This document shows positions 1 through 64,000 of a DNA stretch of 64,000 nucleotides, piece after piece (the stretch's first letter is position 1; each line of letters begins with the position of its first letter). Made by a program: the position numbers and the translations under genes. The DNA lies in NCBI GenBank assembly GCA_018873225.1, contig JAEILZ010000001.1, positions 186,001-250,000 of the forward strand, read 5' to 3'. The stretch is from [Phialemoniopsis] sp. UDSM-2020 (taxonomy: Eukaryota > Ascomycota > Sordariomycetes > Thyridiales > Thyridiaceae). Below the pieces are notes generated by a model, which did not search any database, was not told where the DNA came from, and saw nothing but the letters and a program-made list of their open reading frames with translations.

Positions 1-416
1 ATGCCGGCCATGCCGAGCGAGGTGGGGAACATGCTCGACACGATGGCGACGGAGCGCAGGCGCTCGGCTGGCAGGGCGCGCAGGCAGGCCAGGGCATAGG
101 GCCCGCCGCCCGAGATACCCAGGATAGCGAACTTCTTGATGCCGAGGTGGTCGGCGAGGTGGAGCACGTCGGGCGCGAAGGAGGACAGAGTGCGGCGCGG
201 ATCGGGGGTCGATCCGCCGAAGCCGGGCCGCGTGACGCCGATGACGATTACGCCGCGCTTGGATGCTGCATCGTTAATGGGCTGGCCCTCGCTGTGGGTG
301 CCGGGATAGCCGTGGAAGTAGAACAGCACCGGCTTGTCCGGGGTGATGTCTGCGCCGTAGGTGGTGTAGCTAAGCTTATGCCCGTCCGGGAGGGTGAGGG
401 ACCGATCGCCGGACAT
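1..416 (-). CDS. alpha/beta-hydrolase fold protein, C-terminal part outside the window
   Basis: The reverse strand is open from ATG 416 to the window edge (138 codons) and is preceded in frame by a stop near 520. The product reads like a small serine hydrolase: an oxyanion-hole segment FYFHGYPG near residue 33, then GVTRPGFGGS, then the nucleophile elbow LGISGGGPYAL (G-x-S-x-G-G) near residue 97. That order and spacing fit the alpha/beta-hydrolase fold. The Asp and His of the triad would lie in the missing part. The substrate cannot be inferred. The gene is divergent from the BTB gene at 1115, so 417-1114 probably serves both. No intron is needed in the visible part. Confidence 0.85.
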   Translation of the reverse strand, partial: MSGDRSLTLPDGHKLSYTTYGADITPDKPVLFYFHGYPGTHSEGQPINDAASKRGVIVIGVTRPGFGGSTPDPRRTLSSFAPDVLHLADHLGIKKFAILGISGGGPYALACLRALPAERLRSVAIVSSMFPTSLGMAG

Positions 417-1114
417 CGATGTTGCTTCGTGTTGGTTGTTGTTCACGATGGAAATCGTCCAATAGAGGAACAGATGGCAAGAAGAAAGATGGCGCACGCC
501 AACTGAGGTCACCACTTCTTATACCGCAAGGCATACATGCATGCATGCGCCTCTCGGCAGCAGCCCTTAAGGGAAAGCGGGGCTCTCGCAAGCTGGCTTA
601 TCGCGAGATCAGACTCGGTCGAAATCAGCTTCAGAACGTGAATCAGAGCATGACGATTTGGGTCAGAGCTGACTCCATCAGATAAATACAGGGCATGCGA
701 TTCTTGATGCCCATCTCGATGTTTCTGGTCAGTGGCCTGTGGAGTGAGAGGGAAGCAAAAAGTTGATGCCTGGCGCACGAGGCAGCTGTGCAGAAGCTAC
801 CCCTGTCAAAATTCCCAGCCTCTCCACCTCTCCAGGAACCACCACTACTCCAGACTGCCAACCTCACCTCGGACCCTCAATCTAATCTCGACCGCACTCT
901 CGCCGTCGTCCCTCATTGTTGCACCTGTCCAGAAGTTCAGTCCACTCCTTTGGGACGTTCCAGGTCAAAACACGCTCGTTCGGATTGCACTTGGCCTGAT
1001 TTTTCCGTCAATTGACACTCTCAGCGCAATGTTCTTCTTCACCTCAGCGTCTTGAGCTCTTTCTTATACCAATTGTGACCACCAAACCCTCCTTTGCACC
1101 TCCAATCTGACGAG
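417..1114. promoter_or_regulatory. shared divergent promoter region, hydrolase / BTB gene
   Basis: This is a 698-bp stretch between two divergent start codons. It has a run of alternating purine-pyrimidine (catacatgcatgcatgcg, from about 532) and pyrimidine-rich blocks at 820-1010 that look like a fungal 5' leader for the BTB gene. Short open frames here show no recognisable protein. Confidence 0.5.
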
Positions 1115-2103
1115 ATGGCCGACAACATCAACGACGACGAGGTCCTCGCCGATGCCCCCGCCAACCCGACTCCCGAGGTGGAGATGACCGGCGATGCTGA
1201 AGGAGAGGAAGAGCCTTCTGGGCGTGCTGCTCTGCCCTTTGCCGAGGCCGAGGCCGAGGAGGAGGAAGCACCCCGCCCGAGCTTCACAAGCTTTCTCACC
1301 AGTCCCATCGTGACTCTCCTAGTCGGGAGCAGCGACCAGGGGACCGTCATTACAGCTCACCAGGCTCTCCTTACGCAAAGTCCTTACTTCCGCGATGCCT
1401 GCGCCGAGTTCACCGACGATGGTAGCGTGAGTGTCATCCCGCCTGCAGTCCCCTCAAAGGGTGCTTTCTCACTTTCAATGCGACCTGAGCTGATCTTCTT
1501 TGATACAGCCGAGACAAATCGACCTTGCCGACCACGACCTCGATGCCATGGGCTGCTTTCTTGAATTCCTATATACCGGCGACTACTTCCCCAAGAAGAT
1601 CCCCGGCCAGCGCCAGCTCGAGACCGACCCATCTCTGCCCAAGGTCGACGAGACCGGCGACCAGCTCCTCAAGCATGCCCGAGTCTACACTCTTGCCGAG
1701 AAGTTCCAGATGCCGCAGCTGAAGCACCTGTCGTCCTCCAAGATCCACTGCGTCAACTCAACGGCCAAGGGCGAGATCGCCTACGCCCGCTACGTCTACG
1801 CCAACACCCCCAAGGAGGACAACTCCATCCGTGCGCCCGTCGCCAAGTTCTGGGCCACCCGCAGCCACACCCTGCGCGCCGAGGCCGAGGAAGAGTTCCG
1901 CGCCCTGTGCTTGGAGCACCCCCAGTTCGGTTACGATGTGCTCAGTAAGTCGCGCTCTGCACGTTGCCCCTCTCCACTTCATGTGCTAACAATGATACAC
2001 AGCCCTCGTCCTCGACGAGAAACTCAAGCGCGAGCGCAACGACAAGCTGGCACCGGCTGTGGGCAGCGGCCGCAAGCGTGCCCGACACAGCAGCAATGCC
2101 TAA
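1115..2103 (+). CDS. BTB/POZ-domain protein
   Basis: Three exons are modelled: 1115-1426, 1509-1944 and 2003-2103. The GTGAGT..CAG and GTAAGT..CAG introns restore one frame of 282 residues. An acidic N-terminus (about 55 residues, Glu-rich) precedes a BTB/POZ core with SPIVTLLVG, ITAHQALLTQSPYFRDAC and LDAMGCFLEFLYTGDY. This is the usual fungal BTB pattern of hydrophobic strand, HxxLL..SPxF and FLxxLYTGxY. The C-terminus is short and basic (GRKRARHSSNA) and may be a nuclear localisation signal. BTB domains mediate dimerisation or bind Cullin-3. No second domain is visible, so the partner is unknown. The start is the first ATG of the frame. Confidence 0.88.
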
Positions 2104-2819
2104 ACGGGCGGCTCTTGTATATCGTATTTCGTGCTTTTGCTTTGGATGGGTTTCTCAGGACAGCGGCGCAAAGATCTGATCAGAAGGATATTCATGTAAC
2201 TCTTGGGTTCTTGGGATTTGCTCTACAATGAGTGCTGTATATTACTACCTCAGTGCTTAATTGTACATACTTAGTGAAGGGCTGAAAAGCCCCTGGTCGT
2301 CGTCATCCTCTCCCTGAGTGCACGACGTGTGACGCATTCTTCGAGTTGTACGGGTGTTGGCCGAAAACAAGTGTGAGGTTGGCCATGCCTTCTGTCAAAG
2401 TCGCGACATGTGACCGTGGCCTGAAAGTGAAAGAGCATCGGACGGAATCGTGCAGGAGATGAGACTGCTTGGCACCTGCATACCTACTTACTTACCTACC
2501 TTAGGTAGGTAGCATGGGGACCCTGTAGGGGCTACCAAGCGGCGGTCTGATCACGCTTTCCTACAGGAAGTGGTACTTCATTTGATCAGGAACTACCCAG
2601 CTCACTCGACTTTGTGTTCGGTCTCGACCTGCGTGACGTTCTCTCTTCTTGAACTCGGATCTTTCCCCGACTCAAATCCACCACACAGTAATACTGCTAC
2701 GTATACAATCCCCGCGACGACTTTTGCTCTCGCTATTCGAGCACGCGTCCTTTTTTGGTCTGTTACTCCCATTATCTATCTAGATTTCTGCCGTATTCCT
2801 TAGGCTTGATTGAACCCGC
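2104..2819. other. intergenic region with a TACCTACC palindrome
   Basis: This is 716 bp between the BTB stop and the next start, with no gene recognised. At 2493-2511 the arms TACCTACC and GGTAGGTA flank TTA, next to further TACTTAC repeats. Such TACCTA runs are common in ascomycete intergenic DNA. The last 250 bp are probably the promoter and leader of the gene at 2820. Confidence 0.5.
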
Positions 2820-5424
2820 ATGTCTGTCGACTTGATCATGGCTTCACACCAGGCAAAAGCAGCCAGTGATGCCGGCGCCGACAGTCCTGACGACGACTAT
2901 TACGACCGGAAAGAAGACACAGACGATGAAGCTACAGAAGAGGAGGAGTTAGACAAAGGAGGCGCAGAAAAGAAAGACAGACGATTTGATGGCACACTGG
3001 AGTCCATTTCGGATCATGGACGAAGAAATCTGCTCTCACTTCCCTCTGATTATCCCATTCTGCGCCCCGTTCAAGCTTTTCACGTGCTTCTCCAAAACCA
3101 GTACGTAGCACACTCTGCAAATGTGACAATAGTGCTGACTGCGGTCGACAGACGCGATGCTATGGCCACAACATTTAGGCCCGAGAGCGAATTCAAAGCC
3201 CGCCGCCGAGAGGAAAAGAACCGAACCTTCTCTGAGATCATTTACGACTTCCCCATCACTATCGCCAACCGAAATGAGTCGGCTGGGTATGTCCTCTACA
3301 GTGGTGGAAACTTCGGCATGGTGGACATCGTAAATCGGCGCGCCATCTTACAGCCTCGTGATCTTGAGCCTTGCAAGACCAGCAACAAAAGCGACGAAGG
3401 AAAAGGCCACGTACACGGCGAAAGCCTCAAGTTGGCAATTGTTTCACTACTTCGACACAACTATTCGGTCGAGTGCTTGACCGGCGGATGGGCATGGAAA
3501 TTCAACTTCAATAAAAAAGGGCAGCCACAAGCGCGCCTGAGTAAGGCGGTTCGCAAGCACTATTGGAACCCAACTCGGAACGACACTCTTAAAAGAAACA
3601 GCCGCAGGCCCTTCTGGGCAGACCAAGAGAAGGATGTTCGGTTTGTCATTGGCCGCAAGATCGACGGGAAGGATGCGAACGGAACGAAGACTAAACGCGT
3701 CCCAGTCGACCTTAAGGAGTTCCAATCTTGGTCGGCATGTTCAACGATCCTGCCAAACGATGAGTATAAAGTTCTCCAAACGACAGACGGTGATCTCATT
3801 CTTGGTCCAGCAAGGTATCGAGGCTGCCTCTACCTCAAAGGGATCCCGCTAAGGGAGTCCTCACCTTCCAACTCGACTCGCAAAACGGGGAAGCCACTGC
3901 GTTTCGGCTACAATTTTCGAGAGGGCAGCATGAACCGCCAGCGCGATGGGCTCGAGACAGCGTCTATGGAGGCTCAGAAAATGCATGGTATCTGGGCACA
4001 AGCGCTTGTGCTGTGGCCGGTACTTATCGACGCACTTCATGAAATACTGAACGCCCCACCAGGCAAGGAATTCGCAGATGCCGAGGAAGCAGCCCGATAC
4101 ATGCATACTGATGTAGTCGCGCGTCTGAAAACACACCTATTCTCGGATGGAAAGAAGTGGTATTACTCGAACATGGAGAGTGATGCGGCAAGTATATTTA
4201 ACCCGGGATCGCAACGTTAAAACTGGCTGACCGTCCACAGGACCCCTTTCTGCACGAGACCATCAAGACGCTCGGTCGTGAGGGCTGTAAGCTGCAGGAT
4301 CAGTATTGGTATCTTCTGAAGGAACGGATATTCGTCCGTACCGCCGAGGAGGAGTCGATCAAACGCTTCTTGGAAGCTGAGGTCACTGAAGCACCTACCG
4401 ATGGATTTGGAGGGGCAGTACAGAGGCTTCTTCGAGCCTGTTTGAATGCATGCAAACAAACTCGGTACATTGGTATCGAATTCGTCAGGGCTGGTTCACT
4501 CCGCATTAAAACCAGGTTCGCTGAAGTCTTGTGTCAGATGGTCAAAGTACACGAGATGTGGCTCGACAAAGGCAAAGCACTTCAAGGTTTGGCTCTAACG
4601 AATGACATTCCGGACTGCGACGTCATTTTTCACACAGTCAGCACCCTCTTTAATGATATCTGCAAACAAATCCCTGTCTCTCAATGGACTCAAGAAGGGA
4701 TTCCTGCTCGCGGCATTTTCTACCAAGAGCAGGACATGTCGCGAGCACAACAGCGATTGATAGAATATGGCAGGCTTCCTGATTGCTACTTCATCCAACC
4801 CTCAACCACCGGTTGTGAGGTTGCGCTTGGTATCAACGACCATATAAACAGCCTACTTCCGCTCCGCATTCATATACATCACACGGATTATTGTACACGC
4901 TTGATGGACATGCTGCTCAGTGAAGATGGTAGTATATTCATCCTTGATTGGCGCCGGGGTTATGCTAACTGCTATTACTTAGTCAACGAACGCGATATCG
5001 CATGTATCACTGATAGGGAGCAGACGATCTGTTCTGCAGTCTGGTTGGCACCTGGTCAGGAAAGTGCCCACATCAGACAACTTGACGAAGAAGCTAGATA
5101 CTTCGCCATGATCTACAGGCCTTATATTGCGACCGCCATTGTTTGCTTCACCACAATTACCATGCCCGCGCAGTACGCCGCTGCTCGGCTGGATTCCGGT
5201 ACGATGCACCGCTCTATTCCATCATAAGATGAATGAACTAATGAGGGTCTGCAGAACAGGGCAAGGCGGTACAGACCGTCGATGCTCCTGTTTCTCGAGA
5301 TGAACACGACAGAAATGGTGGCGGTGATCTCATAGACTTGCCCAAAAGCGAGACTTCCTTAGCGACAGGTCAACCTCCTCTGAAACGCCTTCGCAGTGGC
5401 AGGACGCATGGTGACTCCTCATAA
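2820..5424 (+). CDS. GHKL/Hsp90-like ATPase-fold protein, copy 1 (degenerate ATP motifs)
   Basis: Five exons (2820-3100, 3152-4187, 4241-4928, 4983-5198, 5255-5424) give 796 residues. Intron 2 is GC-AG (GCAAGT at 4188). Introns 1 and 3 are 51 and 54 bp, contain no stop and keep the frame, so retained forms are possible. The N-terminus is acidic and low-complexity. A segment matching the GHKL N-box follows, but it reads VLLQNQRDA (residues 89-97), with Val where copy 2 has Glu. The second nucleotide-binding motif reads HGES (182-185) instead of HGEG. The rest (GWAWKFNF, FGYNF, KKWYYS, LLRACLNAC, KRLRSG near the end) aligns along its length with the gene at 6059, so the two are tandem duplicates. 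Fungal members of this large family are, as I recall, uncharacterised. If the alignment is right, ATP hydrolysis is probably lost here. An open frame kept through five exons suggests some retained function. Confidence 0.75.
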
Positions 5425-6058
5425 GGAGACGGACCGATGTTGCCAAGGACGGAGTAGCATTGCTGTGATGGAGTGTTCTGGTGGAGCGGTTTGTTAGTTG
5501 ACTTTGTGTTTGTATTGATTTACCATGTATCGTTTCCTCTATCAGTAGGGAAACTAGCGAGAGAAGCGTTTAGACATCAATTTTATGAATGCGACATGTG
5601 GCGCTGCCTTCTACCGGCTTTCATGTGACTGACTGATTTTACTGTTGGAAGTGAACCACCCCTAACACCACGCTTCCGGAGGTCAGGTTGCTTGCTATGA
5701 CGGGACAGCAATCACAGTGTGCTGTCAAGCAGAGGTGTTTGGGGCTGGATTCATCTGTTCTGACCCTAAATCTTTTGCTCAGATAGGACGAGAGTTTACA
5801 TCGATATTTGTGATTGCTGATTCCTCTTTACTCATCTATCTTTGGTTGACTCAGGCTCAACCTTGAATCACTGACATATTACTTCAAAGATCTTGAGGAT
5901 TCCACTTCCGCCACCTTCCTTCTGTCACATCCACCTCAAGTTGATCGTGAAAAATTTGCTGCTCAAGTACGCTGCAAAACGTTAGTGGGATAGCCCAGTC
6001 GATCGGTCAAAACTGACCTGAGAGTCGCTACAGTGGCATCTCGGCTCACTGTCCAGCC
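5425..6058. other. intergenic region between the two tandem GHKL-like genes
   Basis: This is 634 bp with no recognisable gene or RNA. It should hold the terminator of copy 1 and the promoter and leader of copy 2. The last 200 bp before ATG 6059 are pyrimidine-rich. Confidence 0.5.
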
Positions 6059-8964
6059 ATGGCACCATCCGGATCGCACAGCGCCGCTGCCGGCCCTGCA
6101 CGAAGCGATGGACAAGGGATTCCGCCATCTGCTGCTCACACGGACGGAACTCAGGCTGACCAGGTCTATGAAAAGTTCACCTTGGATGATATCAAGAACG
6201 CGATAACGATCCCTACTTCTTTGAAATATACGTGGAATCCTCCCTGGGGGCCTCGTGAAGCTTTTCGAGAGCTTGTTCAGAACTGGTTGGTCACTGAGCG
6301 CCTTCGAGTTGCTGACAATCACTAATCTCTTCTTGATGCAGGAAAGATGCCATCATCACTGCCAACAACATGAGCAAAGCACAGTTCAAAGTCACTCGGC
6401 TTCCTGATCGGCAATCCTTGAATGGAAAAAATGAGAGAGTCTTTCAAGTTCTCAAGCATTCCCAGTCTGGTCAAGTCTCAGACCAGTGTATTGGTTGCAT
6501 TCGTTTCAAAGAGGCGACGGGCTTAGTGGAGCTCGTCAACCGTGACGCCGTACTTCAGCCGTACTTCAGCCGTATCACCTTGGCACAGGCGAATCAGACA
6601 AATCGCAAAGTGCTAACCAGGCTGGTGCCCATGGCGAGGGAATGAAGATTGCGATCATCGTTATGCTTCGTGCGCCGCAGAACCACATGATTCGATGCTT
6701 TTCTGGTGGCGTCTCGTGGACGTTCGGATTCGACAAGTACGGTTGCCTTCAGGCACGGCTCACCAGGATGCGGCAGCAACAGATCGCCAATCACAACGCC
6801 AAAGTCATTGGCAAGACATTATTTCCATTGACTGCGGACCCCGAGAGGGATGTCCAGTTCATCATTGGAGAGAGCTGGAAAGGTAAAGACGAGCTTGGGA
6901 ACGAGACTAAGCGATGCCCAGTCACCTTACAGGAATTCGAAGAGTGGTGCACATGTGCACTATTTCTCCAAGATTATCCTGAGAAAAGCCTCGTGTGCAG
7001 CGATGTAGGTGACATAATCACGGAAGGACCGCTCCGTGGTAATCTTTACCACATGGGACTGTTGCTCACTGAGTCATCCGAATCGTTATCGGCAAGCCGT
7101 ACAGAAGACAAGTTGAACTACGGCTACAATCTCGAGATGGAAGTTCCTGGTCGTGACCGCCAGGACCTCAAGATTGAGTCTCAGAACATCCCTAAGATCT
7201 GGGCACGGGTCATCAGGGCGGAACGAATGGATATTGGTATAGCCCAGCTGCACGAGATGCTCAACAGTCCGAAAGGTACTTTTGCGGATGTCAAACATGC
7301 CGGAAAGTACCTGCCCAAGGAAACAGTCACCCACTACCTCAAAGGTTTCTTGTTCTCAGCGGAGAGGAAGAACGATTGGTATTACTCTACCAAGGAGAAA
7401 GCGACCGTGAGTACATTACTTAGCTAGCCACATGATTATGTACTAACATAAGAAAAGGATCCAAGATTTGACATGATCGTCAAGAGCCTTGGTCGTGAGG
7501 CAGTCGAACTGCAAGATCACTACTGGGACTTGCTCAGGAAGCATCATCTGGTCTCTACTGCCACCGAAAAGGAGCACCAACTTTTCAATGAGGCCGATGA
7601 TGTTCAGGTTCCTGACACAGTCTTTGAGAAAGAAATCCTCCATTTGCTCCGCGCCTGTCTACATGCATGCGAACAAACCGATGGGATCGAACCCAAATTT
7701 GTTGAAGCCGGAGATCTTAAGCTGCGAACACTCCTAGTGGTGAACGGCGACGATCGAGTTGCCAAGATACACGCTCGCTGGCTAGACAAGGATTCACTGA
7801 CCGAAGAACTCGCGCTCGATCGTGATGAGCACAATCTTGAAGTGATTCAGAGCATTGTACAGGAGCTATTTGATGATATTCTTTCGCAGATCCCCGATGA
7901 CGAGTGGAAGAAGGCGGGAGATGATTTCCCGGCTGGCTTCCACAGGCACCGAGCCTTTTTGCAAGCGCAACGGTCACTCAAGGTGTACAGCGCACTTCTT
8001 GATTGCTTCGAGGAGCAAAACAAACCTGACGATGGCGGTGTTCAAATTCGCGTCAAGGAGCAGGCTCATATATTTTTGCCCATCCAAGTCCAGCTTCATC
8101 ATGGTGTCCGTTGCTCATACCTGGAGCAAGCATTGTTGTCCAAAGACCGTAAGTACTTCAGCCCCGTTGTCGGTCATCCAAGCTAATTGAGATCTCGTGC
8201 GATAGTTGAGACGATGCATGGGCAAGTCTCCACTCAGCAGGGAGCTAATGCACCCCAGTGTCTGATTCGTGTGGCGGTCCCCGGAGAGACACAATTGACA
8301 TTCGGAGAAGTTAATCCAGGAGAACGGTATTTCTTTTCGCTTTGCAAGCCACCAGACTCGCACCCCAAAGCGATTGTCCACTACTCTTTGCTTGATGAGC
8401 CAACTTTGTCAGTCTCAGAACAAGAAGAGGCAACTCCCTCGCCTCCTTCAAGCCAAGTTGTCTCAGCACGAGAAGAGGCATCTCTCTCGCCTCTTCCAAG
8501 CCGAGTTGGAAGTGACACTGGAATCCCCGTTAAAGAACAAGCTCCCCATGCAATACTGATTGAAGATGAAGATTCGGAACAGGAGAGTGCCAGTCCGATC
8601 CGTCGTCGGGCAGAGGATCTTTCCCAGCCGGGATTGGCCATGCCACTAGATGGGCAGGTTGCTGCTCCTGCACGGCCATCAGTGCCCAGGCTCGTCGAAC
8701 ATGACGTGGTCAATGGACATGACCCACGTAGAATTTACAGTAAGTTCCGACCCTTCATCGATTTCACATAATTTGGCTTTTCTGATCTCCCTTGTGATAG
8801 CCGTGGACGAGCCTCTGGAGTCCCTTGACCTGCTCGTCGACCGGAACTGGTTCTCTGCCACTGACCCAGATGGCCACGAGGCAGTGGTTGGTTTCCTGAG
8901 ATCTCCTGGCACATCACAGCCAGAGAGCCGCTCCCCAAAGCGCCGCCGTCTGCATGGCGAGTAA
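6059..8964 (+). pseudogene. GHKL/Hsp90-like ATPase-fold protein, copy 2, frameshifted by an 11-bp tandem duplication
   Basis: Five exons (6059-6285, 6342-7406, 7458-8148, 8206-8739, 8801-8964) match copy 1 in intron positions 1-4. The N-box is well formed, RELVQNWKDA, with Glu71 and Asn75 in the pattern of the catalytic Glu and Mg-binding Asn of GHKL ATPases. The glycine motif GAHGEGMK is encoded at 6624-6644. Between them, GTACTTCAGCC occurs twice in direct succession (6550-6560 and 6561-6571). The extra 11 bp shift the frame, and translation would stop at 6643-6645, just after the glycine motif is read out of frame. Counting the repeat once, the exons add up to exactly 890 codons. No plausible intron can remove it, because the possible GT..AG is about 20 bp. 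The rest is undamaged, including a Ser/Glu-rich tail ending in a basic SPKRRRLHG, so the lesion looks recent. A sequencing error is possible but a perfect 11-bp repeat makes it less likely. Confidence 0.8.
6550..6571 (+). repeat. 11-bp perfect tandem duplication causing a frameshift
   Basis: GTACTTCAGCC is present twice with no spacer, followed by the original continuation GTATCAC. The length is not a multiple of three, and removing one unit restores the downstream frame that encodes the glycine-rich motif. Confidence 0.92.
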
Positions 8965-9337
8965 GGAGGTTGCTGGATGAGATGACACTGCCTCTGACCA
9001 TATGGTTGGTGAAACGAGAAGATGATGAATGGCAAGGGGAATTATTGGGAGGCTTGATTTGCATTTGCCTTTGTCCTGGGTGGTTTTTGTTATTATCATA
9101 AACTCGTTGACTTTGACCATGGAAGTAGGTAGTCTGGAAAGGGTGTAAGGGCAAGGCACACGTTCTGCGAGGTACCATCCTGGCCGGAATGGGTAGCGGG
9201 ATAAACCCTTCGCAAGCGATACCTGGCATAGGATCGCATCACAGCTTGCGACCATCACATAGCCCGTAATTAGAGAGTCATTTAAATAGGTCGGCATCAA
9301 TGTCATTGTGTGTTATCAGTTCTCGGTACTTTTGAGA
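8965..9337. other. convergent 3' intergenic region
   Basis: This is 373 bp between the 3' ends of the frameshifted GHKL-like gene (+) and the Zn2Cys6 gene (-). No gene is seen. It should contain both polyadenylation regions. Confidence 0.5.
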
Positions 9338-11506
9338 CTAAGGTCCAGGAATACATCTTGTCAGCTGTCTCGGACAGCCTTGATGATTTGGTTGGAACAC
9401 AGTCAGCCAGTGATATGTGGAATCTCCGCCTTCGAATCCAGTAGTCCAGTCCGCGGCTAACTCGGTATTGGCGTCAAAGTTGGCGAAGTTATCAACTCCG
9501 AATGGCATTGCCCCAAACTCAATCGTGGGAAAGGTAGTTGCTGGAATCAAAGGCTCAGCCATCGGAGTTGGCAGCGTTGAAGCCCCTGACTGTGCTGTAG
9601 TACGTGGAGCCTTGATCCTCAGCCGCCCAAACAGCGGTATAGTGACGTCGCACCCCGTCTCTTGCAGATCCTGCCTGGGCTGAGACATGTCGTCCTGGAG
9701 CAACGACACGAGTTTCGACAGGACGCCTGCTGCTTGACCGGCGACCGTGCAGTCTTTCAGGGTGGCCGTGTGACGAAGGGCGTCGACTAGCTCAACGAGA
9801 ACACTCCGGTGTGGAAGGAGGAGATGGAAATTGTCGCTTTCGCAGTACGCCGCTCGCAATATGCGGATTGTCATAATCACACCCGCGGTAAAGGCCTCGA
9901 AATCCATCAGCCCACACGGCGCCATGTCGGGACCGGCTGCTTTGCGCAGGTCTAGGTAGGCAATAATGACCTCGCGGGAGGCGACCAAACATGCGGTTCT
10001 GCTCAGGGAATAGTCGCGCACCTCGGGAGGTATTAGGAAGTATGGAAGATGAACATGGCTGCCGAGCATGAAGAAAGTGATCTTGATGGACTGACGCATT
10101 GACAACTCCTCGAACGTTAGGCCTGGCGGAGGAGGCGAGCTCCAAAAGGAATCGGGCATGAGGTTCTTGCTGCTTTCCCACCTGTGACCGATCTGAATGG
10201 TGCGCATGATCGGGGGATTGTCGTCCATTGCCTGGTTTCTATCTACTATGTCGCCGGCAATCAATGTCATCTCGTGTAAGAGGCGCAGGTGAGGCACCGT
10301 CTTGTCCGGCTCTGGTATGAGCGTCTTGTTCAACGTCGATATAGATGACGGAAGTCCTAATATGACGCATAGCTGGCGTTCTGAGTGTACGAGCAGTGCC
10401 CATAGATTTGACTCGCGGCTGTTGAGCTCGAGTGTCGGTCGATGCAGGCCGAGGAGTAGGGCTGCATTGATGGCCTGGCGGGCAGCCACCCAAGACTGCC
10501 GTGGCTTGCCCAAGCTAATATTCAGCTTACTCTCGAGAGCAAGAGCTTCAACAGAGTCGATCGTCTCCCCGGTCTGGGTCGGGACGGCGAGCAGCTGTCG
10601 TGCGCGGTGCGACATTTTGTCGACCAGTGCATCTGGTTGTGAGAGCTCTGGGTACTGATGTGCCCAGGAATACGGGAGTTCAAATATGCACAGTGCCGTC
10701 CAGAAGAGGGCTTTGGACTGGAGGGCCGTATCGTCCGACCTGACGGCCATGGATATGAAATCAGACATGTCCATGACGCTCATGTCTTGTAGTCGACAGT
10801 CTCCATAAAAACAGGACGGCCACGTTCCCCAGTGACTTCTTGACTTCTCTAGAACACGCTGCAAAGTGGGCTCCGACGGAAGGTAAGACGCAGAGCCGCC
10901 GCTGAAGTCACTGACTTGGACCCGGCTTTGCGATACTGGGAAGGTCGTGTCTGTAGGTTCATGGTCCTTTTGTATCAATGACAATGCCTCCTTGAAGAGC
11001 TTGAGTAACGGAGCATCTTGAAGTCCTCCTGAAGCACCTGCGTGACCTGCGTCTTCAGCTACGCCTGGGCTGTTGGAAGAAAAACTGTGGTCCACACTGG
11101 AATTTCTCTGGCTGAAGATTGAGTCAAGACCTGAGTATCAAAGTTGTCAACACCAAAGCGCCAGGCGGTTGCACATAACGCCTCGCCTGATCCACCTTCT
11201 AAGGCCAGTCGGGGAATACTTACTATTAGCACTGCTCTGCTGGTGTCGAAGCAGTGCCTCGATCTCGTCGAGGCGCTTCTCTAGCCCACTGTCCTCGGCG
11301 CGGCCTGGCCCGCGCTTCTGGCCCACGGGCGCTTGCTGGGGTCTGCATTGGACCTCGTGGAGCGCACAGCCCTCACACGTGGAAGACTTGTCGGGGAAGA
11401 TGCAGCGCACCTTACGGCGGCGACATTCTGCACAGCTGCGTGTGCCAAGTCGCATCCGTTTGGGTGGCACCCTGCTGGCGTGTTCCTCAGCGGCGCTACC
11501 AGGCAT
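9338..11506 (-). CDS. Zn2Cys6 (Gal4-type) transcription factor
   Basis: Two exons, 11506-11224 and 11130-9338, joined across a 93-bp GTAAGT..CAG intron, give 691 residues. The binuclear cluster is near the N-terminus (RSCAECRRRKVRC, then TCEGC and VQC), followed by a basic linker (QKRGPGR) and a short coiled coil (LEKRLDEIEALLRHQ). The middle is an alpha-helical fungal-specific transcription factor domain (for example SWVAARQAINAALLLGLHR), and the C-terminus is acidic and aromatic (FGVDNFANFDANTELAADW), fitting an activation region. The start is the first ATG in the frame before the cluster; a further upstream exon cannot be excluded. It is divergent from the peroxiredoxin-like gene at 12084, whose promoter region carries CTCGGNCC sites that this factor might bind. 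That link is inference. Confidence 0.88.
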
Positions 11507-12083
11507 GGCTCCGATGGCACGCGGAGCTTTGTCAGTTGCAAGCGGGGTACGTTTCCGCTTCGTGCGCCCTTTAGCAATCACATCCCCAAAAGCAACACAG
11601 AAGAGCAATAGCGGAGGCGCGGAGGAGCAGATGATGCATCAATGAGGTGAAATGATTTTCTCGTATCTGGTATGAGCGTACTGGAGTCGGCGGTGGGTGG
11701 CGAGCGGCGCAAAGGATTGGCCGAGCTTTGTCAATCTCATGACATAATCCCGCACCAACTCGGACCAGCTCGCACCAAACCCACTTAAAACCCTTGTTGT
11801 TAGTCCCAGAAGGGGGAATTCTGGATTACGGAGATTGTCCACTCGGACCGAGAAACGTCTTCCGGAACGGAGATCTGCGACTCGGGCCAATTCGTAATGA
11901 ACTGGCTGGTTTGAGGAGAGATAACCTGCAAAGCAATGTTTGGCACATATAAGAGAAGTGGTCTGCCCAGATCGAGTCTATTCAAACGGACAGTTTCATA
12001 GCACACCGCCCAGCAAGTAGCGAGCAAGTTGCACATCAAATCAGTTACACTCATCACCACAAACCAATTTTACATTCCTGACA
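11507..12083. promoter_or_regulatory. divergent promoter, Zn2Cys6 factor / peroxiredoxin-like gene, with CTCGGNCC repeats
   Basis: This 577-bp region lies between divergent starts. CTCGGACCAG occurs at 11759-11768, the palindrome CTCGGACCGAG at 11842-11852 and CTCGGGCCAA at 11881-11890. CGG half-sites facing each other with a 1-nt spacer are a classical form of Zn2Cys6 target, so autoregulation or control of the peroxiredoxin gene is plausible. Confidence 0.5.
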
Positions 12084-12794
12084 ATGAGCGGATTTTCAGC
12101 CGAGTTACAGCAAACCCTTGCTGGTTTCAACCAGAATGCCCCCGACGATGTCAAGGGCCCCATCAACGCGGCTCGAGAGGAGTTCCAGACAACCTTCAAC
12201 CGAGGGGGCGCTATCCACGAAGGAGACACTCTTCCGGAATTCAGACTGCAGAATGCTCTAGGCGAGGAAGTGTCCAGCAAAGAACTTCTCAAGAATGGTC
12301 CTCTTCTGTTCGTATCTCCACCAAGTCCTCTTGCCTCACTCACAATATCTGACCAATACCCCTCCAGGATCACCTTCTATCGCGGAACGTGGTGCCCCTT
12401 CTGCAACATCTCACTCAACCACCTGCAAAAGCACCTTGCTGAGTTCCAGTCCAAAGGCGTGACCCTGGTTGCCATCTCCCCAGAGCTGCCGGACACCTCC
12501 CTCTCCGAGTCAGAGAAGCGCGGACTCAAGTTCCCCGTGCTTACCGACGCCGGCAACGCCCTTGCCCACAAGCTCGGCATCGTCTGGAAGCAACCCGACT
12601 CCCTCAAACCTGCCTACGCCAAATTCGGTCATGATCTCAAGAAGCGCAACGGCGATGATTCGTGGGAGGTTCCCGTGCCCGCTACCCTGCTGGTTGATGG
12701 GAAGGGAGTCGTCAGGAACGCTTACATTGAGCCCAACTACACCAAGAGACTGGACCCGGAGGTTGCTCTTGAGTGGGTCAACAAGCTGAACTAG
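12084..12794 (+). CDS. AhpC/TSA (peroxiredoxin-like) thioredoxin-fold protein
   Basis: Two exons, 12084-12307 and 12368-12794, give 216 residues. The intron uses the unusual donor GTTCGT. The more canonical GTATCT four bases later would break the frame, while GTTCGT yields GPLLITFYRGTWCPFC. The core motif carries C84-P-F-C87, a CxxC redox pair in place of the single peroxidatic Cys of typical peroxiredoxins. TLPEF and VAISPELP, usual in this family, are also present. No signal peptide is visible, so it is probably cytosolic. The expected role is reduction of peroxides or disulfides with thiol donors. Divergence from a Zn2Cys6 regulator suggests induced expression. Confidence 0.88.
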   Translation: MSGFSAELQQTLAGFNQNAPDDVKGPINAAREEFQTTFNRGGAIHEGDTLPEFRLQNALGEEVSSKELLKNGPLLFVSPPSPLASLTISDQYPSRITFYRGTWCPFCNISLNHLQKHLAEFQSKGVTLVAISPELPDTSLSESEKRGLKFPVLTDAGNALAHKLGIVWKQPDSLKPAYAKFGHDLKKRNGDDSWEVPVPATLLVDGKGVVRNAYIEPNYTKRLDPEVALEWVNKLN

Positions 12795-13577
12795 CAGCGG
12801 CGATGTTAAAGATTTATAATGATTCAGATGAGCAATACACGAAGTGAAAAATATGCATTGTCTCGGATCTGGTGCTGTGAAATGTAACAAAAGCAACCGG
12901 AAATATGGCCGAGGGATCAGGGATTGCTTGTCCACTTAAGGGTTTCCTCTCGAGCGAGGGTAGCAACTCTAGCTTTGTCAAAAAGGAGGTCGCTTCACCG
13001 TATCAGATTATCAGCTGGCAATAGCCTCAGGTCATCGTCTCTAATGGGCACAGGGGGGCCGGTTTCCGAAAGATCAGTGCCGAACCACGTGGTTCAGCAC
13101 CCGGTGAAGTAAAAGGCTGGATCGGCTGAAATCTCGGCCTCTGATTACTTCTTTAGGGAATCGTTCTTCATGCCGAGATCCAAGTTGTTGCACAGGAGAT
13201 CTGTCCGCCCTGCAGTCTTGAGACCGACATCCGCATGGCGGGTGAGGGTTGGCACTAGCAGGGGTCTTCTCCGCATCTCCACACTCTGCGACTCCCCGAA
13301 CCAGCCCAAGTGGACGCGGGTGCGATCACCGATAGCCTTGTTTTGCACGTCTGGGGTTTCGGGGAGCTGCATGGCTTGCGGTCAAATTCTCGGAACAAGG
13401 CGATCATCTCGGTACCCCGCGATAGCCTGGACTCAGCGGTCCCAGGTTAACACTGCCCTTTCCGGATGTGCGATGATTCTCGTTCCAAACATAAATGAGG
13501 CATGATCTATCGAACATGCCTCCTTTGAAAGCTTCTGTTCAAACACAATTCACTTTGCAAGCAATATTCTGAACGAC
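12795..13577. other. intergenic region upstream of the sugar transporter
   Basis: This 783-bp gap has no recognisable gene. The reading frames here lack family signatures. It holds the peroxiredoxin 3' end and the transporter promoter. I did not find the CGGRRNNNTGCGC motif here. Confidence 0.45.
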
Positions 13578-15564
13578 ATGGGCTCCTCCAAGTTGGGCAG
13601 GCTGGGCTCTAGTGGAAGCCACAACATTCTCAAGACAACTGTAGCCAAGGTACGGCTGGACTGCCCTCTCCAGTCTTTCCTTTGTCTCCTTTCCTTTTCT
13701 TCTCATCTCAATTTCTATGGCATCAACCTGACCGTTCCTCTAGGCATGGTACGCCCTCCTTGTCTTCAACTGTGGTGCAGTGCTTTTCGGCTACGATGTC
13801 GCGATCTTCGGCTCCTTGCAGGTGACGAAGTCCTGGCTTGGCACTTTCGGAACTCCCAATAAGCAAGGCGTCTACTCCATCACAGCAACCCAACAGTCCC
13901 TCCTAAACTCTATTCCCTGGCTGGGGAAACTATTCGGGATCTTCATTTCCGAACCGCTCAACGAACGTTTCGGGTACAAGACATCGATGGTTGTTGCGTG
14001 TGGTCTCCAGGCCGGCGGCGTGGTAGTGCAGAGTAAGCTCTGTCATACACGACAACCTTGGTGAAGAGAGATCACTAACGTTGATGACAGTGGCGGGGAG
14101 ACACTGGGGCATCTTCCTCACTGGAAGGACGGTGGTCTACAGTGCCATTGGCTGTAAGTATTTGGGTTGTCTCTCTTCTTGACTATTGCTCACGACGTCC
14201 CAGGCATGGAGAACATTGTCCCGCTCTATGTCGGAGAGATCGTCTATCCACAGTCTCGAGGCTTCTTCATCGCTTGCTACTCTCTCATAATGTCTGCAGC
14301 CCAGATTTGGGCCAACGGCTCTATACAAGGAATATCGCACTACACGACAGAGGTCGGCTGGCTTATTGTGTGCGGGATGCAATTGATTCCTGTCCTATTC
14401 ATTCTTTCTGGGGTGAGCTTCTTGGAAGACCTTCGTAATTCTCCCCCTTCCAATGCTGACATTCCCTCTACATAGATCAAGTGGTGTCCAAGTTCACCTC
14501 GATGGCTTCTACAGAAAGGCCGCCACGACGAAGCCCTCCATGCACTAGCGAGTCTTCGAACACGAGAGGACAATCAATCAGGATGGGTGGACTTGGAGAT
14601 CCGCGGCATACAAGAAGCAATTGAGGCAGAGAAGATGACAGTCAAGAACAGTTGGTTGGATCTATTCAAGGGGACCAACTTCCGGCGTACACGAGTAAGA
14701 TATTGTCACTCATCGAACCGCAAGGGGGTAGGAACTAATTTCTCTGGACATCTCAGATCGCCGTACTTTCGTTCATAGCAAACCAGTGGACTGGCAATCA
14801 GTTCGTGGGGTCGTATGCTCCAACCCTCTACGTGATGCTCGGCCTCCAAGATCAAGCTTTCCTATACACCCTGATCAAGTCCATCGTTTCGCTGGTCGCA
14901 GTATTCTGCGTAATGCTTTTAGTAGACAAGATGGGAAGGAGATTTTGCATCATCTCTGGTTGCTTCATGCAATGCGTCTTTCTCTACCTGTTGGCCGGAA
15001 TGGGGATGGCTGCTAATCCGAGTAAAGCTGAGCTCAACACTATGGTTGCGGCAATTCAGCTCTTCACTTTCTTCTGCCGCTTCTCCGTCAATGCGCTTGC
15101 GTTTCTCATCCCGACCGAGGTGTCTTGCTTGACACTCCGAAAAAAGAGTGAGTTTTCCTGGCTTGTTTGGTCGCCAAATGAACTTACGTTAACAACATTC
15201 TCTAGCTATGGCTTTGGGCTGTGTGGTGGATGTCGTCGCCGCTTTCATCGTCACCTTTGTGACACCCTATCTGATTGGCAAACAGTATGCCAACCTGTCA
15301 TCAAAGGTCGGCTTCATCTTCGGGGGGTTCACAACGTTGTACATGATATGGGCGATCTTTTGCCTTCCAGAGTTGAAGAATCGGTCGCTCGAAGAGGTCG
15401 ACGAGCTCTTCAACAGCAAGCTCTGGGCCTGGCAGTTCTCCGGATACAAGACCAAGAGCCTGGCTGGCATGGTTTCCCAACATCAAGATGGCAATTTAGC
15501 AAGTAAGGCCCAGCAAGAGGAAGCTGAAATGGTTCAATCGGAGCAGGTTGAGGGCAGTCATTAA
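13578..15564 (+). CDS. MFS sugar transporter
   Basis: Seven exons (13578-13649, 13744-14032, 14091-14153, 14204-14412, 14476-14694, 14757-15147, 15206-15564) give 533 residues. Hallmarks of the hexose/lactose permease family are LFGYDVAIFGSL in the first helix, GCMENIVPLYVGEIVYPQSRG after helix 4 (the PESPR-region equivalent), DKMGRRFCIISG (the internal GR[RK] motif) and LPELKNRSLEEVDELF at the end of helix 12 (PETKG-like). Twelve hydrophobic segments fit across the exons. It should act as a proton/sugar symporter or facilitator in the plasma membrane; the substrate cannot be read. A 63-bp exon (14091-14153) and all phases join without stops. No link to the neighbours is evident. Confidence 0.92.
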
Positions 15565-15753
15565 AGCACCCCCTTTTATGGGGCTCTATCTATGGTTGAT
15601 CGCAGTCTATGGGTCAGATTATGGGGAAAAGGAAGAAGATGACTCGCAACAGGAACGAGATAAAATGCTCTAACACCTCAACTTCACCACCAGGCTCTGT
15701 TTGTTATCTATAATACAGTGGGAGGATTCGAAAGATGAGTTCTCGTACAAAAG

Positions 15754-16851
15754 CTAGTTCATCTGCGTGCATTCCAAACACATGTCAGCAATTCCCTCTT
15801 TGCGCTGGTACCTGGCAAGAGCCTCGAGCATCGCATTTTCCTCGAATACATCAAGTTGCTCCAAATCAAACTGCGCCTGTGTGACGTCAGTAGCGGCCAA
15901 GTGTCCACAGGAAGGGTGTGAAAGAGAAGCCCTACACATCGGGCACATGTAGTTGTCCGGAACACTGTCGAGCCACTCCTCCATGCAATCTATGCCCACG
16001 AAATGGCCACAGTGCAAGACGTAAGCGTCTTCCAGGCTTGGACGCGAGCCCACGCCTCTAGAGACACCGAAGACGTCGAGTCCCTTGATGCAGATAGGAC
16101 AGTTGACGACAAAGTTGCGATCGTCAGCCCAAGCTTCGAGGTAATCCGGCCAGTAGTTGATCTCTTCGGGCATCTCGCCCTCCTGACGGGGCTCTTCGTG
16201 CTCGTCAGCCTCAGGTCCGTCTTGACCGAAGATGGACTCCCGGTTGTCCGGAGCTTCGAATAGTTCTCCGGGCCTCAGCTGCTGACCATACAGGGCTCGG
16301 GTGGCTCCCTCCCTGATTACCCTCAGTATATCGTCAAGTTCGTCATGGTCATGGGCGCTTCTCAGTCGCTGCCTCAACGACTCACCCATCACCTGCATAT
16401 CATACAGAGCGTCCCCCAGTCGGTCGGCCTCTCGTCGTGTAAGGTCCACGTACGCAGGAAATACCTCGAAGTTTGTTCGGGCATGGTCAAGATTGGGCTC
16501 GAGTGCGGTATTGTTCTCAGGAGCACTGGGCTGTTGTGGTGGAGGCCGGGAGTTCGCTCCGTTGGCCAACGAGATGCGTCCGATTTGGGTGAACGGGGGA
16601 GTTTGGTACCATCGATCAGCAGAGACTGGAAATCTGCCAGGTACGGCGCCAAGGGGAAAGTCGCCCCGGACGGAGGGGAGGAGTGTAGATTCTACCACCA
16701 AAGGTGGAGGTACAGGTCGCGTGACTTGCTGCGTATTGCGCGCATTGGCTGGGCCTGTCGACAATTCAGCCGGAGGGTGCAGCACTCGGGTGCGCGCTCC
16801 CGCAACTTGGTGGACGCTCATCGGGGTAAAGTAAGGTTCGGGAGTATCCAT
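15754..16851 (-). CDS. RING-finger protein, copy 1 (C-terminal RING plus terminal CxxC)
   Basis: A single exon of 365 residues from ATG 16851. The frame continues upstream without ATG to about 16968, so an extra 5' exon is possible. The first 200 residues are Pro/Ser-rich and probably disordered. Residues 251-306 form a RING-like cluster: CPIC, then HCGHFVGIDC, then CPMC. The fifth zinc ligand of a canonical C3HC4 RING (normally His or Cys, three residues after the His) is Gly. After the RING come HPSCGH and, at the very C-terminus, CLEC. The WPD..CPIC, CGHxVGxxC and terminal CxxC pattern recurs in the gene at 31021, so the two are paralogues. Expected role: E3 ubiquitin ligase; substrate unknown. 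Confidence 0.82.
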   Translation of the reverse strand: MDTPEPYFTPMSVHQVAGARTRVLHPPAELSTGPANARNTQQVTRPVPPPLVVESTLLPSVRGDFPLGAVPGRFPVSADRWYQTPPFTQIGRISLANGANSRPPPQQPSAPENNTALEPNLDHARTNFEVFPAYVDLTRREADRLGDALYDMQVMGESLRQRLRSAHDHDELDDILRVIREGATRALYGQQLRPGELFEAPDNRESIFGQDGPEADEHEEPRQEGEMPEEINYWPDYLEAWADDRNFVVNCPICIKGLDVFGVSRGVGSRPSLEDAYVLHCGHFVGIDCMEEWLDSVPDNYMCPMCRASLSHPSCGHLAATDVTQAQFDLEQLDVFEENAMLEALARYQRKEGIADMCLECTQMN

Positions 16852-17900
16852 CACTTCCTCGGGGGCTCCGAGATGCGCGAGGTCGTCAGGGCTTTCTGAA
16901 TAAGAGGTATGTCTTCCAAAGTTGGTTGGTTGTTGAGTTGTTCGAAGGGGATCAGTTGGCAGAAACAAGTTGGATCAAAAGGGCACATCTCGAGACGTAT
17001 AGTGTTGGCTTCAAAGATTGAGATCACCGGCTTCTGTTGATTGCGAGTCACTGAGACCCCAACGGAATAGTTGAGGCTGTAGTGACATTTATACGATCTG
17101 GAAGTGGAAGGTGAATGAGGTTCGGACAAAGCCGTTGTAAGTAGAAACATGCCTGGAAGTGTAAAGCATTGTCTCGAAGTTCGTGGTGAAGCCGAATGAC
17201 AATAAACAAGAGACAAGAGAGAAGTGAATCATGACTACCAACGCCAGAACTAACCAGCGCTTCGAGCTCAGAAGGCTGTTCCGATAGTTGTTGAAAGATA
17301 CCTCGCGAATTCCCTTGCACAACAGTAACCACAATCGAAGTTTAGGCAAAGATTGTTCCCAAAGTGAAGTTCCCTACAAATTCACTGGCAGGACCTAGTA
17401 AGTGCCTTGCGTCCCGAGTACAAAGACAAAGAAGACGCACGGAAACAAAGTCCTTTGTCTCAATCCCGTGACAGCTTTACTATGAACTCTGCGCTTGTTC
17501 CCGTCTACTTGGCGCACAAGAGCTTTGCCTCAGTATTCTGGAGCCTGGCATGTCATCGTGTTGCCACGAGATTTTCAGGAGTTTATCCGCCGGTGTTACT
17601 GATTTACCTTGTATCACTCTATTACCACTTCTGTATTTGGTTGGAGACTCAAGTAGGCAAGTAGAAGTTCCTTCTCAGGCAAAAGGTCTACCCAGTTTCA
17701 GCAACGTTCTATGGCGCGTCTACAGTTGTTCCACTACATATGCTGCGTTCCCAGCTATAAAAACTTTTTAGTCACGGTGACGGTGAGTGTTGGTGCGGTC
17801 CTCACGATCGTGTCAAAGGAGGAAGAATTCCACTTGAACAAAGATAGGCTTCCACAACTTGTTTTAATTCACCCACGAGAGACTGGTCTACTCTTGACAT
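16852..17900. other. 1-kb intergenic region at the left border of the catabolic cluster
   Basis: No gene is recognised. The region is AT-richer than its surroundings, and open frames of up to about 120 codons lack domains or codon bias. It contains the RING gene promoter and the 3' end of the SDR gene. Confidence 0.45.
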
Positions 17901-18897
17901 TTATACGGTAAGCACACCTCCATCAATGACGATATCCTGGCCAGTGATGTAAGAACTGGCAGGTGACAGTAGAAATGCTGCCAACCCTTTGATCTCTGCA
18001 CGATCGGCAAAACGCTTCATGGGAATGAACTTCTCATGGGCCCCAAAGAACTTTTCAATATCTTCACCGGCCGTGCCTGCGGTAGTGAAGAAGCCGGGGC
18101 TGATGGCGTTGATCCTGATGTTTCTCTCCGCGTACTCAGCCGCCACGGACCTCGTGAAGGCGCTGACAGCACCTTTGGTTGCAGAGTAGACGCAGTTCTT
18201 CCGGCCGGGAACTTGAATGTGAGCTGAGATGGAAGCAATGTTCACGATCGAACCGCCCTCTCCATGCTCCAACATCCTGCGGATGGCGAACTGCGAGTTG
18301 GTAATGGTTCCGATAACCTTCAAGCCGTCAGCACACTGATTACTCCCGACTTTAGACCTTAGGGAAGCAACATACATTGATGGCCATAACATTTTCAACA
18401 CCCTGTAGGTCAAAATCGACAAAGTCTCCCCGATGGGCAATGCCCGCATTATTGATCAGGCAGTGTACCTTGTCAAAATCCTTGTCGATAGCATCCCAAG
18501 CAGACTTGACGGCTTCGTAATCTTTGATGTCCACTCTGACACGATAGTGAGCGATATGAAAGAGACTTGAACTTTCCAGTATGAGACTTACTGGTAATAT
18601 TTCCATTTGATTTTCAGCTCATCAAGCAAGGCCAGGTCATCCGATGGCTCCTCCAGCACATCCAGGATCGCAAGGTTCGCGCCTAATTCGGCGCATGCAC
18701 GCCCCATAGCCTGTCCGAGACCTCGTGCACCACCTGCAAAGCATGTGGTCAGCTCTGGGTAGGCTTGACAAAGATGTTGTCCCAAATCACTACGTACCTG
18801 TGACGACGACTGTCTTGCCCTTGAGCGACAGCTGCTCTACTACAGTTGTCCTCCGGTATACATCATTGTATGGGTCGTAGCGTTCTTCGAGAACCAT
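17901..18897 (-). CDS. short-chain dehydrogenase/reductase (SDR 1 of cluster)
   Basis: Four exons (18897-18798, 18733-18592, 18535-18376, 18317-17901) give 272 residues. A Rossmann cofactor motif TGGARGLG (33-40) is followed by NNAG (CLINNAGIA), the catalytic Ser in ASIS near 163, and Y178-S-A-T-K182. INAISPGFF and the C-terminal SSYITGQDIVIDGG strand are typical of classical SDRs, which use NAD(P)H to oxidise or reduce alcohol/carbonyl groups. The first 25 residues precede the usual SDR start. Three copies of the cluster motif CGGRRNNNTGCGC lie 240-360 bp upstream (19138, 19160, 19246), the highest number of any promoter in the cluster. All introns are 56-64 bp. Confidence 0.93.
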
Positions 18898-19137
18898 CTT
18901 CAGCTATCTTCCGACTTCTGAGCGTTTATTTAAGAGGAGACAGAGAATTAGTGAGCTGGGATCAGTCCAAGGTGGAGGGTTAAATGGTTTGTAGATCTCG
19001 TGACAGCATTTACATCAGCGTCGGTAGACAATCAAGAATCCCTAAAAGATCTTATACATCTAATAAAGCCCGCCAGAGAAGCATGCTAACATTGCGAACA
19101 TTTGTCACTCCGAGGCAAACCGTCCGTAGTCGCATCT

Positions 19138-19150
19138 CGGGAATCTGCGC
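19138..19150 (+). promoter_or_regulatory. cluster motif, site 1 (CGGGAATCTGCGC)
   Basis: Exact match to CGGRRNNNTGCGC, 241 bp upstream of the SDR 1 start and only 9 bp from the next copy. Confidence 0.7.
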
Positions 19151-19159
19151 TCCCCACTC

Positions 19160-19172
19160 CGGAATTTTGCGC
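19160..19172 (+). promoter_or_regulatory. cluster motif, site 2 (CGGAATTTTGCGC)
   Basis: Exact match in the SDR 1 promoter, in direct orientation with site 1; the motif starts are 22 bp apart, about two helical turns. Confidence 0.7.
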
Positions 19173-19245
19173 CTCTCCGCTAAAAGCCCAGGTTGTGGAT
19201 CTCAGGGGCACATGACACTACCAGACAAGGGGCAAGGAATGATCA

Positions 19246-19258
19246 GCGCAAAACCCCG
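19246..19258 (-). promoter_or_regulatory. cluster motif, site 3 (CGGGGTTTTGCGC on the minus strand)
   Basis: Exact match in inverted orientation in the SDR 1 promoter, about 350 bp upstream of its start. Confidence 0.65.
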
Positions 19259-19596
19259 AGTTCCACGTCCCGAGCTACGGCAATGTGATATGCCTGTGAG
19301 CATTGCGGCTAGCCTGTGATTTGCACTGGGTGAGTGCTGACAGAGAATCGCTTCAAGTCCTGAGGATGGGGCCTGGTAGGAGAAGCAAGTCCATTACGCG
19401 AAGATCACGACTGCGCAGTATGCCTGGAAATACGCATAATGACACTGATCCAGCCTTCGAGCTCGAGGGACAGGTTTGCAAATACGTGTGTAGATATCAG
19501 ATAGTCTAGAATAAGCATACCCTGTTATGCTGGCCAGTCATGTCGGGAAGTCCTCCTGCAACCGCCGTACGATTCGTGCCGACCCCATAGACACAT

Positions 19597-20649
19597 TCAG
19601 TGTACGTTGCTTGACAGATTGATTGCCCTCACTGGCGGATTCAAGTCAGGACGCCCAACAGAAACTTCTGCCCTGACGTTCTTCAAGTCAATGACGATAG
19701 TGGCCAATGTAGAGATCCTCTCCAAGGGTTGGACATTCGGAGGAGATGACCTCGAAATTGAATTATGTCCATCATTTCGATCGCACAGCCGACTTCGTAT
19801 GCTTTGAAATGAAGGTTTCGTGTCTTTCGAGAGTTCTTGAATGCGTTCGAGTCGAGTGAATGAGTTGGCGGCGGGATGATCGACCAGTTGAGTCTTTGCC
19901 TGCGCCGAATAGAGGTGGTTGGTGTGGAAGACGGATCCGGTCTCGTCGAGGTCTATGTCGAAATTGCCTTTGGGGCTGACCTCAATGGTCTTGCAGAGAC
20001 CGGACTGGTCGGCGAGGAGGAAATTGGCGGTCGATGCAACACCCGCGTCATCCAGGAGAAGGCGTGCCTGAGTGAAAGACTCGCATGCCAGAACCTCTCG
20101 TAGCGCAATGTGAATGGGTAGCTTTTCAAACGAGCACGCACCGCAGCGGATGGCATTGAGACAGACTCCAAGCCCACGGTCATTGAAGCCGTACTTTCCG
20201 ACTAAGCCCGCCTCCGCGACGATGTAAATGGCCGGCGAGTCGTTGGGGTGAATTTCCAACCCAACAACCGCTCCGCTTTGACTGTCCTTCCAGTCCCAGT
20301 TCTGAGCGATGAAGGTCTCGTCTCCATTCACTTGGCCGAGGGAGGTGCAGCCGTCCGTGTAGTTGGTCAACGCAATCTCACTGCGTGTGTTAAGGGCGAG
20401 AATCTCTTCGAACCGAACTCCGGAGGCTTGAGCAATGGCCTCCATCTCATCGACTAGGTGTGAACATCTCTGACGCAAGACTGGGAGCCATTGAAGTGCT
20501 GTCTCGCAGGACTCCTGCCATGTATTGCCGGTAGTCTGTCGGAAGAGTTCGGTGTAAGACGAAATAGAATGCAGAATCTCGTCGCGAGCTTCGGTGCCGT
20601 GTTGTGTACCGATCTCTCGCGGAGTTCCTTTGCAGATGATGTGCTTCAT
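19597..20649 (-). CDS. C45-family Ntn hydrolase, acyl-CoA:6-APA acyltransferase-like
   Basis: An intronless gene of 350 residues from ATG 20649. KGTPREIGTQHG near the N-terminus and DGCTSLG at 99-105 are diagnostic of the peptidase C45/acyltransferase family. These enzymes cleave themselves before the Cys (here G100/C101), and the freed Cys is the N-terminal nucleophile. FIAQNWDW and LGVCLNAIRCG are further family segments, and the length is close to the penicillin acyltransferase (about 357). The C-terminus is SNVH, not the peroxisomal ARL-type signal of PenDE, so a cytosolic enzyme is more likely. No isopenicillin synthase or NRPS lies nearby, so penicillin synthesis is not implied; hydrolysis or transfer of an amide-linked acyl group is. 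One cluster-motif site is 128 bp upstream. The amidohydrolase at 29406 may act on the same substrate class. Confidence 0.9.
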   Translation of the reverse strand: MKHIICKGTPREIGTQHGTEARDEILHSISSYTELFRQTTGNTWQESCETALQWLPVLRQRCSHLVDEMEAIAQASGVRFEEILALNTRSEIALTNYTDGCTSLGQVNGDETFIAQNWDWKDSQSGAVVGLEIHPNDSPAIYIVAEAGLVGKYGFNDRGLGVCLNAIRCGACSFEKLPIHIALREVLACESFTQARLLLDDAGVASTANFLLADQSGLCKTIEVSPKGNFDIDLDETGSVFHTNHLYSAQAKTQLVDHPAANSFTRLERIQELSKDTKPSFQSIRSRLCDRNDGHNSISRSSPPNVQPLERISTLATIVIDLKNVRAEVSVGRPDLNPPVRAINLSSNVH

Positions 20650-21073
20650 GACTAAGTAGCTTGAGTGAATATACGTCTACCAAGAGGGTGAGTGATTCAG
20701 AACGTGGACACAAGCAAGATTTTATGCAGTAGTCACCCAGTTATATCTGTGGTCGAGCTCAGGCTGGACCATCGTTCGGGAAAATGCGCGGATCCACTCC
20801 GAGAGTCGCGGAGAAGTCACAGAAGATCATATCCAGCATGAACAGGCTGTGCAATGCATTTGACTATGGCTTTCTATACAACACATGGCGTGTGTTCTAA
20901 CATGGCATACATGTAAACTCTTCTAGCATCATCTTGCACTGAAGGCTACCCAACCACTTCTCACTAACCCTGCTGACTTCAAACCCGCCATCTAAGAGCT
21001 ACGGGAGGCCTCGGTTGATCTGTCACGAGGAATGGCCCCCTTCCTCATCTCATGATATCAGACGACTGCTTGC
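20650..21073. promoter_or_regulatory. promoter of the C45 hydrolase
   Basis: This 424-bp region holds one exact cluster motif (20777) and, 8 bp further on, an inverted repeat CTCCG-N7-CGGAG (20797-20813). The distal part is the 3' end of the permease gene. Confidence 0.6.
20777..20789 (+). promoter_or_regulatory. cluster motif, site 4 (CGGGAAAATGCGC)
   Basis: Exact match to CGGRRNNNTGCGC, 128 bp upstream of the C45 hydrolase start. The centre is AAA where most other copies have TTT or mixed bases, showing that the central triplet is free. Confidence 0.7.
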
Positions 21074-22745
21074 CTACATGGCATACCTGAAGAACTTGTT
21101 CTCCTTATCAGTCAGATCCAGGAACTCTTGGTTCGGGTCCCGTTCCTGGGGGTTCTCGGCCAGCTCGCGGTCCTTACGCTTGTTGGCGCTCCAGTTGACA
21201 ATCCACAGGCCGACAACCGTTAGCATTGCGGCTATCCAGATGGAAACGACCGCGATCTTAGCCTTGCGGTAGTAAGGAGGATCGCGGAAGAGCTGAGGAC
21301 CAGCCAAGAATCCCACACAATAGCCGATCATGGTGATGGCATTCACGGTAACTTTCTTGGTGTAACCGAGCGTGTTGGTCGAGATCAAGCTCAGTATCAT
21401 GATCAAGGAGGATGGCGGGGACCCGATTGCAATGTAGTAGCCTATCACCTGGCCGACACGGGCCCGTGTAGGGTTGTCAGCGGTGGGTAGGCCGGCCATG
21501 AGAGCTGCTCCAAAGATTCCAAAGAGGAAGGCAACGACGCTCATGAGATGGCGCTTCCGGGTTCGTGAGGCAATGAAGCAGCAAAACGTTGCCATGAGTA
21601 TCTGCCACGCTCCACCCGGCATAGCGAGCAGAAGTGTCTCGGTAGTCGACCAGCCATAACTCCTGATAAGGATGGCGAAAAAGGTCACAATACCACCGTT
21701 GGGCAGACACGAAAAGACAGTGTAGAAGAAGAGGAGCCAGGTCTATGCTTAGTGTCAGTAATCGTGCCTCAAATGTAAGCTCAGCTCGTGTCAAAGAAGT
21801 TCGTACTCGAATGTCCAGCATGGCCTCTCTGAATTGGTGCCATTTCCACTTGCGGTTACCCATGCCTTCCTGGTTTGCTCGAAGACGCTCGATGGCGAGG
21901 ATCTGGTCGTGTTCATCCAGCCACTTCGCCTCGAGAATGTTGTCTGCCATGAACCACATGCCTGCGCCGTAGATTGTTGTGATGAGTCCAGCGAGGATGA
22001 AGATGATCTTCCAACCAGCAAGAGCTGTGTTCGGGTGCCGTTTGATGCCTTCTGCGATTCCAAAGACAATAGCACCTCCGGCTATCTGTGAGACTCCATT
22101 CATGGTGAACCAGATACCGATGCGGTTGATCTGCTCCTGCTGGCGGTACCAGCGAGCCGTGATGAGAACGAATGCCGGCGTGACAGCACCTTCGAGGGCG
22201 CCCAGGATCGTCCGTACGACCATGAGCTGAGCAAAGTTGGTGCATGCCGCCATGCAGCACAAAACCGCTCCCCATGCGACCACACAGATGGAAAGGTACT
22301 TTGTGACAGAGAACTTCTGGAACATGATATTGTGTGGATACTCAAAGACCAAATATCCGGCGTAGAAGATGGACCCGGTCCACGCGTATTCATGTTCGTT
22401 GATGTTGGTAGCCTCTTGAAGCCCCATGATGGAAGAGTAGGACAGCCTGTACAAGAATAAGTAAGATCACTAGACCTAAGAGTGGAATTTCTCTACTCAC
22501 GTAGTCTTGTCGAGATACTGCAGAAAGTACAAGCCACACATGACGGGTAAGATATGACGGTCGATTTTGCGGAGAATCCGTTTGTTGTCCTCGTCGGTCA
22601 AGGTCAAGTGTTCGTGTGCATTAGCAAAAGCTAACGCTTTGTCTCCATCGCGACGTCCATTAGTCGTAATTTTGCCAACTTCATCATGTTGATGTTGGGT
22701 GACCATATCTTTGTCGTTGTGGTGTTCGGTAGCCACAGTGGCCAT
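21074..22745 (-). CDS. MFS anion:cation symporter, Dal5/allantoate-permease-like
   Basis: Three exons (22745-22501, 22446-21807, 21742-21074) give 517 residues. The N-terminal cytosolic tail ends in KRILRKIDRHILPVMCGLYFLQYLDKTTLSYSSIMGL (split by intron 1), the standard opening of the Dal5 family: RKIDxxxLP, then LDK. EYAWTGSIFYAGYLVFEYP, ALEGAVTPAFVLITARWY and MPGGAWQI are further family segments. Twelve helices can be placed, in two blocks around a central loop. Known members import allantoate, ureidosuccinate, dipeptides, nicotinate or other organic anions by proton symport. In this cluster it probably imports the substrate of the hydrolases. Its promoter has one exact motif copy (23099) and two degenerate ones. 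Confidence 0.93.
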
Positions 22746-23069
22746 CTTTACATTCGAAAAGACTTGTTGCTTGACTCGATACCAAACGAAGCCTGGAAGT
22801 GTAGTCGCAGGGCGTTGCTAGGACTGACAGGAGAACAGCGTCTACCCTTTGAGATTAAGTTGGGTGAACCCAGCTGACTATATATGCCGTGGCATCGTTC
22901 AGACAATGATCCAAGGATGATAACGCAGCCTTGGCGTGGATCAATATGGCTAGCTGTGATACATTGCGAGAGTCGTTATCGTCCTGGCCGTAGGTAGTTC
23001 GTCCAAGGTGGCATGCAAAATTCCGCTAGGTGTTGGTGTGTACGAAACAACTATGGGGTCTGGTCTTGA

Positions 23070-23082
23070 TGGAGTTTTGCGC
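23070..23082 (+). promoter_or_regulatory. degenerate cluster motif (TGGAGTTTTGCGC)
   Basis: One mismatch (first C to T) to CGGRRNNNTGCGC in the permease promoter, 17 bp from the exact copy at 23099. Confidence 0.4.
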
Positions 23083-23098
23083 TCTGCTAGCATGAATC

Positions 23099-23111
23099 GC
23101 GCAAAATCCCG
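23099..23111 (-). promoter_or_regulatory. cluster motif, site 5 (CGGGATTTTGCGC on the minus strand)
   Basis: Exact match about 355 bp upstream of the permease start, followed on the plus strand by GAACCGG. Confidence 0.7.
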
Positions 23112-23511
23112 AACCGGCCAACTACTGGAGTGGCTCCGTGGATCTACCTAATGACGCTAAGGAATCAGGCCATGCGGAGAAAGCTGGGGAGAACGACCCC
23201 ATGGGTGTCCACCCGACACTTTCAACGCTCAAGAGGTCGGAAGACGCGGAGATACAGGGTCCAGACGTGGGCACAATGGCCCATTGAACGCGTCAAGGCA
23301 TATCATGGGCCAATCGAGTGGTTGACTTCCACCCACACGAGGTTCGGGAGGGCACGGAATGCATTCAAGGCAGGATAGAGGTAGCCTACGGTAAGCAACT
23401 AGCGGAGGCACAGGAGTTTCTTCAACAATGACTGACGCGAAGAAGCACCGCTGGAATCTATCACTCAGCTGAAGTTATCAAGAATGAGCCAAGGGAGGGT
23501 ATTATGTACGA

Positions 23512-25265
23512 TCAAATACTAGCTAAAAAGCCATTCCAGACCTCATAAATCTCCCTACCACCTCTCCAGTGTCTGCATGTAGCTGCCAGCACGCTAGAGC
23601 AGTATGACAATTCTTTGACAACTTCTCCCCTTTCAACCCATGCCTTCAGAACTCCACTAATGAGCACACAGCCAGCACAGAAGGCTCGGAGTGCTGAGAC
23701 ATAGGGTGGGATGAACGGTCCTTGTCGAAGGAGAGCTTGATGATGGACATCTAGAACCTTGGTGGCCGCGACAAGTATGCGTGCTCGAGCCACGTGGAAG
23801 ATACAGGGCGAAAGGCTCAGCTCGGTCCAGTCACTCCCATTGGAGCATGTTGAGTGGTCTATGCAGAGCGGCAGGAGCATCATCCATGCATCTTGAGCAA
23901 AGTCATTGTCTTCGTTAGTGTCTGAAAGCTGCTGTATCAAAGCCGAAGGACTATCAGGTAACGATAGCCTGCAGTCAAATGCCGCATTTTCGACGCGGAA
24001 AAGCTGGTCGGCCATCCGGATTTGCTGAAGAATACCAAAAGCAAGATCGTCAACCGTAGGTTCTGCCGGAGCTATTGAGTGTAGCATCGTAGTTGTTTGT
24101 AACAATGTGGTCAAAGTCCTTTGAGCTGTTCAGAAATGATTTGATGAAGGTTGTGGTTACTACGTACCGTTCAATCTTGATCAACGTACTCATGAGTATG
24201 GAAATACGCGAAGCTGGAAATGCTGCCTCTGTGCCGTCCCCTGGTGCTGTGGCATATTGAATAGCCCCGTGTTTCTTCCTTCGATGCCAGCCAAGCTGGA
24301 CGCAGATACTCACACCCCAGTCGAGGAGCTCCAGAACGATACCACGATCTGGGTCGATGAGCTCGAATATCATAAGTAGAAGCACTGCGACCAAGGCTGC
24401 CTCATTTCCTGTAACTAGAATATGATTGATGTACTCATCAGCCCATTCCCTGCAAAGTTTTGCCACTGTAGACCACGATGGATCGTAAATTGCTTCGTAC
24501 GATGCAGCAATGCCACATATCATCAGCACTTGAAACCGCGTGGCTATCTCTAGTCGACTGACAGGTACAGAGACGTCCAGTTCGTATGGTATTTCAAAGA
24601 TTGGGTAGATTTGCAATATGTTCTTGTTGTAGCATTGTATCAGATGATCAACGACAGAGCTTGAGAGAAGAGTCCGTTCGGGCTTGTAGAAAGGGAACAG
24701 GTCACTAGGTAGACCAGTCCGAGCAACAGCCTCAGTTGGGGAAAACTTGCCCGCAGTATTCGGAATGATCTGTGCTACACTGGTGGCAAGAACTGCAGGA
24801 GCAGAAGATGCAAGTGAATGTATGGAAGTTTCAGTCGTTCGGGATGGTGAAGAGACTGTCTTATGCCGGAAATCTTGTAGCGAAGAGAGATCTGAGACAG
24901 CGGTTTGAGAATCCGGCGAAAAGAAGTGGACGCCAATCATATCTTGCTCGGTTCTGCCCTGCTGCGTTTGTAGTGACTGCTCGCACTCATTGATGTGCTT
25001 GTAAAGTTCGTCCACATAGCTTTGAACAATCAGTGAACCTAGAAGCGCTGTCCCATCTCCAAGCTGCTTACCTTCTTGAGTAGAGCTTGCCGTCATCTGT
25101 CTCCCGGAACTGGCATTGCACCTTTCTCTTAACACAATTGGCACACGAAGGTAGCTTAGAATCGCACTGAGACAAAGAGATAAGTCATTCCGCTATCAAT
25201 GAGTGTGGCAGGCGCTGGCGAACCTTGATCTTTCTTGCTTTGCACCTTACGCAGCGCGGTAACAT
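23512..25265 (-). CDS. Zn2Cys6 transcription factor A of the cluster
   Basis: Four exons (25265-25224, 25166-25072, 25019-24168, 24118-23512) give 531 residues. The cluster starts at residue 5: CVRCKARKIK on exon 1 (14 codons), then CDSKLPSCANCVKRKVQC on exon 2. An intron therefore cuts the zinc cluster just before its third Cys. Intron 2 (52 bp) ends at AAAG; the earlier acceptor at TTCTAG would leave a 33-bp intron and the wrong frame. The linker runs into SYVDELYKHINECEQSL (dimerisation helix) and then a fungal-specific regulatory domain with LIQCYNKNILQIYPIFE and ISILMSTLIKIER. It is divergent from factor B (25677), with the same intron positions and a 95-nt exon 2 in both. It is a candidate binder of the cluster motif (inference). 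Confidence 0.9.
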
Positions 25266-25676
25266 TATTGTCGTCTCCTTGCCTCTGTAGATAGAGATAT
25301 GTAACAATTGCCTCGTTTTTCGTCGTCAACCATGCCGTTGACTGTGGGATAACCCCGCCACCCAAAGAACAGAGATGGAGTCGACCTAGTGCATTGCGCC
25401 CGAGTCAGGGAGGAAGGGTTCCCCATGCATGCTAGGGCTACTAGGTTTGCTAGTACGTAGTAGATATGGCTGATGGCATCCCAATCTTTTCAGTACGTAA
25501 TGAACCCCACATAGTTATCATGCTGAACATCTCTCGAACCCGCTTTCCATCTCCAATTCGCTCAGGTGCGCGTGCTATCTAGACTGGACTTTCGATCTCG
25601 ATAAGATTCATCCATGGGCAGACAGACAAATCTCTTGGACAACCCGCTCAAATGAGAACGAAGGTAATTGCAAGGG
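25266..25676. promoter_or_regulatory. bidirectional promoter between the two cluster regulators
   Basis: This 411-bp region lies between the starts of factor A (-) and factor B (+). No exact cluster motif was found. A poor match, CGCTCAGGTGCGC, is at 25559-25571. The repeats CTAGGGCTACTAGG and CTAGTACGTAGTAG lie at 25432-25463. The regulators may therefore be controlled differently from the structural genes. Confidence 0.5.
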
Positions 25677-27834
25677 ATGGCAACGTCTCACAAAACCACT
25701 TCAGCCAAAGCTTGTGTTCGCTGTCAGAGGCGTAAGACAAAGGTCCATACCGCACTCAAGATAAAGATCCTGCAACTGGAGAACTGACTTCGACAGTGCG
25801 ATCTGAAACTACCCCGATGTGGCTCCTGCAGCATTGCAGACGTCGCATGCACCACGCTTGATACCACTACAGGCAATGAACGACCAAGAAAGTCAGTTGC
25901 ACCCTGCTGCCCGTCGAGTGTATGGGGTTTCTTTCTTGCCCAGTTGATTGATGCCCCTATCCGTATGGTAGTCTTGTGCAGCACCTAGAGAACAGGCTTA
26001 AAGACCTACGATCCCAGCTAGCGAATGACACACAGAAGGCGAAGCAGCTTCCCACCACGGCGGGTTATAAAGTCGCCGCCCAGCTACTAACTTTGACGAC
26101 ACCAACTCGTGGTTCATTCTTCCACCACACGGGACAACACCCATCCCTCCTATTCTTACGACCCTCGTGTCCTCCACTTTCCATGGTATGGCAAAAGTCC
26201 ACTTGCAATCAAGATCATGCCCTAAACCCTGCACGGACCTATGCCGAACACGATACCACATGGCAGGAAGATATCCAATCTGGGTCAGTGCCCATGGTCA
26301 ACCTCAACTCCATACCTCCAACAATACTGAAGAATATCTTCAACAACTATCTTGAAGGACAGCTTCGTCAGTATCCCTGTGTTGGAGCTGCCTGGTTATC
26401 AAAGACTTTCGAGAAGGTCGTACGAGAGATCAGTGCCATCGCGGATAGTGGATTGACACACACCATCTCACCGGACTCCGAACTCACACACTTCCATTAC
26501 TTCGCCGTCTTCATAAGCCTCGCTATCTCGCTCTCGTCACTAGCCCCAAGCTCCGCTTCCCGTGCCCAACTTGCCTCAGACTCGTTTTTCAAATCTGCAC
26601 TACTGCATTTCATTCGGATGCCGAGCAATGTCACAATACAAACTGTCCAATCCTCATTAATGCTAGCCCATTACGCCCAGGCAAATCCAGAGAAGGTTGA
26701 CTGTTGGCTTTGTATCATGTCGGCTACACGAGCAGCACTTACGCTCAGACTGCACCGTATCACCACCAAGACGCAATCACACGAGTCGGCGATGCTTCAA
26801 AGACTATTCTGGGTGGTTTACGGAAAAGAACGAACCATTTGTTCGGTTCTACATCTCCCTCTCACGTTCCCAGAGGAGTCGATTGATCCAGGAGTGAGTT
26901 GTCCTGCACTGCAAATCTTAAACCTTTGTCTTTCTGACACCGACCACAGCTCGATGATGCGATAAGTGATCCGGGAGAGCTGGGAATGCGAGTTCAGAGT
27001 CAGACCCATGCTTACCACATATACCTTGTTCGTAAGCTGCAGGCTGAGGTACACCGAGCTCTATATCTCTGCCATAATCTGCCGCAGTACGACGTATGGG
27101 ATCCTGAACCTTGGATATCCTCCGTGGTATCCAGGCTGGACGACTGGTACGCAGAAGCTAATGAACTGTCAAAAATGGGATTAATGGAGTTCAGAGCAAC
27201 TATATACTTGCACTCAAAACTCAGAATCTTCCGTCCTACCCCGCGGCTCAGGATACAAACTGCTCAGCATCGGCATACATGCCTTGAGACTGCTCGACTG
27301 CTTCTGGAGGAGTACAAATCCCTTCTTCGGAAAGGTCGACTTTTTTGGACATGGCACGCCGTGCATTATCTTTTTGAGGTAGCAATTGTCATGCTACATG
27401 CATGCTGGACCGCACGAAACAGTCTACCTCAATACTCTGAAACGCTCGATCTGCTGCTGAACTCTTTGCCCTCATGCCTGGACCTGCTTTCCGGTCTAGG
27501 CAGACGCTGGCGAGCTGCAGATACTTGCGTTGAGCATATCCGACCACTGGTCGACAAGACACGAAAAACGATTGAAAACAAGGCTAATGGCATACCCGTT
27601 GACGACCTTTTTGAGGAACAAATGAGCACGGATCTTGATATGCTGCTATTCCCTGATCAGATCAGCCAGCCAGATCCGTGGGAATCGATGGCAACAGAAG
27701 GCTATTCCATGGACCTTTCTGGTTCACTGGACGATTTTGACTGGAACCTTGACTGGGAATCTTTGGATCTCTTTCAGACACATGCCACGCAGGAATGGGA
27801 TGATCATATCATGAATGGTAGTACTCTCTTGTGA
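25677..27834 (+). CDS. Zn2Cys6 transcription factor B of the cluster
   Basis: Four exons (25677-25742, 25797-25891, 25972-26893, 26950-27834) give 655 residues. CVRCQRRKTK on exon 1 and CDLKLPRCGSC..VAC on exon 2 form the binuclear cluster, interrupted by an intron exactly as in factor A. Exon 2 is 95 nt in both and ends in the same phase. The linker runs into LVQHLENRLKDLRSQL, a heptad-like helix. The middle domain contains FHYFAVFISLAISLSSLAPSS, VQSSLMLAHYAQANPEK and RLFWVVYGKERTICSVL, typical of the fungal-specific domain. The C-terminus is strongly acidic with aromatic residues (DDFDWNLDWESLDLF), a classical activation region. The stop is 13 bp from the stop of the convergent SDR 2. Intron 2 (80 bp) has a less typical donor (GTCAGT). 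Confidence 0.88.
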
Positions 27835-27847
27835 AAGGTCCAATTCA

Positions 27848-28922
27848 TCAAGTGTCTCTTACAATCAGGGGTTCGCCCTTCTTTTTCAGCCCCAACATTC
27901 TTCCTCCATTGACTTCGATGATCTTGCCGTCCACGAAACATCCTGCCTTGCTTGATAGCCAGATGCAACTCCCGACCATGTCTTCAATGTTGCACATTCG
28001 TTGGCCGGGGATGTACTGACACAGACCAGTATTGTTCAGGGGGTTCCCAGGCTCGCTCGGATTCATTGCCGATGCAACCAGTCCTGGAGAGATTGCATTC
28101 ACGCGAACTAGAATGTCACAATCAGCTTCTGTATTTTCGCTTTTTTCGTGAGGGGAGCATACTGTAAAAGTCCCTAAACTCCGCCGCCAAGATCCGGATG
28201 AGGTGGTTGACAGCTGCTTTGCTGAGCTGGTACGCGGGAACGAGCTGGTCGTTGTGCGAGCCAGCAGCACTAGTGAACAGGATGACACTGCCGCGTCCGT
28301 CACCGTGCTCTGCAGACTTTCCTAGCAACTCGACGAGACCTGCAGTGAGGAAGTATGGCGCAAATACATTCACCTTGAATGCCACATCCCATTCATCCCA
28401 GCTAGCTGAAGAGACAGCGGCCTCTAGCTCTTGCAGGGAGCCTCCTGGCTTGTATGATATCGGATTTAGGGGGCGCAGACCGGCGCATTGGATCAGGTGG
28501 TCGAGTGATTTGTTCTTGGTTTTGATCTCCTCCACGATCTTCTTGATGCCCGCTTCGGTGGAGAGATCGCCGACAATGCTAAAGGGCCCTTGGGTCAGTA
28601 CTGCTCCGATCTTAAAGACCGAACTTAGTAGTTCAAAGGATTGCTGGGAAAGATCGAAACTTGCCTGAGAATTTCGCTTTGTGGTGCTGCCCCTAGTACC
28701 TCTTTCGTGGTCTGTTCAAGACCTTCCTCGTTGCGGTCGATGATGGTGACCTTGCATCCATGGTAGGCAAAACCTACGGCAAGCATTCGGCCAATGCCGG
28801 ATCCTGTCCAAGACTATCAGTGAGTTTCCTTGATCATTGATAGCAGTAAACGGACCACCGCCTGTAATGGCAACGGCTCTTCCTTTGACGGAGAATAGCG
28901 ACTCGAAACTAAGATTCGACAT
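27848..28922 (-). CDS. short-chain dehydrogenase/reductase (SDR 2 of cluster)
   Basis: Four exons (28922-28859, 28803-28665, 28578-28163, 28107-27848) give 292 residues. TGGSGIG (20-26) binds the cofactor. HLIQCAGLRP replaces the usual NNAG, LFTSAAG carries the catalytic Ser, and AYQLSKAAV supplies Tyr and Lys. VNAISPGLVASAM follows as in classical SDRs. Intron 2 is GC-AG (donor GCAAGT, 28664); the nearby GT at 28660 would break the frame. The C-terminus ends in LKKKGEPLIVRDT. It shares a 483-bp bidirectional promoter with the amidohydrolase at 29406, including two inverted cluster motifs, so the two are probably expressed together. A role in oxidising or reducing a cleavage product is plausible. 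Confidence 0.92.
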
Positions 28923-29105
28923 GGCGTTGGGTTCAATTATGATGACCAGGATTACTTCAACTTGGTCCCTGAACTACAAAATTGCTATGCCGTAAACACC
29001 AAGATGAAGCTCTTATCAGGAGCTTTTATCGCTTGGACTTGGCAATGTATGCACACTAGCAGGTAATGGGGCTCTTACATGATTTTGGGGTGATATCTGG
29101 GGTTA

Positions 29106-29118
29106 CGGGATTGTGCGC
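29106..29118 (+). promoter_or_regulatory. cluster motif, site 6 (CGGGATTGTGCGC)
   Basis: Exact match, left half of an inverted pair in the SDR 2 / amidohydrolase promoter. Confidence 0.7.
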
Positions 29119-29134
29119 CTTTTGAGATGGAAGA

Positions 29135-29147
29135 GCGCACTTTTCCG
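29135..29147 (-). promoter_or_regulatory. cluster motif, site 7 (CGGAAAAGTGCGC on the minus strand)
   Basis: Exact match, right half of the inverted pair. The TGCGC ends of both copies point to each other. Confidence 0.7.
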
Positions 29148-29405
29148 ACAACCCACACAAAGCAGGGCGCGCTGCTACTCCTCGGCTTGCAGCTACTGCT
29201 CCTGACGCGCACGCGGTAACAGATGACCTAAGGTATGTTCCGAGATCCGAGACCGGTCTTCTGGCCATGATCTTCCGTTTCTTCTTGCACTCTCTTGGAG
29301 CGCTATGGGCTACAAATACGCCATCCGGCCCTTCTCATTGGATGATCTTCAGTTGAACATTAGCAACTTGTCGTTACGTCTCCAAGTATTTCACTCCAAG
29401 TCAAG

Positions 29406-30752
29406 ATGGTTTGTGACTGTTGCGAGAATGCCGGGGTACCTGCTGCAGTACCACAGCAAGCCAAACCAGCCCCTTTCACGGTTCACACCTCACAGTTGTT
29501 CGACCCCAAGCAGCTCAAGGTGCTTACAGATGTATCCATCCGTGTAGACCCAGCAACATCCCTCATCATAGAAGTCTACAAGCGCACCGACGATCTTGAC
29601 ACCGATGGCCTGGCTTCGGGAGATATTGACTTGCGCGGCAAGTTCGTCATGCCCGGCTTTGTCGATGCCCACACACATATCTTCCTGCACTCATATGCGG
29701 AGAACCCATCGGTCAATCAGAAGCGAGATGAAAGCTTCGTTGAACGAGTCGTCAGGTCTATCAACCATTGCAAAGCGGGATTGATGGCTGGCTACACGAC
29801 ATACCGGGACCTGGGATCCGAAGCCATGGCAGACGCCGATTGTAACGTTCGGGATGCTATCAACCGTGGACTTGCGGTTGGGCCTCGGCTCTTTGTGTCG
29901 ACCAAGGTGCTGGCTTCGACAACAAGCTACGAACCGAGAACCGAGAACTCATTTGGGGGCACTTGCCTGCCCTCGAGCAGCGAGTGGGCGGATGGAGAGG
30001 CGGAGATTCGCAAAGGTGTACGGAAGCGCATCGGCGCAGGGGCAGACATCATCAAATTCTACGCCGACTACAGGCGGAGACTCCTCCGAGCGCCGCCCAA
30101 GCAACAGCACCCGTACATCGCTGGGATCAAGTTTCCGAATCTGAACGACAACCCAGACTACCTTGTCTACACGGAAGACGAGATGCGGGTCATCGTCGAG
30201 GAGGCCACGATGGCGGGCGCCCCTGCCGTTGCCCATGCCAAACTCAAGGAAGCCATCATGAAGGCGGTACGTGTGGGTGCTCTATCGATCGAGCACGGCT
30301 ATGAAGCAGACGAGGAATGCTTCGCGGCCATGAAACAGCGGGACACTCTCCTCGTCCCGACGTTGGCCATCGTGGAGCAAGTCTACGCGCCAGAAAAGTT
30401 CGAGAAGATCAAGGCCATGGTCAAGAGTGCGTACGACTACGGCGTCAGACTTGCTTGCGGAGGCGACACGGGTACATTCAATCACGGCGAGAATGCCCGG
30501 GAGATGGAGATCATGATTGAGGCTGGCATCCCGACTTTGGATGTCCTGGCTGCATGCACGATGAATGGGTGGGAGTCGTGTGGTGGACTGCTGTGCGGCA
30601 AGAAATTTGGTGTCATTGAGCATGATTTCTGCGCTGATATTATCGCGCTCGATGGCGATCCGACAAAGGACATGTCAGCCTTGCGGCGAGTTGACTTTGT
30701 AATGAAAGATGCGCAAGTCTTCAAGAGGGATGGGCAAGTTGTGTTGGAATAG
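29406..30752 (+). CDS. metal-dependent amidohydrolase (imidazolonepropionase/prolidase/ochratoxinase-like)
   Basis: An intronless gene of 448 residues. GKFVMPGFVDAHTHIF gives the strand-1 HxH metal ligands (H89, H91). IIKFYA holds the Lys expected to be carboxylated and bridge two metals (K217). H277 and H297 (IEHGYE) are the other His ligands, and D354 in CGGDTG is the catalytic Asp. The order and spacing are those of the amidohydrolase superfamily, in the branch of imidazolonepropionase-like and Xaa-Pro dipeptidase-like enzymes that also includes fungal amide-cleaving carboxypeptidases such as ochratoxinase. It has no obvious signal peptide and a Cys-rich start (MVCDCC). In this cluster it probably cleaves an amide or cyclic amide of the imported compound, before or after the C45 enzyme. 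The exact substrate is unknown. Confidence 0.92.
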   Translation: MVCDCCENAGVPAAVPQQAKPAPFTVHTSQLFDPKQLKVLTDVSIRVDPATSLIIEVYKRTDDLDTDGLASGDIDLRGKFVMPGFVDAHTHIFLHSYAENPSVNQKRDESFVERVVRSINHCKAGLMAGYTTYRDLGSEAMADADCNVRDAINRGLAVGPRLFVSTKVLASTTSYEPRTENSFGGTCLPSSSEWADGEAEIRKGVRKRIGAGADIIKFYADYRRRLLRAPPKQQHPYIAGIKFPNLNDNPDYLVYTEDEMRVIVEEATMAGAPAVAHAKLKEAIMKAVRVGALSIEHGYEADEECFAAMKQRDTLLVPTLAIVEQVYAPEKFEKIKAMVKSAYDYGVRLACGGDTGTFNHGENAREMEIMIEAGIPTLDVLAACTMNGWESCGGLLCGKKFGVIEHDFCADIIALDGDPTKDMSALRRVDFVMKDAQVFKRDGQVVLE

Positions 30753-31020
30753 GATCTGGCTAAGCTTTACAAAAGACGTCTGTCTGCCTTCAGTCCACAA
30801 TTTTGTGCTAGTCTCATGTGAAGGCAAATGCGATAGTCTTTTTCGATCAATTGAACAGACACAAGCAGCATGTGGGAGAACAGAGGGCAGTCACACATAA
30901 GTTTCAGTATGAGTCTCAGCCAATGTGACATGATAGACTAAGTCAAGTAGTTACATGTACACGGAGTCGTTTACTGTTGGCTGTCCATCAGTAGAACCTG
31001 CACAAGCCTAGTTAGTGAGA

Positions 31021-32484
31021 TCAACCAGCGACCGGTCCGAATTGGCTCGCCGCCGGTGAACAGTGGCGGCAGAAGGACTTCGCAGTACCACCCTCTTGCT
31101 TGGTCAATGGGACGAAAGTACGGCTGAGAACATCACCATCATTGGCTGGAACAACTAATGGATGGTTCTGGAGCCCACAAGATGGGCAGTCTAGTGAGTC
31201 CCTACACACGGGACAGACTTTGCGGACCGAGGTCCGCAACCAGGTTTTCATGCAGTTCACTCCTACCATGTGGCCACAGCGGAGGACACAAGCGCGTTCC
31301 ATATTTTGCTCTGCGGCGTTGTCGTCATGATGGGCGCCCCATACCTCGAGTGGATCAGTGCAAATGACACAGTCGACCACAGGCTGATTCCTGCCTTCTG
31401 GACATAAGTGGAACATCCTGATGTCAGGCCAAAAGTTGGTCCGCTCTCTTGGCTGATCTTGGCTGGGTGCTTCACCTTCGGACTCGTTGGCATTCAAAGT
31501 TACGTGGTTCTCACGTCCCTGTCTGGCGCGGTTCTGCGCAACCGCGAACTCGGCCCTCGCCACGATGTCATTGGCTCGCTGTTCTGCCCGAGCATATGTG
31601 GCTTCAGCCTCGGTATAGGTACGCGTAGCCTGGGCGAGCTGAATACCGACGTCGTTGAACCTTCGTGCCTCCCGCTGCAGCGCCGCAAGTTCTCTTCTGC
31701 TTGAGTCCTGAGGATGGCTGAAGATACTCCGAGCCTCGGACGAATCAACGGCAGGAGTGGAAGGACTCGCACCTGTGAACACATTACCCGAAAACAGTAG
31801 ACTGCCCGAAGAGGCATTCCTCGGACCGGAGAGACTACTAGGCGCAGTGGTCGATGAAGAGCGCGGAGTAGCACTCGTGCCACGGAATAGACTACCAGGA
31901 ACCCTGGGCGCGTTGGCTTGGCTGGCGAAGAGGGCTGGAGGCGCAGCCAAAGGCTGTGGAGCGTTATTGCGTTCATTGAACAGGCTGCTGGAGACTGGCG
32001 AGGGGCTCCTTGGAGCGGCGAAGAGACTGGCAGCAGAAGTTCGAGAACGAGTCCGAGCAGCTGGTCCTCCAAGGAGACTGCTCACCGCTGGAGCAGGGCT
32101 GCTTGCGCCGAATAGGCTAGGATGCGGAGCAGACGACCGAGGGGCAGCAGTTGATAAGGCACTTGCTGGATTGAATAGGCTGGGAGTCGAAGCGGAATGA
32201 GAAGCAGTATCTACGCCAGCAAACAGGGGACCGCTGCTTGCACCGAAGAGAAAAGCACCCTGTGACGCATTGGCAGAGGAAGCCTCGGGTACGGCGAAGC
32301 GATGATTCGATGGGGCTCGTGTGCTCGAGGAACCGAAACGTCGTTGGAAAGCGTAAAAGGCCGAGGATTCTGCGGTGTTCGACGAGGTCGTTTCGCGAGG
32401 TCGTAACAGTGATGCAGGAGAGTACGAAGGAGCATCAGCTGTGTCCGGCATGGACTCGGAATCACCGAACAGTGAGCGACTCAT
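31021..32484 (-). CDS. RING-finger protein, copy 2, with FG-like repeats
   Basis: A single exon of 487 residues from ATG 32484. The first 270 residues are Ser/Ala/Pro-rich and carry repeated SLF/LFG units (SLFGDS, FLFGASSG, SLFNPAS, SLFGASS, SLFAAP, SLFNERN, SLFRG). They resemble the FG repeats of nucleoporins, although most units lack the Gly. A coiled-coil-like stretch rich in Arg, Glu and Ala follows (RRELAALQREARRFNDVG). The RING-like domain is at about 372-427: CVIC, RCGHMVGVNC, CPVC, then DCPSC and a late FCRHC. As in the paralogue at 15754, the fifth zinc ligand is Gly. It is probably an E3 ligase; the repeats hint at phase-separated or nuclear-pore-linked localisation, which is inference. 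It marks the right border of the catabolic cluster. Confidence 0.83.
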   Translation of the reverse strand: MSRSLFGDSESMPDTADAPSYSPASLLRPRETTSSNTAESSAFYAFQRRFGSSSTRAPSNHRFAVPEASSANASQGAFLFGASSGPLFAGVDTASHSASTPSLFNPASALSTAAPRSSAPHPSLFGASSPAPAVSSLLGGPAARTRSRTSAASLFAAPRSPSPVSSSLFNERNNAPQPLAAPPALFASQANAPRVPGSLFRGTSATPRSSSTTAPSSLSGPRNASSGSLLFSGNVFTGASPSTPAVDSSEARSIFSHPQDSSRRELAALQREARRFNDVGIQLAQATRTYTEAEATYARAEQRANDIVARAEFAVAQNRARQGRENHVTLNANESEGEAPSQDQPRERTNFWPDIRMFHLCPEGRNQPVVDCVICTDPLEVWGAHHDDNAAEQNMERACVLRCGHMVGVNCMKTWLRTSVRKVCPVCRDSLDCPSCGLQNHPLVVPANDGDVLSRTFVPLTKQEGGTAKSFCRHCSPAASQFGPVAG

Positions 32485-33277
32485 CGTGACGTGATCGGTC
32501 TAAAAGCAAAGGGAACTGTTCTTCGGAGTTTGTGACTTCCGTAGTGTTTTCTTTTCTGTTTTCGTGTGTTCTGAGGGATGAAAAGTGAAATGTGGGTTCG
32601 AGTTACTGTCTCTTGATGTTTGTGATGGAATGGTAGAGATGTTTTTCGAGATAGATGAGATTTTTTGGAAGTGTAGCAGCGAGCGTCCATTTATACGGAG
32701 AGCCTGGCCATCCAGAGATGGCTCCTGTTCGGCCGAACAAGTAGGTCGTTCAAGAGCAGATGCGCTCTCTATGTCACCACAAAGGTCGAGTTGTTCGAGG
32801 GTCAAAGCCTTCAAGACGACAGTGTCAGTTGTCAAAAGTCAACTGCATCTAACAAAGGAGAAAGATGAAACCAGTCCAAGTCGCGTTTAGCCTCTTCAAA
32901 GAGACGACACCTTATCTCACAACACATTCAATGCAATCCTTACAACACAATGAACACATGATGACAACGAATGCAATCAAGGTGAACACACGGCCCTGGT
33001 ACACATCAATCTTCGAATGTGTCACGCCTCATGGGTTCTCGTCCTAATGTGGTCGCAAAGAGTGAACAATGCGGACTATCGATTCGAAGGCCTGTATCAC
33101 GTGGTGAATTACTCCCTTCTCGAATCTAGGCCACAGAAGACGGCGCTGGGCTGGTCGAGGCTGGCCGTTGTTCCCAAGCATTCTGCTGAGGCTGGGTATG
33201 ATAGCTCCCCATGTTGGTCCCGAACCTTGTGATGAGTGCAGGTGATCTCTGCCTTGTAGACTGCAATCCAAGGGTTG
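32485..33277. other. intergenic region upstream of RING copy 2
   Basis: This is 793 bp with no recognised gene. The first 200 bp, read on the minus strand, are the probable leader of the RING gene. The segment 32900-33270 shows only short frames without domains. Confidence 0.45.
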
Positions 33278-33861
33278 TTAGCTTGTGATTTTCCATATGG
33301 TTGTGGTGTTCTTCACCATCTGACGCAGAGGCTCTCGCAGGGAGCCGCAAGATTCGACGCGGTGAATCTGTACTGTGAGATCCGGCCAAGCAGGCTCTCC
33401 CCGCTCAAAGGTGATCTGAACTTTGTCCAGATAAGTTATGGTGGTGTAACTCTTGAGGAAATAATAGTTCGCAAGGTTGTAGATGACCGTGGCCCACTCA
33501 CAATATCATCTCCTGTGTGCAGGACGCAGCCCCGGCGGAGTTGCGTAGCATGTTTCCATTCGGAGCACAGAAGTTTGGCGACGGTAGAGATGAGAGCCGA
33601 ATCGGGCCTGTTGGGTCTCAACGAAAGTCTCTCTACCATAAAAGCCAAAAGTCGTGAGTTCTCCGACCTCTCTCTTGTAGCTATTGATTCCATCGCGAGC
33701 TTGGTAATTTGCAACCAAAGCTCTCCATGAAATCCAGAAGCTCTATGAATACCACAAGCAACCTCACTGCATAAAACCAAATCAAGGTAAAAGTGACATA
33801 TATAGACCATCAGTGAGTTGAGCATGATTTTGGATGTTTTGGGGTTTGTTGAGATGGGCAT
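33278..33861 (-). CDS. small hypothetical protein, function unknown
   Basis: Two exons, 33861-33502 and 33451-33278, with a 50-bp GTGAGT..AAG intron in phase 0, give 177 residues. The ATG at 33861 is the first after an in-frame stop. The N-terminal part is helical and hydrophobic (MLNSLMVYICHFYLDLVLC). It is followed by RLLAFMVERLSLRPNRPDSAL and VAKLLCSEWKHATQLRRGCVLH, and exon 2 has TYLDKVQITFERGEPAWPDL. Codon use and the clean phase-0 join argue for a real gene, but I recognise no family. An alternative frame over exon 1 (33506-33718) reads plausibly but stops before the donor. It lies alone between long gaps. Confidence 0.5.
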
Positions 33862-36802
33862 TTTCTCATTCTCAGTGGTCTGCCTAGACTAAAACATATA
33901 GGCCCAGGATACGAGATTAATCATTGTCACAGACATGAATCATCGTTCAGCGTTTCAAAGACCCTATGTTAGCATACAAAGCCTCGCTCGCTCTGCTGCA
34001 CAGCTAGTGTTTGTACAAGTTGCGGCTGGCCGACTCATTCTTAGAGGCTGAAGCTTGGTTGTTTAAAAAAGCTGTTTCTTTCTGGATGTTGAGTAAATAT
34101 GAATCATGAACAAACACTTTGACTTGACACAATCCCCGTTCCTGAATGTTTGTTTTCTCATTCATGATACCAACTTTTGGTTGTCTCCCGGTGATTGAGC
34201 TGGGAACAAAGCCCGTTGTCTCATTGGCTTGACATGTAAGTGAAAACCGCGTAGGGGCCGGCTACGGAATACTTTAGGTACGGAGTGTATAACATGCCTC
34301 AAGCGACGTGCAATCCACGGTTTGGCTGGCTAGCATTAAGCGAGTATCGCTCACAGATGATGATGTCTGTGGCACAGTGACAGTCGAATGAGGGGTGGCC
34401 GGACCTTCCCCATCGAGCATCTTTGTCAAATCTTGAAGGTTCAATAACCCGGTTGTAGTTCAGCAAACATTACGGACTGGATGGAGCTGTTTCTCCAGGC
34501 CGTGGCGCCAACCGCCGTCGACCAACCAGTTGGTGGCGTCGGCGGCGGGTGGTAGCGGACAAGATGTTGGGGACCTGCGGGTGTGTGTGAAAAACGGGTG
34601 GGACCTGCGGGGGCAGCGCTAACGGTTTGCCTTTTGCCCCTAAAGTCGCCCCCCCTGGCCGCCAAAATTTTTCGGGTCGTCAGGGATGAGCTTCAGCGTT
34701 CTGCCAGCTTCTCAACAATTGGGAAGCGCCCTTTTTCTTGCGCTTTACCCTTCCACACACGCCCCAGTCCAATGGTATCGTGCATTACCGAGTATGTACC
34801 GCGAATTCAACGCCGGAGACATGGCACACCTCCTTTGGGACTAGAAGAATAGATTCGGGTGTGCGCGGGACCCCGTTGGTCGTATCTCTCTGCTTTTTCT
34901 AGAAGAGGACGCCTTCGCGGTTGCTCAGGGCGGTGACGTAGCTTTTCGAGGCGAACGGAGACCGACCCCTGTTCTCGGCGCTGGAGCAGCTCTTATCGGG
35001 GTTGCGATAAGCCCAAAAAAGGTTGAACGACCTAGTTGTTGAGGTTTCGAACTTTCAGGGTACTTTCTCTAGCGCCACTGGCATTCCACCAAAATTTGTT
35101 CATTTGATGTCTGCTTGTTGCATCCATCTTTCATATCTCGGGCCGTTGTCTGCCACCAAGCGCGACGATGGGCAAAAGGTTAATTATAACATTGATGCGT
35201 GTGGTGGGAGGGACAATCGCATCGTGAGAAGTTGCAATGTCGGACAGCTTCGGAGTCCGGTCTTCAGCGGCGCTGACACACAGGGCTTATGCAAGCTGAC
35301 GGATGGAGCATGGGCTCGGCGATGATGTTGGCTGGCTCTGCGCGACTCCGGACGACCTCGATCTGTCCTGCATAGCATATACTTGCTTGTCTGCGTTTGC
35401 TTGATCTCAACATGGAAGCAATTTCGCGTCGAAGTCGAGTATCGTAGAAAATCCAGGCCTGCCGCTTGATTTTGACCTCTACCTCTAGGAAACTGGTTCA
35501 AGCTGAGGCTACAGCTCGGTCCAACCCACGTCAGCCGCTACTCTAACCAAAGTAGGCACCTCGATCAATACCGAAGGGATCTATGAGAGCTTCCAGTACA
35601 TGCATTCTACCTACCCAAGTGTCATTCTCTACCAATGACAATTGTGCCGACTTGGCTCATCCCTTTGGGCGAGCAAGGCAAGCTGGGCAAACATATTTGC
35701 AGCGCAGCACCAGCAGCACCCCCACGAGAAGAAAGGGTTGGTGGGTTGGGGTCTGTGGATGCATGCAAGTACCCTGAATGTACATACAGACAGATGTACT
35801 CCGTACAGATGGAGTCCACTCACACCTCGACTTGCCCGTTTGGGGAGCTTCCCCAACATACCAGTAAAAAACTCGGTGATTATGTGTGATTGGCCCGCTG
35901 TCTGCTAGTTCGGCTGGGTGAAATGGGAAATCGGTTTCTCGATGAGTCCCGGCTTCCATCAGGCCGCGGGTCCAATTGGCAGGTTCGTAGCGGCCCGGGG
36001 GGTACAGGTATTGACCAAATTGTATTGATTGACCTTTAATTTTGCATTGATCAATCTGAGCTGTAAGTACACGATGCATCTACGAAAACAATCCAAGTGT
36101 AATTCCCAGTCGATGGCAGAGACAAAGCAAAGAGAAACTCCCTCGAGAAATCGGCACTTTCTTTGGGGTAAGCTCAGCGTTCAAGGCATTCAATCACTGA
36201 TGGGGAATTTTGGGTGTAGTGGTGGTACCTGGCTGGCCTCCATCAAAAAAGTTACACCCACACCTCACACTCGTGTACTGTGGTGGTCTGCCCCCCTGCG
36301 CTCCCGCCCAATTGAGTGCGCTAACTAATCTCTCACATCCCCGAACATTTTACCTTGCAGCTGCTGTTTCTTTTTCATCCCGGAGCTGCCACCACTTCGC
36401 TCTTCAACTCCTCCCCCTCTTCTTCCTCCCATAGATCTGAATTCTCGTGAAGTTGATCTTTTCATTTCACTTCATTTGCATATTCATGAGAGAGGAGTTG
36501 TCTGGGCTGCACTAATTGTCACCTCCCATGTTGTACCCATAATCATTCTGCACCCCGAATTCCTCGTCTTTTGATACCCCCTTGGCGTCGCGTAGCCAGC
36601 CTGCCACTCCGAACCCTCCCAACGGCAGCATAACCCTCAACTCGAATACGCTTCCTCTTTCCTGGATCTACCAACATCCAGTGTATACTTGCACGGCTTC
36701 TGTTCCCTCCCAGAAGCCAGCTTTCGTTGCTTGACGTAAGCTACGATTGCTCTCCGAAACCACCGATCCTCAACAATCCCGCTCCTACAACCACCGTTCA
36801 CC
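33862..36802. other. 2.9-kb gene-poor region upstream of ACC1
   Basis: I see no convincing gene. Open frames up to about 140 codons overlap on both strands with no motifs. Notable elements are a GC-rich hairpin-capable sequence at 34512-34545, a direct repeat GGGACCTGCGGG (34570-34581 and 34600-34611), and TGTAC-rich short repeats at 35780-35815. The last 450 bp (36350-36800) are pyrimidine-rich and look like the ACC1 core promoter and leader. The length suits a heavily regulated housekeeping gene or an unannotated non-coding RNA. Confidence 0.45.
34512..34545. repeat. GC-rich imperfect inverted repeat (hairpin-capable)
   Basis: CCGCCGTCGACCAAC, a CA spacer, then GTTGGTGGCGTCGGCGG. The arms pair with one small gap. 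It sits in a gene-free region next to a duplicated GGGACCTGCGGG. Function is unknown. Confidence 0.5.
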
Positions 36803-39800
36803 ATGCCTGAGTCCAATGGTACCCAGGCCAAGAATGGCGTCACGGTACCCAAGCTGAACGGCAAGGCCACCTATGCCGAGAAGCACAACATCGCAGACCA
36901 CTTCATTGGCGGCAACCGGCTGGAGGCTGCTCCCGAGTCCAAGGTCAAGGACTTCGTTGCCAGCCACGATGGACACACAGTGATCACCAACGTAAGCTTC
37001 TCCCGCGCAGCTCCTTCCTGGAAAACTCCCCGTGCCAGCTATGAGGCCGGTCCTGGGACAATACTAACTGGCAATGCCACTAGGTTCTGATCGCCAACAA
37101 CGGTATCGCCGCTGTCAAAGAGATCCGATCAGTCAGGAAATGGGCCTACGAGATGTTTGGCGACGAGCGCGCCATTCGTTTCACCGTTATGGCCACCCCC
37201 GAAGATCTGCAGGCCAACGCAGAGTACATTCGCATGGCCGACCACTACGTCGAGGTTCCCGGCGGCACAAACAACCACAACTATGCCAACGTCGAGCTGA
37301 TTGTGGATGTGGCTGAGCGCATGAACGTCCACGCTGTCTGGGCCGGATGGTACGTGTTTTGACAAGTTCCTGTCAAAAGAGAAAACCACATAGCTAACAG
37401 ATGTCAATGACAGGGGCCACGCTTCCGAGAACCCCAAGCTTCCCGAGTCCCTCGCTGCCTCTCCCAAGAAGATCGTTTTCATTGGCCCTCCCGGGTCTGC
37501 CATGCGGTCACTTGGTGACAAGATCTCGTCCACCATCGTCGCGCAACACGCCGAGGTCCCCTGCATTCCCTGGTCCGGTACCGGTGTTTCAGATGTCGAG
37601 GTTGATTCCCATGGCATCGTGACTGTGGCGGATGAGATTTATCAGAAGGGCTGCGTTACTTCGTGGCAAGAAGGTCTGCAGCGAGCCAATGAGATTGGCT
37701 TTCCCGTCATGATCAAGGCTTCCGAAGGTGGCGGTGGTAAGGGTATTCGAAAGGCCGATGGCGAGCAAGGGTTCGAGCAGCTGTATAAGGCGGCAGCGAG
37801 CGAGATTCCCGGCTCCCCCATTTTCATCATGAAGCTTGCCGGAAATGCTAGGCATTTGGAGGTCCAGCTCTTGGCTGATCAGTACGGAAACAACATTTCG
37901 CTTTTCGGCAGAGATTGCTCCGTCCAGCGACGACACCAAAAGATTATCGAGGAGGCGCCCGTCACGATTGCCAAGCCAGACACCTTCAGAGCCATGGAGG
38001 AGGCCGCTGTGCGCCTGGGTAGGCTCGTCGGCTACGTTTCCGCTGGTACGGTCGAGTACCTGTACTCACACGCCGACGACAAGTTCTACTTCCTCGAGCT
38101 GAACCCCCGCCTTCAGGTCGAGCATCCTACGACTGAGATGGTCAGCGGTGTCAACCTGCCTGCTGCACAGCTCCAGATTGCCATGGGTCTTCCTCTGCAT
38201 AGGATTCGCGACATTCGACTCCTGTATGGTGTCGATCCCAAGACGGGCACCGAAATCGACTTTGAGTTCAAGAACGAGAGCAGTGGCTCCTCGCAGCGAC
38301 GCCCGACCCCCAAGGGCCACACCACCGCCTGCAGAATCACATCTGAAGATCCCGGTGAGGGCTTCAAGCCGTCCAATGGTGTTCTCCACGATCTGAACTT
38401 CAGGAGTAGCTCCAATGTCTGGGGTTACTTTTCCGTCGGTACTGCTGGTGGTATTCACAGTTTCTCTGACAGTCAGTTCGGTCACATCTTTGCTTACGGC
38501 GAGAACCGTTCGGCTTCGCGGAAACACATGGTTGTTGCGCTCAAGGAGCTGAGCATTCGCGGTGACTTCAGGACCACTGTCGAGTATCTCATCAAGCTTC
38601 TCGAGACCGAGGCCTTTGAGGACAACACCATCTCAACTGGTTGGCTGGATGAGCTGATCTCCAACAAGCTCACCGCCGAGCGGCCAAACCCCGTTCTTGC
38701 CGTTATTTGCGGAGCTACGACCAAGGCCCACATTGCCAGCGAGGCATGCATGGCCGAATACCGTGCAGGCCTTGAGAAGGGTCAGGTACCGTCCAAGGAT
38801 ATCCTCAAGACGGTGTTCCCCGTCGACTTCATCTACGAGGGCTTCCGCTACAAGTTCACGGTTACGCGCTCTAGTGTCGACAGCTACACCCTCTTCATCA
38901 ACGGCTCGCGCTGCTCTGTCGGCGTTCGCGCCCTCAGCGACGGCGGTCTCCTTATTCTGCTCAATGGCCGGAGTCACAACGTCTACTGGAAGGAAGAAGT
39001 GGGTGCCACCCGCCTGTCGGTCGACAGCAAGACTTGCCTGCTCGAGCAAGAGAACGACCCCACCCAGCTGCGCACCCCCTCTCCCGGAAAGCTAGTCAAG
39101 TACTCCGTCGAGAACGGCGAGCATGTCGAGGCCGGCCAAGCGTTCGCCGAAGTCGAGGTCATGAAGATGTACATGCCCCTGCTGGCTCAAGAGGCCGGTA
39201 TCGTCCAGCTCATCAAGCAGCCTGGTTCTACTCTTGAGGCGGGCGATATCCTGGGTATCCTTGCTCTCGACGACCCTAGCCGCGTCAAGCAGGCTCAGCC
39301 ATTCCTGGATAAGATCCCGGATCTCGGCCGTCCTGTCGTTTCCGGTACCAAGCCTGCGCAGCGTCTCGCCGAGCTCCACAGCATCCTCAACAACATCCTG
39401 ATGGGTTACGACAACCAGACGATCCTGGCTCAGACTCTCAGCGACTTTATCAAGGTCCTGCGCGACCCTGAGCTGCCGTTCAGCGAATGGAACGCCCAGT
39501 TCGCTGCCTTCCATTCACGCATGCCCCAGAAGCTGGACGCTCAGCTCACTCAGATTGTTGAGCGTGCCAAGTCGCGGCCGTCGGAGTTCCCGGCTCGCAA
39601 CCTTGCTCGAGCTTTCCAGAAGTTCCTTGACGACAACGTCGCTGCTGGCGATGCCGATATGCTCAAGACCAATCTGGCTCCCTTGACTGATGTCTTGGTC
39701 CTCTATGCCGAGGGCCAGAAAGCTCGCGAGCTCAATGTCATTGCTTCTCTGCTCGCCTTATATGCCGACTCTGAGAAGCTCTTCTCTGGTCGCCGCTCGC

Positions 39801-42800
39801 AAGACGAGGAGGTCATTCTGAAGCTTCGTGACGAGAACAAGGACAACATTGCCAGTGTTGTGCAGACTGTCTTGTCTCACAGCCGTGTCGCCTCCAAGAA
39901 TGGACTGATTCTTGCCCTCTTGGACGAGTACCGCCCGAACAAGCCAAACGTTGGCAATGTTGCCAAGCACTTCAAGCCTGTGCTGCGCAAGCTGACCGAG
40001 CTCGAGTCTCGCCAGACTGCCAAGGTGTCGCTCAAGGCTCGCGAAATCCTCATCCAATGTGCTCTGCCTTCCCTCGAGGAGCGCCAGTCTCAGCTTGAGC
40101 TGATCCTCCGCTCGTCGGTCGTCGAGTCGCGCTACGGCGAGTCTGGCTGGGAGCACCGGGAACCCAGCCTCGATGTCCTCAAGGATGTGGTTGACTCCAA
40201 GTACACTGTCTTTGATGTCCTGCCTCGGTTCTTTGCCCACGAGGATTCTTGGGTGTCTCTTGCAGCTCTCGAGGTCTATGTTCGCCGCGCTTACCGTGCT
40301 TACGTCCTCAAGCAGATCGACTACCACCGCGACGAGTCCGGCTCTCCCGGCTTCATCTCTTGGGACTTCTCGCTGAGGAAAATCGGCCAGTCAGAGTTCG
40401 GCCTGCCTCTCCAGTCTGCGGCGCCATCCACTCCTGCCACCCCCAACGAGTTTGGTATGTCGCGCATCAGCTCTATCAGCGACATGTCGTACTTGGCCAA
40501 GAAGACCGAGGACGAGCCCACTCGCAAGGGTGTCATCATTCCCTGCAGGTATATTGATGATGCTGAGGAGCTGCTTGCCAAGGCCCTGGAGACTCTGCCC
40601 TTACCCGGACAGGCACGTAAGACTGCTGGTCCCCGGAATGGGTTGATCCCGAGCTTGGAGGGCAGGCGCCGGCCTGCTCCTCCTCGCCTGGACATTGGCG
40701 ATGAGCTTTCTGCTGTTGTCAACGTTGCTATCCGTGACGCAGAGAACCAGACCGACGTGGAGATCCTGGACCAGATCAGGCCCCTCGTTGAGCAATACAA
40801 GGATGACCTGCTGGCTCACCGTGTCCGTCGTCTGACGTTCGTCTTCGGTCGCAAGGACGGCTCCTACCCGGGTTACTACACTTTCCGTGGCCCCGAGTAC
40901 CAGGAGGACGACAGCATCCGTCACATCGAGCCCGCCCTTGCCTTCCAGCTTGAACTCGGACGCCTCTCCAAGTTCAAGATCAAGCCGGTCTTCACCGAGA
41001 ACAAGAACATCCACGTCTACGAAGGTGTCGGCAAGGGTGTTGATACTGACAAGCGCTACTTCGCCCGCGTTGCCGTTCGTCCTGGTCGTCTCCGTGACGA
41101 GATCCCCACGGCCGAGTACCTTATCTCTGAGGCTGACCGCGTTGTTACCGACATCTTTGATGCCTTGGAGATTATTGGAAACAACAATAGCGATCTGAAC
41201 CATCTCTTCATCAACTTCACGCCCGTCTTCCAGCTCCACCCTGAAGAAGTTGAGCAGTCGCTTCAAGGTTTCCTCGACCGTTTCGGTCCCCGCGCTTGGC
41301 GCCTGCGTGTTGCCCAGGGTGAGATCCGTATCATCTGCACGGACCCGGACACTGGCATGCCCTACCCGCTCCGTATCCTGATCACCAACACCTCCGGATA
41401 TGTCATTCAGGTCGAGATCTACGCCGAGCGCAAGTCCGAGAAGGGCGAGTGGGTATTCCAGTCTATTGGCGGTACCACCAAAATTGGATCGATGCATCTG
41501 CTGCCCGTTTCCGCGCCGTACCCGACCAAGAACTGGCTTCAGCCCAAGCGTTACAAGGCTCATCTCATGGGCACGCAGTACGTCTATGATTTCCCCGAGC
41601 TGTTCCGCCAAGCCATCCAGAACAGCTGGGTCAAGGCCGTCAAGAGCCGTCCTGCTTTGGGCGAGCGACAGCCTGCCGTTGGCGAGTGTATAGAGTACAA
41701 CGAGCTTGTTCTGGATGATCACGACAACCTGGCTGAGGTTTCGCGCGATCCTGGAACCAACACCTGCGGCATGGTCGGCTGGCTCATCAACGCCCACACC
41801 CCCGAGTACCCCCGAGGCCGCAAGTTCATCGTTGTGGCTAATGATATCACCTACAACATCGGCTCGTTCGGACCCAAGGAAGATAATTTCTTCCACAAGT
41901 GCACAGAACTCGCCCGCAAGCTTGGTATCCCTCGCATCTACCTCTCTGCCAACTCTGGTGCGCGCCTGGGTCTTGCCAACGAGATCATGCCTCACTTCAA
42001 GGTCGCATGGAACGATGCCAGCAAGCAGGAGCAGGGCTTCAAGTACCTGTGGCTGGACGATGCCGCCAAGGAGCGCTTCAACGGCGCTGTCATCACCGAA
42101 GAGGTGACGGAGGATGGCGAGAAGCGAAACAAGATTCTCACCATCATCGGTGCCGAGGACGGCCTCGGTGTCGAGTGTTTGCGCGGCTCTGGTCTCATCG
42201 CCGGTGCTACCAGCCGTGCCTACAATGACATTTTCACTGTCACGCTCGTCACTTGCCGCTCCGTTGGTATCGGTGCCTACCTTGTCCGCCTCGGACAGCG
42301 AGCTGTCCAGATCGAGGGCCAGCCTATCATTCTCACTGGTGCCCAAGCCCTCAACAACCTCTTGGGCCGTGAGGTGTACTCATCGAACCTGCAGCTCGGT
42401 GGCACTCAGATCATGTACCGCAACGGTGTTTCCCACATGGTTGCCAACGACGACATGGCCGGTGTTTCCAAGATTGTGGAGTGGATGTCGTTCGTGCCCG
42501 ACCGACGCAACAGCCCTCTGCCTATAAGCGTGTCGACCGACACGTGGGATCGCGACGTCCTGTACTGCCCGCCCCAGAAGCAGCCCTACGATGTCAGGTG
42601 GATGATCGCCGGTAAGCAGGATGGCGACGACTTCCTGCCCGGCCTCTTCGACAAGGACTCGTTTGTTGAGACCCTTGGCGGCTGGGCCAAGACCGTGGTT
42701 GTTGGACGTGCTCGCCTGGGTGGTATTCCCATGGGTGTCATTGGAGTCGAGACTCGCACTGTCGAGAACATCACTCCTGCCGACCCTGCCAACCCCGACT

Positions 42801-43819
42801 CGATCGAGCAGGTCATCAACGAGGCTGGAGGTGTGTGGTACCCCAACTCGGCCTTCAAAACGGCGCAGGCCATCAACGACTTCAACCATGGTGAGCAGCT
42901 GCCTCTTATGATCCTTGCCAACTGGCGTGGTTTCTCTGGTGGTCAGCGTGACATGTACAACGAGGTTCTCAAGTACGGCAGCTACATTGTCGACGCTCTT
43001 GTCAAGTTCGAGCAGCCCATCTTTGTCTACGTTCCGCCCTTTGGCGAGCTCCGTGGTGGCTCGTGGGTCGTCGTCGATCCCACCATCAACCCCACCGCTA
43101 TGGAGATGTACGCGGATGTCGAGGCTCGCGGTGGTGTTCTCGAGCCCGAGGGCATCATTGGGATCAAGTACCGCAAGGACAAGCAGCTGGACACCATGGC
43201 CCGCCTCGACCCTACTTATGCAGCACTAAGGAAGCAGATGGTTGCATCGCAGAGCAGCGGTGCTGGTGCGGAGGCCCAAGAGGAGATCAAGAAGAAGATG
43301 GCTGTGCGCGAGCAGCAGCTTCTGCCCATCTACGCCCAGATTGCAGTGCAATTCGCCGACTTGCACGACCGCGCCGGCCGCATGAAGGCCAAGGGTGTGA
43401 TCCGGGAGGTCCTGGAGTGGCAGAACGCCCGCCGCTTCTTCTACTGGCGTGTGCGCAGACGTCTCAACGAGGAGTACATGCTGCGCCGCATGGCCACGGC
43501 GGTCAACTCGTCTGGCTCTGCCCAGAGTGTTGATGCCACCAAGTCGCGCGACCGCCACCTGCAGCTGCTGGAGGCCTGGTCCGGCATCACGAACTTCAAG
43601 AAGTCCGACCGGGACGTGGCTGTGTGGTACGAGGAGAACAAGTCTACCATCTCGCAGAAGCTCGAGGCCATGCGGGCCGAGTCCGTCACGAGCGAGATGC
43701 GGGATCTTGTGCAGGGAAGCAGCGGCGACTCGGCCGCGTGGAAGGGCGTCCGCGACATTCTTAGGGTGATGCCCGTGGCGGAGAGGGAGAAGGTCATGAA
43801 GTTCCTGGCCGAGCAGTAA
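36803..43819 (+). CDS. ACC1: acetyl-CoA carboxylase, multifunctional cytosolic form
   Basis: Three exons (36803-36991, 37084-37349, 37414-43819) encode 2286 residues, the usual length. It makes malonyl-CoA from acetyl-CoA, bicarbonate and ATP, the committed step of fatty acid synthesis. The biotin carboxylase domain holds [18 protein letters not shown], the ATP-grasp loop [13 protein letters not shown] and [16 protein letters not shown]. The biotin carrier site is EVMKM with the biotinylated Lys at residue 736. A long central region follows, then the carboxyltransferase halves, with [61 protein letters not shown] and [40 protein letters not shown]. Both introns sit near the 5' end. A long upstream gap (33862-36802) suggests a complex promoter. 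Intact and probably essential. Confidence 0.98.
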
Positions 43820-44267
43820 AGAGGCCTGCGGAAATATGTCCGTGAAAGGAAGATAGAAAGTGAGATGATGTCTGTGTATTAGAGTAGAGAAGAGGAGCAT
43901 TTCTCCTTTTGTACGTTTGTCAGATTTACGCTTTGCTACCTTTTCGGAGTTTAGGGAAGCATCTTTACGACTACTACAAATTGTATCATGTTTATCTACA
44001 CTTACTGCCTGTGCTATATTGGAATTCATGACGTGAAGCTTAAACCAAGATGTGAAGCTGTAGGAAAAGGAGGTGGCGAGCCCCGCACGTGATGGCCTCG
44101 TAGTGTTTCGGCGGTGACCAAGCCGGGACGGACGGAATCGACTGCCAGGGAAAACCCACCTCCTCCCTGCGACAAGACACCAATGCGAGGCCTAAAGCGA
44201 CATTAGGATGCAAGCTGCGGCGCACCAGTGTCCCAGGTCACTGGTCACCCTGGATTGTCATTGAGGA
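43820..44267. other. ACC1 3' region and upstream region of the next gene
   Basis: This is 448 bp. The first 200 bp are AT-rich 3' UTR-like sequence. The rest is the promoter of the gene at 44268. No other gene is seen. Confidence 0.5.
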
Positions 44268-46214
44268 ATGGACATGCAATCGACTAACAAGATTAAGAGG
44301 AAGCCCCTTCCAACAGGAGCAATATCCATTGAGACCCGTATCTCAGTCCCGGATCTCTCGGGAACAGCACATACTGACGAATCTCCTCCGCCGAGATACT
44401 CTGAGGTGGTCCGAGATGTCGGGGCACTCCAGCTTGGAAACGGAGATAGCGGCTCTGGCTTCCATCACCCAGCCGGGGCGCCGGGATACGTGACGTCCAG
44501 CGCCATCGTCGACAGCCCAGAGGAGCTATCGGTGACTTCGTCCAGAGCGACTACGTTCCCCGTTGACACACCGCTGACACCACCAGGCGACCTAGCGTCG
44601 GCATCCTCATCTACAGACCCAGTAGCTGCCTCTGCTTCCCAGGACGAGCCGTCCTTTTGGAAGACGGCCCTCGACGAGACGCGCCATTTCGCAGGCGGCC
44701 TGCTCTCGCACCCGCACGAGTCGACCAAGCACTGCTCGGTCCTGCGGCACTCGCCGGGCATCGTTCTCTACCGCGGGCCGACGACCAGCGTCGCCGTGAC
44801 GATCTTCTCGTCTCCCGACCGCGCCCTGCCGGCCGACCGGACGCTCTGGCTCCAGCGCCGCGGGTTCTCGGGCGACACGGGCCTCAGGCTCAAGACGCTC
44901 GTCCGCGCGAGCGGGAGCTGGCTCGACGTCACCCCCGCGTCCGAAGCCAGGCCGGAGCAGGCTCCCTGCGCCGACGAGAGAGGGTGGCAAAGGGATATCA
45001 CCAAGTTCCTGAAAAAGGCCGGGAAAGAAGGCGGGTCGATCGCGAAGCATGTCGTCAGGGAGACGCACGTCGTGCGCATACCCGCGGCGGCGGCGGACGG
45101 GTACTTCCGGCTGGTATTGTGCACCGGCGGCACCGATGACAAGACGCGGCGCAAGGCGCTGTGCGGCAGCCCCGTGTTCCGGATCGCGAGCACGTCGACG
45201 GAGCCGGGCGTCGTGCGCGGCGCGAGCCTGCGGAGCATGCCGCTCGAGGTGGGGATCAAGGTCGCGTCCGCCGTGGCCAACAGCGCGGCGGGGAACTTCG
45301 TGGCGCCCGTTACGGATAGGTTGCAGCAGTATCAGCCTGGCTTTGTGGCGTCGGAGGCGGGCACGATGATGTATAGCCGGTCTGGCCTGGAGGGGAGGGT
45401 GGAGAGTGCGCAGGAGGGGTATGGAAGGGCTAGGGAAGGGCAGTATGGTCGGCTGGAGGGTGCGCTGGCTGGGGAAGAGGCGCCAGAGGTCGTGGGTCCG
45501 GATGAGGGGCCGGAGAAGCCTTTTCCTATCAAGTTTCAGGGTAAGGTTGTCGCTGGGACAGGCCGTGGTGGCAAGGAGATAGGGATCCCGACTGCGAATC
45601 TTGAGGGCGTGCCGGAGGATGTGGTGTTGCGGTTGTCGGGAGGGGTGTACTTTGGCTGGGCGGAGATTCTGCCGCACAAGGGCTTTGATGAGAGTGTGTC
45701 GCGCGACTGGATCGAGGCTGTCGTTGGCGTGGGACCGTCGCCGTATGCAGCGATGGGAAGGGCGAGGGTCGTGAGTCGGGATGTTGTCACGGCGCATCTC
45801 TTGCATGACTTTGGCGGCGCCAGCTTCCTTGGGGCCAAATCACGTGTTGTTCTTATGGGCCGCTTGCGGGGTATGATATCTACTACGGGGTCTACGAGTT
45901 CTACGTCTACTTCTACGTCTATGCTTACGGAGGAGGAGGCCAGGAATCGGGAGGAGATGATGGAGATAGCGGTCCGGGATGCTGCGGTGGCAACTGCAAG
46001 TTTGAGCCGCGAGGCGTGGGGGCCGGAGGGAACGCTGGAGAGGATGAAGACAGAGCGCAGCGGACGGTCGCTGGAGGAAAGATATGTCGACGCACGGAGG
46101 GGCCTGCAGAGGAGGGTGGACAGTGTGCCTGTGCACTGGGCTGGGGTGAGGACTTCTGGCGCGGAGTTGAGGGACCGAGGCCTGGGGAACGGAGGATACT
46201 GGATACGGCGATGA
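44268..46214 (+). CDS. large fungal protein with C-terminal riboflavin-kinase-like domain
   Basis: One exon, 648 residues. The N-terminal 120 residues are Ser/Thr/Pro-rich with a PPPRYSEV (PY-type) motif. A central region (about 130-400) has FWKTALDETRHFAGGLLSHPHESTKHCSVLRHSPGIVLYRGP and is shared, as I recall, with fungal proteins annotated 'LipA and NB-ARC domain'. From about residue 415, PFPIKFQGKVVAGTGRGGKEIGIPTANL and GGVYFGWAEI match the riboflavin kinase signature. The catalytic Glu before the conserved His is not present: the segment reads VVTAHLLHDF, with Thr in the Glu position, and the usual NP of SIGxNP is SP. This may be a non-catalytic flavin- or nucleotide-binding domain. A low-complexity Ser/Thr run (TSSTSTSTSM) sits near residue 550. 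Function is unknown. Confidence 0.85.
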   Translation: MDMQSTNKIKRKPLPTGAISIETRISVPDLSGTAHTDESPPPRYSEVVRDVGALQLGNGDSGSGFHHPAGAPGYVTSSAIVDSPEELSVTSSRATTFPVDTPLTPPGDLASASSSTDPVAASASQDEPSFWKTALDETRHFAGGLLSHPHESTKHCSVLRHSPGIVLYRGPTTSVAVTIFSSPDRALPADRTLWLQRRGFSGDTGLRLKTLVRASGSWLDVTPASEARPEQAPCADERGWQRDITKFLKKAGKEGGSIAKHVVRETHVVRIPAAAADGYFRLVLCTGGTDDKTRRKALCGSPVFRIASTSTEPGVVRGASLRSMPLEVGIKVASAVANSAAGNFVAPVTDRLQQYQPGFVASEAGTMMYSRSGLEGRVESAQEGYGRAREGQYGRLEGALAGEEAPEVVGPDEGPEKPFPIKFQGKVVAGTGRGGKEIGIPTANLEGVPEDVVLRLSGGVYFGWAEILPHKGFDESVSRDWIEAVVGVGPSPYAAMGRARVVSRDVVTAHLLHDFGGASFLGAKSRVVLMGRLRGMISTTGSTSSTSTSTSMLTEEEARNREEMMEIAVRDAAVATASLSREAWGPEGTLERMKTERSGRSLEERYVDARRGLQRRVDSVPVHWAGVRTSGAELRDRGLGNGGYWIRR

Positions 46215-46821
46215 AGTTCTGCTCTGCCCTTTGAAAGGGATTCTCCTAGGCATACTGTTGCATGGTGGAATCGTCGACGTGTTTCGACTTGGGTTGACTT
46301 ACACGGATGGTCCTCACAGGGGCATGATTCTGGAGGATGGAGGGCGACGCGTCACGCCGAATACGACTCATGAGACAGGCCTTTCGGCCGAAGTCGGGCA
46401 TGCTTAATTCAATTTTTAGGCTTCAGCATTAATGTGGGAATAGTAAAGAAATATTTACTCAGATAACTGTCGAGGTTAAGCTGCGGAGAGGGAGGATGAG
46501 GCTGCCGATGAGCCGGGATGGTGGGGCCAGCTGGCTGGCGGATGTCCGTCACTGCAAAAGCGGCGGCCCCCTGACGTCGTCAGCTTGGGCGGGCGGGCGT
46601 TGGCGGGGCAAGTCGATCAATGCATGCATGGGCCGAAACCAGCTCTCTCTCAAACATAGCCGCGAGCTTCTGCAGCAACTGAGCCTCATTAAAAACAAAT
46701 CGTACCTAACTCCAACTTCACACATATAAACGGCTGGCCCCGTTCTTGTGATTGGAATTGCTCCTGATCAATCGCACCCACAACAGCAGAACACACTCAG
46801 GGTTCCAGACAGACCGCCAAG
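46215..46821. other. intergenic region upstream of twinfilin
   Basis: This is 607 bp with no other gene recognised. The final 130 bp contain CAACAGCAGAACACAC and resemble a fungal 5' leader. Confidence 0.5.
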
Positions 46822-47968
46822 ATGCAGTCCGGGATCTCAGGCAAGCCGATCCCCCGCATCACCTCCATCTCTCCTGATCTCGCCAGCTAACTTTCTGCGA
46901 TCAACAGCCTCCCAAGAGCTCGTAGAGCAGTTCAACACCCTGCTCTCCAGCGACTCCCACTTCGGCCTCCTCGTCACCATCTCCAAGGAGTCCCTCGTCC
47001 CTGCCAGCCTCCTCACCCCGTCCTCCCCAAATGCCTCCTTCGCCGACAACCTCTCCTCCCTCCTCGCGCCGGCCCTGAAGCCCGACGAGCCCCTCTACGC
47101 CCTGCTCAGGCGCCACGACACCGTCCCAAAATTCGTGGCCGTCACCTACGTGCCCGACGCCGCCAAGGTGCGCCAGAAGATGCTGTTCGCCTCGACGCGC
47201 CTGACCCTCGTGCGCGAGCTGGGCACGGAGCACTTCCGCGAGACCATTTTCGCCACGACGGCGGCGGACCTGACGCCCCAGGGTTTCGAGAAGCACGATG
47301 CGCACGGCGCGCTGGCCGCGCCGCTGACCGAGGAGGAGCGCACGCTCGGCGACGTCAAGCGCGCCGAGCAGGAGGCTGGGTCGGGCACGGGGGCGCGCGA
47401 GATTCATCTTAGCAAGAACCTCAACATGCCTGTGGGCGAGGACGCGCTTGCGGCGCTGAAGGAGTTGGGTGAGGAGGGAGGTGGGAAGAGGAGTGTTGTC
47501 ATGTTGGTGAGTTGAGGTTCACAGACCCGGCAGGTCGAAGTGATTGTTGCTAACGCGAAGACTGTCTAGAAAATCAACCCGCAGACCGAGGCCATCGAGC
47601 TCGTCCCCGATAATTCGTCGCCGACCTCCATCTCGGAGCTGACCTCGAGCGTCATATCCTCGACCGAGCCGCGCTTCACCTTTTACCGCTACACCCACGA
47701 GTACGGCGGCGGTTCCTTTTCGCCCTTGCTCTTCTTCTACACGTGCCCCATGACCCAGGGCAACAAGTCCATCAAGTTCCGCATGATGTACCCGCTCATG
47801 AAGCGCGCCGTGCTCGAGATCGCGAGCAGCGAGTGCGGGCTCAACATCGAGAAGAAGTTTGAGGTCGAGGAGCCGTCCGAGATCACCGAGAACGGGGTTC
47901 TGGGCGAGCTGCACCCCAAGGTTGAGGTGCGCAAGGGGTTCAGCAGGCCCAAGAGGCCTGGGCGGTAG
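46822..47968 (+). CDS. TWF1: twinfilin, two ADF-homology domains
   Basis: Three exons (46822-46840, 46908-47506, 47570-47968) give 338 residues. Exon 1 is only 19 nt (MQSGIS + G) and intron 1 is GC-AG (donor GCAAGC). The join MQSGISASQEL is the standard twinfilin start and supports it. ADF-H domain 1 spans about 7-140 (FGLLVTISKESLVP, KFVAVTYVPDAAKVRQKMLFASTR). Domain 2 spans about 180-310 (EIHLSKNLNMPVGEDALAAL, FTFYRYTHEYGGGSFSPLLFFYTCP, KFRMMYPLMKRAVLE). A basic tail, KGFSRPKRPGR, follows. Twinfilin binds ADP-actin monomers and capping protein and promotes filament turnover in the cortex. It is complete and intact. Confidence 0.95.
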
Positions 47969-48350
47969 ATGGTCGCCTGGTGATGGATCTGATAGAACGT
48001 AGAAAGCGACGCCTCCATTACGAAAATGGAAACGATTCGCGGTAACCTGTCTAATGTGCAATTGATTATGTGAGACTTGATTGTATTTTCGAACTTTGAA
48101 AAAAGGAAATGATGTATGTCCTAGATATGCAAAAACTCCGCGAGGGGATGCTTTTGGAACGAACATGGTGCAGCGCAAATGTGTAGATACAACAAAATGA
48201 TTTTTTGCCTCCCAACCCCCGACCCGTCCCTCATTCATGCTCTCGTATGATGCGAATGCTCGATGCTCCCGTCAACCAGGTCTATTTTACCACCTCCGCA
48301 ACAATCATAGGAAAAACCCATCCCATTCCTCGCCTGCACAGTCGGTCCAT
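47969..48350. other. convergent 3' region twinfilin / Sfc1
   Basis: This is 382 bp of AT-rich sequence between two 3' ends. No gene is seen. Confidence 0.5.
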
Positions 48351-49770
48351 TTACTCCTCAAAGTCGCCGCCGGACAGCGAAAAGGGGCCGCGCTTCTCGA
48401 GCTTGCTCTTGAGGAACTCGTAGACGGTAAAGGTCACGGCCTGACCGGGCGCGACACGCATCACACGCGGCGTGATGCCCTTGTAGAACGCGTGGAAGCC
48501 TTCTTGCCTATTTCATTTTCAATCGCGATCAGTACAACCGAACACCTTCATCCTTTTAAGAGAGCGCAGAAAAAACTCACTTGAACATCTCACCAGCAAT
48601 CGCCGTTATCCTACCAAGCGCGCTCGTGCCGGGCATCGCGGGCGCCTTTTGCAGGCGCGTCTTGATCGTGTCGATGGGCGCGTTGCTCAGCGGGCCCATG
48701 GCACCGCTGACAAGACCGATGAGCGTCGTCTGGTAGCCGGGGAGCGTCGCGCCCTCGTACTCGGGCTGCCACTTGTACAGCGCCTCCTTGAAGTAGGTGT
48801 AGGCCGTGAAGTTGACGGCCTGGTTGCTGCCCTGCCGCAGCGCCGTCAGCGACACGCCGCGGTACAGCGCGCCGAACCCTTCCTCTTTCACGACGGTGTA
48901 GAGCGCGTGCGCGGCGTTGCGGTACTTGGGCACGTCGAGCGGGTCCGCCATGCTGTGGTGCTGCGCCTGCAGGCGGATCTTGATGACCTCCATCGGGGTA
49001 ACAACGGCGACGGCCTCGGTGACGCCCGCCGCGAGGCCGGCGAGGAAGATGGACTGCCCGGAGATCTTGCCCGTCGTCTTGTCGGCGAGGAGCTGCTTGT
49101 ACCACTCGAACGAGGTGAAGCGGATGGCCATCTTGGGCACGATGCCCGTCAGCACGGCGCCGAGGCCCTTGTAGAGGCCGAGGGGCGTCTCCTTGCGCAC
49201 GATCTCGACGCCCGTCTTGATGAAGCCGCGCTTGGCCTGGCCGGGCTGGCGCCCGCGGCGCGAGAGCTGCATGCGCACCTTGATTGTGTCTGTTTCACAT
49301 TGTCTCGCGTTAGTTTCTCTCCAGAGTCAAGTCTTTACGTCGTCCCCTTCTTGCTGTTGTTGTGTGCATGTTGTTCTCCCGGTTGTTTGATTTCCCGGTC
49401 TTCGGAACGGACCCCGGGCGAAATTTCCGGAAGAAGAGCTCGCGGCGGAGCTCCCTCGGGATCTTTTTTTTCGTGGTGTGGGCTAGCTTGGCGGGAGACC
49501 GGGGTAAAGGGAGACAGGGTAGTAGGAAGGGTTAAAGCTTACCGAGCGGATGGCAGACGAGAGCCTCCATCATGCCTGCACCACCACCGGCTGTAGGAAT
49601 TGCATGTTAGCTTATTCGTTCGTCATTGTGACCTTTTTTTGCTCGTTTCTTTTGGATCTTCGAGCCAATTGGTGATCCTAGGTGCAGGGGAAATGAGACG
49701 CACCGATCAGGTTGATGGCGGCAGAAGTCGGCGCCTTCTTGCCGTCCTTTGTCGCAACTTTCGTAGCCAT
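48351..49770 (-). CDS. SFC1: mitochondrial succinate-fumarate carrier (Sfc1/Acr1 type)
   Basis: Four exons (49770-49704, 49590-49543, 49289-48581, 48507-48351) give 326 residues. Three mitochondrial-carrier repeats show P-x-[DE]-x-x-[KR] signatures: HPLDTIKVRMQ, TPMEVIKIRLQ and APIDTIKTRLQ. GGGAGMMEALVCHPLDTIKVRMQLSRR and LGLYKGLGAVLTGIVPKMAIRFTSFEWYKQLL are characteristic of the Sfc1/Acr1 subgroup, which exchanges cytosolic succinate for mitochondrial fumarate and is needed for growth on acetate. The start is MATKVATKDGKKAPTSAAINLI. Introns 1 and 2 are long (113 and 253 bp) for this window and lie in the first repeat. Citrate carriers have a similar layout but a different repeat-1 sequence, so I prefer Sfc1. 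Confidence 0.93.
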
Positions 49771-52649
49771 TGCGCAAGATGTCTATGATGTATGTGTGAA
49801 GAGTAGAGAGTTGTTGTGTATGTCGAGTTGGTGTCCTAATCCTTTTGGGCTTTCCCGCGTTGCGTTTCTAGCAGTAGTCGCGAAACTCGTCCTTCCTTAT
49901 CCTGTGCGGTTTTGACGAGGCCCTATCCATACAAGGTCCAGGGAAGGAGTAGACAGGTTTTTTGTTTCTTCAGTTGTTCTGGCCGGGAGTGACTCCGTCG
50001 GCTCGCCTCGGCTGGAGATGCGAAGCTATCGTCGATGGTGTTTTGGTTGCGTGGGTCTTGCGCCGGAAGCGTGTAGGAGACGGCAATGGGTATCACAAGA
50101 GAGAAAACAAGAAAGGGGAGCTTTCTTGGTGTTGACAGGACAGTACAATGTCTTTCCAAAATGGGAGGAAAGAAAAGAAGAAGAAGAAAGTAAACACTAC
50201 GAGAGTAGAGGGAGGAGGAAGGAAGAAAAAAGGCACGAGGTAGACAAGATGCCGAAAGGGCTAGCATTAAAGGTACAAGCCGGAGGGCGGGCATTGTTCT
50301 TGGCTCCGCGGTTACAAGGAGCAGACGAGAAGTAGACTCTTTACACCCTAACCTAACCTACGGAAGCACGAGCTAGACACGGAGCTGGGGCTTCGTGACC
50401 TTGCTCGTCTAGTGACTCAGTCTTGCCCAAGTGGCATCGTGTCGGGCTGGGGGGCTGCAGTTCCACCACAAGCTTTGGCCGGGGAAAGGTGGGAATAGAC
50501 GGCGGGAGGTACACGGAGAGAGAGAGGCGCGTGCTAAGGCAAAATTGCCAATCCGAACCCTTGGCCCGCGGCTCTGGGAGAGAAAGAGGTGGAGGATCAA
50601 GTAACAGACTAGACTTTCCTAGCCTCCTTCTCCAATTTTGTTTGGGGTAATAAGAGGGCCAAGGTACAGTTGCAGGTCCTGTCCTGTAAGATGGGCCAAT
50701 CCGGCGGCCCAGATCGCCCTGAGTGTGTGAGTCGATGCGTTGCGTTCTCGGTGCAGCGGATATGGGGCAAGGCAAAGAAAACCGCCGTCAGTACATACAA
50801 AACCAAACCCCTGACACATGACATTCCGCCTCTGCTCAATGAGGTCAGGTACTTGCTGGACTGCCTGACTTGGGGACTCCCGTGCTGCGCTGAGCCGAGA
50901 CGCCACAGGGCCAAGCGCTGGACCGGAATGTTTGGTGGCCCATTGATGTCACAGAGTACCAGTGGCAGGTCTTGTCTCGCATCATCCATCCATCAGTCAG
51001 GAGGGCAAGCTTGTGACAGCGGGCGGCGGCAGTCTTCCCCCTCTCTGCTTTTTTCGTCTCTCAAGCTTGTGAATATGATCATCAGCTGGTCAGCCCAGCC
51101 CCAGCCCAGCCCATGTACCAAAGAACCAGAAGCTGCCGGACATCGTAAAAACCAGCACACAATGGCAAGTTGGATGACGACGCCCGCCCTCCAATCAGAA
51201 GCCGTGTGATAGCCGACCTCGAGCCGAGCTTGTGATTTTGCGGGGTGGGCTTGGTGGGCTGGCATCTTTTTTGGAGGAGAGCTCCAAGCATTGCCAGTTA
51301 GCGCACTTGCGCGCCCATTCTTCCCAGCAGCAAGAGGAGCTCTCAGTCTCGAATAATTAGTCGCGTGGAGCCCTGTTCTCCAATCCTTGTTCGCTCTGTA
51401 CCTGTATTTTCTCCATTCCGATTCACTCGTCGCAATGATGGGCCGTTCGCACCGAGCTCGTAAGTCCGCCGCAAGTACGGGCTGTGACACACAAACCCTC
51501 ACCTCACCACTCCTTACCCGCCAAACAGTACCTTGGAATCGCTGATTATTTCGGCTGCTTCCGGGACTGCATCCGCCCTTTCTCTCTATTTTCCCATTTC
51601 TCGGAGACGGGGATTATCCACTTCAGTGTGTTTTGCTTTCCCGAGTCTCGTCAGCCTGGCCCGTGAAGTGCCGAGGTCTGTCTTTCCGCTGGTTCGGAAA
51701 GGTGGCTGTGGGCTCTTTTCCACGAGAGGCCCGTCGGAATTGGGTCACTGATCATCAAGGTGAGGTGTGCAAGGTGAGGAGGGGCAGTGACCCAATTGCG
51801 AGTAGTATGGAGAAAACAGATACATACATGTAGACAAGATGACTGTATGCACTTTCACATGTTAGACACCAGTTTTGATGGTCGCATGTCATGAGCGACA
51901 CCGTCTGGCTTCATGACTCAGCCAAACCACCACAAACTTCCCCGTACCTTTCTTGGTGCGACGCGGGCGGTGTGCTTAAGCTTTCTGCAAAGGCGGTGAA
52001 CTGGATGAAGCTCGGTCACTCCAGCAGTCCTTCGGGCGAGGACAGAGCTTGGCCACACTCGTAATTCAGACGGAGCTTGAGCTCCTCGAGCGCGTATCAA
52101 AGACATCATGACTCTGTTAGAAGCAAGAGATCAAGCACACACACATGCATGGAAGCGCGACGAGGTCAAGTACATGGATAATTAAAAGTAGAGTCTCGAT
52201 TCAGTTTCATAATTTGATAGAGCTGCCCTCGAGGACATCTGCTAAAAAAGGGAGCAATAAGTGCCCTCCAACGCCACCCTCCGTTTTCCCATTCCGGCAT
52301 TCCCATGTTTGCATTTGAAAAATCCCATTTTCGATCAAATCTTTGCCTACCCAAACCGAAACCGACCGACCGAATTGAATCGACCGGTATTGCGCCCCCG
52401 AAAATCGAAAAAAACAATGATATCCATATGCCAGCCCGGCTTCCATGCGAAACCGACCGACCCGATGAATAAGGGGAAAATGAGAAGGAAACCATTGAGC
52501 GTCGTTGAAATATTTTGGGGAAAGAAAATGCCCGAGCAGCAATGGTATCTAATGCCTCGCACCATAAAATAAGATCTTGAAAACAAACGCGCCCATAATA
52601 TCATTGTCGTTTCACGATCACAAAGGGTGTTGAAACACTGGGGTCCAGC
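49771..52649. other. 2.9-kb gene-poor region between Sfc1 and SCON-2
   Basis: I see no gene. Frames up to about 180 codons overlap on both strands and have no recognised domain. The plus strand is purine-rich at 50160-50235 (AAGAAGAAGAAAG), that is, a pyrimidine tract in the Sfc1 promoter or leader on the minus strand. The part near 52200-52640 is the 3' region of the SCON-2 gene. Confidence 0.45.
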
Positions 52650-55125
52650 TCAACTCGGCGTCCCCAGCTCCTCCATCTGCCCCCTCACATCCTGGAAGCT
52701 GTACAGCCGCACCTCGCCGTCCTCGCTCCCGCTCGCCATCCGCGAGTCGCTCAGCCCGACACACGTCACGGGGCCCCGGTGGCCCGTGAAGGTGCGCTCG
52801 CACTTGCCGGACCGGGGCTCCCACACCTTGACCATGGCGTCGTTGGCGCCGCTGACCACGCGCAGCGTGTCCCCGACTAAACCCCAGATGCCCTCGAGGT
52901 GGCCAAAGAACGTCTTGATGCACCGCCCCGTCGCGCTGTCCCAGAGACGGATCGTGCTGTCGAGGCCGCTGCTCAGGATATACCGCGAGGGCAGCTGCCG
53001 GTCCTTGTCGGCGAGGAAGGCGCTGCCGTAGCACGCGCGCAGCTCCTCCTCGCAGGCCGGGGCCGCGGAGGCGGCCTGCTGTAACGAGCTCGTCGGTTCC
53101 AGGGCCGGGCGCACAGGCAGGCACGACGAGATGGACGTGCTGCGCGGCGTGCCGTTGACGAGCGCCGGCGTGCCGCTGCGCCCGCTGGCCGTCGACATGG
53201 CGTCGCTGTTGTCGACGGGCGCGCCGGGCAGCAGCTCGTCGTCGGGCTCAAAGTCTGGCGGCAGGGGCAGCACCTGCTGCACGTGGCCGACGTGGCCGAC
53301 GAAGGTGCGGATGCAGGTGCGGGTCTCGAGGTCCCAGATCTTGACCTTGCAGTCGTCCGAGGCCGAGAAGATGGTGTTGGAGGCGGTGCAGACGCGCACG
53401 TGGTTGACCCAGTCGAGGTGGCCGCGCAGGCAGAACGACTCGCGCGTCTTGAGGTTGAACACCTTGACCGTCTTGTCGATCGAGCCCGTCACGAGCCACT
53501 CGCCCTCGAAATGCACGCTGATGACGCCCTCGCTGTGGCACTGTAGCGTGCTGAGCAGGTCGCCCGTGTGCCAGTTCCAGATCTTGACCGTGCTGTCCAG
53601 GCTGCCGCTGACCAGAATCTTGTCGTCGAACTGCAGCGCCCGGATGCCCCGCGTGTGCCCGCGCAGCGTGCGGATCTCCTTGCCGGTCTCGATGTTCCAT
53701 AGCTTGATGGTCGAGTCGTACGAGCCCGTCGCCAGCATCGTCTCGTCCAGCTGTAGACAGGTGACGCCGTTCTCGTGGCCGCGGAACGTCTTTTGCGTAC
53801 ACCTTCCGTACTTCCAGTTGGACCCAATCTTGAACCTGTCCCTGTAGACGTCCTTCCAGAACTTGCGGTCCCGCTCCGCCGATGACTTTGACTCTTGCAT
53901 AGCGGCAGAGGTAGGTTCGCCGACCTTGCTCGTACACCTCCTCTTCGTCGAGGTATCTTCCTCGAGGTCGCTCGCGTCTCTCTTGGGCGGACTTGGCGAC
54001 CTGGGTGAGAAGGGTGCCGGTACGACAGGCGCGGCCTGGGGCATCCGATTCTTGTCCTCCTCCTTGGTCCGGTTCTTGTGTAGTTGCTGTTGGCGCTTCC
54101 AGTCCCGCAGCTTTTTCCTCTCGAGGAGGGGCAGTCCCCAGCCGCACTTGGTGCACTTGCGGTCGATGTGCTGCTCGCACATGCGGTGCCATACGTGGTC
54201 GTCGTCGGCGAGCTGGCGCCATTGCCTGCTGACCTGGGCTGCCTTGCAGAGGGAGACGGTGTCGAGGTAGCAGAGGATCTTGTAAGAGATCTCGGCGGGG
54301 AGGGCGGTGATGAAGTCGATCTTGAGCTGGTCGTGTACTTCTCTCGAAACGGTAGATAGTTGGGGGAAGCAGCACTGGGTGATGATGCCCTTGAGCATCA
54401 GGTCTCTATGCCTTGATGGTGCTGCTGAGAATAGGGACCAGACGTGGGTTATAGCTTGTTGATCGGCGGTGGGGAGTCTCTCGAGTTCCTGTCGGTAGGG
54501 AGATATGTGTCAGCTAAGGTCCGCAGTAAAGTAGAAGTAAGATAATAAAACATAGAAAAAGCTTAGAACAAACATTCTGGATAGACACCATCTTGGACTC
54601 GTCGGCCGCCCTCCTGCACTTGGAGTCGGGCCTGTGGCGGTAGCAGAACCTGCTGTTGACCGCATCTTTGTTCTGGGCGGTGATGGTGTCGGGCTCCGGG
54701 TTGGACTTGGCCAGAGGTGCGTAGACCCTGGGGATGTGGTCTTTGAGGAAAGGGGTGACGGTCTTGGAAACGAGGGTGGTCGACATGGTGGGCAGCCTCG
54801 AGTGGTTTCCCTCTTCTGGTCTTCTCCTGTCGCAGTTGGTCTCCTTGTCGATCCTCTGCGAGCCTAGGTCGCCGGTATCATGGTCGGCAGGCGGTGTGTC
54901 GGGAGCCTGCTGTTGGGTTTGGTGTGATATTTGTTGCTGTTGAGGGAGGCGGCTGCTTTGGTTTTGGTGTTGGTGTTGTTGAGGCTGATTATGGATGGGC
55001 TGTTCCCTCATGTCGTGCTTGGGCGTGCTGTCATTTGTAAGAAAGACAACATCATCCTGGATCGAGGCTGACGGCAGTCGGGCGCTGGTATGAGTAACAG
55101 CTGTCCCGGAATGCCGGCGATCCAT
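52650..55125 (-). CDS. scon-2: F-box/WD40 protein, SCON-2 / Met30 / SconB type
   Basis: Two exons, 55125-54574 and 54488-52650, joined in phase 0 (85-bp intron), give 796 residues. The N-terminus is Gln/His-rich (about 130 residues). Next come [17 protein letters not shown] and [20 protein letters not shown], characteristic of fungal sulphur-controller proteins. The F-box is [45 protein letters not shown]. At least seven WD40 repeats follow (for example [29 protein letters not shown]), with a Ser/Pro-rich insertion of about 100 residues between repeats 5 and 6. It is the substrate-recognition subunit of an SCF ubiquitin ligase that represses sulphur assimilation by destabilising the CYS3/MetR/Met4 activator. 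In Neurospora its own gene is induced by CYS3, and a 9/10 match to the CYS3 site lies upstream at 55769. Confidence 0.94.
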
Positions 55126-56883
55126 GATTCGATTTCCTTTGGGCTGGGATATGGAGAAGGGGTGGCCCCTGGGTGGGAAACGCTGGGGGAGGACCTGACC
55201 AGGTCTGGGCAGGCCAGAAAGCTAATATCGCGTAGGTATAGAGTTCAATGACAACAGCAGCGACAGGGAGCGGTCAGGGCCATGGGCGACTTCGTAATGG
55301 GACCAGTGGTGCCAGTGTCGCGGGCGCAGTGGCAGGACGGGACAGAGAGAGAGGTGAGGTCAGATCCGGAGGTATGGCGTGCTGCCAAGGGACAGCGGTT
55401 TGGCAATATGGGATTGGCGAGCCGGGCCTGGGAGCGGTGTCTTGGTATGATGGGGATGTTTTAAAAGTCGCCGAAATTGTGCGATCAGTGTGTGGTTCCA
55501 GACAGGTCTGAAGTACGTATTATTGCAATAGTGAGAGTTTGAGAGCAAGAGTGCCCACACCTTTTTGCAATGTTGAGAAGCAGAGAGACACAAACGACAA
55601 AGCAAAGCAGGTGGTTGAGCCGGAGAGCGGGAGTGGCAGTCGGTGTCGGTCGGCGATCCAAAAGAGCAAAGAGTGGGTGAGATTGATCCTTCTCGCTCTC
55701 ACTGCTATCTCTCGTACCGCTGCTGCTGAACAAAAAGGAAAGAAAAAAAGACACAGTACGACCAAGGAATGGTGTCACAAGAAGAGCCAGAGATGGCGAA
55801 ATCCGCGTCGGTGGAACTCAAACAGACAGCCTCGCCCGTGTCGCATTGCTCAATCTCGTCTGATACTGAGTGGTCTTGGATATCAAAGCTGTTCGAGACC
55901 GCCTTTCGCATGGTCGCCGATGGGCAATATTGGGGCAATTGCGTTATCGCTCGCTTTTCTTGGGAAGCAGAGGCTAATTCTTCAGGTCTGTTAAGGTCGG
56001 GGCCTGCCCGCCGTGACCGTTTGTATGGGATTGCGCCATTTGCACTAACAATTCAGCCATGCTCGCCACCGCTACTAGTCGAGTCACGGGGCATTGGCTG
56101 ATCCATCCGGCCCTGAAATCCCTGAAGCCGGACCCTTCCCCCGCCTTTTCAGTGGGTTTGGCGCCCCTGAAGGCGAGCATGCCATCACCGACAGCCTCCC
56201 CCGACTCCCTACTTAAGTAAGCGACAGCCTAAGAGCCGTCTACCGACATCCGGCACATCCGTTCGAGAACAGCTAGTTCTTTCCACAGAGTCCACCGAGC
56301 CCACAGGGCTGGCTGTCACTTTTCTGGGGTGATTTTTTCGATCTTGCGTCTTGAAGTGCTGGCGCTGAATCTAGCTCAGTACGGAACAAAAATGACAGCC
56401 ACCGAACCAGCCAGACGGGTCTGGTCAAACTCTTTTGGCAATGTGTCAGCGGGAGTCTGATATGCATGTCGCCATCAAGCGCGGCTTTTTTTAACTTTCT
56501 TTCTCTGACTTTTCTGATAAGAAAATCAGCGCATGGGGTGGTATTGCATCCGTGCTCATGCTTCCATTGTCCCGGCAAGTTATTAACATTGATTGCCCAT
56601 TGGCAGGACACCAAGCAGTCAAAATTCAGCGGGTGCCAAATCTGATGCCACTGATAAGATCCCCTGAAATGCCGCAGGCTTAGCGCCCGTGCTTTCAATT
56701 TTTTGATGACATCAATTGAGGTCCGAATAACAAAATATCCAATTCCATCTAACCTTTCGCCATCTTATCTACATTGTTGTACAAAATAATAGGGGTATCC
56801 TTTCGCATGATCAAGCCAGATCTTCGGTCCAACGAGTGAGAAAAACAAATGCCGCTGCTACACAAAACATCAATGCTCACACC
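55126..56883. other. 1.8-kb region upstream of scon-2, reaching the LURP-one gene 3' end
   Basis: No gene is recognised. Overlapping frames here have no domains. Two sequences resemble the CYS3 consensus ATGRYRYCAT: ATGGTGTCAC at 55769 (9/10) and GTGGTGCCAG at 55306 (8/10). The part from 56200 on shows only short frames. Confidence 0.45.
55769..55778 (+). promoter_or_regulatory. possible CYS3/MetR-type bZIP site
   Basis: ATGGTGTCAC matches ATGRYRYCAT at nine of ten positions, about 640 bp upstream of the scon-2 start, where Neurospora has functional CYS3 sites. One near match is weak evidence alone. Confidence 0.3.
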
Positions 56884-57535
56884 TTAGCTGCTTCCTCTCT
56901 CTGCGTCCGCCTTGGCGTCAAGACAGATGCACATGGCCACAATCAGCGCCTTGTCCACACCGGGCATGACCTCCACCATGTACGTCTGGCTGCCCATGAG
57001 GGTACGCCCAACGTTGCCCCTGATCGTTCTGCTGATGTGCGCAACGGGCGTGGCCCTCTCGTCCTCGATTGTCGCATTCCGCCCCCGCCAGTCACCCTGG
57101 ACCCGAAGCGTCCGCGCTTGGCCCTGGTGGTCCGTAAAGGTTGCGTTGGCCTTGGTGCCAGTGACTGAGAGGAGGTATATTAGTACATGATACCAATCAG
57201 AGGACCACTCAGAGTCGGTGATACTTACGTGAGAAGTGGCTCTTGACCTCGAGCAGCTTGGTGCCACTGGGGTCGACCGCTGCGTACGTAGTGTGGATAT
57301 GCATGTGCTCCTTGACGATGTCGAAGATGGGCGTGTTTGTGTTCACATCGATGACCGTCCTGCGGCCCTTGAGGGACATGGCCTTGCCCTGCACCTGCAA
57401 GAAGGGTGTGCCGTCTGGCCTGTCGAGGAGCCTGATCTCGGCGCTGCCGCCTGAGAGTGACATGATCTTGTCTTGCAGGCGCATCGCCTCTGGGACACGT
57501 GCGAAGTACTGGGGGTAGATGCCGAGGCCTGCCAT
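56884..57535 (-). CDS. LURP-one-related (tubby C-terminal-like fold) protein
   Basis: Two exons, 57535-57229 and 57164-56884, give 195 residues. The join HFSLTGTKANATF uses GTAAGT..CTCTCAG. Strand-turn segments typical of the LOR/DUF567 family are FLQVQGKAMSLKGRRTVIDVNTNTPIFDIVKEHMHIHTTY, then KLLEVKSHF, ATFTDHQGQARTLRVQGDWRGRNATI and YMVEVMPGVDKALIVAMCICLDA. The fold is a 12-stranded barrel around a hydrophobic helix, related to Tubby and scramblases. The start is the first ATG of the frame. The biochemical role in fungi is unknown. Complete and apparently intact. Confidence 0.88.
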
Positions 57536-58468
57536 TGTGTCTATGTGTCGTCTTCTTCTTTTGGTCTCGTGAACGTGTGTAATGTCTGCAGTCGTACTGG
57601 TGTCGTTATCAATGGCCTCTGATCCAAGCAAAGGCTACACAATGATATAAGTGTTCAGATGTGATGAGATATATAAAGTTGCATTACTTGCCAGACTCTT
57701 GCAGAAAGAGACGTCATCCGCTGCCATATATAGGCCTCGAGACCGACCTCCATCGTGTCCTTCTCGCCCAGGACTTGCCCAATTTGGGCATTGGCGTGTC
57801 GTGCCGGGTCGTCGGGCTGTGATGTCCCTGGGGGATCGACGGCAGGTGAAGTGACGACATTGGCCTTCTAGCTACCGACAGGTAGGCTATGCCGGGACCA
57901 AAAGGTGGGTTTCCTCGCTGGCTGAGTGCGCCTCAGCCATCACTTGTGGGGAAGCGAGCGCCCGCTAATCGACGCTTCGTCTCGGCCCCGCCCCGTGAAG
58001 GTCGAAAAATATCCACTGTTCGGGACGGCGCAGGGGAGCTGCACCGCCGCCTGCCGCAATCTTGAATCCCCTTCCGGCTGCCTCAACCGGCCGTTGCGTG
58101 TTGGCGTATCCGCGTACTCGGTCATGCAGAAGCACCGGGAACTCGAGGCAGAAACATTCTAGAAGGCGAGGTTGGTTATCTCGTCCTGACAAACAGTTGT
58201 AATACCAGAAGAGGAAATAACATAACAATCTTTAATAACTCCAAAGTATGCTATTTTGCTTCTCTCGAGGCAAGTGGGTATTGGAAAGGTTGGCGATTTT
58301 GAGTCAATCTCTACCTATATTACTAACAAGCTGAATGATCCATATACGCTTAGGTAGTGGGATAATCCTGGGTGGTCAGTTACGGATTGAGGTACATCGA
58401 GGATGCAAACCGTCAACCAATCTGTCACCAACTTGCGAGGATCATACACTAATCAAAATCTGGATTTG
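57536..58468. other. intergenic region between the LURP-one gene and the third Zn2Cys6 gene
   Basis: This is 933 bp. No gene is recognised. It holds the LURP-one promoter near 57540-57900 and the 3' end of the Zn2Cys6 gene; the middle is AT-rich with no coherent frame. Confidence 0.45.
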
Positions 58469-60920
58469 TTACATATACATATCCGATCCGCTTTGCAGCA
58501 TATCCAACGACAAGTACTCGCTGCCGGGGTTCCCCAGTGAGCCGAGAGATGGCATCCCCAGCGACTGGATATATGTGTCAAATTCCTCGAAGCTGTTCTC
58601 TTGGAGGGCTGCGCTCCTGGAAGCGACTAGGGCCGTATGCTGCATGGCTGCCTCGTACAACACCTTGGACTGGTGGTGCATCTTGGCCGTCGCCTCCGAA
58701 AAGTGCTGCGCCGTCTCCAACGACTTGACGAAGCTTTCGAGCCGGGCAAGGTCGGCTGGGTCGCCTACCTCTATCACGTGGCAGAACACCACGATGAAGG
58801 GGACGAATGGGTTGTACAAGATGGTCCAATTGACATAAATGTCGATATAGTGCCCCTTGTCGAGACCGATCGCCTCGATGAACCTCTCGTGCGTCTCCAG
58901 ACCTTTCCTCGCGGTATCAATGCATTCGGCGGCGAAGTATGTCGACATGACTCCTTCAGGAGGTAGGGCTTTGAGGATCAGAGTCAGTATCGAAAGAAAT
59001 AGCACTTCCTCGCAGAAGAAGACGAGCTCCACTTTCTGCCCTCTGGTCGTTCTCCAAGAGCTGTTTGTCGTGCTATCGCCCATTTCGCCGCTGTAAAGGC
59101 TCTTGGTCTCAGCGGCGAGGGATTGTGCCCATGCCGTTCTTGTCTCTTGTGTCTCGCAGAGAGCAGCTGGACTGTAGAGCATCTTGTACACCCTTGCTTG
59201 GATGCTCGACAGTTTAATCCATCGAATGGTGCAGGAGTAATATGGTTTGCAGTCGGCTTCCTCTAGGTCTGGTAAAGGCAATGTAATGTCGTAGTCTGAG
59301 ATGGAAGATGCTCGTCCCAAACGCAGAGACAGCCCTTTCTCGACGCTGTACAAAGACCAAAAGATCCACGACTTTTGTTTGCGAAGCAGCGGTGGGTCAC
59401 TCTTGCTCGATGCCTCCCTATGATAGCCCGCAGAGGTGCACATGTGCAGGGCAGTCGTGACCAATGACCAGGCGGCCGCCGACTTGGAAGACTTCATGCA
59501 GTGGTTGACCTGTCACAGATTTAGTAATGGTGTCTTTCGCAAATTGACTGAGATTCTGAAAGCACATGGAGGCTTACACCAACTAGGAGTGCTAAGCAGT
59601 AGTCAATGGTGTTGGGCATATGGATAGGCAGTCGAGACAAGGCCGTTTCCAGATTTGCCTCACACATGGCCATGTGCTGCCGCAAGGTCTCTCGGTTCGA
59701 GAGGTCGTCTTCCAACAAGGTACTCCGGAGGAAGACATCTATGAGACCTCCATTCACGATGATGAAGTCCGCAGGACTGAAGCCCCCTCCTGGGAAATAT
59801 ACTTTTCGGACATACCCACCAAAGTCCTCTGCTTTCATGTACATATGGAACCCCACGTTTTCGAATTGAGGGTTCGCTGCAATTCAGTGATACGTCAGCA
59901 CGGTGATCTCCATCTGCCATACTCTCCTTACATGCAGAAAAGAAGGGACTAACTTTTCATGAGCTGCAAGACTCTCATGACCGACTTTACGGGTGGCATC
60001 GGATTCTCGTCCGATGGCAGGATCGGGTTCGGATCTGGCCTTGCGAGTCGGAACGAGGTCTCGTATGCGTTGGACTCTGTCTTCTGCGCGTCAACGAGCT
60101 GGCGTAATGCGCCGAGGGCAGTCGCCATCTCCGGCGAGAATGTCTCTATCGGGGCTGTGCTAACGGCCCTCTCGATGAGGTCATTGGCAAAGGCTGTGTG
60201 TGCCGAGAGCGATGACTCGCCCTCGAATTGCGTCTGCCGGGCATTTGACGCGGAACTCGTTGAGCATGGCGAAGGGGTGTTGACAACCTCATTTCTGTGA
60301 AGTGCACGTTGAGAAATCTCCGGAGGCTTGAGTTCCGTGTCCAAAGGCGAGGCATTGCTGGTTGTAAGTTGACTCAATAGCCTGACGATCTGATTCGTCT
60401 GTTCTTGGATCGTGTCGATCTTCTTCTCACTATATTTCAAAATCGTCAATAATGAGGTCCAGGAGTCCTCAGTTTGGGAAACGGCAGGCGTACTATTGAC
60501 TAGTGATGTGAATTCGCTGTGTCTTGACGGTCGACCGCTTGCGGGGCTCGTAAGTGCATGTCAAATCTGCCCTACAACAATTTGAGCAGGGAAAATTGCG
60601 ATCGCAGCCGATCTTTTCCCGAGTGAGAGTCAGCTCATATCACGCTGAAGAAATCGCCGGCTTGTCGAGCTGGCCATACCTTTCGTTGGCGGCATGCCTG
60701 GCACTATTTGGGGATTGAAAAGTGTCAGTCTAGTGAGCGTGAAGACGTTGTGTATTGAAGATATCTACGCTGGGCATATCGACAAGTGAGGAGGCAGGAT
60801 TGCCGGGCAGAAACATACCGCAAGTCTCGCAACGCGCTGGTCGGCGGCACGAGTACCCGAACGGGACGGCAGAGCCTCAGCGTCGGATTGTGCACTCTCG
60901 CCTGAGGGACTCGATGCCAT
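58469..60920 (-). CDS. Zn2Cys6 transcription factor with a split zinc cluster
   Basis: Six exons in the best model: 60920-60819, 60703-60680, 60612-60536, 60492-59954, 59876-59584 and 59509-58469 (691 residues). Exon 2 is a 24-nt microexon encoding CQACRQRK, and exon 3 gives IGCDRNFPCSNCCRADLTC, together one binuclear cluster. After EPRKR (60535) the frame breaks. A 43-bp intron (60493-60535) restores it, but without an intron a one-base gain or two-base loss would also explain it, since the next frame reads RPSRHSEFTSLVNS. The middle domain contains YCLALLVNHCMKSSKSAAAWSLVTTALHMC and WIFWSLYSVEKGLSLRLGRASSISDYDI, typical of the fungal-specific factor domain. The donor at 59583 is GTTGGT. Targets are unknown. 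Confidence 0.8.
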
Positions 60921-61491
60921 GGCTTGGGTCATGGCGCTAAAGCATGCAGACTTCTGTACCTGGAAGAGTCACCTGCCGGATACCGAAGATGTGCGGTCCG
61001 AGATACATTTTATTGTCCTCTTTGGAGATGAGGCGAAGTCTCTTTTAGCCCCGGAGCCCGAGGATGTCCGGCCTCCTGACGCCCCACAAATTACAACGCC
61101 TGCCGGACCCTGGTGGAGTTGCAAATACGATGTAACGTATTTGGCTGCACCACAATCCTACACAGCCCTGCTGCTATGGTTATTTTGATGTTGAAACCAG
61201 CCATGTGGGTTTGTCCGATATTTCGAAGTAAGGTGTTGCCGTTCGCCAGCCATCAACAGTCACTGGACCCCTCTATCGCCATTGCATGCCGCTAGATCAA
61301 GGTCCGGCTTACGGCCTGACCTCGAGTTGCCTGGCTCAACATGGACTGGGATGTCGTCAAGAAGTAAAAGAATCATAGTACTAGCTAAGTAAAAGTACAA
61401 GCAAGAACAAGCCTTGTGATCCACCACTATCTATGAGACCAGTACGGTCATCTGCCGATGGCTTGTGTCCCCATCAAACAAGCTCCGCTGC
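60921..61491. other. intergenic region upstream of the third Zn2Cys6 gene
   Basis: This is 571 bp. No gene is recognised. It includes the promoter of the factor and the 3' end of the GPI-anchored protein gene. Confidence 0.5.
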
Positions 61492-62255
61492 TTAATAAGC
61501 ACAGAGAATGGCTACAATGACCATGCTAGCAGCAACAACGCTGCCTCCGAGACGAGCAGCGCTGCTGCCGGTAGTTTCGGGCTTGGCGGTTCCAGACGTC
61601 GTGTTACTGGCCCTGCTGGTTCTAGCTGAGGTGGAGGCCTCTGCATTGGAAGCTTGGCGTCCAGTGGACCCTGTATCATCATTAGAAGGTGAAAAACATC
61701 AGAAACAGGCATCATATTAGAGTACTTACTGGAAGAGCTGGTGCTAGTGCTGATGGCCTCAGTCGTCGACATCACGGTCGAGACCTTGGTGGTTGACTCT
61801 ACAGTCTGAGTTTGGCTAGGCTTCTGAGATGTGCCGCTGGTGTCCGTGAGACTGGCTGTGTTTGTTATCGCCTCGGACGAAGCCTTGGTGGCAGATCCGG
61901 AACCAGCAGCGGAGCTAGTAGTCTGGCTGGTGCCATCTCCTGAGACGGGGAATTGAACGCTATAGTTGATGTCTCCCGAGGAGTCCTCAATCTCGATTGC
62001 GTATTGGGCTGTGTTGAGGTTGGATGGGACAGCCCAGCTGTACGACTCTCCTGTCTGGCCACTGGCTATCTCTTGAACCGTCTGCAGGTTGTTGGCAGGT
62101 CCGGACTTCAGTCGGATAGAGACCGCACCTTGAGCGTCAGTCCATTTTATCGTGAAGGTTTCTCCTGCCGTCACATCCCAGTCCGAATTGGTTAACTTCA
62201 CCGCCTGGGTAAGAGTGGCAAAGACAGCCAGCGCATAAACGGCAAGCCTAGTCAT
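61492..62255 (-). CDS. secreted GPI-anchored Ser/Thr-rich cell-surface protein (Kre9/Knh1-like domain)
   Basis: Two exons, 62255-61730 and 61670-61492 (59-bp intron), give 234 residues. MTRLAVYALAVFATLTQA is a signal peptide. Next, TNSDWDVTAGETFTIKWTDAQGAVSIRLKSG and GESYSWAVPSNLNTAQYAIEI match the short N-terminal domain of Ser-Thr-rich GPI-anchored proteins (Kre9/Knh1-related), likely an Ig-like fold binding wall glucan. A Ser/Thr-rich stalk follows for O-mannosylation. The spliced frame ends in GSSAARLGGSVVAASMVIVAILCAY: a small omega-site region plus a hydrophobic tail, a classical GPI signal. Reading through the intron gives a different tail without such a signal, which supports the splice. 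Expected location: plasma membrane or cell wall. Confidence 0.9.
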
Positions 62256-62979
62256 GTTGAACTTCTGGGAACAGAATGCAGAAGGAGTATAGTGACACAG
62301 AAGCTCAAAAGGTATGTCTCAGAAGTTGAGATAAGTGTTCTGATTTGGTAGTTGCTGCTGACTTTCTTCAGGCACAAGAATTGAACGAAGTCTGAAGCAA
62401 CTATTCATATATAAATTCATCCTCTGTAGTGTCGTATTTCCATTTGTTGCCACGACGACCTGAAGCTGCATTGGACTCTTCGAGGAAGGCAGAGCTGTTT
62501 CCAAAGAAGGCCGGGGCTGTCAGTCATCGGTGTTACGGGGTTCTCGGTACCCGCATCTAGGGGTGACGATTGTTTGTAAGTGGACGGACCATCATCCCGC
62601 CATCTTGACTATCGTGTTTTGGCAGACTCATTTCACTTGAAGTTACTCCAATCGAGCTTCGGTGTTGCTCGTATATGTTGTATCGCTGGAAATAGAACAT
62701 GGGTGCGGTGGGGAGTGGAACAGGAGCGGGTCAGCCTCGGCGCCGGACATGCAGGACACCCGGCTCTCCGCGACACGAGCAGCGATGGGCCGTGCTGCAC
62801 AGTATACGCTCCCCTTTGTGAAGTTAGTCGAGCATCGGAGGCCAAGATCCGTCTTTCTTGTGTCAAAGTAGATTCTTTCAGCAAGCGTGTCTTCCCACAG
62901 CATTGTTGTTCTGACGCAACATAGCAGACTAGTGAGCCAGCCATCCCGCCTTGCAGCAGTCAAAGAGCTCGCCGAGACC
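62256..62979. promoter_or_regulatory. divergent promoter, GPI protein / chitin synthase
   Basis: This is 724 bp between a cell-wall protein gene (-) and a chitin synthase gene (+). No gene is seen. Two cell-wall genes sharing one promoter region might be co-regulated (inference). Confidence 0.45.
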
Positions 62980-64000
62980 ATGGAACACCACGGGCATAGT
63001 CAGGAACAGTATGCCCGCGGCTACCAACTACAAGACCTACCCACCGAATCCACCGCAAGTACTCTCCAAACAAACGTTGACCGGCTTCATTCTAAGACCG
63101 AGACTAGTATCAGTTTCCCTCGTACCAGACTCAAGGAGACCCCGCTCAGTCGACCAAATATCTAGATATGCAGGACCGCTTGGATGACTCCCAGGCTCTG
63201 ATATCTCCCGTGTCTTCCCAAAGTGTCACGGAGTCGCCCTTCCAACAGGCTGAAGAATCTCATGATGCCGCCCAACCTTTAACAGACTTTGACAACCGCC
63301 AGGCCTACACCTTTGACGGTCGACATGTCACCCTTGAGCCCGAGGCCCATGACTTTCCTTACACTCATGGTGAAGAGGGATGGGTTGCACGACAACATCA
63401 GCCCAAGCCGAGCGATGGCCAGAATGGTCTGGCAAGGTCGAAGACCCGGAGGGTGAAGCTGACCCAGGGTGCCGTGCTGAGTCTCGACTATCCAGTGCCC
63501 AGCGCAGTCAAGAACGCCATCGAGCCACATTATCTTACCAGCGGAGACAGCCCCCAGGAGGAGTTTACCAAGATGCGATACACTGCAGCAACCTGCGATC
63601 CAAACGACTTTACGATCCGCAACGGGTACAACCTGCGCCCCCGGATGTACAACCGCCACACGGAGCTCATGATTGCAATCACGTACTACAACGAAGACAA
63701 GGTACTCCTCGCGCGTACTCTCCACGGGGTGATGGAAAACGTGCGCGAGATCGTGCATCTCAAGAAGTCCAAGTTCTGGCATCACGGCGGCCCGGCGTGG
63801 CAAAAGATTGTAGTTTGCCTTATCTTCGATGGTGTGGACAAGGTCGACAAGAACGTGCTAGATGTGTTGGCTACCGTTGGCGTGTACCAAGATGGCGTTC
63901 TCAAAAAGGATGTGAATAGCAGGGAGACCGTTGCTCACATATTCGAGTACACGAGCCAGATCTCGATTACCCCAAACCAACAGCTCGTGCGCCCACGACG
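62980..64000 (+). CDS. chitin synthase (class III-like), 5' part only
   Basis: Exon 1 is 62980-63054 ([25 protein letters not shown]); a GC-AG intron (63055-63128, donor GCAAGT) joins it to exon 2, which runs off the window. About 315 residues are visible. The N-terminal 120 residues are polar, as in chitin synthases. [23 protein letters not shown] and [25 protein letters not shown] lead into the catalytic domain start [61 protein letters not shown]. This is the conserved Chitin_synth_1 N-terminal region. The match to LKKSxFW and [12 protein letters not shown] suggests class III (ChsG/CHS-1 type). The Q(R/Q)RRW motif and membrane helices lie beyond the window. It polymerises GlcNAc from UDP-GlcNAc at the plasma membrane. 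Confidence 0.93.

Follow-up and report, generated by a model that had tools for sequence, protein, structure and literature searches.

Candidate binding sites of a cluster-encoded Zn2Cys6 regulator in the promoters of a fungal amide hydrolase gene cluster

The promoters of one gene cluster in the window (the whole 64-kb stretch of DNA analysed) repeat a 13-bp word, CGGRRNNNTGCGC, which raises the question of whether this word is a protein-binding site and, if so, which factor reads it. The cluster encodes two short-chain dehydrogenases, SDR1 (17901..18897, minus strand; PF13561; hand-spliced model of four exons) and SDR2 (27848..28922, minus strand; assigned from its translation and the naming in the original prediction), a C45 hydrolase (19597..20649, minus strand; PF03417 AAT), an MFS permease (21074..22745, minus strand; PF07690 on the second exon; 'Dal5-like' is a name from the original prediction only), and an amidohydrolase (29406..30752, plus strand; PF01979) whose relatives include prolidases and, among solved structures, ochratoxinase (4C5Y). 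Between the permease and SDR2 lie two genes for Zn2Cys6 factors, termed A (23512..25265, minus strand; PF00172; model coarse at the C-terminal exons) and B (25677..27834, plus strand). In the first 361 residues of the hand-spliced model of factor B, both PF00172 and PF04082 score above cut-off. The cluster is flanked by RING-finger-like proteins (15757-16857 and 31024-32484, both minus strand), which are 40% identical across the 104 positions aligned around the RING and have Pfam RING matches under the curated cut-offs; they may represent an old pair that encloses the cluster.

A scan of the whole window finds exactly seven exact copies of CGGRRNNNTGCGC, on the strands and at the positions originally listed, and none elsewhere; the mean of 100 shuffles is 0.73, in place of the approximately 0.5 first calculated, and the largest count is 4. 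The gene models place all seven copies in promoters, outside modelled exons and 128–354 bp from start codons, in agreement with their earlier assignment to SDR1, the C45 hydrolase, the permease and the SDR2/amidohydrolase pair. The copies at 19138..19150 (plus strand, CGGGAATCTGCGC), 19160..19172 (plus strand, CGGAATTTTGCGC) and 19246..19258 (minus strand, CGGGGTTTTGCGC) have the SDR1 start 241, 263 and 349 bp downstream, respectively. The C45 start is 128 bp downstream of the copy at 20777..20789 (plus strand, CGGGAAAATGCGC), and the permease start is 354 bp downstream of that at 23099..23111 (minus strand, CGGGATTTTGCGC). The divergent SDR2/amidohydrolase promoter contains the copy at 29106..29118 (plus strand, CGGGATTGTGCGC; 184 bp to SDR2, 288 bp to the amidohydrolase) and, convergent with it across a 16-bp gap, that at 29135..29147 (minus strand, CGGAAAAGTGCGC; 213 and 259 bp, respectively). 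The A/B promoter of the window has no motif copy.

When one mismatch is allowed, the window holds 27 matches, exact copies included, versus 18.45 expected, and at least 27 are reached in 2 of 100 shuffles. One such match is a new, eighth site at 23070..23082 (plus strand, TGGAGTTTTGCGC), the convergent partner of the copy at 23099; these two sites are arranged exactly as those at 29106 and 29135, including the 16-bp gap. The CGG and TGCGC parts, originally described as fixed, are so in the seven exact copies, but the copy at 23070 starts with TGG, not CGG. The three central bases had been taken to vary freely, but each of the first two is an A or a T in all seven copies and likewise at 23070. 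Comparison of 40 flanking columns around the eight copies reveals no likeness past the core except two weak columns, a C five bases past the core (in 7 of the 8) and a T ahead of the core (in 6 of the 8), which may extend the site. Genome-wide, a full copy facing TGCGC at a gap of 4–34 is found in 24 rows, compared with 16 for the reversed-pattern control. The gap is 16 in three of the 24, which represent two places, both in the window cluster, as the 29106/29135 pair is counted twice; the convergent pair was rejected as a genome-wide composite element, since among these rows the 16-bp gap is confined to this cluster.

The motif was chosen by eye, and its repetition might be an accident or the leftover of a local promoter duplication. 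In a word-choice test on the cluster promoters (2791 bp), covering all 8-base two-block words (3+5, 4+4 and 5+3; gaps 0–12), CGG-N5-TGCGC ranks first with seven copies. Some word reaches seven copies in only 1 of 1000 dinucleotide shuffles, and the best word has at most five in 999 of them; the original observation of a count far above random holds. The spacing is also specific: within the cluster promoters CGG-Nk-TGCGC occurs seven times at k=5 and once in total over the 14 other values of k (0–14), and the rest of the window has two occurrences at k=5 and up to six at other spacings. Against an accident or a duplication stand this fixed spacing, the distribution of the copies over both strands and four promoter stretches, their flanks, which differ beyond the core apart from the two weak columns, and the related sites in sister clusters (see below). 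Such an origin is therefore highly improbable. The local density of seven copies in 10 kb corresponds to an approximately 90-fold enrichment over the genome rate of 0.08 per 10 kb (343 in 44.18 Mb), with a Poisson probability of 3e-12 before allowing for motif choice.

Across the genome, the 343 motif copies compare with 337 of the reversed pattern; the exact and one-mismatch scan suggested in the original prediction thus gives an excess in the window and none for the exact motif in the genome. Since there is no general excess, it is the clustering, rather than the word, that is unusual, and the word alone defines no regulon; a genome-wide regulon of the word is unsupported. A tighter form, CGGRRWWNTGCGC, is found 69 times versus 46, or 61 versus 46 (p ~0.18) after removal of the seven window copies and one copy on another contig, C5. 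Of its 62 sites outside the window, the C5 site was read separately and 23 were checked for coding potential, with 17 lying in stop-free frames of at least 150 codons and 6 not. The C5 site (C5:1669016) had been listed before any sister cluster was recognised, and it lies in the C45 promoter of one; the probability of at least one of the 62 sites landing in either sister cluster, C5 or C9 (approximately 20 kb), is 0.03.

Genome searches with the amidohydrolase and C45 proteins identify neighbouring pairs on C5, C9 and C10. After the factors themselves, the best relatives in the genome are C9:1278136 and C5:1673639 for factor B, and C9:1281171 and C5:1671078 for factor A. Because these best relatives adjoin C45 and amidohydrolase paralogues, the window (C1), C5 and C9 each carry a cluster with a C45 hydrolase, an amidohydrolase, A and B, and in all three A and B are divergent. 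On C5, a close permease relative lies beside the amidohydrolase (59% over the first 49 aligned residues), and on C9 this place is taken by a more distantly related MFS-like gene (27%, E 5e-9). A P450 gene (PF00067) is located at one end of both sister clusters (C5, L080 1-1008; C9, L060 156-830), and none was seen among the genes of the window cluster, which include two SDRs. The C10 group is an amidohydrolase–C45–MFS set (C10:623500-633560; L081, L058, L072), near which the searches with factors A and B find no relative of either. A neighbouring C10 gene resembles a C2H2 zinc finger by eye, with no Pfam match to two pieces.

The promoters of the sister clusters contain a related site, the symmetric N6 form CGGANNNNTCCG. 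The C5 promoters (1722 bp) have four copies, a number reached in none of 1000 shuffles: two before the C45 gene, one between A and B, and one between the amidohydrolase and the permease. They also contain one CGGAAAGATGCGA and one copy of CGGRRNNNTGCGC, which 11 of 1000 shuffles reach. The C9 promoters (2735 bp covered; 2903 + 197 bases of the cluster, C9:1276497-1279399 and C9:1280901-1281097, lie outside the coverage) have two copies of CGGANNNNTCCG, reached by 3 of 1000 shuffles. One lies in the A/B promoter and the other in that of the amidohydrolase/MFS pair, and both kinds of promoter carry it in C5 too; the C45 promoter of C9 has no CGGANNNNTCCG, and the 2735 bp covered contain no copy of CGGRRNNNTGCGC. 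The original prediction had named loss of the copies in orthologous clusters with conserved genes as evidence against it. In the paralogous clusters, to which this check was applied, the exact motif is mostly missing, with one copy in C5 and none in the covered part of the C9 promoters, and the symmetric N6 form takes its place.

When the right half is allowed to be CCG or GCG, the window promoters give seven GCG and no CCG, with GCG also at 23070, and CCG is found in four of six sites of this class in C5 and two of two in C9. A looser pattern for both forms, CGGRNNNNTSCG, gives two matches in C9 against 0.26 expected (32 of 1000 shuffles), and its C5 count is reached in none of 1000. As C5 had been inspected before the N6 reading was adopted, C9 alone serves as a semi-independent test; the more distant C9 permease and the looser-pattern counts weaken the sister-cluster case a little.

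Paralogue loci elsewhere in the genome serve as controls. The 44 match rows give 24 loci, of which 16 (64 kb) were kept and eight dropped (two in the window, three on C5, two on C9 and one overlapping another on C10); two of the 16 are the C10 amidohydrolase–C45 pair. None of the 16 loci contains CGGRRNNNTGCGC, so a similar density in unrelated promoters, named in the original prediction as contrary evidence, is not seen; together with the local density, this supports a bipartite protein-binding site that ties the cluster promoters together, as originally proposed from the sequence. CGGANNNNTCCG, which has 505 places in the 44.18 Mb, is at chance level in the controls (1 versus 0.73 expected), the single copy being CGGAAACGTCCGC at position 1115 of L073 (C1:6178961), 386 bp ahead of the matching region of a C45 paralogue. 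Five matches of CGGRNNNNTSCG fall in four of the 16 loci, including CGGGATTTTGCGT in L065. Over the remaining 50.5 kb of the window, CGGRRNNNTGCGC and CGGANNNNTCCG are absent and CGGRNNNNTSCG has four matches, and in the four C10 loci all three patterns are absent.

These results bear on the possibility that the sites are read by a factor whose gene lies elsewhere in the genome, with A and B doing other work. Such a factor would account for the window A/B promoter, which lacks a site, unlike those of C5 and C9, and for the 336 further motif copies in the genome. However, the word shows no excess over its reversed pattern genome-wide, and the N6 sites exceed expectation in the clusters that share A and B but not at the other paralogue loci, where their number is that expected by chance; both points make an outside factor unlikely.

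The sites of C5 and C9 led to a reading of the window motif as CGG, six bases, GCG and C, and hence to the PPR1 spacing class and to a comparison of factor B with solved structures. The sequence itself is best described as CGG-N6-GCG(C), a lopsided version of CGG-N6-CCG. According to the excerpted text of PMC11534201, PPR1 binds CGGN6CCG. Among solved structures, PPR1 (1PYI) ranks first for the DNA-binding part of factor B (E 1.4e-11; next family, 4e-5), with a gapless alignment through the zinc cluster, the linker and the start of the coiled coil. PPR1 is also first for the B factors of C9 and C5, with one gap each. The two best solved relatives of factor A are Cep3 and PPR1, which match it about equally well and solely in the zinc cluster. 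Factor B has at least seven relatives with 28–39% identity among the best 7996 candidates by shared words that were scored. Linkers resembling that of PPR1 may be widespread among filamentous fungi, which is a point against the argument from PPR1. Nevertheless, the motif does not stand alone: the sites of the sister clusters and the resemblance of factor B to PPR1 put it next to the CGG-N6-CCG class of Zn2Cys6 sites.

Yna1 and Yna2 of Hansenula polymorpha, two Zn2Cys6 activators of one nitrate cluster, form a heterodimer (PMC4559421, in excerpt). The N6 sites and the match of factor B to PPR1 favour B as the binder, possibly with A, a pairing for which Yna1/Yna2 are a precedent. The seven copies and the site at 23070 are thus predicted to be binding sites of the cluster's own Zn2Cys6 regulator, probably B and perhaps B with A.

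In one version of this explanation, which overlaps with the main one, an A–B heterodimer reads the site, one subunit contacting CGG and the other GCGC. This would account for the lopsided form of every window site, and it fits the divergent A/B pairing in all three clusters as well as the Yna1/Yna2 example. However, C5 and C9 have the same pair and yet mostly symmetric sites, and since a PPR1 homodimer already binds its site asymmetrically (PMC3358323, in excerpt), asymmetry needs no second protein. A heterodimer is accordingly a possible but somewhat doubtful refinement.

In the preferred explanation, factor B, perhaps with the divergently encoded A, would bind CGG-N6-GCG(C) as a dimer, with the PPR1 spacing retained and the right half altered from CCG to GCGC. 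In response to a substrate signal, the dimer would activate uptake, through the permease, jointly with the breakdown genes, namely those for the C45 hydrolase, the amidohydrolase and the two dehydrogenases. Binding by factor B, co-induction of these genes and a catabolic pathway are what we infer from sequence data. More tentatively, the three sister clusters might be insulated from each other, if the duplicated A/B pairs stayed with their genes and the window factor and its sites shifted together from CCG to GCGC. A Gln directly follows the second zinc cysteine in window factor B alone, Arg or Lys being present in six of seven aligned B-type parts, and our guess is that this residue might cause the half-site shift. 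C5, which has both site kinds, would be an intermediate if the insulation reading were true. One genome may thus hold a small series of diverging regulator–site pairs, with C9 symmetric (in the part covered), C5 mixed and the window lopsided, and such a natural series would make it possible to study how regulators and their sites diverge after duplication. The result is a concrete, testable regulator–site assignment for a fungal amide hydrolase cluster that is uncharacterised, and the sites offer a handle for finding the inducer and therefore also the substrate.

No description of a GCG variant of the N6 site, or of this gene set, was found in open-licence PMC full text, and TGCGC is absent from the literature matches listed in that search. 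The UaY site of Aspergillus nidulans, which serves purine genes in nitrogen catabolism, is an N6-spaced inverted CGG and is thus alike in spacing; it is symmetric, whereas the window site is lopsided. Yna1/Yna2 and A/B are alike in that two Zn2Cys6 factors are encoded beside cluster genes, with catabolic control shown for the former; according to the excerpted source, the Yna motif, unlike that of the window, is CGGAGA, perhaps accompanied by a partial inverted repeat, and heterodimerisation, demonstrated there, is for A and B a proposal by analogy (PMC4559421). The targets of PPR1 are uracil or purine genes in the excerpted text of PMC11534201, in contrast to the amide hydrolases, dehydrogenases and permease of the window. 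With PPR1 the window motif shares the CGG left half (in all seven exact copies, by definition of the pattern) and the six-base spacing, as CGG-N5-TGCGC is equivalent to CGG-N6-GCGC. The right half is CCG for PPR1 and GCGC in all eight window sites, and the window motif is therefore not the PPR1 site itself: it is classed as a site that would work like the PPR1 class and is no member of it, and the CGGANNNNTCCG sites carried by the sister clusters on C5 and C9 are a further likeness to that class.
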